Below, piece after piece: positions 1 to 42,382 of a stretch of 42,382 nucleotides of DNA; the stretch's first letter is position 1, and every line of letters begins with the position of its first letter. This stretch comes from a virus: positions 1 through 42,382 of the IMG/VR virus record IMGVR_UViG_3300037475_000061. One strand, written 5' to 3'. The position numbers and the translations under genes are program-made. A model generated the notes under the pieces. It did no database searches. It was not told the DNA's origin and saw nothing but the letters and a program-made list of their open reading frames with translations.

Positions 1-105
1 CCTACCTGAGCGGTGCCTACCTGAGCGGTGCCGACCTGCGCGGTGCCGACCTGAGCGGTGCCGACCTGAGCGGTGCCTACCTGAGCGGTGCCTACCTGAG
101 CGGTG
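1..105 (+). repeat. 15-bp pentapeptide-coding tandem repeat, 7 units
   Basis: Seven 15-bp units of the form CC(T/G)ACCTG(A/C)GCGGTG each encode one pentapeptide. The first six units are base-for-base identical to units 6-11 of the array at the other window end (42263-42352). This long identity is a likely reason why an assembler broke the circle here, and it leaves the true copy number uncertain. Confidence 0.95.
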
Positions 106-449
106 CGAAAACTGACGCGCCCGTTGCAACGCCCGAGCAAGCGATCGCCAATCTGGACAAGGTGCGAGAAATCATCTTGGACAATCAAGCCCTGTTGAAC
201 ATGGGTCATTGGCATCAAAACCAAACATGGGTTGACCACACATGCGCAGAAGAGGCTGTATGCGGCACAACTCATTGCCTAGCGGGCTGGCTGCAGGTGT
301 GCTCGACCGATCCGCTTATTCGAAAGCTGCCCGCCGAAGTAGCTGGCGTCCTGTGCGCGCCAGTCGCATCGAATATGTTTTATGCCGACAACGACGAAGC
401 ATTGCGCTGGCTGACTGATCGTGATTACGCGAAAGGCGGCACACAATGA
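1..449 (+). CDS. pentapeptide-repeat protein, C-terminal part (partial, continues from window end)
   Basis: This frame is open from base 3 and its stop is at 447-449. Seven A(Y/D)L(S/R)G pentapeptide units are followed by a non-repeat domain (from about base 105) with a His/Trp/Cys-rich patch (GHWH, THCLAGW) and a WLTDR-type end. The last bases of the window (ggt g) plus the first bases (cc tac) restore a GCC codon, so this is the C-terminal part of the gene that starts at 42088. Pentapeptide repeats fold into a right-handed beta-helix that can mimic DNA; phage homologs with this C-terminal domain are, as far as I recall, of unknown function. It heads the leftward-arm gene chain and overlaps the next start by ATGA at 446-449. 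The internal methionine at 162 is not the real start. Confidence 0.85.
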   Translation, partial: YLSGAYLSGADLRGADLSGADLSGAYLSGAYLSGAKTDAPVATPEQAIANLDKVREIILDNQALLNMGHWHQNQTWVDHTCAEEAVCGTTHCLAGWLQVCSTDPLIRKLPAEVAGVLCAPVASNMFYADNDEALRWLTDRDYAKGGTQ

Positions 450-637
450 CATTCGACATCGAAAAGGCGATTCAAAAAGCGAACGCGGATTATGTGAATC
501 CGCTGCTGCCCGAGTGCCAGATATGCGGCCACCGTCGCTGCATCTGCCATACCGACGTGATGCCAGAGGAACGCAGCCCGCTCACGAACCACGACCTGAC
601 CGAAGAACAGCGGCTCGATGATCCGAGGCGATCATGA
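446..637 (+). CDS. small Cys-rich (zinc-finger-like) protein, 63 aa
   Basis: A 63-residue protein whose ATG overlaps the stop of the pentapeptide gene (ATGA), indicating translational coupling. Residues about 24-34 carry a CxxCxxxxCxC pattern (CQICGHRRCIC) that could bind zinc. The rest is charged and polar with no signal or membrane segment. Small Cys-knuckle proteins of this sort are common in phage early regions and often bind nucleic acid or a host protein; no specific role can be assigned. It overlaps the next gene, again by ATGA. Confidence 0.7.
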   Translation: MTFDIEKAIQKANADYVNPLLPECQICGHRRCICHTDVMPEERSPLTNHDLTEEQRLDDPRRS

Positions 638-798
638 ATTGGCGAGACCCGAATTATCGCTACAACAACGCCGAGCAATCGCGCAAGCCGGGCTACCTTG
701 CCAAGCGATTTGCGGCGATCAGAAAAGCGCAAGCCGAAGCGAACAAGTTGCCCGCGAATGTCAATGTGTTGCCGAAGAAGAAAAAGGAGGCGAAATGA
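634..798 (+). CDS. small basic protein, 54 aa, unknown
   Basis: ATG at 634 overlaps the preceding stop (ATGA, 634-637). The 54-residue product begins MNWRDPNYRYNNAEQ and ends in a lysine-rich tail (PKKKKEAK). It is basic, with no membrane segment. Its stop (796-798) overlaps the start region of the next gene. The unbroken coupling on both sides is the main support for its being a gene; function is unknown. Confidence 0.6.
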   Translation: MNWRDPNYRYNNAEQSRKPGYLAKRFAAIRKAQAEANKLPANVNVLPKKKKEAK

Positions 799-983
799 TG
801 CTGCTGGGAAAATTGCGATGCTGGTGGTCTGGAGAGCATTTGCGCGGTCGCCTGATAGACGTAGTATCAGTCCTCAATGGGAAATATGAGCAGATTCCTA
901 CTCAGGAACGCACATACGAATGTCCGCGCTGCAAGGCTCGCTGGTCGCGTCGCGTTAAACGATTCCCGAAGGCGCAAGCATGA
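798..983 (+). CDS. small zinc-ribbon-like protein, 61 aa
   Basis: There are two adjacent ATG codons at 795 and 798. A near-perfect ribosome-binding site (AAGGAGG, 784-790) sits 7 bases before 798, so 798 is preferred; 795 would instead give an ATGA overlap with the previous stop. The product has an N-terminal CWWSGEHLRGR segment and a C-terminal CPRCKARWSRR half zinc knuckle. Function unknown; probably nucleic-acid binding by composition. It ends by ATGA overlap with the exonuclease gene. Confidence 0.65.
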   Translation: MLLGKLRCWWSGEHLRGRLIDVVSVLNGKYEQIPTQERTYECPRCKARWSRRVKRFPKAQA

Positions 984-1669
984 CCGTCACCTATCACAGC
1001 GAAATGGATCAAGGCAGCGAAGAATGGCACGCTGCACGCTGCGGATTGCTGACCGCCAGCGAAATGCACCTGATTGTCACGCCGACATTCAAGCCGGCGT
1101 CGAACGACAAAGAACGCTCGCATCTTTACGAACTGCTCGCGCAGCGCATTACGAAATACGTCGAGCCGCGCTATATCTCGGACGATATGCTGCGCGGAGT
1201 GTCAGACGAGATCGAAGCGGTCGAGATTTATGCCAAGACCTATGCGCCGGTCAAGCGCGTCGGATTCGTGACCAACGATAAATGGGGCTTTACGATTGGC
1301 TATTCACCGGATGCGCTGGTTGCCGGCGATGGCCTGCTCGAATGCAAGTCGAGAAATCAAAAATATCAGGTGCGAACGCTGATCGACTATGTGGCCGACG
1401 AAACGATTGATCCTGATTTCATGATTCAGGTGCAGACCGGGCTCATGGTCAGCGAGCGCAAATGGATCGACCTTATAAGCTACTGCGGCGGGTTGCCGAT
1501 GGCGACGGTGCGCGTATATCCGAACCAGGACATTCAGGATTGCATCGTCGAGGCGGCGACGGCATTCGAAAAACGCCTGAAGGAAAAGCACGAAAAATAC
1601 CTGTCCGTTCTTGCATCGAAAGCGCGTCTGATTCCGACCGAGCGCAAGATTGAACTGGAAATGATATGA
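980..1669 (+). CDS. YqaJ-type phage recombination exonuclease
   Basis: A 229-residue member of the YqaJ/lambda-exonuclease branch of the PD-(D/E)XK nucleases. Visible motifs are QGSEEWHAARCGLLTAS (residues 11-27), typical of the family's N-terminal helix, then D111 in GYSPDAL and E121-C-K123 in GLLECKSR, which supply the catalytic D-ExK. Such enzymes degrade one strand of double-stranded DNA 5' to 3', leaving 3' overhangs for a single-strand annealing protein. The next gene, overlapping by ATGA, is the natural candidate for that partner. Length is normal for the family. This points to phage-encoded homologous recombination during replication. Confidence 0.93.
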   Translation: MTVTYHSEMDQGSEEWHAARCGLLTASEMHLIVTPTFKPASNDKERSHLYELLAQRITKYVEPRYISDDMLRGVSDEIEAVEIYAKTYAPVKRVGFVTNDKWGFTIGYSPDALVAGDGLLECKSRNQKYQVRTLIDYVADETIDPDFMIQVQTGLMVSERKWIDLISYCGGLPMATVRVYPNQDIQDCIVEAATAFEKRLKEKHEKYLSVLASKARLIPTERKIELEMI

Positions 1670-2310
1670 ACGACATGGCTCAAACGATAGTCCCGAAGTC
1701 AGACCAGTTGAACGCCGACGACTTGATTGCCGGCCCACGCACGATCACTGTGACCGGCGTCAGCATCAAGGCGGGAGGCGAGCAGCCCATCTCGATTCAC
1801 TATGAGGGCGACGAGGGCAAGCCATACAAGGCATGCAAAAGCATGTGCCGCGTCATGGTCACGGCTTGGGGCGCGGACTCGAAAAAATACGTCGGCCGGT
1901 CGATGACGCTCTATCGAGATCCGACCGTAAAATGGGGCGGCATGGAGGTCGGCGGAATCCGCATATCGCATATGTCCGACATAGACAGCAAGATCACGAT
2001 GGCGCTGACGATGACTCGCGCCAGCAAGAAACCGTATACCGTCCGCCCATTGGAGGCGGGCGCATCGAAAACCGCAGCGCCGAAGGAGCCGGTGGATGAT
2101 TTGACCGCTAGCAAGGTTCCCAGTCCCGTGGAGACTTCTTCGGCCGCTGCGGCTATAGATCCTGATGAAGCCGAATTGCTCAAGGAAGTTGGGCGACGAT
2201 GCGATGAGGGTAAATTTGAACTCGCCTTTGATCTGGCGCGAGGCATTAAAAATGAAACCAAACTCGCAAAGGTGAACGCGCGCATCAAAGCATTGCAGGA
2301 GGCAGTATGA
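1666..2310 (+). CDS. putative recombination partner / ssDNA-associated protein
   Basis: A 214-residue protein coupled by ATGA to the YqaJ exonuclease. Residues about 18-127 form a compact conserved-looking domain (DLIAGPRTITVTGVSI, then KSMCRVMVTAWG, YVGRSMTLYRDP and MEVGGIRISHMS), alternating in a way that suggests a beta-rich OB-like fold. An Ala/Pro-rich linker follows, then a C-terminal helical segment (DEAELLKEVGRRCDEGKFELAFDL) resembling the C-terminal helices of some phage annealing proteins. I do not recognise it as RecT, Erf or Red-beta by motif. The role as annealing or ssDNA-binding partner is inferred from position only. Confidence 0.75.
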   Translation: MNDMAQTIVPKSDQLNADDLIAGPRTITVTGVSIKAGGEQPISIHYEGDEGKPYKACKSMCRVMVTAWGADSKKYVGRSMTLYRDPTVKWGGMEVGGIRISHMSDIDSKITMALTMTRASKKPYTVRPLEAGASKTAAPKEPVDDLTASKVPSPVETSSAAAAIDPDEAELLKEVGRRCDEGKFELAFDLARGIKNETKLAKVNARIKALQEAV

Positions 2311-2699
2311 TCTGCTCAAGGTGCGAGTCTGATCTTCCTGCAAAGGAATTTCATAAACGTAATGATGTCCCGTCTGGAAGGGCGTCGGCCTGCCGACTTT
2401 GTGTTAGAAAAAGCAGATTGGGCAAGCAAAAATATATTCGTCGCTCGCAACCTAGAATTAGGGATAAGCGAAAACATTATGCCCAACATCGCATAGAACA
2501 ACTTGTAGATACTGGAAAAATTAAGAAGCCTAAGGTGTGCGCTTATTGCAAAACAAAAACTCCGAAGCATCTTTTGCATGGACATCATTATCGCGGGTAT
2601 GGTTTCCCGCTGGATGTTATTTGGATATGCCATTCATGCCATGCGGCAGAACACGCAGGATATTTGAACGCTGTGCTTGCTCAAAGGGCGGCGTCATGA
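2307..2699 (+). CDS. HNH-like zinc-binding protein
   Basis: 130 residues with two zinc-binding halves. The N-terminal half has CSRCESDL with a second CRLC pair; the C-terminal half is CAYCKTK followed by LHGHHY and CHSCHAAEH, the Cys-His-His-Cys arrangement of small HNH endonucleases. The stretch between the two (KQKYIRRSQPRIRDKRKHYAQ) is strongly basic and suits DNA binding. It overlaps both neighbours by ATGA, unlike a recently inserted mobile gene, yet its codon use is more AT-rich than the surrounding genes, which hints at acquisition. Either a nicking or homing nuclease or a zinc-finger regulator is possible. Confidence 0.75.
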   Translation: MICSRCESDLPAKEFHKRNDVPSGRASACRLCVRKSRLGKQKYIRRSQPRIRDKRKHYAQHRIEQLVDTGKIKKPKVCAYCKTKTPKHLLHGHHYRGYGFPLDVIWICHSCHAAEHAGYLNAVLAQRAAS

Positions 2700-3124
2700 C
2701 CGACAATGTGAGCGGGTGTATGCAAACGAGAGAATTACTGCCGTGCCCGTTTTGCGGGGGCGAAGCTAAGCGTGAGCCGGGATCTCTGGGCGTGTTTACA
2801 ATTGCCTGCGAGGATGACAAATGCCCCGCTAATCCCGTTGTGTCTGGCGTTGGCGATAAGGCGACTGCTAGATGGAACCGTCGCGCCTCTTCGCCCGCGA
2901 ATGATGGTTGGATAGCGGTGACGGAGAGACTGCCGGACGACCATGAAATGTATTTGGTGTGGAAGGTCGATAAGCATGGGGTTTCATATTGCGACACTTC
3001 CAATCTTTGCGGAGACAAGTCTGGATTTTACGTTCTCTATGACGATGAGGGCGCAAACGCTTTGGAGTCTGTCACCCACTGGCGCGAACTCCCCGCCCCA
3101 CCAACCGCACAGGTGCAGCCATGA
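2696..3124 (+). CDS. Lar-like / DUF551 fusion protein
   Basis: 142 residues, starting at the ATG that overlaps the previous stop. Residues about 17-66 have the Lar-type zinc knuckle (LPCPFCGGEA, then CEDDKCPANPVV and ATARWNRR); Lar of the Rac prophage relieves host type I restriction by favouring modification. Residues about 71-138 match DUF551 (WIAVTERLPDD at one end, THWRELPAPP at the other), a small domain common in phage early regions and of unknown role. Both domains often occur alone or together in phages. An anti-restriction role is plausible for the N-terminal half only. Confidence 0.8.
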   Translation: MTDNVSGCMQTRELLPCPFCGGEAKREPGSLGVFTIACEDDKCPANPVVSGVGDKATARWNRRASSPANDGWIAVTERLPDDHEMYLVWKVDKHGVSYCDTSNLCGDKSGFYVLYDDEGANALESVTHWRELPAPPTAQVQP

Positions 3125-3588
3125 GCCTTAGCGACGAGAAGATTGTGCCGGTTGAGCCGACCAAGGAGTGGCTGAAGCGCGTAGCTGTTTTGGCAGGAGT
3201 ATGGCCAGAGAGTGACGAGGACAACGTGCCGAGCGGCATCTTAGACGCAATAGCTGACTATCACGGAGCCATGCTCGCCGCCGCTCCCGCGTCCAAGGCC
3301 AACGCGGGCGGCGTGGCGGTGGCGTGGATGATCGAATGGCAATCTCGTTCGTCTGTAACGCTGCCGTTGATCGAGTTTACTGGACATGCGCCAGCCAATT
3401 CGGTCGTGCGCGATGCCAAGAAGGTCACGCCCCTCTACGCCCATCCTCCTGCGCTTGGCGAGGAGGAGATACGGGAGATTGTAGACGCGCACACGCCGAT
3501 TGTTGACACACGCTACAAATGCCGCCTCGCCACGCCAACGGATGTTATCGCCGCCCTCCTCGAAGCACTGAACAGGGGGAAGCCGTGA
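3121..3588 (+). CDS. phage early hypothetical protein, 155 aa
   Basis: A soluble 155-residue protein overlapping its neighbours by ATGA and GTGA. The N-terminal third (EKIVPVEPTKEWLKRVA, then IADYHGAMLAAAP) is of a type I associate with phage hypothetical proteins whose conserved end reads YHxAMLAAAP. The middle (VAVAWMIEWQS to VTPLYAHPP) matches another short block widespread in phage early genes, ending in PLYAHPP. It appears to be a patchwork of small phage modules. No catalytic motif is visible. Confidence 0.75.
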   Translation: MSLSDEKIVPVEPTKEWLKRVAVLAGVWPESDEDNVPSGILDAIADYHGAMLAAAPASKANAGGVAVAWMIEWQSRSSVTLPLIEFTGHAPANSVVRDAKKVTPLYAHPPALGEEEIREIVDAHTPIVDTRYKCRLATPTDVIAALLEALNRGKP

Positions 3589-4124
3589 GCCAACCTTGGG
3601 ACGAACACGCACATGATTGCGCTGTCTTTGATGGGCAGGAATGCACCTGCGGAACTAACGAATCGACTATTCCACAATGTGAGCGCGTCATGACCACCGC
3701 GCAAGACATGGGGGTGCAGGAGCCGAAGTTTTACTCTCCGCATATTGTAGACAATGGCAGCGTAAATGCTTACGCAATGATGTGGACAAACAAATTTGGC
3801 CAGTGGGTATCTAAGGACGACTACGACTCCCTGCGCGCCGCGTTCGAGGCGGTGAAGGGGGAGAAGGATTATTTAGTTCGTCGGCTGAGCGAGGAGCATG
3901 ACCGAATCAATGAAGTGTTGCGCATGAATACGAGGAACGCCGTAGCGGCCAATCAAGCCGAGGCGCGGGTGAAGGTGCTGGAGAAGTTGCTACGTGAATT
4001 CATAACGACTTGCGAAATTCACAAGATCAACTCCGACTTTTTCGACATGTGGGCAGGCATGGAAGCGGCCAAAGCGTATTTCACTGACCGTGACGCCGCC
4101 CTATCCCACCCGCAGGTCAAATAA
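3585..4124 (+). CDS. coiled-coil phage hypothetical protein, GTG start
   Basis: The GTG at 3585 overlaps the previous stop and follows an AGGGGGA ribosome-binding site; this gives 179 residues. It has an N-terminal Cys/His cluster (DEHAHDCAVFDGQECTC), a central FYSPHIVDNGSVNAYAMMW segment, and a long predicted coiled coil (about residues 80-135: RAAFEAVKGEKDYLVRRLSE onward) ending in a helical tail. The EAVKGEKDxLxRRLxE style is common in phage early proteins of unknown role. A 12-base gap follows before the next gene. Confidence 0.72.
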   Translation: MSQPWDEHAHDCAVFDGQECTCGTNESTIPQCERVMTTAQDMGVQEPKFYSPHIVDNGSVNAYAMMWTNKFGQWVSKDDYDSLRAAFEAVKGEKDYLVRRLSEEHDRINEVLRMNTRNAVAANQAEARVKVLEKLLREFITTCEIHKINSDFFDMWAGMEAAKAYFTDRDAALSHPQVK

Positions 4125-4136
4125 ACAGGATGACAG

Positions 4137-4637
4137 ATGAGCGAGAATAGTGAGACGCCGAAGTGCAATGAAGTAGATGCTGGGATCGACAGTAACGATT
4201 ACCGAGCATGGCGAACCTTCGCCCGCGACCTCGAACGCCAGAATAACGCGCTTCGGGCTGATGCGGAACGGTTAAAAGCCGGGCCGGTGGCAACGAGGGT
4301 ATCAATTCATGGAATGTATGACATGCACCTTTTTCACCAAGTAACTGGCAGAACGGTGGACGAAGTTATCAATAACTGGCTTACGCATATTTCCGAATTG
4401 CAACCGGCGATTGTCGGTGGGGCGAAAATTGATGACATGGGTCCATCGAACCTTTGTCCGGCCATCGTTCTAAGCGGAGAAAAGGAACTTCGCCGCGTGG
4501 GAAAAATGGTGTTTCCAGACGACCATACGCGGAAACCAAGAAATCCCGCTGACTTGAAAGAGTATCGAGATGCGCTGCTTGCTGATCCCGACATTCCGAG
4601 ATTGTTAGCTGCCGCCATCGACAAAGAGCGGGGATGA
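4137..4637 (+). CDS. phage hypothetical protein, 166 aa
   Basis: A soluble 166-residue protein. Its first 50 residues include a short helical block (AWRTFARDLERQNNALRADAERLK) of the kind found at the start of many phage early proteins. The remainder is mixed alpha/beta with no recognisable motif (GRTVDEVINNWLTHISELQ and similar). It follows the 3585 gene after 12 bases on the same strand. Function unknown. Confidence 0.7.
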   Translation: MSENSETPKCNEVDAGIDSNDYRAWRTFARDLERQNNALRADAERLKAGPVATRVSIHGMYDMHLFHQVTGRTVDEVINNWLTHISELQPAIVGGAKIDDMGPSNLCPAIVLSGEKELRRVGKMVFPDDHTRKPRNPADLKEYRDALLADPDIPRLLAAAIDKERG

Positions 4638-4638
4638 T

Positions 4639-4725
4639 GTGAAAACTATTTCGCCGCAGGATGATTGGCTGTTAAATTACTGGCGTCTCGTCGTCGAGGA
4701 ATGGCTGAAATATGAGTTACGTTGA
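4639..4725 (+). CDS. possible 28-aa peptide, GTG start
   Basis: GTG at 4639, two bases after the previous stop, opens a 28-codon frame with three tryptophans (QDDWLLNYWRLVVEEWLKYE) ending inside the start of the radical SAM gene. The amphipathic, protein-like composition and the position filling the only gap in this coupled chain are the support. It may be just a leader that couples translation into the radical SAM gene, or chance. Confidence 0.3.
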   Translation: MKTISPQDDWLLNYWRLVVEEWLKYELR

Positions 4726-6232
4726 CCTTGTTCTGATTCACCCAGGCGCTGCGTCCCAAATTTATCAGGGGCTCGCGTCGGACTTTTCCGCGATCGAGCC
4801 GCCGCTGTGGTGCCGGTTATTAGCCGGCGCCGTGCGTGACAAGCAGTATTCGGTCGCTATCATCGACGCCGAGGCGCTATCCCTTACGCCATCAAGAGTC
4901 GCGATTCAGGTCAGGGAATACCGTCCGCAACTGGTCGGCATCGTGTGCTTTGGTCATCAGCCCAGCGCATCGACGCAGCAAATGGTAGGCGCATCGGCTA
5001 CCCGCAAGGCACTCGCCGACATCTGCCCGGATATTCCCGTCGTCATGCTGGGCGGACACGTCTCGGCGCTGCCTGAACTCACGGTGATCGAGGAGGCATG
5101 CTACGCGGCCAAGGGCGAGGGCGTAGCTACGTTGCTCGGACTGCTCGACGGGTTGCCCAACAAGGACGTTCCGGGGTTGGTATGGACTTCTCCTGCCGGC
5201 ATTGTCATCAATCCAGGCGCCCCACTCGCCGACATTCCCCGCGGCGATCTGCATGGCAATGCGTGGGACTTGCTGCCGATGGACAAGTATCGCGCTCACA
5301 ACTGGCAATGCTTCGGCGACCTGTCCAAGCGCCGGCCGTATGCGTCGATCTACACGTCGCTGGGCTGCCCCTACAAGTGCTCGTTCTGCTGCATCAACGC
5401 GCCGTTCGACAGCAACAAATACCGGATGCGAGATCCTGCTGCGGTCGTGCGCGAGATCAATAACCTGATGTTCTACCACGGCGTTCACACGTTCAAGATC
5501 GTGGACGAAATGTTCGTGCTGAACGATCGGCATGTCAACGCGATCTGCGACTGGCTCATAGACTGCAAGCTCGGCGACTACCTTAACATTTGGGCATACG
5601 CCCGCGTCGATACGGTGAAGTCACCCGAGCAACTGGACAAGCTGCGTGCGGCCGGCGTGCGCTGGCTGGCGCTCGGCATCGAATCTGGCAGCAAGCACGT
5701 CCGGGATGGCTCTCAGAAGGCGCTCAAGAACGACGACATTCTAAAGACCGTAAAACTGATCCAACAGGCGGGAATAAATGTCATCGGGAATTACATATTC
5801 GGGCTGCCCGATGATACCGATGAGACGATGAAGGATACGCTTGCGCTCGCGCTCGAAGCGAACTGCGAATTCGCTAATTTCTACTCGGCGATGGCTTATC
5901 CTGGTTCCGCCCTCTACGGCATGGCTATCAAAGATGGATTGAAACTTCCTGCGGAATGGAGCGGCTACAGCCAGCACTCGTTCGATTGCACGCCACTTCC
6001 GACCGCGACGCTGACGGCTGCGGAAGTCCTGCGGTTTCGGGACTCGGCGTTTCACAAATACTTTACCGACCCGTCGTATCTCGGGATGGTGAAGCGCAAG
6101 TTTGGCGTGGAAACTGTGGAACATATCAACCGGATGGTCGCTCAACCGTTGCCGCGCAAGCTACTCGGAGGCGTGGATAACATGCGTGCCCATGACCTCG
6201 AACCGGAACGGAATCTCGACCAGCTTGCATAA
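4712..6232 (+). CDS. radical SAM enzyme with N-terminal B12-binding-like domain
   Basis: 506 residues. Residues 1-160 have the Rossmann-like pattern of cobalamin-binding radical SAM proteins (LVLIHPG, VAIIDAEAL, LVGIVCFG, VVMLGGHVSALPE) without the DxHxxG base-on histidine. Residues 215-430 are the radical SAM barrel: C219, C223 and C226 form the [4Fe-4S] motif CxxxCxxC (LGCPYKCSFC), followed by KIVDEMFVL, LALGIESGS and NYIFGLPDDT blocks. This class B architecture performs methylations, rearrangements or C-S/C-P bond chemistry. It is convergent with, and overlaps by 72 bases, the sugar operon, suggesting that its substrate may be the same sugar or a lipid; this is inference. Chlorin-ring and P-methylase relatives share the fold, so the reaction is not predictable here. 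Confidence 0.88.
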   Translation: MSYVDLVLIHPGAASQIYQGLASDFSAIEPPLWCRLLAGAVRDKQYSVAIIDAEALSLTPSRVAIQVREYRPQLVGIVCFGHQPSASTQQMVGASATRKALADICPDIPVVMLGGHVSALPELTVIEEACYAAKGEGVATLLGLLDGLPNKDVPGLVWTSPAGIVINPGAPLADIPRGDLHGNAWDLLPMDKYRAHNWQCFGDLSKRRPYASIYTSLGCPYKCSFCCINAPFDSNKYRMRDPAAVVREINNLMFYHGVHTFKIVDEMFVLNDRHVNAICDWLIDCKLGDYLNIWAYARVDTVKSPEQLDKLRAAGVRWLALGIESGSKHVRDGSQKALKNDDILKTVKLIQQAGINVIGNYIFGLPDDTDETMKDTLALALEANCEFANFYSAMAYPGSALYGMAIKDGLKLPAEWSGYSQHSFDCTPLPTATLTAAEVLRFRDSAFHKYFTDPSYLGMVKRKFGVETVEHINRMVAQPLPRKLLGGVDNMRAHDLEPERNLDQLA

Positions 6233-7144
6233 GGCGCTGCGCACGTAGCCCTGATGCTCGGGCTTGGCGAATAGCAGCATGAAGCCGCCACCGCCGGCAC
6301 CCAGCAGTTTCCCGCCCAGCGCACCGGCTTCGACCGCAGCCTGATAAATCTGGTCAATTGCATGGGTGGACACGCCCGGCGACAGCCCCCGCTTTAGCAG
6401 CCATGAGTCGTGCAGCAGTTCGCCGAATGGCTCAAGGCGTCCGGTGCCTTTTAGGATTCCGACCGCGTGCGGCACCATCGAGGCAATGGCGCGCAGTTGC
6501 GCGTCGTTGTCGTCCATGCGCGCAATCTGATCCTTGGCGACTTCAGGCGCGAACCGCTGGAACCCCGTAAAGAACAGCATCAGGTGAGACTGCAGTTCCA
6601 GCATCCGGTCGCCCTGGATGTTGACCGGAACCACCTCGAACGTGTCGTCCTGGCGCAGGATGATCTCGTTGAGTCCCCCGTGCGCGCACTCGATCTGATC
6701 CTGAACTCCGACGACCTCTCTCAGAATTCCCTGCTCGACGTTGATGGCGGCGCAGGCGAGCGCGTCTTTGTTCAGTGGCGACCGGATAAGCCCCGTCAGC
6801 GCGTTCAGCAGTCCCACCGTGAACGCTGACGACGATCCGAGACCCGACTTGGCAGGAAGGTCGCCCCAATGGTGGATCTCCACACCCTGCTCGATCCTGA
6901 GCCGCTGCAGGCACGCCCTGACCGACGGATGCTCGATGTCCCCTACAGCGCTCGGCGTCTCGATTTTCGACCATACGATGCGGTGCCGGTGCTCAAAAAA
7001 CGGCGGCAGCCAGCGGGCGCTCAGGTGGCAGTATTTGTCGATGGTGGAGGTCAGCACGCGCCCGCCGTGCTTGAGATACCACTGGTTATAGTCCGTGCCG
7101 CCGCCGAAGAAGCTGACGCGGTAGGGGGTTCGGGTGACGATCAT
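6161..7144 (-). CDS. GHMP sugar kinase, heptose-7-phosphate kinase (HddA)-like
   Basis: 327 residues, minus strand. The N-terminal RTPYRVSFFGGGTDYNQWY (5-23) is the substrate loop typical of D-glycero-D-manno-heptose-7-phosphate kinase and its close relatives. Residues 96-107 (LPAKSGLGSSSA) are the GHMP ATP-binding motif 2, and the GGKLLGAGGGGFMLLF segment is motif 3. Family members phosphorylate C1 of heptose-7-phosphate on the way to GDP-heptose. It overlaps the nucleotidyltransferase gene by ATGA, the expected next step. Fucokinase-like or galactokinase-like specificity cannot be excluded from sequence. Confidence 0.88.
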   Translation of the reverse strand: MIVTRTPYRVSFFGGGTDYNQWYLKHGGRVLTSTIDKYCHLSARWLPPFFEHRHRIVWSKIETPSAVGDIEHPSVRACLQRLRIEQGVEIHHWGDLPAKSGLGSSSAFTVGLLNALTGLIRSPLNKDALACAAINVEQGILREVVGVQDQIECAHGGLNEIILRQDDTFEVVPVNIQGDRMLELQSHLMLFFTGFQRFAPEVAKDQIARMDDNDAQLRAIASMVPHAVGILKGTGRLEPFGELLHDSWLLKRGLSPGVSTHAIDQIYQAAVEAGALGGKLLGAGGGGFMLLFAKPEHQGYVRSALCKLVEIPFRFEVMGTHVIHASE

Positions 7145-7542
7145 ATGGCAGCCTTAACCAGAGCGGACGACGACTGAATTTTCCCCCCGCCGACACCGAA
7201 CACTTCCTTGATGCCGTATTTTTCGCAGACCTCGTGCTCGGCCGGATTCGCGGTCGTGCGGTCGCCACCGTTGCAAAAGAAGTTCGGACGGAAGCGGTCG
7301 AGCAGGTCGCAGATCGTGCCGTCGTCGTCCTTGACCGCCAGCACCATGTTGACCCACGTGATCGCGCCCAAGATTTCTTTTCTCTCGTCGAACGGCATGA
7401 ACACGTAGCCCTTCTTTCGCATGAGCCATGCGTCCGAGTTGAGCGCGACCACGAGCCGCCCGTATTTGCTTGCCGCCTCCCGCATCATGCGAAGGTGGCC
7501 GATGTGCAGCGGATCGAAACCGCCGGAGACGAGGCAGATCAT
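7141..7542 (-). CDS. cytidylyltransferase-fold nucleotidyltransferase (RfaE2/TagD-like)
   Basis: 133 residues from the ATG at 7542, which overlaps the preceding stop (ATGA). GGFDPLHIGHLRMM (residues 7-20) carries the HxGH-type nucleotide-binding motif, and a later NGGDR block corresponds to the RfaE-domain KGGDY region; the end IQSSSALVKAA matches the SST-like motif of the family. Such small enzymes join a sugar or polyol phosphate to CTP or ATP. Coupled to a heptose-type kinase, it probably activates the sugar-1-phosphate. The usual partner HddC is a larger GDP-specific enzyme of another fold, so the nucleotide used here is uncertain. Confidence 0.88.
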   Translation of the reverse strand: MICLVSGGFDPLHIGHLRMMREAASKYGRLVVALNSDAWLMRKKGYVFMPFDERKEILGAITWVNMVLAVKDDDGTICDLLDRFRPNFFCNGGDRTTANPAEHEVCEKYGIKEVFGVGGGKIQSSSALVKAAI

Positions 7543-8534
7543 CTCGTCAGGTGGGCGTGTTTCAGCACCCGCCCCCGCCAGTAGTTGAGCAAGTCTTTCA
7601 TCGTGTCCTCGAAGTGAATGTGCGGCGCCCATCCCGTGTGCTCCTTGAATTTCTGGCAGTTCGGTATCTGCAGGTCGGCGTCAATCGGGCGCATCCTGGC
7701 GGCGTCCTGAATCACCGAAAAATTCTGCGCGCCCGATAGCCGGATCAGGGTATTCAAAATGTCATGCACAGTGCAGGAGTGCATGCCGCCGATGTTGTAG
7801 ACCTCGCCCCGCTGCGGATTGATGGTGAGCGCCCAGTGGTAGGCGCGCACCGCGTCCCGCACGTCGGCGACCGTCCGCATGGATTTAAGGTTTCCGACCT
7901 TGACGAGATTGATCTGGCCCGCTTCCACCATCGCGATCTGCTTGGCGAACGTGGACTCCATGAATACATCGCCGCGGCGCGGTCCGGTGTGCGTGAACAT
8001 GCGCGTAACGATGACATTCATACCATACGCTTCGGCGTAGTGCCTCCCGATGAGATCTGTCCCGACCTTGCTGATGGCGTAGGGGCTGGCGGGATGAAAC
8101 GGCGCATTCTCGTCGATCGGCACAGACTTCGCCCGGCCATAGACCTCGGACGACGAGCAGACGTGAATCCATGCGCCAGGCGAACATGACCTGATCGCTT
8201 CCAACAGGCGAACGGTTCCCTGCACGTTCGTATCTAGGGTATCGCATGGAGCGGTAAAACTTGCGACCGGATAGCTTTGTGCAGCGAGATGAAATACGTA
8301 GTCGGGGGCGGCGTCTGCGACTGCGGTTCGTAGGCTCGCGTCATCCCGCAGGTCAGCATAGAGGAGGTGGAGTCGGTCGCCCTTGTTGGCACGGGGAACA
8401 AGATGCTCGATATTATCCAGAGGGCTGCGATGGCGAATCGTCGCATAGATGTCCCAATCCGTTTCTGCGAGCAGGTAGTCGATAAGGTGCGAGGCGACGA
8501 ACCCGGTGCCGCCGGTGATTAAGCAACGAGTCAT
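7539..8534 (-). CDS. NDP-sugar 4,6-dehydratase, GDP-mannose-dehydratase-like
   Basis: 331 residues, extended SDR fold. The cofactor loop GGTGFVAS (8-15), FHLAAQS (81-87), the active-site SSSEVYG (127-133) and Y152xxxK156 (PYAISK) are all intact. The SSSE(V)YG version is typical of GDP-mannose 4,6-dehydratases and of DmhA-type GDP-heptose dehydratases rather than dTDP-glucose RmlB. The expected product is a 4-keto-6-deoxy NDP-sugar, the substrate that the PLP dehydratase encoded two genes upstream needs. Its stop overlaps the nucleotidyltransferase start. Confidence 0.9.
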   Translation of the reverse strand: MTRCLITGGTGFVASHLIDYLLAETDWDIYATIRHRSPLDNIEHLVPRANKGDRLHLLYADLRDDASLRTAVADAAPDYVFHLAAQSYPVASFTAPCDTLDTNVQGTVRLLEAIRSCSPGAWIHVCSSSEVYGRAKSVPIDENAPFHPASPYAISKVGTDLIGRHYAEAYGMNVIVTRMFTHTGPRRGDVFMESTFAKQIAMVEAGQINLVKVGNLKSMRTVADVRDAVRAYHWALTINPQRGEVYNIGGMHSCTVHDILNTLIRLSGAQNFSVIQDAARMRPIDADLQIPNCQKFKEHTGWAPHIHFEDTMKDLLNYWRGRVLKHAHLTR

Positions 8535-8980
8535 TTGTTTTTCTTTCTCAGGTATCTTTCAGCGGAGGATTTTTTTCTGCACGCCCTGCATCTCCTGTTC
8601 TTCCCGCCCTTAAAATAATACGTGTTTTCAGAATTGAATTCGTGGCCGTTGTCGCAATGGGTTTTCTTCTGATTTCTTGTTCTTCCTTTAGACGCACAAT
8701 CGAATCCATTATCCTTCTTGGTTCCTATAAATAGATGAAATGGGTTGCAGCATGCGGGTATATCGCATCTATGCAAAACGCATTCCGATCCTGAGATGGG
8801 CGCAATAAATTCTGAATATGCGGCCCTGTGTGCCTTGACATTCCTTTGTTTCCCGATGATTCTGAATACGCCATAACCGTGTTCATTTGTCGCGTTCATC
8901 CAAATCCAGCACCCTGACTCGGGAACTCGAACTACTCTGTTCTCAATGTATTCTTTTAAAGTTTGTTCAGTGCGGCGCAT
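8531..8980 (-). CDS. free-standing HNH endonuclease
   Basis: 149 residues. SGCWIWMNATNEHGYGVF is the N-terminal strand seen in phage HNH_3 homing endonucleases; HRAAYSEF, VLHRCDIPACCNPFHL (the HNH core) and a C-terminal C-x-x-C/C-x-x-C zinc site (CDNGHEF to CRACRKK) follow. The gene is markedly more AT-rich than its neighbours. It sits between the 3-dehydratase and the 4,6-dehydratase and overlaps both (25 bases and ATGA), so it inserted without breaking the operon. The likely role is selfish mobility, not sugar chemistry. Confidence 0.9.
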   Translation of the reverse strand: MRRTEQTLKEYIENRVVRVPESGCWIWMNATNEHGYGVFRIIGKQRNVKAHRAAYSEFIAPISGSECVLHRCDIPACCNPFHLFIGTKKDNGFDCASKGRTRNQKKTHCDNGHEFNSENTYYFKGGKNRRCRACRKKSSAERYLRKKNK

Positions 8981-10152
8981 AAAATATCTACCTTTTCTGG
9001 CTCAAGATCCGGGATATTCCCAACATATAATCCGTAAAAATGAACGTGCTCTGCCTCGGGATAGTCTCTCGGATTGAGATTCAGGTGCCGCAGATACGGC
9101 TGGCGAACCTGATTGCCGCCGCCTGCGGTGCCCCGACGATATTCCACGCCGTGATCACGCAGGCACTTGAGTACGCGCTGCATAAGGGCGTCATTTTTCT
9201 CCCGCAGTACCAGCGGCAGCGCGTAGTTGCTCGACCCCTCGGTTGCGTAGTTGGTGCGGTATTTGTCGGCATCGAGCAGAGACAGGAATAGCAGCAGGTT
9301 CTCCGTCCGGCGCTTGACGCTCACATCGAGCCGCTTCAATTGCGAGCGCCCGATGACGGCGTTTATCTCCGTCGAGCGCATGTTGAACGACGGCGACAGG
9401 AAAATGAACTCGGGATGCAGGTCGGGATTGCTTCTCTCAACGTCCCGCCGGAACTCCGCGTTGTCCGACTCGCGCAGAAGCCCGTGCGAGCGCAGCGTGC
9501 GGCACAGTTGATAGAACTGCTCGTTGTCGGTGCAGATCATCCCGCCCTCGATGGTGCTCATGTGGTGCGCGTAGTAGAACGAGAAGTTTGACGCAATACC
9601 AATTGTTCCTAACTTTCTCTGATAACGTGTCGCGCCGATGGATTCGCAGCAGTCCTCGATGATCCAAGGTTCGACAAATGTATCCCCAAGTTTATAAAAT
9701 GGAATTCGCGTCGCGAACGAGTCGAACCCAAGGCAGTGAGTCAGGAATACGGAATCGACCCGCGGCATCCTGCCCCAATCAAGGCCCAGCGTGGTCGGCA
9801 AAATATCGACGAACACGGGCGTCATTCCGGCGTGCATGATGCTCATGATGTCCGACGACCAAGTGATACACGGAACGGCGACCCTTCCTTTGCCATACAA
9901 CTGCGCCACCGCCATCATCGTAATCAGATTGGCGCTCGCGCCGCTATTCACCATGACTGCGTATTTGCAGCCGAGCCACTGCGCGAACTCGCGCTCGAAC
10001 TCGCGAACCTGGTCGCCATTGGTCAGGCGCGGACACTCTTCCACGCCAATCTCGCCGAGCGCCGGATATTTCCCCGTCGCAATAAATCCCATCGCCGCCT
10101 TTCTATCTTCGGGCGAGATGTTGTTTCGCATCAGCGGCCAGTTCAGATTCAT
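8956..10152 (-). CDS. PLP-dependent sugar 3-dehydratase, ColD/DdhC-like (His replaces Lys)
   Basis: 398 residues of the DegT/DnrJ/EryC1/StrS fold. Landmarks are KYAVMVNSGASANL (63-76), the PLP-contacting IIEDCCES (164-171) and SFYYAHHMSTIEGGM (191-205). In ordinary aminotransferases of this fold that last motif carries the Schiff-base lysine; here it is His196. The same Lys-to-His change defines ColD (GDP-4-keto-6-deoxymannose 3-dehydratase) and DdhC/RfbH, which remove the C3 hydroxyl instead of transferring an amine. The overall pattern (YAVMV.SG, FYxxHHxxTxEGG, NxRxxExxxAIG) recalls ColD, and the Cys cluster of DdhC's Fe-S site is absent. Expected role: making a 3,6-dideoxy 4-keto sugar from the product of the 4,6-dehydratase. 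Confidence 0.88.
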   Translation of the reverse strand: MNLNWPLMRNNISPEDRKAAMGFIATGKYPALGEIGVEECPRLTNGDQVREFEREFAQWLGCKYAVMVNSGASANLITMMAVAQLYGKGRVAVPCITWSSDIMSIMHAGMTPVFVDILPTTLGLDWGRMPRVDSVFLTHCLGFDSFATRIPFYKLGDTFVEPWIIEDCCESIGATRYQRKLGTIGIASNFSFYYAHHMSTIEGGMICTDNEQFYQLCRTLRSHGLLRESDNAEFRRDVERSNPDLHPEFIFLSPSFNMRSTEINAVIGRSQLKRLDVSVKRRTENLLLFLSLLDADKYRTNYATEGSSNYALPLVLREKNDALMQRVLKCLRDHGVEYRRGTAGGGNQVRQPYLRHLNLNPRDYPEAEHVHFYGLYVGNIPDLEPEKVDILCAALNKL

Positions 10153-11063
10153 GACGGTATCGGCAACCCTATTTTGTTGAGGATAGTTGTCCAGAACACG
10201 AGCGGAGAATGATTCGCCATCACCTTTTTACGCAATGACGAACCCATCGCCTCGGTGACGTTCGGATGCTCCGACATGTAATTGATGATGCGCGCGGCAT
10301 CTGCGGCGTCCTTGTATTCGATGTAATCGAGGCTGGGCTGAAACCACCGCGATACCGGAGACCCCGCGTTTTCCAGCAGGCAGCAGCCCGCGAGTGCCGC
10401 CTCGACCACGCGACCCTTGACGTGCATCACCTGTTCGCTGCCGGAATAGGCAATGTTGAGCGCCATGCGGCAGGTCGTCAGGTAGTCGCAGAACGCCTCG
10501 TAAGTGTAGGGCAGGTTCGAGCGGATTCTGAGCGCCACCAGCTTGTCGCGCAGCAGTTCCGAGAGGATGGCTGAGCGATTGCTGTTCTCCCCGCCCGCAT
10601 TCCCGCCCCAGCCGCACGCGGTCGGCCGCTTAGAATGCGGCACGATCTCAGCGGGGAAGTAGACCGGATCGACGGGGGTCAGCAGCGTCAGATTCGCCGC
10701 CGCTGCCGGCCAGTTCGGATTGCCGTCGATGGCGACCTGACAGGTGAACGCACCGGCGTCGTGATACAGGCGCAGAACATCGTGCCACGGCACGTCCGCA
10801 GCGTCCGAGCAAAAATGGATCATCGGCGCGACGGAATTGGTGATCTTGGCGAGCATCGAGATCGACGGTTGTTGGCCCCAGCGGCTGCCGATGTAGACGA
10901 CGAAATCTGGCTTGTCGTCCTTTACCTGCGCGTAGAGAACGGCGTCGGACGTGCCGGGAAGGTCGTAGATGATGCGCGTGACCTCGCCCCATCCGAGAGC
11001 GCGAATCGACTCCCAATATTTTTCACATTCATTCGTTCGTGTCGTCAGGAACGTGGTTTTCAT
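10149..11063 (-). CDS. GT-B (family 1/4-like) glycosyltransferase
   Basis: Starts at the ATG at 11063, behind an AAAGGA ribosome-binding site and overlapping the stop of the small upstream gene; 304 residues. The C-terminal half has the GT-B donor-binding signature: HVKGRVVEAALAGCCLLENA (214-233) with its conserved acidic residue, then a DYIEYKDAADAARIINYM block and a basic end helix. The N-terminal half is a Rossmann-like acceptor domain (FVVYIGSRWG, MIHFCSDA). As the first sugar gene of the operon it most likely transfers the sugar made downstream. The acceptor is unknown. Confidence 0.82.
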   Translation of the reverse strand: MKTTFLTTRTNECEKYWESIRALGWGEVTRIIYDLPGTSDAVLYAQVKDDKPDFVVYIGSRWGQQPSISMLAKITNSVAPMIHFCSDAADVPWHDVLRLYHDAGAFTCQVAIDGNPNWPAAAANLTLLTPVDPVYFPAEIVPHSKRPTACGWGGNAGGENSNRSAILSELLRDKLVALRIRSNLPYTYEAFCDYLTTCRMALNIAYSGSEQVMHVKGRVVEAALAGCCLLENAGSPVSRWFQPSLDYIEYKDAADAARIINYMSEHPNVTEAMGSSLRKKVMANHSPLVFWTTILNKIGLPIPS

Positions 11064-11197
11064 TTTTTCCTTTTTTTGTGCATGGCAAGTGCGGCGTTGC
11101 GGGAGATTTGCACGCGGCGCTTCTTGGATAGCCTCTTCTTTCTGGCTATTCCGCCTAGCCTCCCCCACTCCTTGAACTTATTGCGCGAAAGCTGCAT
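11060..11197 (-). CDS. small highly basic protein, 45 aa
   Basis: A 45-residue frame from ATG 11197 whose stop overlaps the glycosyltransferase start (ATGA). The pattern FKEWGRLGGIARKKRL followed by RRVQISRNAALAMHKKRKK fits a short phage and plasmid protein type (xWGRxGGxARxxxL...R..IxxxAAxAR) that I recognise but cannot name; it resembles DNA- or RNA-binding mini-proteins. There is no good ribosome-binding site before it, so it may depend on an upstream message or a leaderless start. It is divergent from the plus-strand gene at 11205, with only seven bases between the starts. Confidence 0.6.
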   Translation of the reverse strand: MQLSRNKFKEWGRLGGIARKKRLSKKRRVQISRNAALAMHKKRKK

Positions 11198-11204
11198 AGG
11201 GGGT

Positions 11205-11789
11205 ATGCTAATCGCAATGCTGCCACTTTACAAGTGCTTCGGCCAGATGGAGGATACGATCAGCGAAATGGGCAATCATTTTCGCTCGGTCTATGTCATG
11301 CAGCGCCACTACAATCTGGCGCCCATCAGAATCCGTCTCGATCTGCTTGCCCCCCACAAGGTCTATATCTGGAAGAGGAAACCCGTGTTTCTTGAGAAGG
11401 GCGGCATATTCGTTAGCCATGCGTCTGACTACCCCGATTTCGACTCGGACGCGACGTTCTTCATCGAGTGCCCGAGGAGTGTGGATACGCTGGATAAATA
11501 CACGCAGAGAACGCGCAATTTCGCGGTTATTTACTATCCGCCGACGTGGCGATTGCACGAGGAAGCGATTGCTTGGCGGCTGCACGACCGGCCCTACCAC
11601 TTCCGGCAGTCCGCGTTCGACCGCCTGCAGCGGATTCGCGACCTCCTGGATGCGTCGCCGGAGATTACCCCCGAGGAGTGTCGTCGTTTACGACACGCTC
11701 CGCTGGTCCCGAGACCTCCACAGAGAGCCGCTCCCGTACTAAACGCACACGAGGCGCGTGCTGCTGGTACAGATCGGCAAGCTCCTTAA
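11205..11789 (+). CDS. orphan plus-strand protein, unknown (194 aa)
   Basis: A plus-strand frame that I place from ATG 11205 (next to an AGGGGG stretch) to the stop at 11789. Third-position G/C is high through about 11690 (for example the codons GAC GCG ACG TTC TTC ATC GAG), the pattern of real genes here, while antisense frames read as Arg-rich filler. The segment FDRLQRIRDLLDASPEITPEE is clearly protein-like. Beyond 11690 the coding signal belongs to the convergent minus gene, so the last 30 residues look like read-through. No family recognised. A coupled 70-codon minus-strand frame (11208-11420) is the main competitor. Confidence 0.5.
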   Translation: MLIAMLPLYKCFGQMEDTISEMGNHFRSVYVMQRHYNLAPIRIRLDLLAPHKVYIWKRKPVFLEKGGIFVSHASDYPDFDSDATFFIECPRSVDTLDKYTQRTRNFAVIYYPPTWRLHEEAIAWRLHDRPYHFRQSAFDRLQRIRDLLDASPEITPEECRRLRHAPLVPRPPQRAAPVLNAHEARAAGTDRQAP

Positions 11790-12282
11790 ATGACGCTGCC
11801 AACTCGCCGCCAGTTGAACCGTGTTCGTGATCGCCGGCGAGTCGAGCGGCGGCGGCTAGTTTTACTTGGTTCTGGGCCGAGTTCGCATCAATTGGCATGG
11901 ATGCAAGGTCGATCAAACTATCCAATCCCACGACTCGGCCAATTGAGATACGTTCCTCCACTGCTTTTCGCACCGACTCCTCAGAAACCCCTTTACCCGT
12001 CGCCCGAGTGGCATCGAGCGTGGCTTGCAAGACTGCGGAAACTTGGATTGCTCGGTTCAGACGAAGTGCTGTGACGCTCAAAATCTGCGACGCGATAAAA
12101 ATGTCGCCGCGCGCCTCGATCAGCGCCTGCTTGGCAGTATCCTCGTTGAAATTAGTAGGATAGACCCGTGCCAAACCCGAGCCGCTGGATGGTGGCGAGT
12201 TGCTCGATGAGTCTGCCCCGTCCGATGTCGAGCCGGTACTGGCAGTCGTTGGTTGCGATTTTGACTTTTTTGACCGCGGCAT
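11665..12282 (-). CDS. putative terminase small subunit-like protein
   Basis: 205 residues from ATG 12282, preceded by a GGAG ribosome-binding site at five bases. The first 40 residues are basic and then Ser/Gly/Pro-rich. Residues 45-150 are helical: an HTH-like segment (AKQALIEARGDIFIASQILSVTALRLNRAI), then EERISIGRVVGLDSLIDLAS and SAQNQVKLAAAARLAG. This arrangement is typical, as far as I recall, of phage small-terminase-like DNA-binding proteins. It lies 23 kb from the large terminase, which has no other obvious small subunit. Its first 131 bases overlap the ATP-grasp gene in another frame. Confidence 0.6.
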   Translation of the reverse strand: MPRSKKSKSQPTTASTGSTSDGADSSSNSPPSSGSGLARVYPTNFNEDTAKQALIEARGDIFIASQILSVTALRLNRAIQVSAVLQATLDATRATGKGVSEESVRKAVEERISIGRVVGLDSLIDLASMPIDANSAQNQVKLAAAARLAGDHEHGSTGGELAASFKELADLYQQHAPRVRLVRERLSVEVSGPAERVVNDDTPRG

Positions 12283-13498
12283 AGGCGCTCCGTCTTGCTC
12301 CTGTAATGGTTTCCCCTGTTCCCGTCGCTACAAACACGTAATCGTCGGTCGTGACATACGTCGGGCACACGACGACCTTATCTCCCATCTGCCGCGGCAC
12401 ATCGTCTATCCGCACGCCGGACAAGTGAATATGCTCGCGGTCTCCGCAATTGTAAACCGGAATCCCGTCGATCTCCCGTCGCGTGAATTTGGAGTTCGGG
12501 TAATCCGGTATCGACACGACGACCGAGATGCTGCAGGTATCGAACTTCACTTTGAGCGTGTCCTTCCCCATGCAGCAGTCGAGCATCCACTGCGCCGGAT
12601 CGCCATCGTGCAGCGACATCTGATTGTGGAATATCGGCCAGCCTGGTCGCATCGTGAACTCGAACGGCCAGTATTCCCCCTTGTCGTCGATGCAGCCCGA
12701 CACGTCAACGTGGCCCACATAGTCCAGACGGTGTAGTACCTTGGCGATCGGCTTCAAGGCGATGTCGGCCAGTTTCGATTTCTTCACGTAGCGCACGAGC
12801 GTTCCCTGCTCGCCGGTCGTGGGTCCGAGATCGCCGTCCATGAATTTTTTGTATTCCCAATTCTCGCACCAGCAGTCGTTGAACCCGTGCGGCCCGAACC
12901 AGCCGCCGACCGCCATTTCGCATCCGGTCTTTTTTTCCTGCAGGATGAAGCCCTGCGACTTCGCATCGGACACGTATTTTTCGTTGTTCGGCCAGCGTTG
13001 CGTCAGCATGAAGATGAGGCTCGCAGCGTCCGCGCCGACATAGGACAGCGCCTTGTTCGCATCGCCCGACGGCTTGCAAACTGTGTAGGTCTGGTGCGCC
13101 TCGACGAACTTCGCCGCTCGCTCAAAGTCCTTGAACTCGATGCCGGGAATCGTGTTGAGCCCGCACTCTTCCATCGCCGCCTGTCCCGCCGAGCGGTCGA
13201 GTTCCAGTTCCGCCGCCTCTTTCGAGGGACCGAATATCGGGTAGCCTAATTGACGGTACGGTTCGAGCAGGTCGAGGTATTTCGTGTTGTCGGGCACGAA
13301 TATCAGGTCCGCCCAGCCGATGTATTTTTTACGCAGCAGATCGAAGTCGCGCAGCTTGTGAACGATGCCCTCACCGGCGCGGCGCTCGCTGCCGTCCTTG
13401 CGCTTTTCATCGAACCAGACGACCTCGTGCCCCCACTGCTGGCAGCGCATGGCGAAGTCGAGGCAGTTCGACCATGTATCAATACATAGGATTTTCAC
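12152..13498 (-). CDS. ATP-grasp ligase, PurD (GAR synthetase)-like
   Basis: 448 residues with the layout of phosphoribosylamine-glycine ligase: an N-terminal Rossmann part (KILCIDTWSNCLDFAM, LIFVPDN), the hinge GPSKEAAELELDRSAGQAAMEE in place of the PurD GPxxxAAxLExSKxxAK block, the ATP-grasp core (YTVCKPSGDANKAL, GFILQEKKTGCEMAVGGW, HVDVSGCIDDKGEYWPFEF) and a C-terminal ATGTGETITGARRSAYA plus YRLDIG end. ATP-grasp enzymes form amide-type bonds between a carboxylate and an amine. It is followed by the small-terminase-like gene and preceded by putative ejection proteins, so a purine-synthesis role is not implied. Substrate unknown; a modification of the sugar, of DNA or of a protein are all open. 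Confidence 0.85.
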   Translation of the reverse strand: MKILCIDTWSNCLDFAMRCQQWGHEVVWFDEKRKDGSERRAGEGIVHKLRDFDLLRKKYIGWADLIFVPDNTKYLDLLEPYRQLGYPIFGPSKEAAELELDRSAGQAAMEECGLNTIPGIEFKDFERAAKFVEAHQTYTVCKPSGDANKALSYVGADAASLIFMLTQRWPNNEKYVSDAKSQGFILQEKKTGCEMAVGGWFGPHGFNDCWCENWEYKKFMDGDLGPTTGEQGTLVRYVKKSKLADIALKPIAKVLHRLDYVGHVDVSGCIDDKGEYWPFEFTMRPGWPIFHNQMSLHDGDPAQWMLDCCMGKDTLKVKFDTCSISVVVSIPDYPNSKFTRREIDGIPVYNCGDREHIHLSGVRIDDVPRQMGDKVVVCPTYVTTDDYVFVATGTGETITGARRSAYAAVKKVKIATNDCQYRLDIGRGRLIEQLATIQRLGFGTGLSY

Positions 13499-15150
13499 TG
13501 CTGCGGCGGCTGCGGAATCTGGTTCGCCTGTTGCGCGCCGAGGAAATACCGCAGCATGCGCAACTGCTCGGGCGTCAGCTTGTTCTGCGGATTGACGAAC
13601 GCCTCCTGGTAAGGCTTCGACATGGTGATCGGGTCCATCATGCGCGTCGCGCCGTGGGCCGCGACTGCGCCGGGATGCGTGATGCCGAACGGGCTCATGC
13701 GCTTGCTGAACAAACTTCCCCCTTCCGGCGTTTTCGTCGCGCCGGGGAATTCGCCGCCGACCTTGGCGAGGGATTCCATTTCCCCCGTCATCGGACGCCC
13801 CTCGGTGTAGAGCCGCGAGAGGCGCTGGGCGGACACTTCGCGCGTCGTCGGGTCGAGGGAGGATTCGATGTCGTGGGACTTCGCCATTGCGGTTCGCGCC
13901 TCGCGGAATTTCTGCATGAGTTCCGGCTGCTTGGCGAGATTGTCCTCGATCAGGTTTTCCAGCGAGCCGGCGACCCTGCGCTGTACTCGAGCCAGTTCGA
14001 CCGACTCCGGCTTGTCGCTACTGAAATTCGTTGTCGCATCGGCGCGTAGCTTCTTGATCGCGCGCATCGCTACATCCGGCGGTATGGGCTTGCCCTGTTT
14101 CTGCAGACCCTCGACCGGCGCGACGGGAATTCCCCCATACGATTTCGGCTTGCTCGATTGCGCGTATCCATACTCCTTCAGCAAGCTGATGACGCCCTTC
14201 ATGCCCTTGAACGTCTCAGGCAGGGCTTTCCCCGGCGCAGCAACTTCGTCGCCGATCGCCTGAATTTCCTTCTGGAATTTAGGATTCGGCACGACGCCCT
14301 TGGCGAGGGCGGGCGCCTTGATGACCGCCTCGTAATCGGCGGCGTGCGCGTTGCGATATGCCTGCAGGGATTGCGGCGTGATTTCAGCGCCCGCGGGCTG
14401 GCCGAGTTCGCGGTTCACCACGTCCTGAATCGACTGCTGGCGCGGGTCGGCTTTCATCTCGCGCGGCGGCACGGGAATCCCCATTTCCTTCGATTTCTGG
14501 AAGGTCTCGTTTTTCCGCTCCGCCGTCGCCCGCTCGGACGGTCCCGGCGGCTTGGCGATGCCCTTGATGCCGGGCAGCATGGCGCCAGGCCCGCGATATT
14601 CGGGGCCGAGCACGTCGCTTGCGGCTTCGGCGGTGACGCCGGAAGTCGCCGCCGGCATCATGCCGCGCAGCGAGCGAACGGCGCTCGCACCCTGTGCGCC
14701 GGGGATCATGCCGGCGGGTGCTGCCTGCAGTGCTGCGGCGGCATAGCGCCCGCCCGGCGATTGCGGCTCTGCTGACGGGGGAACCATGCCGCCTTTGCGC
14801 ATCAGGCCTTGGAACCACTCCGATCCGCCGGGAGACGAGTTCGGGATGAGATCCGGCGGCTTCCCGCCCATCGCACCCATTGCCGAGCCGATGCCCGCGA
14901 TGCCGACGTTCGTTGCATTGCGCGCGACGTCAACAGGGAAACCCGCCAGAGTGGCAATCCCGAGGTTCAGGTTCCCGCCGGCGAATCCAGCGGTCGAGTC
15001 GCCACCCGTCGCGCCCTTCATCTGCTTCGAACGCTGGGACATGAAATCGGGGTCGGCCTGCGCGGGGCCGGTCTGTCCGGCGTTCGGGTCGGTCGAGAGG
15101 TATTTGGGTGATGCGCCCGCGTTCGGGTCTGTGGATAAATAATTAGCCAT
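13495..15150 (-). CDS. large virion protein (putative ejection/internal protein 3)
   Basis: 551 residues from ATG 15150. It begins with a doubled nonapeptide (YLSTDPNAG at about residues 4-12 and 17-25), then a Gly/Ala/Pro-rich segment with hydrophobic glycine-zipper-like stretches (GIATLAGFPVDVARNATNVG), then a long helical C-terminal half (RNAHAADYEAVIKAP, LARVQRRVAGSLENLIEDNL). Third of three consecutive genes of 512, 525 and 551 residues placed after the lysis genes, matching the number and size range of podovirus internal ejection proteins (P22 gp7/gp20/gp16). Assignment rests on position, size and composition. Confidence 0.75.
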   Translation of the reverse strand: MANYLSTDPNAGASPKYLSTDPNAGQTGPAQADPDFMSQRSKQMKGATGGDSTAGFAGGNLNLGIATLAGFPVDVARNATNVGIAGIGSAMGAMGGKPPDLIPNSSPGGSEWFQGLMRKGGMVPPSAEPQSPGGRYAAAALQAAPAGMIPGAQGASAVRSLRGMMPAATSGVTAEAASDVLGPEYRGPGAMLPGIKGIAKPPGPSERATAERKNETFQKSKEMGIPVPPREMKADPRQQSIQDVVNRELGQPAGAEITPQSLQAYRNAHAADYEAVIKAPALAKGVVPNPKFQKEIQAIGDEVAAPGKALPETFKGMKGVISLLKEYGYAQSSKPKSYGGIPVAPVEGLQKQGKPIPPDVAMRAIKKLRADATTNFSSDKPESVELARVQRRVAGSLENLIEDNLAKQPELMQKFREARTAMAKSHDIESSLDPTTREVSAQRLSRLYTEGRPMTGEMESLAKVGGEFPGATKTPEGGSLFSKRMSPFGITHPGAVAAHGATRMMDPITMSKPYQEAFVNPQNKLTPEQLRMLRYFLGAQQANQIPQPPQQ

Positions 15151-16720
15151 CGGGGAGCCAGCCCTTGCCATCCCAATGTGCCGGCGTGCCGTTGATGGTG
15201 CGTTTCTCGCCGACCTTGGGACCGCCGCCAGTGTTTCCCGTGGAACCCTTCGCCGCCTCGATGTCCTCCGGCTTGGTGCCCGGCGCGTGCATGGCGGGGT
15301 CGCTCGCGAACTTGTTGAAAAACGCCTTGTTCGTGCCCTCGATGTTCTGCCGGAAGAGCCGCATTTTCTCTTTGATCGTTTCGGGCTTCGCACCCGGGCC
15401 CGGCGCCTGCTCGATCAGGAACCGGCGGAAGGCGTCGGATCCGCGCAGCCCGCCCGTGAATACCGGAATGGCCTCGTCGATGAACGATGCCCATTTCGCG
15501 TCGATGTCCTGCTGCGCCGAGCTTTGCATCGCCTGCCCCGCGCCATAGGCGGCGCGCGTGACGGGATTATCGGCATGCGTGCCAAAGAACGATGAGGTGG
15601 TGCCGCCCGGATGCTTCTTCTCGATCTCGTCCAGCCGGGCCAGCGCATTGGTGACGCCCGCCTTGACGATGCCGGTGCGGACGTTCTGCGCTGCGCTGCC
15701 CTTCGTGTCCTTCGCCTCTTTCGCTGTCCCGCCGGAAATCTCGCTCGCCTTCGCGGGCTTGCCGTCGGCGTCCAGCGTGACGATGCGGCCGGTTTTCGTG
15801 ATACCGCGCACGCCGATCGGTGCCTGCGTCTCGTCCGGCCGGCCGTCCGCGCCCTTCGGGTAGATGAGTTCCGTCGTCTTTAGGTTCGCTGCCCCGCCCA
15901 CCCCACCGTGCAGCTTGGCTTTCAGGGTTTCGACCTTTTGCGCGTTGAGCGTGCGGCGCGATTCGCTGTCCTGCGCGCGCCGCGTCTCGGCGTCCCGCTT
16001 GATGTCCAGATCACGCTCGGCGCGATAGGCATGAATGCTCGCCTCGTAGGCTCGAATCGCCGCCCCCTGGGCCTGCGTCTGCGCGCGGAACATGTCGAGT
16101 TCCTGCTTGTTCTGCGCGTTCATGACGGGCGTCAACTCGTCCAGCATGTCCATGACCTTATCGGGCGGAACGCCGGACGCCTTCAAGCCCTGAATCATGG
16201 ATTTAAGGTCGAACGCGCGCTGCGGAACCTCGCCCCCCGCGGGCGCTGCTGCAGCCGGTGCGGGAGGAGGGGGCACGCCACCACCGGGCGCCGGCCCCTG
16301 CTGCGGCGGGGCGGACGGCATGGGTCGGAACGGCGGGATCTGCGGCGCGGCCTGACCGCCGCCCCCGCCTGCCTGCATAGAAGCACCACCAGCGCCACCC
16401 GGAGGGAGGACGGGCGCGGCCTGAACCGGCGCTGGTGGCTGTGAAGATTGTCCGGGTGCGGGCGGCATCGGGCCACCCTGCGGCGTGCCCGGTGGCGGCG
16501 GCGGGAGTCCGGTCGGCGGTTGCTGTCCCATCATGCCATACAGCGCCTGCCCAGCGCCCGCACGAGCGGCCATTTGGCGCTGCTGCTGCTGCTGCGCCTG
16601 CATCATCATGAACTGTTCCTGCGCCGCGCGCTGCATCGCTAGTTGACGATACGCGGCCTGACTGTCCCGATTGGAGGCGTCGTTGACCGCGCCCGAATAG
16701 CCGCCCGTGTAATCAGCCAT
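15143..16720 (-). CDS. large virion protein (putative ejection/internal protein 2)
   Basis: 525 residues from ATG 16720, overlapping both neighbours by eight bases. The N-terminal third is Gln/Met-rich (QEQFMMMQAQQQQQRQM) and then Pro/Gly-rich low complexity to about residue 170; a helical middle follows (QNKQELDMFRAQTQAQGAAI, RAYRAERDLDIKRDAETRRA as separate helices), and the C-terminal 150 residues are a better-defined globular region (ASFIDEAIPVFTGGLRGSDA, FRRFLIEQAPGPGAKPETI) ending HWDGKGWLPDG. Low-complexity start plus helical body suits a protein that unfolds to pass through the portal. Function inferred from context. Confidence 0.75.
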   Translation of the reverse strand: MADYTGGYSGAVNDASNRDSQAAYRQLAMQRAAQEQFMMMQAQQQQQRQMAARAGAGQALYGMMGQQPPTGLPPPPPGTPQGGPMPPAPGQSSQPPAPVQAAPVLPPGGAGGASMQAGGGGGQAAPQIPPFRPMPSAPPQQGPAPGGGVPPPPAPAAAAPAGGEVPQRAFDLKSMIQGLKASGVPPDKVMDMLDELTPVMNAQNKQELDMFRAQTQAQGAAIRAYEASIHAYRAERDLDIKRDAETRRAQDSESRRTLNAQKVETLKAKLHGGVGGAANLKTTELIYPKGADGRPDETQAPIGVRGITKTGRIVTLDADGKPAKASEISGGTAKEAKDTKGSAAQNVRTGIVKAGVTNALARLDEIEKKHPGGTTSSFFGTHADNPVTRAAYGAGQAMQSSAQQDIDAKWASFIDEAIPVFTGGLRGSDAFRRFLIEQAPGPGAKPETIKEKMRLFRQNIEGTNKAFFNKFASDPAMHAPGTKPEDIEAAKGSTGNTGGGPKVGEKRTINGTPAHWDGKGWLPDG

Positions 16721-18251
16721 AGGCCGGCCCGCCCGCGCTGTCGTAGCCGGTGTAATACGGCTGATAGGTGCCCTGCGAATTGTAGCTCTGCGCGCCGTTG
16801 AACGGCTGGTAGCTCGCGCCACCGCCGGATTGTCCGCCACCCGAGAACAGGCCATTGAGCCACGAACCGATGGCGTTACCGCCCGCGGCACCCTGAGTCC
16901 CGCCCTGTCCGCTGCCGAACAGTCCCTGCAGGCCCGTGGTCAGGTTATTGAGACCCGTCTGGTTTTGCATGAACGCCTGCGCGTTGTTGGCGATTCCCGC
17001 ATTCGCGCCGACGTTCCCCGCCTGAGCGAACGACTGAACGCCCTGCGCCTGCCGGTTCAACTGGTTATTCTGCCAGTCTATGTTGAATTTGCGCATCGCA
17101 TCATTTTCGTTTCCCGCGCTGACGCCGCCCATGCCGATGCCGCGCGCCGAGTCGGCCGCACGCGCCTGGTCCTGTGTGCGCTGCGCCGTCTGTGCGTACA
17201 GTGCGTTTTGCGGATCAAGCGACGTGTTGTAAGTGTTCTGACCCGCCTGCCAGAGCGAGTTGACCATGTTCGGATCGACCGCGTTGCTGCGGTTTCCGAG
17301 CAGCGTATTAAGTCCCGAGCCGATGCCAAGGAACGGCAGGAGCGACTGCAGGCCGCTTTGCTGACCGCCGCCACCCGTTTGTGTACCCGCCCCGCCGCCG
17401 CCCATCTGCTGAACGATTTGAGCAGCCTGCTGGGGCGATACTCCCAACTGCTGCAATTGCTGCAGGATGTCGGTTCCGCCGCCCGCGCCAGTGCTGCCCG
17501 CGCCACCCGCCCAACCCGGAAGATCTGAAAACATGCCGCCTCCTGCCGCGTCCGCGCCTGCGCCCGCCGCTGTGCCGATCGCCGGGGCCGATGCGCCGCC
17601 CAACCCTGCACCTGCCGCACCGCCGCCCAGCCCTTCTGGTGCGCCGCCCGCCCACGAGGGCAAATTCGAGAACATGCCGCCCGACTGCCCCGCAGCACCA
17701 CCGCCAGCCATCCCCGCGCCGGCACCCAAGGCACCGACGCCCGCGCCCAGGGCCGCCACGACGCCGCCGTTGTCCGCAAAACCATTCACCGCGTTGTCGA
17801 TAAAACTGCCGCTGCGCTGCGGTGACGTGTCCCTCCACGGGTCGAACGCGCTCGGGTTGTTCGGCACCCACACGCGCCCGAGTGTCGGGTCGTTGATGAT
17901 TTGACCGCCCTGACCGCCCGACACGGAGTTTAGCCACTGGTCGAGATTGCCCCTTTGCTGCGGCGCAATCGACGCATCGTTGTAAGCGAGGTTGCCGTTG
18001 AACTGCGCGCTGTCGAGCGGCAGGACGTGATACTGGTTGACGAACGAGCGGGGGTCAAACGCGCCGGCCGCGTCGATATTCGGGTATCCCGTCTGCGAGC
18101 CATCGAACCGAAGCTGGGTGCGATCCTCGCCCGATCCGGTGAAGTATTGGCCGTCCTGCTGGGTAATGCCGCGCGACGCCAGCCGGTCGGCCAGCGATTG
18201 AGCGTTCCAATCATTGAGCATCTGTGTAAATTGATCACCGTATGCTGGCAT
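16713..18251 (-). CDS. large virion protein (putative ejection/internal protein 1)
   Basis: 512 residues from ATG 18251. The N-terminal 150 residues are globular (DQFTQMLNDWNAQSLADRLA), the centre is extremely Gly/Ala-rich and contains a duplicated motif (GGMFSNLPSWAGGAPE and GGMFSDLPGWAGGAGS), and the C-terminal half is Asn/Gln/Gly-rich with helical parts (LNTLLGNRSNAVDPNMVNSL). It opens the three-gene set that follows the glycosyltransferase. No enzymatic motif (lysozyme or transglycosylase) is visible. Called an internal/ejection protein by position and composition only. Confidence 0.72.
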   Translation of the reverse strand: MPAYGDQFTQMLNDWNAQSLADRLASRGITQQDGQYFTGSGEDRTQLRFDGSQTGYPNIDAAGAFDPRSFVNQYHVLPLDSAQFNGNLAYNDASIAPQQRGNLDQWLNSVSGGQGGQIINDPTLGRVWVPNNPSAFDPWRDTSPQRSGSFIDNAVNGFADNGGVVAALGAGVGALGAGAGMAGGGAAGQSGGMFSNLPSWAGGAPEGLGGGAAGAGLGGASAPAIGTAAGAGADAAGGGMFSDLPGWAGGAGSTGAGGGTDILQQLQQLGVSPQQAAQIVQQMGGGGAGTQTGGGGQQSGLQSLLPFLGIGSGLNTLLGNRSNAVDPNMVNSLWQAGQNTYNTSLDPQNALYAQTAQRTQDQARAADSARGIGMGGVSAGNENDAMRKFNIDWQNNQLNRQAQGVQSFAQAGNVGANAGIANNAQAFMQNQTGLNNLTTGLQGLFGSGQGGTQGAAGGNAIGSWLNGLFSGGGQSGGGASYQPFNGAQSYNSQGTYQPYYTGYDSAGGPAYG

Positions 18252-18253
18252 GA

Positions 18254-18883
18254 TTACGCCTTCAATAGTTCCGGCAGTTCGTTTACCTGCCACGAGCGGA
18301 AAAGCTCATTATAAAAGATACTCGCTTTCTGAGCGGCCCGATAGGTCTTGTCCCACTTGCCCGTGTTGAATAGCGGGTGCAGATGGTCGTATTTCAAGTC
18401 CTCGCGGTAGCGCAGTTTCCCCGCCGCGCGGCCGATTTCGTGCCACACAAGGTCGATGCCCCAATGCGAGAACCAGCGCGGCGACAGGTAGCCGATCTTG
18501 CGCACCAGATCGCCGCCGATGCAGGGCATCGTGCATAGCGCCTCGCCGTGGTGCTGGTCGTTCGCATAGGCGACGAATTCCGAGCCCGCCTCTTTTTCCA
18601 GTTCGCGCAGCATGCCAGGCGTTGCGAGAACCGCGTCGTCAGCGAGGAACCCGTAGAACGACTCGTTTGGATAGCGGCGCAATATCTCGTTGTAGGTCGG
18701 CCCGTTGCCGAGCATGCTGACCGCCTCGACCTTCCACCCGTCCGGCCATTGCTGTTTCAGGTAGTCGTGCAGGCAGGGGTCGGCGTCATAGAGCGCGAGG
18801 AGGACATTCTCCCCGCTCCATGCGTACGAATCCACCACGCGGCGGATCAACTCGGGACGACCGAGCGAAGTAAAAATCCACAT
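18254..18883 (-). CDS. GT-A-like glycosyltransferase, 209 aa
   Basis: A compact protein with the N-terminal IFTSLGRPELIRRVVDSY typical of family-2-like glycosyltransferases, a YDADPC strand end (32-37), the invariant-looking GPTYNEILRRYP region, and FYGFLADDAVLATPGML with an acidic pair (A81-D-D83) at the metal/nucleotide position. A later WFSHWGIDLVWHEIG segment supplies the acceptor side with a conserved Asp. At 209 residues it is a minimal GT-A domain with no membrane anchor. It lies between the spanin pair (TAATG overlap at 18883) and the ejection-protein genes, so it is co-expressed with virion and lysis genes and may glycosylate a virion protein. Confidence 0.75.
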   Translation of the reverse strand: MWIFTSLGRPELIRRVVDSYAWSGENVLLALYDADPCLHDYLKQQWPDGWKVEAVSMLGNGPTYNEILRRYPNESFYGFLADDAVLATPGMLRELEKEAGSEFVAYANDQHHGEALCTMPCIGGDLVRKIGYLSPRWFSHWGIDLVWHEIGRAAGKLRYREDLKYDHLHPLFNTGKWDKTYRAAQKASIFYNELFRSWQVNELPELLKA

Positions 18884-19338
18884 TATTTCGGCCAGCCTTT
18901 CAGCAAAGTGATCGCGTTGATTATTTGACCGTCGCCTTCGATAAGGAGTCGCGAAACGCCTTGATCAAGATTTCGTAACGCTCCGTCAAGGGCTGTGCGC
19001 TCGTAACAGATTTTACTATCTCCGGGGGCGGTGCCGGTGGCAGCGGGCACGAAACCGCTACGGGGACGGGCTGCGGCGACTTGCAGCTTGCCAATAGCAA
19101 CATCGCGCTCGCTGCGAGCAGTGCGGAGGTTCGTGTCATATTCCTTTTCCTTTGCCAGTTTTTCGGCTTCGGCTTTCAGCGCCGCCTTGTTCGTCTCGCT
19201 CTTGAACGCATCGAAGTCCTTTTGAACTTCTGCGCGCCCCTCGACGCGCCCCTCGTGCTTGGCATAGAACCACGACGCGGCGGCCACCAATAGCATTGCC
19301 AGCGTGCCGATGCCATACATTTCCAGTTTCGAAATCAT
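18883..19338 (-). CDS. Rz-like inner-membrane spanin
   Basis: 151 residues from ATG 19338, overlapping the upstream lysis gene by ATGA. One N-terminal membrane helix (IGTLAMLLVAAASWFYA, about residues 9-25) with a short cytoplasmic start is followed by a long charged coiled coil (RAEVQKDFDAFKSETNKAAL, KAEAEKLAKEKEYDT) and a C-terminal periplasmic part (CYERTALDGALRNLDQG). This is the layout of Rz i-spanins, which join an outer-membrane lipoprotein to fuse the two membranes at lysis. The matching lipoprotein is encoded inside it in another frame (18921-19139). Confidence 0.88.
   Translation of the reverse strand: MISKLEMYGIGTLAMLLVAAASWFYAKHEGRVEGRAEVQKDFDAFKSETNKAALKAEAEKLAKEKEYDTNLRTARSERDVAIGKLQVAAARPRSGFVPAATGTAPGDSKICYERTALDGALRNLDQGVSRLLIEGDGQIINAITLLKGWPK
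18921..19139 (-). CDS. Rz1-like outer-membrane spanin lipoprotein (embedded)
   Basis: A 72-residue frame lying wholly inside the Rz gene in a different register. It has a type II signal peptide (MTRTSALLAASAMLLLASC) with lipobox LLAS-C and Cys19 as the lipidated residue, followed by a proline-rich linker (PQPVPVAVSCPLPPAPPPE) and a short C-terminal helix. Fully nested Rz1 genes are known from lambda-like lysis cassettes. The combination of nesting, lipobox and proline richness makes this assignment strong. Confidence 0.88.
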   Translation of the reverse strand: MTRTSALLAASAMLLLASCKSPQPVPVAVSCPLPPAPPPEIVKSVTSAQPLTERYEILIKAFRDSLSKATVK

Positions 19339-19697
19339 ATGACGTTCAAGCCCCTGTCGCCGGAATTCCAGATTTTCTCGCGCACCATCCTGGGCATGAT
19401 AATGCAGCCCTGCGACGCCGTTCCGGGATGAATCACCGAGTCGCCGTGAATCAGGAATCCCGAGCGCCCGCACATGTCGTTGTCGGCATCAGGAGTGAGG
19501 CGCAGCACATACGGCCCGTGAGTCACCGTATCGACCGGCTCGCCGATGTCGTAAGCGCCTCGCGGAATCGGCCCCGCGTTATGCACGTCCTGCGCCGACG
19601 GGTCATTTTTACACTCGCCGGCACCGGAATAGCCGATCGCAACACGCTCGCCGTCGTGCAGCATGCGTCCGGTCGCCTGTTCATAAGTCCACGTCAT
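19335..19697 (-). CDS. Tlde1/DUF2778-like L,D-transpeptidase-fold protein, candidate endolysin
   Basis: 120 residues from ATG 19697 behind a GGAAG ribosome-binding site. YSGAGECKNDPSAQDVHNAG, then GPIPRGAYDIG, YVLRLTPD, GRSGFLIHGDS and TASQGCIIMPRMVRE give the Tlde1 pattern: the HGDS histidine and the Cys of SQGCI are the catalytic pair of L,D-transpeptidase-like enzymes acting on peptidoglycan stem peptides. No signal peptide is present, so it would need a holin. It directly precedes the spanin pair, and no other muralytic gene is recognised in the genome, making it the best endolysin candidate. The family is best known as type VI toxins. Confidence 0.8.
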   Translation of the reverse strand: MTWTYEQATGRMLHDGERVAIGYSGAGECKNDPSAQDVHNAGPIPRGAYDIGEPVDTVTHGPYVLRLTPDADNDMCGRSGFLIHGDSVIHPGTASQGCIIMPRMVREKIWNSGDRGLNVI

Positions 19698-19763
19698 TTG
19701 TTGGCTTCCGCACATACCGGACGCGGGAATCGGCCCACGATGCCGATTTTGGAGGGCATCGCC

Positions 19764-19967
19764 ATGATCGCATCCTCGACACTCGTTTCGCTGCTTATCG
19801 CGCTCGTCATCGCTGGACTCATTTTCTGGCTCGTGTGGTGGTTCATCGGTTACGTCGGACTTCCCGAGCCGTTCAACAAAGTGGCCCGCGTAGTCATCGG
19901 TCTCGTGGCCCTCGTGTTCCTCATCAATATCCTGCTGTCGTTGAATGGAACGCCGCTGATACGTTAA
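19764..19967 (+). CDS. two-helix membrane protein, holin candidate, oppositely oriented
   Basis: 67 residues from ATG 19764, eight bases after a GGAGG ribosome-binding site (19751-19755). Two membrane helices: LVSLLIALVIAGLIFWLVWWFIGYVG (residues 7-32) in two parts around the tryptophans, and VARVVIGLVALVFLINILLS (40-59), split by the conserved-looking GLPEPFNK turn. Codon use is strongly gene-like. It lies on the plus strand inside a minus-strand lysis cassette, in a gap between the Tlde1 start and the stop of the next membrane gene (4-base convergent overlap). Similar small proteins are found in phages and bacteria. A holin or regulator role is inferred from location. Confidence 0.78.
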   Translation: MIASSTLVSLLIALVIAGLIFWLVWWFIGYVGLPEPFNKVARVVIGLVALVFLINILLSLNGTPLIR

Positions 19968-20296
19968 GGCTTCGCCATCTGCTGACAAAACGAATTCGGC
20001 GCCTCGAATTCCCTCTTACGCTCGACCTCGGGGCGCGACACGATGCAGGTCAACAACCGCTGCTGCTTCGATGCGTCCTTTTGCGATGCCGACAAATCCT
20101 GCAGAACAGTTATGAATTGCTGGTTCTGTGCCTTGCTCTGCTTTTCCCGAGACTCCGCATCGGAGACGTGGCTGTAGATGAATGCCGCCATCGCCACGAT
20201 AAAAATTATCGTGACCAGGCTCATCAGGTCGGTTCCGCGAACCCTTAACGATCCGGCTGGGGTGGTGACTTCTACCTGCTGATCTTCATCTGACAT
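19964..20296 (-). CDS. single-pass membrane protein in the lysis cassette
   Basis: 110 residues. A polar start (MSDEDQQVEVTTPAGSLRVR) precedes one hydrophobic segment (LMSLVTIIFIVAMAAFIYSHV, about 24-44), then a charged helical domain (AQNQQFITVLQDLSASQKDA) with two cysteines. The topology suggests a cytoplasmic N-terminus and a soluble C-terminal domain on the far side. It precedes the Tlde1 gene on the same strand and could be a pinholin, antiholin or lysis regulator; the sequence does not decide. Confidence 0.75.
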   Translation of the reverse strand: MSDEDQQVEVTTPAGSLRVRGTDLMSLVTIIFIVAMAAFIYSHVSDAESREKQSKAQNQQFITVLQDLSASQKDASKQQRLLTCIVSRPEVERKREFEAPNSFCQQMAKP

Positions 20297-21136
20297 TTAT
20301 GAATATCCCAATGCAATAGTTTGAAGTTCTGTTTTAAGAGATGCCGCGAACGCGACATGACCATCGGCAGTTGGATGACCTCCGATAACCGTCCAATCGA
20401 GCAATGCCAGACCTGTTACGCTAGATCCGATGTATTCCTGCGTGTTCTCATCTGCGGACTGGCGTGCGCCCGCTGCGGCAAAACGACAAAAATACTGGAT
20501 GTTCTGCCAGTTTCCATTCCAATCAAGTATGGCGTTGTTGATTTGGAAATTCGGAGTGGACGTTGGGTTCTGGTCGTAGGGCGCAACATAATTATCCAAT
20601 GTCGGAGACCGGCGCGCGGTGCCCGTCCCCGAGCCAGCCCCTGTCGCCACGAACGTAAGGCCGATCGTATTGCTCGCAGCCCCGATCAGCGTGTAGTCAG
20701 TAGTCCCTATCGTTAATATCGTATAAGGGTGGCTGGTAATGAATGAACCGGCGGTCTCTGTAACCGTGCCGCCGCGCGGCTGCAGCGCGAGCTTGATGAT
20801 GCGCTTACCTTGAGATGCGACGAAATCGAAGATCGCAGCGTAATTCGCCGCGCCCTGATCGGTGCTTACGCTGTCGTTATTCCCCAACTCGATAATGACA
20901 TCATCAAAATACTGATATAGGTCTTGATAACGAGTGGCAGCAGGAGAAAGCCAAGACTGCGAGGTGGTGCCGGCGGCGCAAAGCTCAAGCAGCGCATAAG
21001 GGTTCCCATTGGAATCGAACATCGCCTGCTGGATGTAGGAATTTCCGCCAGCGCCACTACCTGAAGGCACAGTTCCATCGCATACGTCCTCGCCCGTAGA
21101 CGCTCCGATTGATGCGAGCCTGAATCCGACGCTCAT
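20297..21136 (-). CDS. SGNH/GDSL-family hydrolase in the tail-fibre cluster
   Basis: 279 residues, with an AAGGAAA ribosome-binding site before ATG 21136. SGNH blocks can be traced: block I as SIGASTGED with Ser13 (GAS in place of GDS), a block II glycine in CAAGTTSQSW, block III as VIIELGNNDS, and block V as GHPTADGHVAFA with the catalytic Asp/His. Between blocks III and V is an inserted TIGTTDYTLIGAASNTIGL-type module ending in GAGSGTGTA, a motif frequent in phage tail proteins. Such hydrolases on fibres typically deacetylate or de-esterify surface glycans of the host. The family member starts abruptly at block I, as if split from an upstream fibre. Confidence 0.8.
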   Translation of the reverse strand: MSVGFRLASIGASTGEDVCDGTVPSGSGAGGNSYIQQAMFDSNGNPYALLELCAAGTTSQSWLSPAATRYQDLYQYFDDVIIELGNNDSVSTDQGAANYAAIFDFVASQGKRIIKLALQPRGGTVTETAGSFITSHPYTILTIGTTDYTLIGAASNTIGLTFVATGAGSGTGTARRSPTLDNYVAPYDQNPTSTPNFQINNAILDWNGNWQNIQYFCRFAAAGARQSADENTQEYIGSSVTGLALLDWTVIGGHPTADGHVAFAASLKTELQTIALGYS

Positions 21137-21137
21137 G

Positions 21138-21299
21138 TTATGATTTCCTTGTCGGTGCGGCGGGGAAAGCAGACCCGCGGAGCTTAGCGATTGTCAGTTC
21201 CTCTACTACTCGGTGCTGAGCGCGTGAGGACGCTAAACAAAACAGGACAGGCACCTTGCCGGAGTAGCGACCGGCCACCGACTCTTTCTCGACGCTCAT
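21138..21299 (-). CDS. small protein in the fibre cluster, 53 aa
   Basis: ATG 21299 overlaps the stop of the upstream fibre gene by ATGA, and the stop lies one base before the SGNH gene start. The 53 residues (begins MSVEKESVAGRYSGKVPVLF) have no recognisable domain. Its coupled position suggests it is translated; it could also be an out-of-frame remnant of a once continuous fibre-hydrolase gene. Confidence 0.5.
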   Translation of the reverse strand: MSVEKESVAGRYSGKVPVLFCLASSRAQHRVVEELTIAKLRGSAFPAAPTRKS

Positions 21300-21958
21300 A
21301 CGAGCCCCAATGCAATAGGTGCGGGATAGCACTGCGCGGTGACTTGAGCAGCGCCACCGCTGCCGACCAATATCCCGGTGCCGTCTATTTCGGATACGTC
21401 GCCGTCAACCGTGTGCCAGAACGCGATCATTCCGGCGATCTCGGACTCGACCAAGCGCCCAACCGGCATGTTGTTCCCTGCAATCGGCACCCGCGCGCGG
21501 AACCTGAACCACGCCGTATCGCCAACAGGAATAGTCGAAACTCCGAAGGCGGACGACATCGTTACCGCGTCGCCAAGGCAATTAGCGTTATTAACTGGAT
21601 AGTCTCCACTCGCCATCACGAGACTCCGTGATCCTCCTCCGTATGTCGAAAACGCAAAAGCCCCGTTATATTCAAGCGCACTTTTTTCAATCGTCCACGA
21701 GTTGCCTAATAGAACTTCTCCTGCCCCCGTCTGACGCGAGTTGATGAACGCGCACCACCACGGCTTGAAGGCGGAAATTGGGCTCGTGCCAATCGTGAAC
21801 GGGCAGCGCACCGAAATCTTTATTTGCGGAGTCGCTGACAACAGCGCCGGCAACTTGTTTTTATGCGCGCAGTGCCGCCATACGTTCGACGGGCCGGGGC
21901 CGGGAGGAGGGGAAATGGCGGCGGCAAGCGAGATCAGATCGGCGTTGGAATAACTCAT
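21296..21958 (-). CDS. tail-fibre-associated protein
   Basis: 220 residues, mostly beta-rich by composition, with Ser/Gly/Ala-rich strands (GAFAFSTYGGGSRSLVMASG, VGDTAWFRFRARVPIAGNN). It starts SNADLISLAAAISPPPGPGPS, a helical start with a Pro/Gly hinge often seen at virion attachment ends. It is coupled by ATGA to the fibre gene above and to the small gene below. The likely role is a distal or lateral component of the receptor-binding apparatus. No enzymatic motif. Confidence 0.72.
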   Translation of the reverse strand: MSYSNADLISLAAAISPPPGPGPSNVWRHCAHKNKLPALLSATPQIKISVRCPFTIGTSPISAFKPWWCAFINSRQTGAGEVLLGNSWTIEKSALEYNGAFAFSTYGGGSRSLVMASGDYPVNNANCLGDAVTMSSAFGVSTIPVGDTAWFRFRARVPIAGNNMPVGRLVESEIAGMIAFWHTVDGDVSEIDGTGILVGSGGAAQVTAQCYPAPIALGLV

Positions 21959-23145
21959 GCGAGACCGATCCTCGATAGTCTAATTCTCTTGAAATCAATC
22001 GGCCGATCAAGACCAATTTTTAAATCTGCGCCAAGCGTCGGAGGGACGCCAGTAGTCGGCATTCCGGGCGCGATCGAGTCATAAATTTTCATGGTCCCCG
22101 GCTTGCACGACATGATCGTGCGACGCAGTTGCGGTCCGGTGCGCGGGCGTTGGGTTGCGGTGCCAGTTGTCGGAGCGACCATATAATCACCGCCGCCGGT
22201 CTGCAATAATTGCGCGTTGTCTGGACCCATCCAGTCGATGATCCATGTGTAGGTATCACCCAGGGCGGCGAGGGCCGCAAGCGATGCCGCAGTAAGAGTC
22301 AAGGCGTCAGCATTGTTGGATGCACTCGCACCGGCCGTGTCGATTGGATTCGGCGGAAGATAGGTTCCAGAGCCCGTGACGATGCAGATGCCGGGGTCTT
22401 GCACAATGATCGTCTTGCCGGACCCGATGCGCGCATCAAAGCGGTAAGCAGCTAGGGTAGATACCGAATTGACGAATTGACCCATCACCGCGAAACCAGA
22501 TGTTCCCTTACGATAGCAGAACGGACCCTCAAAAGTTTGGCTGAAGTTCGCGGGATTTCTGCGGACATAAGGCACGGTCGTATTCAACTGGCAGCGGGGC
22601 AGACTATTCTGCGTGCCGCCCAAAAATCCCGTCTGAATACCGCTTACGGTCGAACTGCCAACCCCCGCGTCGTCCTTGACGATCGCCCACATCAGGAACT
22701 TGGCCGCCGCATTAGCGACCGACTGGTTCAACGTCTGCGCATTCGCCACATCGCTCGTCATGCCGAACGCTGCGGTGCCGCCGCGCGCGTCAGCCTTCCC
22801 GGTCAGCAGTGCGCCTCCATTGAATACTGTCCACGATCCGGCGTTGTCCAGAGCGGTCGAGCGCAGCAGGACGCTGGACATCGCCGGCTCAAGATGTATC
22901 GTGCCCCAGTCGTAGTCCCAGCACGGCACATTCGCACCCAAAGCACCGGATAGCAATCCGGGATTGGCCGCCGTTCCCCATCCATAGCGCGGAGAATTGG
23001 TTGCCAGCCGGATTAGCGATAGTCCGGCAGGAACCCTGCCGGGACTGGATGAAATTTGTGATGAGAAATTGAAATCGAGAATGATATTAGGATCACCCAA
23101 GATCCCACCGCCGCCCCTCGACCTCGTTCTAAGCCGGCTCGTCAT
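21955..23145 (-). CDS. tail fibre / receptor-binding protein
   Basis: 396 residues. An N-terminal LDFNFSSQISSSPGRVPAGLSLIRL segment in two parts is of the LDF...SPxRVxxSLxRAT kind found at the start of prophage fibre domains. Then come beta-rich repeats with carbohydrate-binding-like blocks (SWTVFNGGALLTGK, AKFLMWAIVKDDAG, GTYTWIIDW-like). It is the largest fibre gene and lies in a run of five ATGA-coupled genes. Host recognition is inferred from composition and location. Confidence 0.75.
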   Translation of the reverse strand: MTSRLRTRSRGGGGILGDPNIILDFNFSSQISSSPGRVPAGLSLIRLATNSPRYGWGTAANPGLLSGALGANVPCWDYDWGTIHLEPAMSSVLLRSTALDNAGSWTVFNGGALLTGKADARGGTAAFGMTSDVANAQTLNQSVANAAAKFLMWAIVKDDAGVGSSTVSGIQTGFLGGTQNSLPRCQLNTTVPYVRRNPANFSQTFEGPFCYRKGTSGFAVMGQFVNSVSTLAAYRFDARIGSGKTIIVQDPGICIVTGSGTYLPPNPIDTAGASASNNADALTLTAASLAALAALGDTYTWIIDWMGPDNAQLLQTGGGDYMVAPTTGTATQRPRTGPQLRRTIMSCKPGTMKIYDSIAPGMPTTGVPPTLGADLKIGLDRPIDFKRIRLSRIGLA

Positions 23146-23438
23146 TTATCTATAGCCTCGACCTGAAATCCCTTGGCTGCGAGAGCGTCTTTCGTTTCCT
23201 GTGGCAGAACCGCAATGATGTCTGCAATCGTGGGCGCGGAAGGGGGCGCGAACTGGCTGTTGTAATCGCCTACCAGAGCCCGCACTTCGTCGTCCGTTTT
23301 TTCTGAGAACGACAAATCGGCCGCGTCATATCCGCGAGATATTGCGGAATTTCTCAAGGTCTCATCCTGTGACTCGCTGCCCGACATTGCCTGAATCAAA
23401 CGGCCGGTGGAAATTTGTATGCACGCGCGCATCATCAT
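23142..23438 (-). CDS. small tail-fibre-region protein, 98 aa
   Basis: Up to 98 residues; three consecutive ATG codons (23438, 23435, 23432) follow a GAGGG site, so the exact start is uncertain by two residues. ACIQISTGRLIQAMSGSES, then DETLRNSAISRGYDAADLSF, matches the small acidic proteins often found beside phage fibre genes (the x-CVQLSDGRIxxMQS type). It probably helps assembly or adds to the fibre base. Overlaps both neighbours. Confidence 0.7.
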   Translation of the reverse strand: MMMRACIQISTGRLIQAMSGSESQDETLRNSAISRGYDAADLSFSEKTDDEVRALVGDYNSQFAPPSAPTIADIIAVLPQETKDALAAKGFQVEAIDK

Positions 23439-24334
23439 CCCTCGAATTCAAAAGATACGTTCACTATTCCAGTGGGTGTGCCAGTTTTCGCATTCTTTAC
23501 GATGCAGCCGTCGTTAGTAAACGATCCGCCGACGGAAATCGAAAAAGTCTGGAAGGTGGATCCTCCCTGAACGCCATTGCCCAATACGCCATCAACCGAG
23601 CGTTGGCCGGCGGCCCCCGTTCCCAAATAGTTGGTATCGCACGACTCGTTAGTTCCATCTGACCATCCAACAGAGTCGCAACCGCTCGCAGATCCTCCAC
23701 TAAACCCAAGGATCATTCTCGCTGATCTTGGCCGGAATCCGACGCCCGTGATGACGAGACTCGTTCCTGTCGCCGTGGACATATCGAAGGTGGTATTGAT
23801 GATCTTGGATCGGGGCTGCCCGTTCGACAGGATGTTAAGTTTAGACCCATCGAATTCCACAACCGTCGGCCTGCCGGCCTTGAGTTCCCCCCCTACCAGA
23901 GTCGCGCCGTTGGAAAAAATAATTGACGAGCCCGCGGAGTCAATCGTTAAATTCGATGGTCCGGTATTCGTTTGCGCCGGAAGAAAGGTGAACACCTGGC
24001 CGGAGGCGTAGGCATTGAGAGGGAGCGCGGCACACCGCGCCGTGATGGTATTGGTCCCGAGCGTCGAGCTTAGCGTGTTGAACGCCTGATTTTGCACCTG
24101 AGATGCGATCGGGAAGTTCGCAGGAGCGGACGCCGCAATGCCGGACTGAACCGCTGAAAAATTATTGTTCGCGTTGATCAGCGCGGTGTTGATGAGAGAC
24201 GCGGCATTGCCATTGACCTGATTGACGATCCAGTTCAAATCCGCCATGACCTGCGTTGCGTCGGCGGTGGTGCCGTTCGTAAGTTGCGCGGGCAGAGCGC
24301 CGATGATGACGGCGGGGTTGAGTAAATTTTTCAT
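23435..24334 (-). CDS. tail fibre / tail spike proximal protein
   Basis: 299 residues from ATG 24334, overlapping the preceding stop (ATGA). It begins KNLLNPAVIIGALPAQLTNG, then TTADATQVMADLNWIVNQVN, a start typical of phage fibre proteins that have an NGTTADATQVxxDFNxIVxxVN block. The centre is beta-rich with Asn/Ser/Thr (FLPAQTNTGPSNLTIDSAG), and the C-terminal half is a jelly-roll-like domain (SLVITGVGFRPRSARMILGF, FTNDGCIVKNAKTGTPTG). Probable virion-proximal fibre. Confidence 0.78.
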   Translation of the reverse strand: MKNLLNPAVIIGALPAQLTNGTTADATQVMADLNWIVNQVNGNAASLINTALINANNNFSAVQSGIAASAPANFPIASQVQNQAFNTLSSTLGTNTITARCAALPLNAYASGQVFTFLPAQTNTGPSNLTIDSAGSSIIFSNGATLVGGELKAGRPTVVEFDGSKLNILSNGQPRSKIINTTFDMSTATGTSLVITGVGFRPRSARMILGFSGGSASGCDSVGWSDGTNESCDTNYLGTGAAGQRSVDGVLGNGVQGGSTFQTFSISVGGSFTNDGCIVKNAKTGTPTGIVNVSFEFEG

Positions 24335-25947
24335 TTTGAATTCGTATATCCCGTGTCCTGATAGCGCGCAAAGAATGTCCCGTAGGATAACGCCGCAGTT
24401 GCCGTGGCCGTAATCAGGAACGCCATTTTCTTGAACACGAGCGGCGCGGTCCACGGGATGTTATAGACCGACGGCTTGTTGTTGGTCGCGGCCCAAGGGA
24501 ACCCGCCCCATGTTCCAGACCCCCACAGGGAACCCGCGCTCAGCACGTTCACGTTGCAGTTGTTGAGCGTATTGCCCTGGTCGTCGATCGCCGTGATGCT
24601 ATAGGCCGCAGCACCCCCGCTCGACGCAAGTTCGATCGTGGACTCGACGACCTGCTTCATCGTCATGTGTCCCGTCTTGGGAAATGTCGAGGGCTGCATG
24701 GCGGTCTCGAACGAAACTCCGAGATCGGTGTAGACGGTGGAGGTGACGGGGAATGCGCGGCTGTGGAACAGCATGCCGGGGTTCGACGCCGACGAGATTA
24801 TAAAATGATCGTCGTGCTGGCTCGCGCAGTCATATTCAAACGTGTGCGGACCATTCCAGCGGCGTTTATGCTCGTCGAACCAGTAGTCGTTGGTCGTATC
24901 CGTATTGCTCAGGATCGTTTGCATGCACAGCCGGTAAACGTCGTTCGAATACGAGCCCGCGACACGCGAGGGCACGACCATGTTCTGCCACGGCAACTGC
25001 ACGTCGGGGTCGGTTTCGTTCTGGCTGTGCGTCAGCGATTTCACGATGGCAAACTGGTCGATGACCTTGGGCCCGGAATTGCTCGCGAAATAAAGGCCGA
25101 GCGGGGACTGTGCCACCGATCGCGGCGCCTGCGTTCCCACCGTCAGCGACAGGTAATTCTGCGCGAGCGTTGAGGGGGTCAGCGCAGGATCGCCGGTGAT
25201 CTGCCACGTCTGGAAACTCTTGAATGCGATCAGCGCCGCGATGACGCCCGAGCTTGTCGTCTGGATCGGCAGACCCGCGAGCGCGGTAATGTGCGTGGTA
25301 TCGCCCAGCGTCTCGGACTGCGACGTGCTCGTTCTCGCGAGGCTCAGAACATCCGTATATTCGAGCCGGTTTTCGACAGCGAAGTAGGCGCGGTTATTGA
25401 AATTCGCCACCGCGATCGGCGTTGCCGTCAATCCGTTGGTCGTCGTGTCGCCGGCCGACCAGGTGGGCGCGGCAGGATTCGAGATGTCGAGCACGCCGAA
25501 CTTGGTCGCGCCGCCCGGAAATCCGGGGTGCGTGAAAATTATTTTCGTGCCGACCGCGGCCATCGTCGGCGGCGTCCATTCCCCCGTGGATGCGGGCGAC
25601 GTCGGCGTATTGGCGTTCAGCACCCCGGTTATCGGGATGAACGTGTCGGTGCTGTGATCGTAGGCGAACGGCTCGTCCTTGCCCGCGTTGAGCGTGGTAG
25701 ACAGCATGCCGTAAACCACGTCGCCGATTGTCTGGTGAATCGAGACGAATCCGGGGTTGAGGAAGCCGGGGAACGCCGTCATTGTCTCCACACCCGGACG
25801 CGAAATCACGATCTCGGGATTGCCCTGGTTGAACACGAGGTTCGAGAGTTCCACGCACGCGCCGGGGAATACGTCGGTCGAATCGAATGCATCCGCCAGT
25901 CCTTTCGGCGTGAACCGCATCGGGTACTGTTTCTGCGAGATCGGCAT
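24331..25947 (-). CDS. tail hub/stabilisation protein (P22 gp10-like)
   Basis: 538 residues. The start RFTPKGLADAFDSTDVFPGA, then CVELSNLVFNQGNPEIVISRPG, is characteristic of podovirus tail-tube or tail-accessory proteins with a beta-propeller-like repeat; repeated strands such as TKIIFTHPGFPGG, NRAYFAVENRLEYTDVLS and AIVKSLTHSQNET follow. A WFDEHKRRWNGPHTF block near residue 360 is similar in style to the gp10-type hub. It directly follows the head-to-tail adaptor gene, as in P22-like phages. Confidence is high for tail, moderate for the gp10 equivalence. Confidence 0.78.
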   Translation of the reverse strand: MPISQKQYPMRFTPKGLADAFDSTDVFPGACVELSNLVFNQGNPEIVISRPGVETMTAFPGFLNPGFVSIHQTIGDVVYGMLSTTLNAGKDEPFAYDHSTDTFIPITGVLNANTPTSPASTGEWTPPTMAAVGTKIIFTHPGFPGGATKFGVLDISNPAAPTWSAGDTTTNGLTATPIAVANFNNRAYFAVENRLEYTDVLSLARTSTSQSETLGDTTHITALAGLPIQTTSSGVIAALIAFKSFQTWQITGDPALTPSTLAQNYLSLTVGTQAPRSVAQSPLGLYFASNSGPKVIDQFAIVKSLTHSQNETDPDVQLPWQNMVVPSRVAGSYSNDVYRLCMQTILSNTDTTNDYWFDEHKRRWNGPHTFEYDCASQHDDHFIISSASNPGMLFHSRAFPVTSTVYTDLGVSFETAMQPSTFPKTGHMTMKQVVESTIELASSGGAAAYSITAIDDQGNTLNNCNVNVLSAGSLWGSGTWGGFPWAATNNKPSVYNIPWTAPLVFKKMAFLITATATAALSYGTFFARYQDTGYTNSK

Positions 25948-25948
25948 G

Positions 25949-26638
25949 TCAATACGGGCTGATCTTGGTCGGACGCAGCGTTCTATTCATGTGGAACCGC
26001 TGCGGGTCGAGACGCACCTCTTTCACGACCTGCTGCTCGTCTCCGTCCATGATGATGTGCGTGCGCAGCATGTTCTCGCCGTCGGCCACGTATTTGTCAT
26101 AGCGCGCGTCGTCGGTTTCCTTCATGAGCCGCGTCGCCGTCGCGTGTATCAGGTAATCCTGATCGGGGAACCACGGCACGGTCGATGAGGATTCCGGTGT
26201 GGCGATGTCCGGCATGTTGATCATGTAGCGGTGCGACAGCGACAGCGCGGTATTGGACTGCGGGTAGATGTAGAGCGAACCCGCCGACTGCGTTTGCTGG
26301 GCGGTCAGGTCCGTCGCATACGCATACGGATAGTTCGCGATCGACGGGTCTTTGAATAGCTGGTCGTATTGCTCCTGCGAGAGCGGATACAGGAAATACG
26401 GGAAATTGTTGACCGTGTAAAAAAGGTCGTAGGTGCGAAGGTAATTGACAGGCAGCGCGAACGGGCCGTTGCTGCCGGGTGTTACGGTGATCGTTTCCAG
26501 TTGGCGCAGCATCTTCAAATCGCGATGCAGTACCAGATCGTTCAACGCGAGATTAAGGTATTGCCCGCCTTGGGCGATGAACCCCGGACACTTCGCAATG
26601 GCGCACGATCGGGCCACAATTTGCTGCGCTGTAATCAC
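25949..26638 (-). CDS. head-to-tail adaptor / tail accessory protein
   Basis: 229 residues with a GTG start (26638) following AAGGAG about eleven bases upstream. The N-terminal helices (TAQQIVARSCAIAKCPGFIA, GGQYLNLALNDLVLHRDLKM) and TVTPGSNGPFALPVNYLRTY, then YPQSNTALSLSHRYMINMPD, match the small tail accessory/adaptor proteins that dock below the portal (P22 gp4-like role). Position just above the hub gene supports this. No catalytic motif was seen; P22 gp4 has a muramidase side activity. Confidence 0.72.
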   Translation of the reverse strand: MITAQQIVARSCAIAKCPGFIAQGGQYLNLALNDLVLHRDLKMLRQLETITVTPGSNGPFALPVNYLRTYDLFYTVNNFPYFLYPLSQEQYDQLFKDPSIANYPYAYATDLTAQQTQSAGSLYIYPQSNTALSLSHRYMINMPDIATPESSSTVPWFPDQDYLIHATATRLMKETDDARYDKYVADGENMLRTHIIMDGDEQQVVKEVRLDPQRFHMNRTLRPTKISPY

Positions 26639-26652
26639 GGCAAATCATCTCC

Positions 26653-27102
26653 TTACCGAACGCCCGCTTTTTTCTTCGCCTCGACGATCTCTTTCGAACC
26701 CTTGTCGATCTCTTCCTTCATCTTCTGGATGTTGCTGCCCAGGTTGCGAAGATTCAGGCGTTCCTGCGACGAGAGTTGCGTCCCATTTTTCTGCTTGTCC
26801 GAGAGTTCCTGCATGACTTCCGCGGCCTGCGCCATGCCCTTCATCATCTGGTCGCGCTTGGCTTCCAGTTCGGGGATTTCGCTCCTCACCCGCTGGCGCT
26901 CGATGATTTCCTGAAAAATGTCGATGCGCTGTTCCAGCGACTCCTTGGACTCGCCGTCGTAGATATACGCCTGAATCGCCATCGAGCGTCCGCTCGAACC
27001 GGCGAGTGCGGCGTTGATGTTGATGGTGCCGGTGATGGCCGACGAGCCGCCGATGGATTCCGCCGGCATCTTGCCCTTGAACAACCGCGCGAGCAGGCTC
27101 AT
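26653..27102 (-). CDS. coiled-coil virion protein, 149 aa
   Basis: Starts at ATG 27102, overlapping the previous stop (ATGA). A short hydrophobic/basic start (MSLLARLFKGKMPAESIGG) and a beta-like ITGTININAALAG strand precede a long coiled coil from about residue 50 to 145 (SLEQRIDIFQEIIERQRVRS, NLGSNIQKMKEEIDKGSKEI). It could be a head-tail joining or internal head protein. The function is not recognised. Confidence 0.72.
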   Translation of the reverse strand: MSLLARLFKGKMPAESIGGSSAITGTININAALAGSSGRSMAIQAYIYDGESKESLEQRIDIFQEIIERQRVRSEIPELEAKRDQMMKGMAQAAEVMQELSDKQKNGTQLSSQERLNLRNLGSNIQKMKEEIDKGSKEIVEAKKKAGVR

Positions 27103-27608
27103 CGTGCGCCCGGCATCCAGTTGGGCGGCAGGTTCCGAATCGTGCCGGAGCGCAGGTTGATTTCCTTGCTGATGCGCGGACGCCACACGTCGTCGTCGTT
27201 GCCGTGAATCGACGCCTCGTGCGCCTGCAGGCGGAACACGATCTCTTTCAAGTAGCGCAGCCGGTCGAGCGTAACCTCGTAGGTCTGCCCGTGCTGCAGC
27301 GGCTCGCCGTCGAGCACGATCTGCACGCCGCCCACCGGAGGCATCTCGACCTTGAAGAGGTAGGTGTCCACCTCTTTCGTTTTCCAGACCTGCTTCGCCT
27401 CGTCCTTGACCCACGGATTCTCGCAGTATTCGAGCGACACCTTGCGGCCGGTCGGGATCTCCGTATTGGCGTCGGCGAAGAACGCGGCGCGTCCCATCGC
27501 CGCCGCACTGGCGGCGTTCGCTTCCGCCAGTTCTCCGGTCAAGTCCTCAAGGCGCTTTTTCAGCGCCTCGATTTCCTGGTCTTTGGTCAGTTGAGGCTGT
27601 TGGGCCAT
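27099..27608 (-). CDS. virion structural protein, 169 aa
   Basis: An N-terminal coiled coil (DQEIEALKKRLEDLTGELAE, residues 10-29) is followed by a compact beta domain (KVSLEYCENPWVKDEAKQVW, VGGVQIVLDGEPLQHGQTYE) and a C-terminal WRPRISKEINLRSG segment. It follows the coat gene and precedes the coiled-coil gene. The arrangement suggests a head-completion or vertex protein. Not identified to family. Confidence 0.7.
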   Translation of the reverse strand: MAQQPQLTKDQEIEALKKRLEDLTGELAEANAASAAAMGRAAFFADANTEIPTGRKVSLEYCENPWVKDEAKQVWKTKEVDTYLFKVEMPPVGGVQIVLDGEPLQHGQTYEVTLDRLRYLKEIVFRLQAHEASIHGNDDDVWRPRISKEINLRSGTIRNLPPNWMPGAR

Positions 27609-27621
27609 TGGTCGCCAGTCC

Positions 27622-29067
27622 TTACGTGGTTACGGTGCCGCTGTTGTAGCCGGGCGAGAACGCGCTCGACGACTCGATTCTCATGAAAAAAGCTTGATTA
27701 AGGATAATACTGCCGTAAAACACCTTCCACGACACGACGCGCGTCTGGTTCAGCGGGTCCGACTTGTCAGCGCCCGACAGGTAGTGGAACTCGGGGTTTT
27801 CGAGCAGCACCTGACCGTAGCTGTGGTTTCCGATCACGATGGTCGGGAACACCTGAACGCCGGTGGCCGGCGCTGCGGGCGGCGTCTGCGATGCGCCGAT
27901 GCCGGTGATGATGACGGTCGAACCGCTCGCAAGTTGGGTCGCCTGACCTGCCATCGGGCCTACGGACGGGCCGGATGCGGACAGGCCGAGATTCGTCGGC
28001 GATGAGGTCGTGCCGATATAGACGTTGAACACATAGTTCGCGAGTGTCGGCAGGACCACGGTGATCGAGCCTTGCGTGGTGCCCGGCACCGCGATCGACG
28101 CTGAGACCTGATGGATGCGCTGCTCGACGCTGGTCTGCGCGGGCATGCCGGTGATCTGGATAAAGAAGTTGCCCGCGGCCAGATTGCCGCCCACGCCGGA
28201 GGGCGTATTGGTCGCCGGATCGGCAACACCGACCCAATAGGGCATCATGTTCGTTTTGCAGAACCGCACCCCGCCCCATTCGCCAAGGTCGTTGTTGTAG
28301 AGCCGGTTGATGTCCGATTGCGACCACGCATTCGCGACGGTCGCGTTCTGGCGCATGTCCTGTGTCGGCAGCGGGTGGATCAGCGCGACGTAGTGCGCCA
28401 TCACGGCCGGGGACTTCGACATGTCCTTGCGTGCGCCAGCCTCGATCATCAAGTCCTCGCGCTCGTCTCCCATGAAGTGCGGGACGCCGTAGGTCTCCAT
28501 CGCGCCCACGGCACGGTAGACTTCGGTGGGCGACAGTACGTCGGTCGCGACAAGGTTCGCCCGCGCGGCGCGCGAGTTCACGAAATTTATCTGGTTGCCG
28601 GCAACGAGTGTATTGAGCGTGTTGCGCTCCAAGGTCTCCGGCATCTGCAGGGACACGAGTTGCATGGCCTGCTGGAATAGCGGGTGCTTTATCGTCAGGT
28701 TCGCAACGTCGGTCACGCGAACCAAGTCGCCCCATTGCTGGCAGGTCGCCGTGACCTGGTTGACCGTCATCGCCTCACCGGCCGGCGCCACCCCTTCCTG
28801 CAGTTGCGCGAACGGCAGCGGCAGGCGCTCGTATCGCGAGGCCGTGTAGGTGGTGCCGCGGTTGATGTCGAGTCGCAGCGGCTTGCCGAACTGGTAGGCC
28901 ACGAGTTGCCGGCGCGCGAGCGGTTCGACCTCTTCCTGAATGTAGGCTTCGACGTCCGCCTGGAATCCGACGCCCCCGCCGCCGGTGGAGGCATTGGTGA
29001 CGGCAGGCCGGAACAGGCCCAACCCGAGAGACAGTGCAAAGGTAAGGGTGATGTTTAATTTGTTCAT
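27622..29067 (-). CDS. major capsid protein (N4 gp56 / P22-coat-like)
   Basis: 481 residues from ATG 29067, with AAGGAG six bases upstream. After an unusual hydrophobic leader (residues 1-27, LTFALSLGLGLFRPAV core) come GFQADVEAYIQEEVEPLARR, then GTTYTASRYERLPLPFAQLQ and TCQQWGDLVRVTDVANL, a coat-protein pattern (E-loop and spine helix PETLERNTLNTLVAG). A Ser/Thr/Gly-rich inserted domain lies near residues 310-420. The scaffold gene just upstream and the portal further upstream fix the identity. Start choice: the earlier in-frame methionine lacks a ribosome-binding site. Confidence 0.88.
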   Translation of the reverse strand: MNKLNITLTFALSLGLGLFRPAVTNASTGGGGVGFQADVEAYIQEEVEPLARRQLVAYQFGKPLRLDINRGTTYTASRYERLPLPFAQLQEGVAPAGEAMTVNQVTATCQQWGDLVRVTDVANLTIKHPLFQQAMQLVSLQMPETLERNTLNTLVAGNQINFVNSRAARANLVATDVLSPTEVYRAVGAMETYGVPHFMGDEREDLMIEAGARKDMSKSPAVMAHYVALIHPLPTQDMRQNATVANAWSQSDINRLYNNDLGEWGGVRFCKTNMMPYWVGVADPATNTPSGVGGNLAAGNFFIQITGMPAQTSVEQRIHQVSASIAVPGTTQGSITVVLPTLANYVFNVYIGTTSSPTNLGLSASGPSVGPMAGQATQLASGSTVIITGIGASQTPPAAPATGVQVFPTIVIGNHSYGQVLLENPEFHYLSGADKSDPLNQTRVVSWKVFYGSIILNQAFFMRIESSSAFSPGYNSGTVTT

Positions 29068-29077
29068 GTGCTTCTCC

Positions 29078-29839
29078 TTAAATCGACACGCCTTCGAGAC
29101 GCTTGGTGCGTTTTTCATGTTCGGTCATGGCGCCTTTTCCACCCACATCGGAGCGAGCGCCGGGCAATCGTCCGCGCGCCACGGCGGGCTGCGACGTGGA
29201 CGCGCCGGGCTTCGGCGCCGACTTTTTCTTCGTGAACTTCCCCTCGCGCATCTCCTTGCCCAAGAGGTAGGTGTAAATCTCTTCGCGCCGCGCGTTTCCC
29301 CCGCGCTGGCGCATTTTGGCGAGCTCGTCCTCGACCATCGGCGCATATCGCTTGTAGAGGCCCGGCTCGGTGTTGGCGAGTGCCGAGAACGCGGTGCGGT
29401 CGGACACGTCGAGCGCCTGCGCGAGAGCGGTCTGCGAAAACGTCGTGGTCTTGCGGATTTCGAGATTCGACTGCGCGTACCACTTGGTCTGCGCGTCGGC
29501 ATTCGGGTCGGCGAGGATGCGGTTCCACTCGGCGACATCTTTATCGACGACAGGCTCGGCATGGCGCTGGTTCGCCCGCAGTTGCGCCATCTCGCGCTCG
29601 TAGCGTTCGGAGACTTCGCGTTCAATCGCGGCGCGGTCAACGGCGGCAGGCGGGGCGGGCGGATCATCAGCGGGCGGATCGTCTGCCGGAGGATCGTCGG
29701 CAGGCGGGTCATCCTGCGGAGGCGGGTCGTCGGTGCCGCCCAAGTCCAGTTGCAGGTCAGGGTCGTCCGCCGGATCGTCGATCGCGGGCCGGATAAACAG
29801 CAGCAGGAATTTCAGCACGGCGTTCATCAGAATGTCCAT
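29078..29839 (-). CDS. scaffolding protein
   Basis: 253 residues (249 if ATG 29827 in a TGATG overlap is used). After a leader (VLKFLLLFIRPAID) an acidic Asp/Pro repeat (DDPPA units) leads to a long helical body (IEREVSERYEREMAQLRANQ), a mid region with TFSQTALAQALDVSDRTAFS and a basic C-terminal tail ending KRLEGVSI. Acidic-to-basic helical proteins directly before the coat gene are phage scaffolds; the basic C-terminal helix would bind coat. The hydrophobic leader is unusual for a scaffold. Confidence 0.82.
   Translation of the reverse strand: MDILMNAVLKFLLLFIRPAIDDPADDPDLQLDLGGTDDPPPQDDPPADDPPADDPPADDPPAPPAAVDRAAIEREVSERYEREMAQLRANQRHAEPVVDKDVAEWNRILADPNADAQTKWYAQSNLEIRKTTTFSQTALAQALDVSDRTAFSALANTEPGLYKRYAPMVEDELAKMRQRGGNARREEIYTYLLGKEMREGKFTKKKSAPKPGASTSQPAVARGRLPGARSDVGGKGAMTEHEKRTKRLEGVSI
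29648..29731 (-). repeat. Asp-Asp-Pro-Pro-Ala coding repeat in the scaffold gene
   Basis: Four to five near-identical 15-bp units encode DDPPA (one is DDPPPQ). Acidic proline-rich arms of this kind stay extended; here it would separate the hydrophobic leader from the helical scaffold core. Such repeats are prone to copy-number change. Confidence 0.85.
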
Positions 29840-30360
29840 GTGCCTACGTTGGTGAAGGTGACGTTCGCGGAATTGAGCACCCGCAGCAGCAGTTTTCGCA
29901 CGTTGCCGGTCACGGTCGAGGTCGAGCCGAGGATCTGCGTGTTCGAGTCACCGGCGGCGAGCGACAGTGTCTGCCCGGTGTTGTTCATGATATGCACGGG
30001 CTCGCTGTAGCTGCCGTCGAGCGGAACCGAGGGGCCGAGGGCTGCGATGATGGCGGCGGTCGAGGGCAGCGTCACGGTGCCGGTGCCGGTGAAGCCGGCG
30101 TTCAGCATCGTGAATCCCGCGAGGATGTTGCCGCTCGGCGGGGCCGGCGACTGGATTGCGTTCTGGCCCGAGGCGATCAGCGTCGCGGTGGTGCCCGAGG
30201 TCGCGAGCGATGAGAGCGATTCGGCGTAATTGTTGATGTTCGACCACAGGCCGGTGACGCCATTGTTGCCGGTCGCATCGACGTTCTGCTGGCCGGCCGG
30301 TATCGGTGCGATGATCGACGGGCAGAGGAAGGCAAGAATCAGGGACAGGGAAATTTTCAT
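29827..30360 (-). CDS. head decoration-like protein, paralog 1
   Basis: 177 residues from ATG 30360, overlapping the glycosyltransferase stop. A hydrophobic leader (SLSLILAFLCPSIIAPIPAG, residues 3-22) precedes a beta-rich domain with VTLPSTAAIIAALGPSVPLD, then VHIMNNTGQTLSLAAGDSNT and a C-terminal VTGNVRKLLLRVLNSANVTF strand. The C-terminal half has the same strand order as the gene at 31044-31592, so the two are probably paralogs. No catalytic residues; a capsid decoration or head-fibre base is likely. Confidence 0.7.
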   Translation of the reverse strand: MKISLSLILAFLCPSIIAPIPAGQQNVDATGNNGVTGLWSNINNYAESLSSLATSGTTATLIASGQNAIQSPAPPSGNILAGFTMLNAGFTGTGTVTLPSTAAIIAALGPSVPLDGSYSEPVHIMNNTGQTLSLAAGDSNTQILGSTSTVTGNVRKLLLRVLNSANVTFTNVGTWTF

Positions 30361-31040
30361 GCGGCCTCCGCATCGTCGATGCACGGGATGTGCGCGTGCG
30401 TGTACTGGAAATTGCCGACGTGCCGGACGTGGCGCGACAGGTCATGGTCGATGTAGCACTTGTGGCCCGCGTCCGCCGCCTTGCCGATGAAATACCAGTC
30501 CTCGCCGACGAACTGCTGATTCTTGTCCGACCAGCGAAGCTCGAACCACGGCTTCGGGATGTCTTTGAGTATCGACATGTCGATCATGATGAGTCCGAAC
30601 CCCAAGCGCCACACCTCTTCGACGCCTAGCGGATTGGACGAGGAGTTCGAATACACCGGAACGCCGAATGGCGTAGCGCCGCGCGCACGGGCCGTTGGGA
30701 ATGACGGAATGGTTTTGAGCGGAATGTTCGCCCCGACGATGGGCTTACGCGCGGCCAGCAGGCGGTGCGCGGCGTCCATCGGGAAGGTCTGGTCGGTGTC
30801 GATAAAGAGCGCGTGCGTGCAGTTCTGCAGTTGCGCGTCCTCCAGGCACTCCTGTCGCGAGCGCGGCAGGTTGGAGGTGCGCTTGTCGATAAAGATGAGT
30901 TCTCTCGACTGGCCTGACTCAAAAAGGGCCGACGACACGTAGACGCACAACTGAATGAGCGAATACCCGAAGTCGGCTTTCCACTCGCCGCCGGAAGGGA
31001 TGCATAGCGCCATCTTGATGTGGCGATCGGTGTTCGGCAT
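30357..31040 (-). CDS. GT-A-like glycosyltransferase in the capsid module
   Basis: 227 residues. KMALCIPSGGEWKADFGYSL is a GT-A first strand, THALFIDTDQTFPMDAAHRL contains the metal-binding D81-T-D83 (DxD), and EVWRLGFGLIMIDMSILKDI, then FVGEDWYFIGKAADAGHK, gives the conserved ED acceptor motif. This is close to complete for a soluble family-2-like domain. It lies between two decoration-like genes and upstream of scaffold and coat, sharing the internal promoter at 31631-31658. Expression with the capsid suggests glycosylation of a head protein; this is inference. Confidence 0.82.
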   Translation of the reverse strand: MPNTDRHIKMALCIPSGGEWKADFGYSLIQLCVYVSSALFESGQSRELIFIDKRTSNLPRSRQECLEDAQLQNCTHALFIDTDQTFPMDAAHRLLAARKPIVGANIPLKTIPSFPTARARGATPFGVPVYSNSSSNPLGVEEVWRLGFGLIMIDMSILKDIPKPWFELRWSDKNQQFVGEDWYFIGKAADAGHKCYIDHDLSRHVRHVGNFQYTHAHIPCIDDAEAA

Positions 31041-31043
31041 GTA

Positions 31044-31592
31044 TCAGAGTCCCGTGGGCAGCGTGCCGCCGGTGCCGAGATTCCAGCCGAAGCAGCCGGT
31101 CAGCGTGACCGCGGCCGAACCGGTGACCTGTCCGAGGAAGAGGCGCGCGGTCGCCGAGCCGATCGCCGCGGTGCCGGACAATGTGACGCCGGTGCCCGCC
31201 GCGAGCGTCATCAGGCCGGAGCCGAGATTCGCGATAATCAGCGGGAAGGTCTGGTTGACCACCGCGCCGGGAATCGAATTGATGATGTTGGTCGCGGTGT
31301 CGGTCGAATCGGTGAAGGCGGCGCCGGGAGAGATGCGGGCATAAATGCCGCCGACCATCTGGTTGCCCTGAATCGTGTTGGCGGCGACGGCGGAAGTCTT
31401 GGTCAGGTTCCAGTTGCCGAACGCCGGTGATCCGTTGACGGCCAGGGCGGCGAGCGAGGGGATCAAGGCCGAACCCGGCGTCATCGCGCCATCCTGCTCA
31501 AGGTTCTGCAGCAGGTTCGGGTTGGTCTTGATCGGAGTGATGGCTAAGCGGAAAAATCCGAGGAGGAGGTTCAGAATAATTTTGATCAGCAT
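31044..31592 (-). CDS. head decoration-like protein, paralog 2
   Basis: 182 residues from ATG 31592 with AAGGAG close upstream. It starts with a hydrophobic leader (IKIILNLLLGFFRLAITPIK, residues 3-22), then a beta-rich body: AANTIQGNQMVGGIYARISP, ATNIINSIPGAVVNQTFPLI, SGLMTLAAGTGVTLSGTAAI, and TARLFLGQVTGSAAVTLTG. The LMTLAAGTGVTLSGTAAIG style is common in phage virion beta-sandwich proteins. It is the first gene after the strong internal promoter. Paralogous to the 29827-30360 product. Confidence 0.72.
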   Translation of the reverse strand: MLIKIILNLLLGFFRLAITPIKTNPNLLQNLEQDGAMTPGSALIPSLAALAVNGSPAFGNWNLTKTSAVAANTIQGNQMVGGIYARISPGAAFTDSTDTATNIINSIPGAVVNQTFPLIIANLGSGLMTLAAGTGVTLSGTAAIGSATARLFLGQVTGSAAVTLTGCFGWNLGTGGTLPTGL

Positions 31593-31630
31593 GGATTTCT
31601 CCTTATGAGCATGCGGCCATTTTGACGGAC

Positions 31631-31658
31631 GTTATACCTTGTGGCTTCGCCGTGTCAA
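31631..31658 (-). promoter_or_regulatory. strong sigma70-like promoter, minus strand
   Basis: On the minus strand a perfect -35 box TTGACA (31658-31653) is followed after 16 bases by TATAAC (31636-31631), five of six matches to the -10 consensus. It sits in the 73-base gap between the M48-like gene and the decoration gene, just ahead of an AAGGAG-led start. It would drive decoration, glycosyltransferase, scaffold and coat genes strongly. Confidence 0.8.
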
Positions 31659-31665
31659 ATATCCA

Positions 31666-32127
31666 TTACGAGTGGTTTTCAATCAGGCGCGCGATGCGCT
31701 CGGCGGTCGGCGGGTGCAGGCGGCTTTTCCCGTCGGCAAAACGCGCAAACGCGCGGGCAAGGTCGGCGGCGTAGCCCATTTCCAGCACGAAGCGGTCGGC
31801 GATAAATTCCTGCGCGCGGCAATATGCAAAAATCCCGAACGGCCACACGAGCAATCGAAGGATGCGCTTTTCGGCGTGGAAGAGTTTGCAGTGCGCCGCC
31901 TCGTGGAGCAGGAACGCCTGCTGCTCGCGCGCCGGGAACTTGAAAAAATCCGGGCGCACGACGATTTTCTTGCGCCACAAAAATCCCTGAGAATCGACGA
32001 TCGGCTTCCTGTCTCCCCACGGGTATTTCGATTCAGGATCGTAGCGAACCGGGATGCCGAGGCACTTCCCGGTCGCAGTCCCACGGGTATCCGTCCTCGT
32101 CGTCTGATTCGGTGGCGTCGGGTTCAT
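31666..32127 (-). CDS. M48-like zinc metallopeptidase
   Basis: 153 residues. HEAAH (75-79) is the zinc-binding helix, E107 in QEFIADRF (ExxxD, 107-111) supplies the third ligand, and the end HPPTAERIARL fits the C-terminal motif of Ste24/HtpX (M48) peptidases. A hydrophobic stretch (ILRLLVWPFGIFAY, 89-102) lies between the two motifs, as in membrane-associated members, but the protein is far shorter than HtpX (about 290 residues). Placed between portal-side and capsid genes, it might process head proteins or be delivered with the particle. No phage prohead-protease family signature is present otherwise. Confidence 0.8.
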   Translation of the reverse strand: MNPTPPNQTTRTDTRGTATGKCLGIPVRYDPESKYPWGDRKPIVDSQGFLWRKKIVVRPDFFKFPAREQQAFLLHEAAHCKLFHAEKRILRLLVWPFGIFAYCRAQEFIADRFVLEMGYAADLARAFARFADGKSRLHPPTAERIARLIENHS

Positions 32128-32136
32128 GGTCGGGCA

Positions 32137-32490
32137 TCAGAACCCGATGCCCGGCGAGAGGTCGATGACCGTATTGCCGCCCGTCGCAAGCCCGCCAAAG
32201 TAGGTCGGGCCGCTGAAGGTGAAGGTCTGGATCGCGCCGTGCGGGATGGGCACGACGTTCTGCCGCTGGCTTAGCGGCTGCGGCGAGCCGACCAGCGGAA
32301 TAATCGCGGTGTTGACCACCGCGGAAGTCGGCCCGTACGCGAGATAGGCGTCCTGCGTCGTCGAGCGGTTGTAGACGAGAGCCGACCAATCGCCGGTCAG
32401 GTTTATCAAGGTCGCCGACGGGGCGGTGTCGGAGGCGAGCAGGGCGACCGCGGGGCCGGCGGGCCGGAAGGGGGATTGAAAATCAGACAT
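32137..32490 (-). CDS. small virion protein, 117 aa
   Basis: ATG 32490 follows AAAGGAG. The product is beta-rich (SATLINLTGDWSALVYNRS, QDAYLAYGPTSAVVNTAIIP, GAIQTFTFSGPTYFGG) and small, resembling a single-domain stopper, decoration or head-fibre protein. Its start (FQSPFRPAGPAV) has a faint likeness to the leader motif of the neighbouring virion proteins. It follows the portal gene. Function unknown. Confidence 0.68.
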   Translation of the reverse strand: MSDFQSPFRPAGPAVALLASDTAPSATLINLTGDWSALVYNRSTTQDAYLAYGPTSAVVNTAIIPLVGSPQPLSQRQNVVPIPHGAIQTFTFSGPTYFGGLATGGNTVIDLSPGIGF

Positions 32491-32501
32491 GGTGTTCTCC
32501 T

Positions 32502-34682
32502 TTATCCTCGCGGGGGTCCGGTCTGGTCAGCGCCGGGCAATCCGGGCGGACCCTGCACGGTCTTGGGACCGGACGGTTGTCCGCCCACGCGCGGGCTTCC
32601 CGCCATTCCGGGCGGACCTGCACCTGGCGCACCCGGCTGACCCTGCTGCTGGCCCATCTGTTTCTGCATTTTCGCCTGCATCGCCATCGTGTGCGCCGCA
32701 ATGTGCGCACGATACTTGCCCTGGGTGTCGCCGGTCAACCGCGCGCCCGACATATGGACCTGCAAATGCTGCGCATCGTCGTCCGCCTCGTGGATCTGCA
32801 CGGGCAGGTTGTTGTGCATCATCTCGTTCTCGATGTTGGGGTCCACCGTGTAGAGATTGCGCTCGTCGATGAGTATGCGTGGTGCCAACTCGGGGCCGAA
32901 CAGTTTCTCGACCTGCAGTTCGAGGATAGGGGTGACATCGAGCTTGCGGCCGTTCAACTGCTGCGGCGGCACCCCGCGCAGTACGTTCATGAACGCGATC
33001 TGCTGCTGCATCATCTGCTGGCCCTGCACGATCGCGGTGCCGCACCACTGGAAGCGGAAGCGTTCGTCGAACTGCTGCGGATTGACTTCGGTCATCTTCG
33101 CCTTGACGCCGATCTCGCCGCGCGTGACGACGAGCAGATCCGTCGTCCTGAACTGCCGCTCGTATTCGAACAGCCGCTCGGCAATCGGGGTCAATATGAC
33201 TTCCTCATACCGCTCGGCGTTGTCCATGATGTTCGTCATCTGGTCCTGCTGCATCTGCTGCATCAACTGGTTGTTCTTGCGCCCCTGCGGCATGCGCCCC
33301 AGCATCAACTCGTTGACATCCATCGACTCGCGAATCTGCAGCTTGATCGCCTCGCACAGTTGGATCGAATCCTTGTAGAGTTGCGGGGAGGTCAGGGGCT
33401 TCACCTTGTTGGGGTCCACCGGCCAGATCGCGGCCAAGCCCATCACCATCGAACTCCACGTCGGGTTCGCGAGCGGGTCGATCGCCCATATCGGCAAGAG
33501 CGAATACATCGCGGAATCCTGCCCCATGTTCCAGTAGTCGTTCAGGTTCCACTGCAGGAATTTGACCGGCTCGATTTTCGAGCGGCCCTTGAACGATCCC
33601 GTGATACGGTCGGCGGGTGCTGACACGATCGGGCGCTTGCCGCCCCACTGCGGCGCTTTCACGATACCGAGGATGCGCGTGCCGCTGCCGTAATACACGT
33701 AGGCGAGGCGCTTGACTTTGCCTTCGTCCTCGTCGAATTCGAGTTCGGTGTGCGCCTCGTAACACAGCAGGTACTTGAACGTGCCGTCGGTCTTGACCCC
33801 CGCATCGTTGGCGCGGTTCTTGGGCGGCGTCTGCTTCGACATCGAAGTGTCCTTCGATGCGCCCTCAAGCGTTTTCCACAACTCCTCGACGGTTTCGTTC
33901 TCTTCGAGTTCGAACACGCCCTCATCGACCAGCATTTCGACTTTCGCTTTCGACATGCGTAGCCGTATGCACGAGGCTTCGGATTTTTCGATGTCGTTGC
34001 AGGTCGGCGGGATGACGGCTAGATCCTCGTCGGCGAAATCGACGATTTCCGGCCCCTCTTCGACGACATCGGATTCCTCGGTCGCGTCCTCCTCTTCGCC
34101 CGGATCGACGAGCGGGGTCTCCTCGCCGTCGGCGGTTTCGAGCGCTGGGTTGCGCTTGATCAATTCCGTGATGCGCCGGTAGGATTTCGTCCAGTCGATG
34201 TAGAGGTTCCACTGCCCGGTCACATCCCCCGCCACCAGATCCGAGCGCACGACTTCTTTCAGGCGTGTGGCCCGGATGTCGTGTTCGAGGAGTGCCAGTT
34301 GCGCGTACGGCGTCTCGTCGGAGGCGCCGACCGCTTCGACGTGGCGGGTTTTGGACGGGAATAACTGTTTCAGCGTGCGCTTGGCCCGCGCGTTGACGCA
34401 ATCGCGCACGGCAGGCACGTAGCACTGCGAGTTGCCGGAATACTGCTGGTTGGTATCGGGAATCGCGTTGTAGATATTCCAGAATTCCGCGATGTCGTCG
34501 GCGCGTTCCTGCTGGTTGTCGTACTGCTTTTTCAGCCGATCGTAGAGTTTTTCCGCCGTCTTGTAGGCTTCGGACTCTTTATCGCCGGCAAAATTTTCGG
34601 TTTTCTCGCCGGATTCGAGTGCGCCCGGCGCGGCCAGAGAATTGACCTCGGACGCCGGCGCGCTTTCATCTTTGCGCGCCAT
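32502..34682 (-). CDS. portal protein
   Basis: 726 residues, ATG 34682 with AGGGGA upstream. The pattern fits large podovirus portals: N-terminal KLYDRLKKQYDNQQERADDI, a core with VGASDETPYAQLALLEHDIR, LVAGDVTGQWNLYIDWTKSY, an acidic loop rich in Glu/Asp (about 180-215), the barrel side NDYWNMGQDSAMYSLLPIWA, and GRMPQGRKNNQLMQQMQQDQ in the stem-proximal helix. The C-terminal 120 residues are Gln/Gly/Pro-rich. Size and position next to large terminase and head genes are as expected. It forms the dodecameric DNA entry vertex. Confidence 0.88.
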   Translation of the reverse strand: MARKDESAPASEVNSLAAPGALESGEKTENFAGDKESEAYKTAEKLYDRLKKQYDNQQERADDIAEFWNIYNAIPDTNQQYSGNSQCYVPAVRDCVNARAKRTLKQLFPSKTRHVEAVGASDETPYAQLALLEHDIRATRLKEVVRSDLVAGDVTGQWNLYIDWTKSYRRITELIKRNPALETADGEETPLVDPGEEEDATEESDVVEEGPEIVDFADEDLAVIPPTCNDIEKSEASCIRLRMSKAKVEMLVDEGVFELEENETVEELWKTLEGASKDTSMSKQTPPKNRANDAGVKTDGTFKYLLCYEAHTELEFDEDEGKVKRLAYVYYGSGTRILGIVKAPQWGGKRPIVSAPADRITGSFKGRSKIEPVKFLQWNLNDYWNMGQDSAMYSLLPIWAIDPLANPTWSSMVMGLAAIWPVDPNKVKPLTSPQLYKDSIQLCEAIKLQIRESMDVNELMLGRMPQGRKNNQLMQQMQQDQMTNIMDNAERYEEVILTPIAERLFEYERQFRTTDLLVVTRGEIGVKAKMTEVNPQQFDERFRFQWCGTAIVQGQQMMQQQIAFMNVLRGVPPQQLNGRKLDVTPILELQVEKLFGPELAPRILIDERNLYTVDPNIENEMMHNNLPVQIHEADDDAQHLQVHMSGARLTGDTQGKYRAHIAAHTMAMQAKMQKQMGQQQGQPGAPGAGPPGMAGSPRVGGQPSGPKTVQGPPGLPGADQTGPPRG

Positions 34683-34692
34683 CGTGTTCCCC

Positions 34693-34848
34693 TTAGATGC
34701 GGACGCCTTTCAGACGCTTCGCCGCACCGCCCTTGGGCAGCACGCGGATTTTGTTGTCCACTTCGGGCTTCTTCGGCGTGACGCCGTAGAGTCCGCCGCC
34801 GTTTTTCGGCACGACGGTTTTCAAATCGCCCTTTTTCTTTTTCTTCAC
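34693..34848 (-). CDS. small basic virion-module protein, 51 aa, GTG start
   Basis: GTG 34848 opens 51 codons just after the stop of the preceding mini-gene (34851). The product is very basic (VKKKKKGDLKTVVPKNGG at the start) and ends KRLKGVRI, nearly the same octapeptide as the end of the scaffold (KRLEGVSI). No ribosome-binding site stands out, so translation may be coupled. The shared tail suggests a capsid-shell or scaffold-site binder. No family recognised. Confidence 0.55.
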   Translation of the reverse strand: MKKKKKGDLKTVVPKNGGGLYGVTPKKPEVDNKIRVLPKGGAAKRLKGVRI

Positions 34849-34850
34849 GT

Positions 34851-35021
34851 TCAGCGCAGGGATTTACGGCCCATGATCTGCTCGCGCATCGGGCCGCCGG
34901 TCAGCTTGTCGCCGACTTTCTGCGTGGATGCGCCGGTCGCGCCGCCGAACTGCTTGGATTTGTAAAAGTCCACCGGGTTCTGGTTGGGGCTTTTTTTCGC
35001 ATGGGTTTTGCTGATAGCCAT
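34851..35021 (-). CDS. small basic protein, 56 aa
   Basis: ATG 35021 overlaps the large-terminase stop (TGATG) and follows AAGGAG eight or nine bases upstream. It is a basic 56-residue protein (MAISKTHAKKSPNQNPVDFY start, KSKQFGGATGASTQKVG middle) without membrane segments. Good ribosome-binding site and coupling support a real gene. Possibly a head-completion or packaging accessory; not recognised. Confidence 0.65.
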   Translation of the reverse strand: MAISKTHAKKSPNQNPVDFYKSKQFGGATGASTQKVGDKLTGGPMREQIMGRKSLR

Positions 35022-37030
35022 CAGTTTCTCCTTGGCAGGGCGGTCATGTAGCGGGCGCCGGTGGCGTTGTTCGCATAATTCGCCGTTTCCTCCCCCCTGT
35101 CAAGAGTTCGGGACAGTGCTGCGATGGTGGTTTCGAGGGCTTCGGCCATGAGACGCGGCACGCCGGGCTCGGGCTCGTGCGACTGCTTTCCGCCGGTCGA
35201 TACCGGGTATTTGTAGCCCATCGCGAGCGCGTTTAATACCGTGGGCGCGTCCTTCGATACGGTCAGGAGACGCCGGTCGCGGATGGTGGTTCGCACGAGA
35301 TCCGCGAGTGCGCCGCGGGCGACCGAGATGTGTTCGCCGCGCCAGGCCATGAGGCGCTGGTTACGCAAGGCGGCAACGAGCGGGATGCGACTCCACGCAT
35401 CGTGCAGTTCCGCCGGCACATAGGCTTCAAAGATCGCACGCGGGAAGTCGGATCTGAGTTCCGCGCAGATCGCGGTGACGGCATCGACGGTGGGGCCGAC
35501 CTTCACCTGGTCGCGGAACACCGACCAGTGGCGGGCGTTCTTGATGAGGGCCGCGCACACGGTTTCGTTGGCCGACGCATTCCACGCGAGATAGATGGTC
35601 TCGCCGCGGGCGGGCTCGGGGGCGGGCCCGACGTTGGCCTCGCCAAAATCCTCGTACACGGGGGAGCCTGCGAACATGCGCAGAGAATAGGCCAGCGCAT
35701 TCAAGATGTCACGCTTGCCGGCGGGGAAATTCTGGATTTCGGCCACCAGTTGCCCGTGCATGCCCTTGCCGCCCACGAGCAGGATGTCGCCGGCCGCAAA
35801 AAAGGGCTGCAGGCCCATGATGAACTGGTCCTTGCTGCGGTCCTGCGGGGCGTTCAATGCGCGGATCGTCAGGTGCAAATCGCGCCGGATCATCTCGTGG
35901 CGCAGCGGCTGCAGCAGGTATTCGTCGAGCGAATTTTTTTCGATGCCGATTTCGGCGCAGTGGTGGCGCGCGGCGGTGGTGAAGATGTCGTTGCGGGTTT
36001 CGTCCGGCTTCCAGAAGTGGCCGGCGGACTCGTGGACGATGAACTTGTGCGCGAGGCGCGAGACCACCACTTTTCCGACGCGATCGGAGGTGGTGGGGTT
36101 GGCGGTGCGCGACGGGTCGTAGATCGCCACGCGCGGGAGCCACGCGGCGGGGGCCACGTCGATCGCCTTGATCATGTCGTCGGCAAAGGGCTTGCTCGCC
36201 GCGTCATCGACCGAGAGCATGTATTCCTGCTGGAACTGGCGCAGCATGCCGGCGCGGGTAAAGCGGTCGCGCTCGGCGCGTATCCAGGAGATCGGGTAGC
36301 GCGACGGCCACGCCGAGACGGTCAACGGGCTGTCCAAGTCGCCGTTCGCGATCGGGAAGGACGCGCACAGCCAGTCGGGGTTGGAGCGCAGCCGCGTGAC
36401 GAGGCAATCGGCCGCGCGCGGGGTTTGCGTGACGCGCACCTTGCGCCGCACCTTGTCCAGCGCCGGCAGCACTTCGCGGTAGAGTTTTCGCATGGTCGCA
36501 TCAACGGCGGAGGAGTCGCGGACGCGCTCCAGGTTTTCCACGTCGTCCAAGTAGGCGCGATCGGGACGGCGGTCGTGGTGTTTGAATCCGGTGATCTCCT
36601 GCTCCCAGCCCGCCGCCTCGATCAGGGCGCCCGAGCGGAACCAGATTTTATTTTCGATCGGCTTTTTCGCGAGCGGCTCGCCGAATATCTGGCGCAACTT
36701 GATATTCGTTTTCGCCTCGTGCGAGATCGCCTCGATTTTCTGGCAGGCTTTCGCGTAGGTTTCGCCGAACACCACCGCGTACGCAAAATTCCCGAACGCG
36801 GCTTCCATCAGCAGGAACTCCTCCGACAGCGTGGTTTTCGCGCCCTCACGGAACACTTCGATCATCACGAATTCATCGCCGCAGCGCCACAGGTCGCAGA
36901 TGGTGACGTGGAAATCCGGCGACTCGTTCTCGTGCCGGTGGTTGAATAGGACCGCGGAACCGAGTGCGCGATCTTCCGAGATCGCCGCCAGCATCGTTTT
37001 GGCGCCGGGGCCGGCGCCCGACTGGATCAT
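35021..37030 (-). CDS. terminase large subunit
   Basis: 669 residues from ATG 37030 (ATGA overlap with the small gene above); the frame extends further upstream but that part is Arg-rich filler. Walker A appears as FREGAKTTLSE (60-70), Walker B as RAYLDDVEN (158-166). The RNase H-like nuclease has D305 (AIYDPSRTANP), E364 (IGIEKNSLDEYLL) and D441 (GKRDILNALAYSL). A further 215-residue C-terminal extension after the nuclease is longer than in most terminases. It packages DNA through the portal. The small subunit is not adjacent. Confidence 0.88.
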   Translation of the reverse strand: MIQSGAGPGAKTMLAAISEDRALGSAVLFNHRHENESPDFHVTICDLWRCGDEFVMIEVFREGAKTTLSEEFLLMEAAFGNFAYAVVFGETYAKACQKIEAISHEAKTNIKLRQIFGEPLAKKPIENKIWFRSGALIEAAGWEQEITGFKHHDRRPDRAYLDDVENLERVRDSSAVDATMRKLYREVLPALDKVRRKVRVTQTPRAADCLVTRLRSNPDWLCASFPIANGDLDSPLTVSAWPSRYPISWIRAERDRFTRAGMLRQFQQEYMLSVDDAASKPFADDMIKAIDVAPAAWLPRVAIYDPSRTANPTTSDRVGKVVVSRLAHKFIVHESAGHFWKPDETRNDIFTTAARHHCAEIGIEKNSLDEYLLQPLRHEMIRRDLHLTIRALNAPQDRSKDQFIMGLQPFFAAGDILLVGGKGMHGQLVAEIQNFPAGKRDILNALAYSLRMFAGSPVYEDFGEANVGPAPEPARGETIYLAWNASANETVCAALIKNARHWSVFRDQVKVGPTVDAVTAICAELRSDFPRAIFEAYVPAELHDAWSRIPLVAALRNQRLMAWRGEHISVARGALADLVRTTIRDRRLLTVSKDAPTVLNALAMGYKYPVSTGGKQSHEPEPGVPRLMAEALETTIAALSRTLDRGEETANYANNATGARYMTALPRRN

Positions 37031-37215
37031 CGGCTCTTTCGACGCGTCGCGTTCGATTCGCGGATCGCCGCCAGTGTCGTCTCGCGGAACTCGGGGTCTT
37101 TCCACAGCATGCGCATGTTTTCTGCGCGCTTGTTGACGGTATTTTGCGGCAGTTTCGTAAATTCGCGCAGCCCGCAGAGCGTCACATTGCGCGGTTTCAG
37201 GTCGGACAATTTCAT
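37027..37215 (-). CDS. small protein with NUMOD3-like motif, 62 aa
   Basis: ATG 37215 overlaps the E1-beta stop, and the stop overlaps the large-terminase start (both ATGA). The middle reads NTVNKRAENMRMLWKDPEFR, resembling the short DNA-contact repeat (NUMOD3-like, with LWxDPEFR) found in phage homing endonucleases and in small terminase-linked proteins. It is basic overall. Candidate DNA-binding accessory of packaging or a remnant of a mobile nuclease. Confidence 0.65.
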   Translation of the reverse strand: MKLSDLKPRNVTLCGLREFTKLPQNTVNKRAENMRMLWKDPEFRETTLAAIRESNATRRKSR

Positions 37216-37781
37216 GTCGACCCGTAGCTGTCGGCGTATTCGATGAGCAACGTCGAGCGCGCATCGGGGCGCGTCAACGCGCGGCGGTAGGCCGGCACGA
37301 TGTCGCAGGCGTGGGTCAACTCCTGCACGACCACCGAGGAGAGCATCGCGCGCATCGCGTGGGTAAAGTCGCCGCGGTGCTGATGCTGGGGGTCGAGCGG
37401 CACGACACTGCCGACCGCCGTTCGCACGATCACGCGCGGCCGATAACCGCCGCCCGACATGGCGCAAATCTTGTCGAGATGGTTCACCAGTTGATTGACC
37501 GCACAGAGCAGGAAATTAAACCGGGGATAGATCGAGACCACCGTGTAGCCCATCATCGCAAGCCCGATCGACTGCCCCATCTGCATCTCTTCGGCGACCG
37601 GCAACTCAATCCGTTTTTCGAGCGGCACGCCTTCGAGCGTGCCGTACATCGCGGTGCCCGGATAGCGCACCGCCTGGCCGACAAAGAGCGTGTCGCGGTC
37701 CACCCCCAGCATCGTCATCGCGCGGGTCAATTCGGCAAAATGCGTCGACTCAGAAATTGATGCGGGTGCCTGATCCGGCAT
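37212..37781 (-). CDS. TPP-dependent dehydrogenase E1-beta-like / transketolase PYR domain
   Basis: 189 residues. RYPGTAMYGTLEGVPLEKRI, then ELPVAEEMQMGQSIGLAMMG with E64 as the cofactor-activating glutamate, then FNFLLCAVNQLVNHLDKICA and MSGGGYRPRVIVRT follow the E1-beta (alpha-keto acid dehydrogenase) pyrimidine-binding domain closely. The usual C-terminal domain (another 130 residues) is absent, so it is a half-length beta subunit. It overlaps the E1-alpha-like gene by 32 bases, implying a heteromeric enzyme. The substrate is unknown; possibilities include a decarboxylation or a two-carbon transfer. Confidence 0.82.
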   Translation of the reverse strand: MPDQAPASISESTHFAELTRAMTMLGVDRDTLFVGQAVRYPGTAMYGTLEGVPLEKRIELPVAEEMQMGQSIGLAMMGYTVVSIYPRFNFLLCAVNQLVNHLDKICAMSGGGYRPRVIVRTAVGSVVPLDPQHQHRGDFTHAMRAMLSSVVVQELTHACDIVPAYRRALTRPDARSTLLIEYADSYGST

Positions 37782-38346
37782 GCGGATACCTCGATTCGTA
37801 GTGGTAGGACACCAGTTCGTGCGGCGTGTCGCTCATGCCCGGCAGCGTCTCGCCCCACGCATCCCTGGTCGGCGTGCAGACCGACAACCCGTTGTCCTCG
37901 ACCACCCACCGGATGTTGAGCATATGCCCCGAGGCGTAGCGCATGCACTCATCGAACATCCCCGTCTTGGCCGTCATGTCGCCCACGAAGCAATGCACCC
38001 GCGCCGCCTCCCCGCGCCGCTTCATCCCCATCGCCAGCCCCACCGCAATGGGCAAAATACCGCCGACTATCGCCGAGGAAACGATCCTGTGCGACGGAAA
38101 ACACAGCGCAATCGACCCGCCGGCCAGTATCCGCGACCGCAATATTTCCGGCGGCACTCCCTTCAACAGGCATTTCAGGTGACTTCTCCATGAGCAACAA
38201 ACCCAATCTTCATTACTGATTTTTTTAAAAACCTCGATGAGTTGAAACTCGTTCCCGCTTTCCAGATGAATTGGTGCGCGTATTTTTCCTGAGTTGAAAA
38301 GTTCGGCTATTTCATTTTCAAAGTCAGTCAATTCAGAGGCATTCAA
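37750..38346 (-). CDS. TPP-dependent dehydrogenase E1-alpha-like subunit, TTG start
   Basis: 198 residues if started at TTG 38346, which overlaps the HNH stop (TTGA) eight bases after AAAAGG. PIHLESGNEFQLIEVF, then VCCSWRSHLKCLLKGVP, match the N-terminal region of E1-alpha; SSAIVGGILPIAVGLAMGMK and V-GDM-TAKTGMFDEC, ending VVEDNG, give the TPP/magnesium motif GD-x(28)-N (G122, D123, N152). The C-terminal 120 residues of normal E1-alpha are missing, but the cofactor site is intact. Together with the beta gene it resembles a minimal split transketolase/E1. Terminal truncation may be natural for phage versions. Confidence 0.8.
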   Translation of the reverse strand: MNASELTDFENEIAELFNSGKIRAPIHLESGNEFQLIEVFKKISNEDWVCCSWRSHLKCLLKGVPPEILRSRILAGGSIALCFPSHRIVSSAIVGGILPIAVGLAMGMKRRGEAARVHCFVGDMTAKTGMFDECMRYASGHMLNIRWVVEDNGLSVCTPTRDAWGETLPGMSDTPHELVSYHYESRYPHAGSGTRINF

Positions 38347-38843
38347 ACCGAGTACCTTTTCATGTAGGCGGCTATGGCTTCTATTTCCGAAATAAGAGAG
38401 TCCCGCTTGATCGCGTTGCAGCGCCAGCAAATTATCCCAATGTTACCCCGAACGTATCCGAGCGCAGGATTTATGCGATCGAGTGACGGCGTGTTTGGTT
38501 TCGGCCTTCCCTTGTTGTCCTGCATCGAATAGTCAAACGGAATAGAACAACATTCGCAAGCATCGGGACGAAGTCCTCCTATCTCAAAAAGATAATCGAG
38601 GTCGAATTCAACTCCTCGATCTATTGCGCGTTTCTGAGCCTGATACACGAGACGACGAAGCCGATGCTTTTCCCTGTATCTCCGGGCAGACGCCTTTGCC
38701 ATGAGTTTTACTGCGGGATCTTTTCTGCGACCCCTCTGGTAGTTCCTGACACGCTCTTTCTGAACTTCGGTTTTCCCGTTTTTGAGATACCACCGACGGT
38801 AATGCTCCCGCTTCCTATCTAATTTTTCTGATTCGGTCAACAT
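38343..38843 (-). CDS. HNH endonuclease, first gene of the late block
   Basis: 166 residues. A basic helical half (EKLDRKREHYRRWYLKNGKT, ASARRYREKHRLRRLVYQAQ) is followed by the nuclease core: CECCSIPF, then TPSLDRINPALGYVRGNIGI with ICWRCNAIKRD. This is the phage HNH type where the SLDRI histidine/asparagine core lies between two Cys pairs. AT-rich compared with its neighbours. It ends on the start of the E1-alpha-like gene. As with the HNH at 8531, it abuts a metabolic gene, so a free-standing homing role is likely. Confidence 0.88.
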   Translation of the reverse strand: MLTESEKLDRKREHYRRWYLKNGKTEVQKERVRNYQRGRRKDPAVKLMAKASARRYREKHRLRRLVYQAQKRAIDRGVEFDLDYLFEIGGLRPDACECCSIPFDYSMQDNKGRPKPNTPSLDRINPALGYVRGNIGIICWRCNAIKRDSLISEIEAIAAYMKRYSV

Positions 38844-39092
38844 GCTGCGATACTATCAATAAAAAGGGAGGAGGGATAGAAATTTCGGGAGGGGGGTGAG
38901 CAAATTCTGCGGACCCCCGTCGGTGGGGGCCGGGTGGTCCCAGAGTTAGTGATCGCTCACACCGAATAACCCTACTCGCGTCACTTCGTATAACATGTAT
39001 TATGTAATATGTAACAATTGAATAGAATCATTGACTTACAGACTTATTGCCTATTCTGTACGCAATGTCGAGCAGCCAACCCATGTTCCTCC

Positions 39093-39101
39093 TGTGGATA
39101 A
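39093..39101 (-). promoter_or_regulatory. perfect DnaA box
   Basis: TGTGGATAA is the reverse complement of the consensus TTATCCACA. It is single, but lies about 80 bases from the AT-rich TATGTAA repeats in the largest non-coding region, so it may be part of a replication origin or of control by host DnaA. An identical nine-mer occurs by chance inside a coding region at 15130. Confidence 0.45.
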
Positions 39102-39220
39102 CTCTAGCACCGCAACTTGGCAGCACCGTGCGACGCTGGCGCGGTCTCTGGGTTAGAGCCGAAGGGCAGAAAGGGCGAAGTGAGCATTAACATTCAAGCT
39201 TCCTCACGCGCGCGTATAAG

Positions 39221-39261
39221 GTACATTGTACTTGACACACAGCCCCGCCCTACTAGATGAT
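39221..39261 (+). promoter_or_regulatory. promoter with overlapping palindromic operator
   Basis: The palindrome GTACATTGTAC (39221-39231, five-base arms) abuts a perfect -35 box TTGACA (39232-39237). Possible -10 elements are TAGATG after 16 bases or GATGAT after 18. A dimeric repressor at the palindrome would block polymerase. Candidate early rightward promoter. Confidence 0.5.
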
Positions 39262-39616
39262 GATTCCTGCGAGGGAATTTTGGCATCCGGTATGAAGCTT
39301 TGCGGCTCACATGGGCGACTGTGTGGGCCGTTTGCTTTGCTGGTCTACAGCGGTCCTATCTCTATCACGGCGGCAGCGATCATCTGCCGGGATGCCAGGC
39401 TCGCGCCCGTCAGTAAGTAGAGCCGTGTTTTCGGTGCCGTGGACTATCGGCAGCCTCGCGCCGGCAATGGGACTTCGAGCGCGTCGGGCTGGCCTCCGTT
39501 CGGTTGCCCGCTTGGGCCTCCGCACCGTCTCTCACTCCCGAGCCTGCATCCTATGCCGTGCCGCAATTTGCGTCAATCTGTGACGTTCTGCGTCACTTCA
39601 ATCGTATGACCTCGCC

Positions 39617-39644
39617 TTAACTCCCTCCGTTATGCCGCTATCAT
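39617..39644 (+). promoter_or_regulatory. promoter before the right early genes
   Basis: TTAACT (39617-39622), 16 bases, TATCAT (39639-39644; five of six). It is 55 bases upstream of the first early start at 39700. The block CCGTTAT with nearby TATCATAG also occurs upstream of the pentapeptide gene (42038-42049), suggesting shared control. Confidence 0.55.
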
Positions 39645-39699
39645 AGCTGGCACGCAATTAGCTTCTATATCCATTGTCATCAACGAAAGGGAAACGACC

Positions 39700-39885
39700 A
39701 TGAAACATTTCAAACAGCGGACGCACATCGCAATGGCAGTTAAGCGCGGACTGTTTCAGGTTCAGCGTGTGGAATTCGACGCCAAGGGAGTTTCGACAAT
39801 CAAGCCGTTGACGGACTTCCTGCCGCTGGATCAGGCACGCGAACAAATGGCTATTCATGCCGACGAATTCAAGCAAGAGCAATAG
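39700..39885 (+). CDS. early hypothetical protein, 61 aa
   Basis: ATG 39700 has GAAAGGGA upstream. A small, soluble, mixed-charge protein (HIAMAVKRGLFQVQRVEFDA onward) with a C-terminal helix ending HADEFKQEQ. It is the first gene of the rightward early set. Not recognised. Confidence 0.72.
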   Translation: MKHFKQRTHIAMAVKRGLFQVQRVEFDAKGVSTIKPLTDFLPLDQAREQMAIHADEFKQEQ

Positions 39886-39914
39886 TCGTTATCAACCAAC
39901 GGGAGCAGATCAAA

Positions 39915-40064
39915 ATGAAAACGGCGTCATGGGTCATCCGCGAAAAGACGACGGGGCGTGTGTTGTTCGAAACGTTCGATGCTCGTAAGGTTGACGCGCT
40001 GAACAAGGAAAAATACGAAGCCGTGCCGATTCTCGATTACCTGCAAAGCTTGAACCGCAAATAA
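39915..40064 (+). CDS. early hypothetical protein, 49 aa, conserved small phage type
   Basis: A 49-residue frame with GGGAG about ten bases before ATG 39915. The pattern KTASWVIREKTTGRVLFETF, then DARKVDALNKEKYEAVPI, matches a short protein type repeatedly found in early regions of proteobacterial phages (WVIxxKxTGxVLxETF...VxxLNxxKYEAVPxxxYLxxLN). Its function is unknown. It follows the 61-residue gene after 29 bases. Confidence 0.75.
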   Translation: MKTASWVIREKTTGRVLFETFDARKVDALNKEKYEAVPILDYLQSLNRK

Positions 40065-40114
40065 CCGCCCGCAATCCCGCGGCCTGATTTCTTAACTATT
40101 TGGAGGTGGATGAA

Positions 40115-40270
40115 ATGAGCGCGCAAACTTGGGTTTACATTTTGAGCGAGCCGGGACTGTATACCGTAGGATTTTATGATCCTAACGGCAAGTGGCATCC
40201 TGATAGCGATTATTCTGACCGTGAGAAAGCCGCGGATCGAGTCGCTTATCTGAATGGTTCAAAATCATGA
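40115..40270 (+). CDS. early hypothetical protein, 51 aa
   Basis: ATG 40115 follows a strong GGAGGT site. The product begins SAQTWVYILSEPGLYTVGFY, a compact beta-type pattern (WVYxLxEPGLYTVGFYxPxGxWxxxSDxxxxExAAxRVxxLNG) which I associate with small phage accessory proteins. The stop overlaps the next start (ATGA). Function unknown. Confidence 0.75.
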   Translation: MSAQTWVYILSEPGLYTVGFYDPNGKWHPDSDYSDREKAADRVAYLNGSKS

Positions 40271-40467
40271 CATTCGAAAAAGGAAACAAGGTGCGAGTCA
40301 TCGGAACTCAATTTCCAGAGTATCGCCAATGGGTAACCGGACAGACCGCTACCGTTAAGCGGTTTATTAAGGCTCGAGGCACGTATCTGATTGAACTCGA
40401 CGATGACGCGCTCGAGCCGGTCATGTGGGAGTTGCGCGAATCCTCTATCGCGCGGGTGCAATCATGA
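40267..40467 (+). CDS. KOW/SH3-like small protein, 66 aa
   Basis: Coupled by ATGA on both sides. FEKGNKVRVIGTQFPEYRQW, then VTGQTATVKRF and TYLIELDDDALEPVMWELRE, read as a KOW/SH3-type five-strand barrel in which a mid-hairpin Gly follows the conserved V-x-V. Such mini-domains bind nucleic acid or protein. No specific role can be given. Confidence 0.72.
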   Translation: MTFEKGNKVRVIGTQFPEYRQWVTGQTATVKRFIKARGTYLIELDDDALEPVMWELRESSIARVQS

Positions 40468-40583
40468 CCGACCACGCCCCCAAGCCCTACCGCCAGCCCG
40501 CCGATACCTGGCTCGCCTGGGCAGTCTATTGGGCGCTAGGCATGCTGTTCGCTGCGATGGTTTTGTGGCCGATATGGATGTGA
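40464..40583 (+). CDS. 39-aa single-pass membrane peptide
   Basis: ATG 40464 overlaps the previous stop (ATGA). After a Pro-rich polar start (MTDHAPKPYRQPADT) comes one membrane segment (WLAWAVYWALGMLFAAMVLW). Short early membrane peptides can protect against superinfection or alter host membrane proteins; none can be chosen here. Confidence 0.6.
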   Translation: MTDHAPKPYRQPADTWLAWAVYWALGMLFAAMVLWPIWM

Positions 40584-40594
40584 GGGCGCCGACA

Positions 40595-40759
40595 ATGGAG
40601 GAAGCCGCAGCATGGGCCTATCGCTATGCCGACAATCCGATTTACAGCGCGAAATGCTATGCGGAGTGGGAGCGCGATTACGGGGCGGAATTCGTGGAGT
40701 GTGTCCGCCGCGAGGTTGCCAAAATGGAACGCAAAGCGAAGAAAGGGGTTAAAACGTGA
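40595..40759 (+). CDS. small acidic/basic helical protein, 54 aa
   Basis: I favour ATG 40595, because GAGGG (40582-40586) lies eight bases before it; ATG 40574 or GTG 40580 (GTGA overlap) would add 5-7 residues. The product has EEAAAWAYRYADNPIYSAKC, then YAEWERDYGAEF, and a lysine-rich end. The pattern Y(A)ExxRDYGxEFVxxVRxE is common in small phage proteins. It is coupled to the next gene by a GTGA overlap. Confidence 0.65.
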   Translation: MEEAAAWAYRYADNPIYSAKCYAEWERDYGAEFVECVRREVAKMERKAKKGVKT

Positions 40760-40977
40760 AAATTAGCCAAGAGGATCGCATTTTGGAATGGCTCAAACGG
40801 GGCAATACGCTCACGCCCCTGCAAGCCTATGATCTGTTCGGAACACTCGCCCTCCATTCGCGCGCTGCAAGTCTCCGCGACCGTGGCGAGCCTATCGTGT
40901 GCGACAAGATCAAAACGCCAGAGGGTAAGCGCGTCGGGCTTTACAAATACGTGGCGCAGGGCAGTCTGCCGCTGTGA
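40756..40977 (+). CDS. winged-helix-like small regulator, GTG start
   Basis: 73 residues from GTG 40756, AAGGGG upstream. DRILEWLKRGNTLTPLQAYD, then LFGTLALHSRAASLRDRGEP and IVCDKIKTPEGKRVGLYKYV, has the shape of the helix-turn-helix plus wing domains that many phages encode next to early genes (L..G..LTPLEAL..FG.xRLAARIxDLRxxG). Likely DNA binding; target unknown. Confidence 0.78.
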   Translation: MKISQEDRILEWLKRGNTLTPLQAYDLFGTLALHSRAASLRDRGEPIVCDKIKTPEGKRVGLYKYVAQGSLPL

Positions 40978-41186
40978 TTACCCGCCCGTATTGGTTCTGT
41001 ACGGCCTGCTGGATAGGCTATACGGCCAAGCGGGTTCCATTTGATGGCGTTTGCACCAGTTGCCATCGGGCGACGGATTTTATCGTCAAGCGGCGCACTT
41101 TCGATCCGCCGCACTTGACCGCGAAATTGAAGGATCTTAAACTGGATGCGTTCGGAGTGATGCCCGAGCGTGAGATAAGCCGGTGA
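40974..41186 (+). CDS. zinc-ribbon small protein, 70 aa, GTG start
   Basis: GTG 40974 overlaps the previous stop (GTGA). Residues 9-30 form a zinc-ribbon pattern (CTAC...CTSC, with PYWFCTACWIGYTAKRVPF between). A basic C-terminal half follows (TAKLKDLKLDAFG). It is the last clearly called gene of the early set. Its stop overlaps another GTG at 41183. Confidence 0.68.
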   Translation: MITRPYWFCTACWIGYTAKRVPFDGVCTSCHRATDFIVKRRTFDPPHLTAKLKDLKLDAFGVMPEREISR

Positions 41187-41501
41187 GAACCTTCAAGGTT
41201 CCTGAAAAGACTGTTTGTAGCGCCCTCGTCTTGTCGGCTTGTCTCCGCTATGAACGGTTCTCTGCCCATCAAGCAGACTGGAACCTTGAGGGTTTTTTCA
41301 TTTCCGATCCGCACTCCAAGCGGATTAAGCGGGCTGACTGTCCCGGCGTGGAAGAAAAGCAGTTGCGCTCACTGACAAGACGGCGCAGCCGGTCTCGCAT
41401 GAGGAACCGGCACGAACGGGTAAGCTCGATGAAGCGGCTGGCAACCGAAACTGCACCCGTAAGACGAATCATGCTGCAAAGGCAATGCCCTAGAGGAAGG
41501 T
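41187..41501 (+). other. gene-poor stretch with paired hairpins and conflicting frames
   Basis: Starts with a perfect 15-base inverted repeat GAACCTTCAAGGTTC (41187-41201) and, 80 bases later, GAACCTTGAGGGTTTTTTC (41281-41299), a weak intrinsic-terminator-like hairpin with a T run. A GTG at 41183 opens a 121-codon frame whose second half is Arg-rich. A different frame (41250-41376) reads MNGSLPIKQTGTLRVFSF and then continues in a third register as LTDKTAQPVSHEEPARTG to 41472, as though a gene had been frameshifted. No single frame is convincing. A non-coding RNA is also possible. Confidence 0.4.
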
Positions 41502-41813
41502 CTAGAGCACGTCTTGTCTATCGCTCAGAATTTTATGTTTTCGCCTGATGTCGGCCACATGAGCAGCTACTTCATCCAGCGACTTGACGAGCCGTATACC
41601 GCCCGTCCACACGCGACGGAAAGCGACCTGCGCCGGAGTCAGCACGCGAGCCGATGGCGGCTTGCTGCCGTCCTTCACTTCCACAAGCTCGCTAATGCCG
41701 GAATAGCCTACGATGCAATCGACGTTGCTGTTGCATATCCAGACCGTGCAGCCGAGGGCGCGATAGGCCGATACGATCGCGGTCAAGTTGGCATCGACGC
41801 GCCTGGCTCTCAT
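41502..41813 (-). CDS. PD-(D/E)XK-like small nuclease
   Basis: 103 residues from ATG 41813, overlapping the HTH gene stop by ATGA. ANLTAIVSAYRALGCTVWIC is the first helix-strand, and VDCIVGYSGISELVEVKDGS carries D...(11-12)...E-x-K (D in VDCI, E and K in VEVKDG), the catalytic core of this nuclease superfamily. Phage proteins of this type and length are resolvase- or VRR-like. A repair or recombination role beside the HTH regulator is likely; the DNA substrate is not deducible. Confidence 0.72.
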   Translation of the reverse strand: MRARRVDANLTAIVSAYRALGCTVWICNSNVDCIVGYSGISELVEVKDGSKPPSARVLTPAQVAFRRVWTGGIRLVKSLDEVAAHVADIRRKHKILSDRQDVL

Positions 41814-42010
41814 TTCCAGCGCAGTTTTCGAACCTGTTCAGCAGATTGCAATGGCGTTCCGTATGCGATCACGAGCAATAGATCGACGGTTTCAGGCAAC
41901 CCGCGCCGCTGCCGCTCATACCGACTGCCGCCCGATTGCGTAATCTTCACCCGTTTCCAAAAATCCGTCTGCGTCATGCCCAGCGATTCGCGTAACTTTT
42001 TAACGTTCAT
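41810..42010 (-). CDS. Cro/CI-type helix-turn-helix regulator
   Basis: 66 residues. MNVKKLRESLGMTQTDFWKR, then VKITQSGGSRYERQRRGLPE, is an HTH_3 domain: helix 1 (KLRESL), turn GMTQ, recognition helix around TQSGGSRYE. DLLLVIAYGTP forms the terminal helix. Without a dimer/cleavage domain it resembles Cro-like repressors. It is divergent from the pentapeptide gene; the 77-base gap between them probably holds its operators. Confidence 0.85.
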   Translation of the reverse strand: MNVKKLRESLGMTQTDFWKRVKITQSGGSRYERQRRGLPETVDLLLVIAYGTPLQSAEQVRKLRWK

Positions 42011-42029
42011 ATGCCAGCCTCATCAGTTG

Positions 42030-42058
42030 TTGACATTCCGTTATCATAGTATCACAAT
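42030..42058 (+). promoter_or_regulatory. promoter for the left early genes
   Basis: TTGACA (42030-42035, perfect), 17 bases, CACAAT (42053-42058, four of six). It lies between the divergent HTH and pentapeptide starts. Two ATCA repeats and TATCAT within the spacer may be binding sites of the neighbouring HTH protein. Confidence 0.55.
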
Positions 42059-42087
42059 TTAACCGTAGCACAAATCATGAGGGAAAC

Positions 42088-42382
42088 ATGAAAATAGAAA
42101 TCAAGCACAGAATTTCCGCCGCAGCCCTGTTCTCGCTCGAATGTGGTTCGCTAAAGCTGTGTGTGCAAGCGGCTGTTAACAGCGGTGCCAACCTGCGCGG
42201 TGCCAACCTGAGCGATGCCAACCTGCGCGGTGCCAACCTGAGCGGTGCCGACCTGAGCGGTGCCTACCTGAGCGGTGCCTACCTGAGCGGTGCCGACCTG
42301 CGCGGTGCCGACCTGAGCGGTGCCGACCTGAGCGGTGCCTACCTGAGCGGTGCCGACCTGCGCGGTGCCGACCTGAGCGGTG
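42088..42382 (+). CDS. pentapeptide-repeat protein, N-terminal part (continues at window base 1)
   Basis: ATG 42088 follows GAGGG. A 30-residue start ([20 protein letters not shown]) of the kind seen before phage pentapeptide domains leads into thirteen A(N/D/Y)L(S/R)(G/D) units before the window ends mid-codon. Joined to bases 1-449 the protein has about 247 residues, with about 20 repeats and a 114-residue C-terminal domain. Repeat number may be off because of assembly in identical units. Confidence 0.88.
42188..42382 (+). repeat. 15-bp pentapeptide-coding tandem repeat, 13 units
   Basis: Thirteen units of CC(A/G/T)ACCTG(A/C)GCG(G/A)TG. The sixth to eleventh (42263-42352) are identical to the first 90 bases of the window. 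The degenerate first base of the codon gives N, then D/Y residues at pentapeptide position i-2. Confidence 0.95.

Follow-up and report, generated by a model that had tools for sequence, protein, structure and literature searches.

A viral gene set that may direct the synthesis of a C4-branched 3,6-dideoxy heptose

Genomic context and operon layout

The window analysed here is the whole stretch of IMG/VR record IMGVR_UViG_3300037475_000061 (positions 1-42,382; 42382 bp), a record that may be partial, which applies to each gene described below as not recognised in the window. Matches for terminase, a portal-like protein and the major head protein mark this IMG/VR contig as viral, in agreement with the predicted phage link; host contamination is ruled out by the same matches, which are common to its relatives. 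A terminase search matched only distant cultured phages and therefore no host was assigned. Neither Rfam RNAs nor tRNAs were found in the window, in which a promoter and terminator scan gave results near chance. The sugar genes sit at three separate places and, together with neighbouring or tentatively assigned genes, are as follows:

4712-6232, plus strand: B12-binding radical SAM enzyme belonging to the sugar module (PF04055 1.3e-17, PF02310 2.8e-12)
6161-7144, minus strand: GHMP kinase, HddA-like (D-glycero-D-manno-heptose-7-phosphate 1-kinase type; NCBIfam HddA 5.6e-38)
7141-7541, minus strand: small cytidylyl/adenylyltransferase, HldE C-domain-like (TIGR02199 3.1e-17)
7539-8534, minus strand: GMD-like NDP-sugar 4,6-dehydratase (SDR), heptose type (GDP_Man_Dehyd 9e-76)
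8531-8980, minus strand: free-standing HNH endonuclease whose gene interrupts the operon (PHROG 826 5e-35; G+C 0.43)
8956-10152, minus strand: ColD-type PLP/PMP C3-dehydratase (DegT 7e-53; PDB best ColD 8e-42)
10149-11063, minus strand: GT-B-like glycosyltransferase (Glyco_trans_1_2, PF13524 7.2e-13)
18254-18883, minus strand: small GT-A-like glycosyltransferase (AF2 model and Foldseek)
30357-31040, minus strand, in the structural region: possible second GT-A-like gene (tentative; DTDQT motif seen by eye)
37212-37781, minus strand: E1-beta-like (PYR domain) ThDP enzyme subunit (NCBIfam PRK09212 1.6e-9)
37750-38346, minus strand: E1-alpha-like (PP domain) ThDP enzyme subunit, probable TTG start at 38346 (TIGR03182 1.3e-21, PF00676 1.5e-10)
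38343-38843, minus strand: HNH-like endonuclease gene adjoining the E1-alpha-like gene (HNH-like by eye; G+C 0.49)

The original prediction described five of these genes as a leftward operon with ATGA overlaps. All five, encoding the GT-B-like transferase, the ColD-like and GMD-like enzymes, the nucleotidyltransferase (NT) and the kinase, are intact on the minus strand and match their families well beyond chance, and stop/start overlaps were confirmed at the GT/ColD-like, HNH/GMD-like, GMD-like/NT and NT/kinase junctions, the ATG of the NT at 7541 overlapping the GMD-like stop. The gene list was nevertheless incomplete, as it omitted the HNH gene that splits the ColD-like from the GMD-like gene. 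This endonuclease gene has a G+C content of 43% within an operon of 58%, is missing from the same junction in the relatives L012, L013 and L016, and is outside the sugar pathway. Similarly, the five genes do lie within the predicted extent (6161-11063), but the functional set goes past it to the radical SAM, E1-beta-like, E1-alpha-like and GT-A-like genes. The second HNH-like gene (38343-38843) has no match in protein family libraries.

Predicted activation and deoxygenation of the sugar

The kinase scores 131 bits against the NCBIfam HddA profile, 86 against fucokinase and 63 against mevalonate kinase, values which, like all NCBIfam family scores in this set, lie below the equivalog cut-offs. 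The curated cut-off for HddA is 600 bits, and the protein is therefore named HddA-like and not filed as HddA. Its best matches among solved structures (PDB) are 4usm/4usk (WcbL), 4n3o and 3k85, the top four all being HddA-type. In the Burkholderia heptokinase WcbL, residues R13, D22, S118-120, Q162 and D163 are essential (PMC4691232); R9, D18, S104-106, Q148 and D149 of the phage kinase align with them, although these positions are partly common to other GHMP kinases. The predicted HddA likeness is hence upheld, and the profile scores rule out fucokinase or galactokinase as the closest match.

The small nucleotidyltransferase, which resembles the HldE C-terminal domain, also matches G3P cytidylyltransferase (2.5e-12) and carries a HIGH motif. 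Its HldE likeness points, with some uncertainty, to ADP or CDP as the nucleotide, while the nearest relatives of the dehydratases use GDP sugars.

The SDR contains the catalytic motifs SSSEVYG and YxxxK, and its best PDB match is the GDP-D-glycero-D-manno-heptose 4,6-dehydratase 7us5 (2.4e-91, 309 bits, against 173 bits for the next), which supports its assignment as a heptose-type 4,6-dehydratase and the heptose reading originally proposed. The ColD-like protein matches ColD better than DdhC-type enzymes in the PDB (146 against 90 bits). His196, within SFYYAHH, holds the position of the PLP-lysine, and a His is found there in 79/79 co-located relatives examined. This residue rules out an ordinary aminotransferase; the sequence supports a His-type C3-dehydratase, as predicted.

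A miniature E1-type ThDP enzyme

The genes at 37212-38346 appear, from their sequences and a structural model, to encode a miniature two-subunit thiamine-diphosphate (ThDP) enzyme resembling pyruvate dehydrogenase (PDH) E1. The E1-alpha-like subunit carries the ThDP motif GDM...N; its profile A7 matches PDH E1-alpha at 7e-15, and its AF2 model (pLDDT 89) retrieves PDH E1-alpha with Foldseek at about 1e-9 and a TM of up to 0.74. The E1-beta-like subunit, whose profile A8 matches PDH E1-beta at 3.9e-11, has a catalytic-Glu region ELPVAEE, lacks the C-terminal transketolase domain and was found in 4/4 multi-gene relatives tested. Both subunits are short, with about 200 and 180 residues, respectively, and neither has the C-terminal domains seen in PDH E1. 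The pair thus combines the marks of a sugar-branching pair, namely E1-alpha and E1-beta homologues, a ThDP motif and an accompanying deoxysugar gene set. A role of the E1 genes in general metabolism, as a pyruvate dehydrogenase, is disfavoured: the C-terminal domains are missing, no E2/E3 was recognised, and the genes are linked to a C3-dehydratase as described below.

Linkage across related loci

The whole gene set is kept in five phage contigs (the NT being absent in one), all of which retain both E1 genes and the radical SAM gene. For one of the five, L010, no shared structural genes could be recognised in the parts read. The radical SAM protein, which contains a CxxxCxxC motif, is 57-60% identical in L010, L012, L013 and L016, and the GT-B-like gene accompanies the sugar module in these four loci and in L008.

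Linkage was counted in related sequences, from searches comprising the best 80 matches. E1-beta adjoins E1-alpha in 65/65 non-redundant viral or bacterial loci having the alpha subunit, and a His-type C3-dehydratase lies near E1-alpha in 50 of the 65, on the same strand and at a median of 551 bp. Reciprocally, in 63/80 viral loci nearest to the C3-dehydratase of the window, a ThDP E1/transketolase-like subunit is encoded no more than 8 kb away. Among kinase loci, E1-alpha is present in 8/8 with a C3-dehydratase and in 2/72 without, and the HddA-like kinase directly adjoins E1-alpha in many loci. In the bacterial cluster L027, a gene with HddC as its top match, an HddA-like kinase, a GMD-like gene and E1 genes occur together. 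In other phages, E1 occurs together with RfbH and with hexose 4,6-dehydratases, and in L059 an RfbH scoring above its curated cut-off lies beside E1. RfbH is the type of enzyme that produces the substrate of YerE.

Comparison with known systems

The original prediction stated that a heptose kinase and a 3-dehydratase are not combined in any known pathway. This is incorrect, since hddA, gmhA and hddC occur in the capsule loci of C. jejuni HS:5/HS:11 along with genes for a PLP C3-dehydratase and a GDP-heptose 4,6-dehydratase, and the GDP-3,6-dideoxy-heptoses have been made in vitro (PMC10440746). The phage shares with them the HddA-type kinase, the SDR of the GDP-heptose 4,6-dehydratase type and the PLP C3-dehydratase. 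In contrast, it has no recognised hddC, gmhA, C5-epimerase or C4-reductase, a ThDP enzyme and a radical SAM enzyme with B12 binding are additional, its NT is of a different type, and the genes are carried by a phage.

In the yersiniose A pathway, YerE joins activated acetaldehyde to CDP-3,6-dideoxy-4-keto-glucose (PMC12247030). There, as proposed for the phage, the 3,6-dideoxy-4-keto sugar formed with a C3-dehydratase is the substrate of a ThDP carboligase. However, YerE is a single-chain enzyme of the decarboxylase superfamily and not a split, miniature E1-type enzyme, and the pathway starts from CDP-glucose, whereas the proposed start in the phage is a heptose. Two-subunit counterparts are the alpha-keto-acid-dehydrogenase-type pairs that branch antibiotic sugars, AviB1/AviB2, Pau11/Pau12 and KbDH-alpha/beta (PMC12247030, PMC4753412). 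Like these, the phage pair lies in a deoxysugar cluster and would be expected to add a C2 branch from pyruvate; they are known, however, from bacterial antibiotic clusters, and the phage subunits differ in being small and having no C-terminal domains.

In the cyanophages S-SM2 and P-TIM68, a fused E1-alpha/beta gene, annotated as transketolase central region, lies next to genes for phosphoheptose isomerase, heptose adenylyltransferase-like and kinase proteins. These clusters, like L027, speak for a heptose start, and the fusion supports reading the two halves as one ThDP enzyme. The likeness to the window is the E1 homologue beside heptose-sugar genes; the differences are the fusion and the lack of a recognised C3-dehydratase or such a B12 radical SAM enzyme in these clusters; the missing C3-dehydratase counts against the proposed pathway.

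Proposed pathway and product

By a narrow balance of probability, the phage encodes most of a route to an NDP-activated, C4-branched, 3,6-dideoxy heptose. Its substrates, nucleotide, reaction order, ThDP reaction and acceptor are inferred from what is observed, namely the genes, their families, the key residues and the conserved linkage. Neither GmhA, GmhB nor HddC was recognised in the window. The host would probably provide D-glycero-D-manno-heptose 7-phosphate (GmhA) and remove the 7-phosphate (GmhB). The phage kinase would phosphorylate the heptose at C1, the nucleotide being added by the small NT or by a host enzyme, after which the SDR would give a 6-deoxy-4-keto sugar and the ColD-type enzyme would remove the 3-hydroxyl. 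The E1-alpha/beta enzyme would then decarboxylate pyruvate or another 2-keto acid and attach the resulting acyl group to the ketone at C4; addition of a C2 unit has precedents in yersiniose and avilamycin. The product, with nine carbons in all, would be a tertiary alcohol bearing a C2 branch. Among the ORFs scanned in the window no C4-reductase or C5-epimerase was recognised, and the branching step would substitute for the former. The B12 radical SAM enzyme may introduce a further change, perhaps C-methylation. Hence the predicted heptose is supported, but the plain 3,6-dideoxy form, originally regarded as a possible new product and already known from C. jejuni, is probably an intermediate.

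Two alternative products were considered. The core enzymes match those of C. jejuni HS:5/HS:11 (PMC10440746), so that the phage could make a plain NDP-3,6-dideoxy-heptose completed by an epimerase and a reductase of the host, while the ThDP and radical SAM genes serve another purpose. This is unlikely given the retention of E1 and radical SAM genes in all five related contigs, the strong linkage between E1 and the C3-dehydratase, and the fact that neither an epimerase nor a C4-reductase was recognised in the window. Comparably unlikely is a branched dideoxy hexose related to yersiniose or colitose, with the kinase acting on another sugar phosphate. A GDP-hexose is the substrate of ColD, and the pairing of E1 with RfbH and hexose 4,6-dehydratases in other phages fits a hexose; however, no GMD comes near the GDP-heptose 4,6-dehydratase in its similarity to the SDR, the kinase, closest to HddA, directly adjoins E1-alpha in many loci, and HddC occurs in one bacterial cluster (L027). 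The branched heptose is thus preferred.

Branched higher sugars are known from a small number of lipopolysaccharides and antibiotics, and no report of phage-encoded branched-sugar synthesis was found among open-licence papers. As a tentative generalization, less likely than not, phages may widely encode C4-branched deoxysugar pathways through a miniature split ThDP carboligase and a C3-dehydratase, the present group using a heptose backbone to place a branched nine-carbon sugar, modified by the B12 radical SAM enzyme, on a virion protein. If phages carry such compact pathways, viruses would offer a great deal of untapped sugar chemistry, including a minimal ThDP carboligase that forms tertiary alcohols and a radical SAM enzyme of the B12 type that apparently acts on sugars. 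The linkage over many viral contigs makes this chemistry testable with several alternative enzyme sets. Phages might need these sugars for virion coating, for changing the host surface, or for evading defence or receptor competition.

Glycosyltransferases and proposed acceptor

The GT-B- and GT-A-like enzymes would pass the sugar to a cytoplasm-accessible acceptor, for which our best guess is a phage virion protein. The GT-B-like protein, a transferase as predicted, has no meaningful match in the PDB. The AF2 model of the 18254-18883 product (pLDDT 88) matches the GT-A fucosyltransferase WrtF best (Foldseek, 5e-6), and its gene travels with the sugar module, adjoining the GT-B-like gene in L008, L010, L028, L032, L033 and L041. 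The tentative GT-A-like product of 30357-31040 has no match in protein family libraries and is 61% identical to counterparts in L009 and L011.

Decoration of LPS core or capsule on the host, which would block superinfection, is a possible but doubtful alternative; it concerns the acceptor only and is compatible with the proposed pathway. O-antigen modification by phages is well known, and L027 sits amid polysaccharide-type genes, but no flippase, polymerase or membrane GT was recognised in the window, and GTs adjoin structural genes at 18254 of the window and in L028, next to a nozzle-like gene. Transfer to phage DNA as hypermodified bases is highly unlikely: DNA glycosylation occurs in phages, yet no base-hydroxylating or thymidylate synthase-like gene was recognised in the possibly partial record. 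A protein target is favoured by L025, in which flagellin genes, a GT41 gene and a Glyco_trans_1_2 GT co-occur with the sugar module.

Gene content of the sugar module

The window spans a whole IMG/VR record of 42382 bp and has matches to a phage terminase, a portal-like protein and a major head protein. The five genes originally predicted to form a leftward sugar operon (kinase to GT) are all present on the minus strand with strong family matches, and the ATGA overlaps claimed for them are genuine at four junctions.

4712-6232, +, B12 radical SAM enzyme, convergent with the kinase gene
6161-7144, -, kinase
7141-7541, -, nucleotidyltransferase (NT)
7539-8534, -, GMD-like 4,6-dehydratase (SDR)
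8531-8980, HNH endonuclease gene (PHROG 826, 5e-35; G+C 0.43), between the GMD-like and ColD-like genes
8956-10152, -, ColD-like C3-dehydratase, DegT family
10149-11063, -, glycosyltransferase (GT)
37212-37781, -, E1-beta-like subunit (E1b)
37750-38346, -, E1-alpha-like subunit (E1a)

Related phage contigs add three genes to the predicted set: E1a, E1b and the radical SAM gene. In the window, the E1 pair (37212-38346) lies directly upstream of the terminase gene. In contig L012, the row reads GT, E1a, E1b, radical SAM, ColD-like, GMD-like, NT and kinase, while L013/L009 and L016/L011, with terminases about 60% identical to that of the window, carry the same set split into two blocks. L010 has a contiguous radical SAM, ColD-like, GMD-like, kinase, E1a, E1b, two GTs and a GT-A-like gene; it lacks the NT and, in the stretches read, has no terminase or head protein in common with the window.

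The HNH gene is absent from the ColD-like/GMD-like junction of the related phages compared. HNH genes or fragments recur in the window and related phages, flanking or separating genes of the module or structural genes close to it (window 8531-8980 and 38343-38843; L016 10968-11120 and 14661-15020; L018 4378-4683), and could aid the spread of the module.

Predicted sugar activation and deoxygenation

The operon enzymes are the kinase, nucleotidyltransferase, DEHYDRATASES. As predicted, the kinase is nearer to HddA (131 bits) than to fucokinase (86), and its four top solved-structure relatives are all HddA-type, including WcbL. Alignment and conservation indicate that residues proved essential in WcbL (PMC4691232) are kept (R9, D18, S104-106, Q148, D149). 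Its score falls below the equivalog cut-off, hence “HddA-like” is the correct claim. The best solved relative of the SDR is 7us5, a GDP-D-glycero-D-manno-heptose 4,6-dehydratase (309 bits; next 173). The assignment of the DegT-family protein also held, with ColD nearest (146 bits versus about 90 for DdhC-type proteins) and a histidine replacing the PLP lysine, as in 79/79 sequences examined. The small NT resembles the HldE C-domain, a fold that commonly takes ATP or CTP, so the nucleotide is uncertain.

According to the original prediction, a heptose kinase and a 3-dehydratase are not known to occur in one pathway. This is contradicted by C. jejuni HS:5 and HS:11, which make GDP-3,6-dideoxy-heptoses using hddA, gmhA, hddC, a GDP-heptose 4,6-dehydratase, a PLP C3-dehydratase, a C5-epimerase and a C4-reductase (PMC10440746). 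Unlike in C. jejuni, no epimerase or reductase was recognised in the window.

A miniature ThDP enzyme linked to C3-dehydratases

E1a matches pyruvate dehydrogenase (PDH) E1-alpha (TIGR03182, 1.3e-21; PF00676 above the gathering score), and profile comparisons relate E1a to PDH E1-alpha (7e-15) and E1b to E1-beta (4e-11). The predicted structure of E1a (pLDDT 89) matches the PDH E1-alpha fold (E ~1e-9; TM up to 0.74 among PDH entries). The ThDP motif region and the glutamate region of E1b are conserved. The C-terminal parts of PDH E1 are missing from both subunits. Cyanophages S-SM2 and P-TIM68 have the two halves in a single protein, annotated “transketolase central region”, whose gene adjoins those for a phosphoheptose isomerase, a heptose adenylyltransferase-like protein and a carbohydrate kinase.

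The E1a scan matched 157 viral contigs, of which the best 80 were used. It also matched 9 bacterial MAG contigs, among them L028, which looks phage-like. Removing redundancy at 90% identity left 65 loci, and in 65/65 of these E1b is close to E1a and shares its strand, mostly directly adjacent. A C3-dehydratase is found in 50 of the 65, always on the same strand (median 551 bp), and several of the other 15 end early at a contig edge. Among the best 80 viral loci retrieved with the window C3-dehydratase, the mini E1 occurs in 42, the B12 radical SAM gene in 58 and the kinase in 38. Among the best 80 kinase-fetched loci, E1a accompanies the kinase in 8/8 with a C3-dehydratase versus 2/72 without (Fisher 1.6e-9), although such linkage counts, taken from the best 80 matches per search, are not phylogenetically independent.

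A divergent ThDP subunit was found in 21 further C3-dehydratase loci of the best 80, most being full-length E1-alpha-like and a few resembling a split transketolase N-subunit. Such replacements (the former about 280 aa) occur in L114, L115, L118, L120, L125, L128, L131 and further viral loci, suggesting several kinds of branch.

Proposed product

YerE takes activated acetaldehyde from pyruvate and attaches it to CDP-3,6-dideoxy-4-keto-glucose; the same type of branching was assigned to two-subunit alpha-keto-acid-dehydrogenase-type pairs for avilamycin, paulomycin, kibdelomycin and others (PMC12247030; PMC4753412). The most economical reading is that phage E1a/E1b would put a two-carbon unit on C4 of a 3,6-dideoxy-4-keto-heptose, which would explain both why no C4-reductase was recognised and why E1 is tied to C3-dehydratases. 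A possible role of the radical SAM enzyme is C-methylation of the sugar; the relatives of the enzyme (HpnJ, BchE, AprD4 and a tryptophan methyltransferase) do not fix its reaction.

For the window phage group, the matches of the SDR and the kinase favour a heptose backbone, as do the cyanophage neighbourhoods and the SAR116 cluster L027, in which a gene with HddC as top match lies beside kinase, SDR and E1 genes. A hexose is possible in the window phage, and a hexose-based variant seems to operate in other phages: the dehydratase next to E1 in L059 exceeds the curated RfbH cut-off and, judged by sequence, is of the type supplying the YerE substrate CDP-3,6-dideoxy-4-keto-glucose.

Regarding the destination of the sugar, the module is accompanied by two glycosyltransferase genes, one GT-B-like and the other small and GT-A-like, the latter with a predicted structure (pLDDT 88) whose top fold matches are GT-A fucosyltransferases. 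Bacterial contig L025 (1796-3614 and 8978-17372) carries two flagellin genes, a GT41 gene, a Glyco_trans_1_2 GT and the kinase-E1a-E1b-C3-dehydratase-radical SAM set, and is likely an island whose products glycosylate flagellin with a branched sugar. The phage-like L028 has a nozzle-like structural gene near its GTs. The first guess is a protein target, which in a phage would be a virion protein; host LPS comes second, neither flippase nor polymerase being recognised in the window, and DNA is unlikely.

The components and general chemistry of the module are already known. The open-licence papers searched contained no report of heptose-type dehydratases, a C3-dehydratase, a mini split ThDP enzyme and a B12 radical SAM enzyme occurring together across phages.

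Other genes of the window

A conserved gene in the capsid region (30357-31040, -) with a DTDQT motif has the appearance of a GT-A glycosyltransferase, with no library match. The late region encodes an ATP-grasp protein (12152-13498, -) like phosphoribosylamine-glycine ligase (PurD 1.4e-21, GARS_C), and the early arm a protein (2537-3124, +) with a restriction-alleviation Lar-like domain followed by DUF551.
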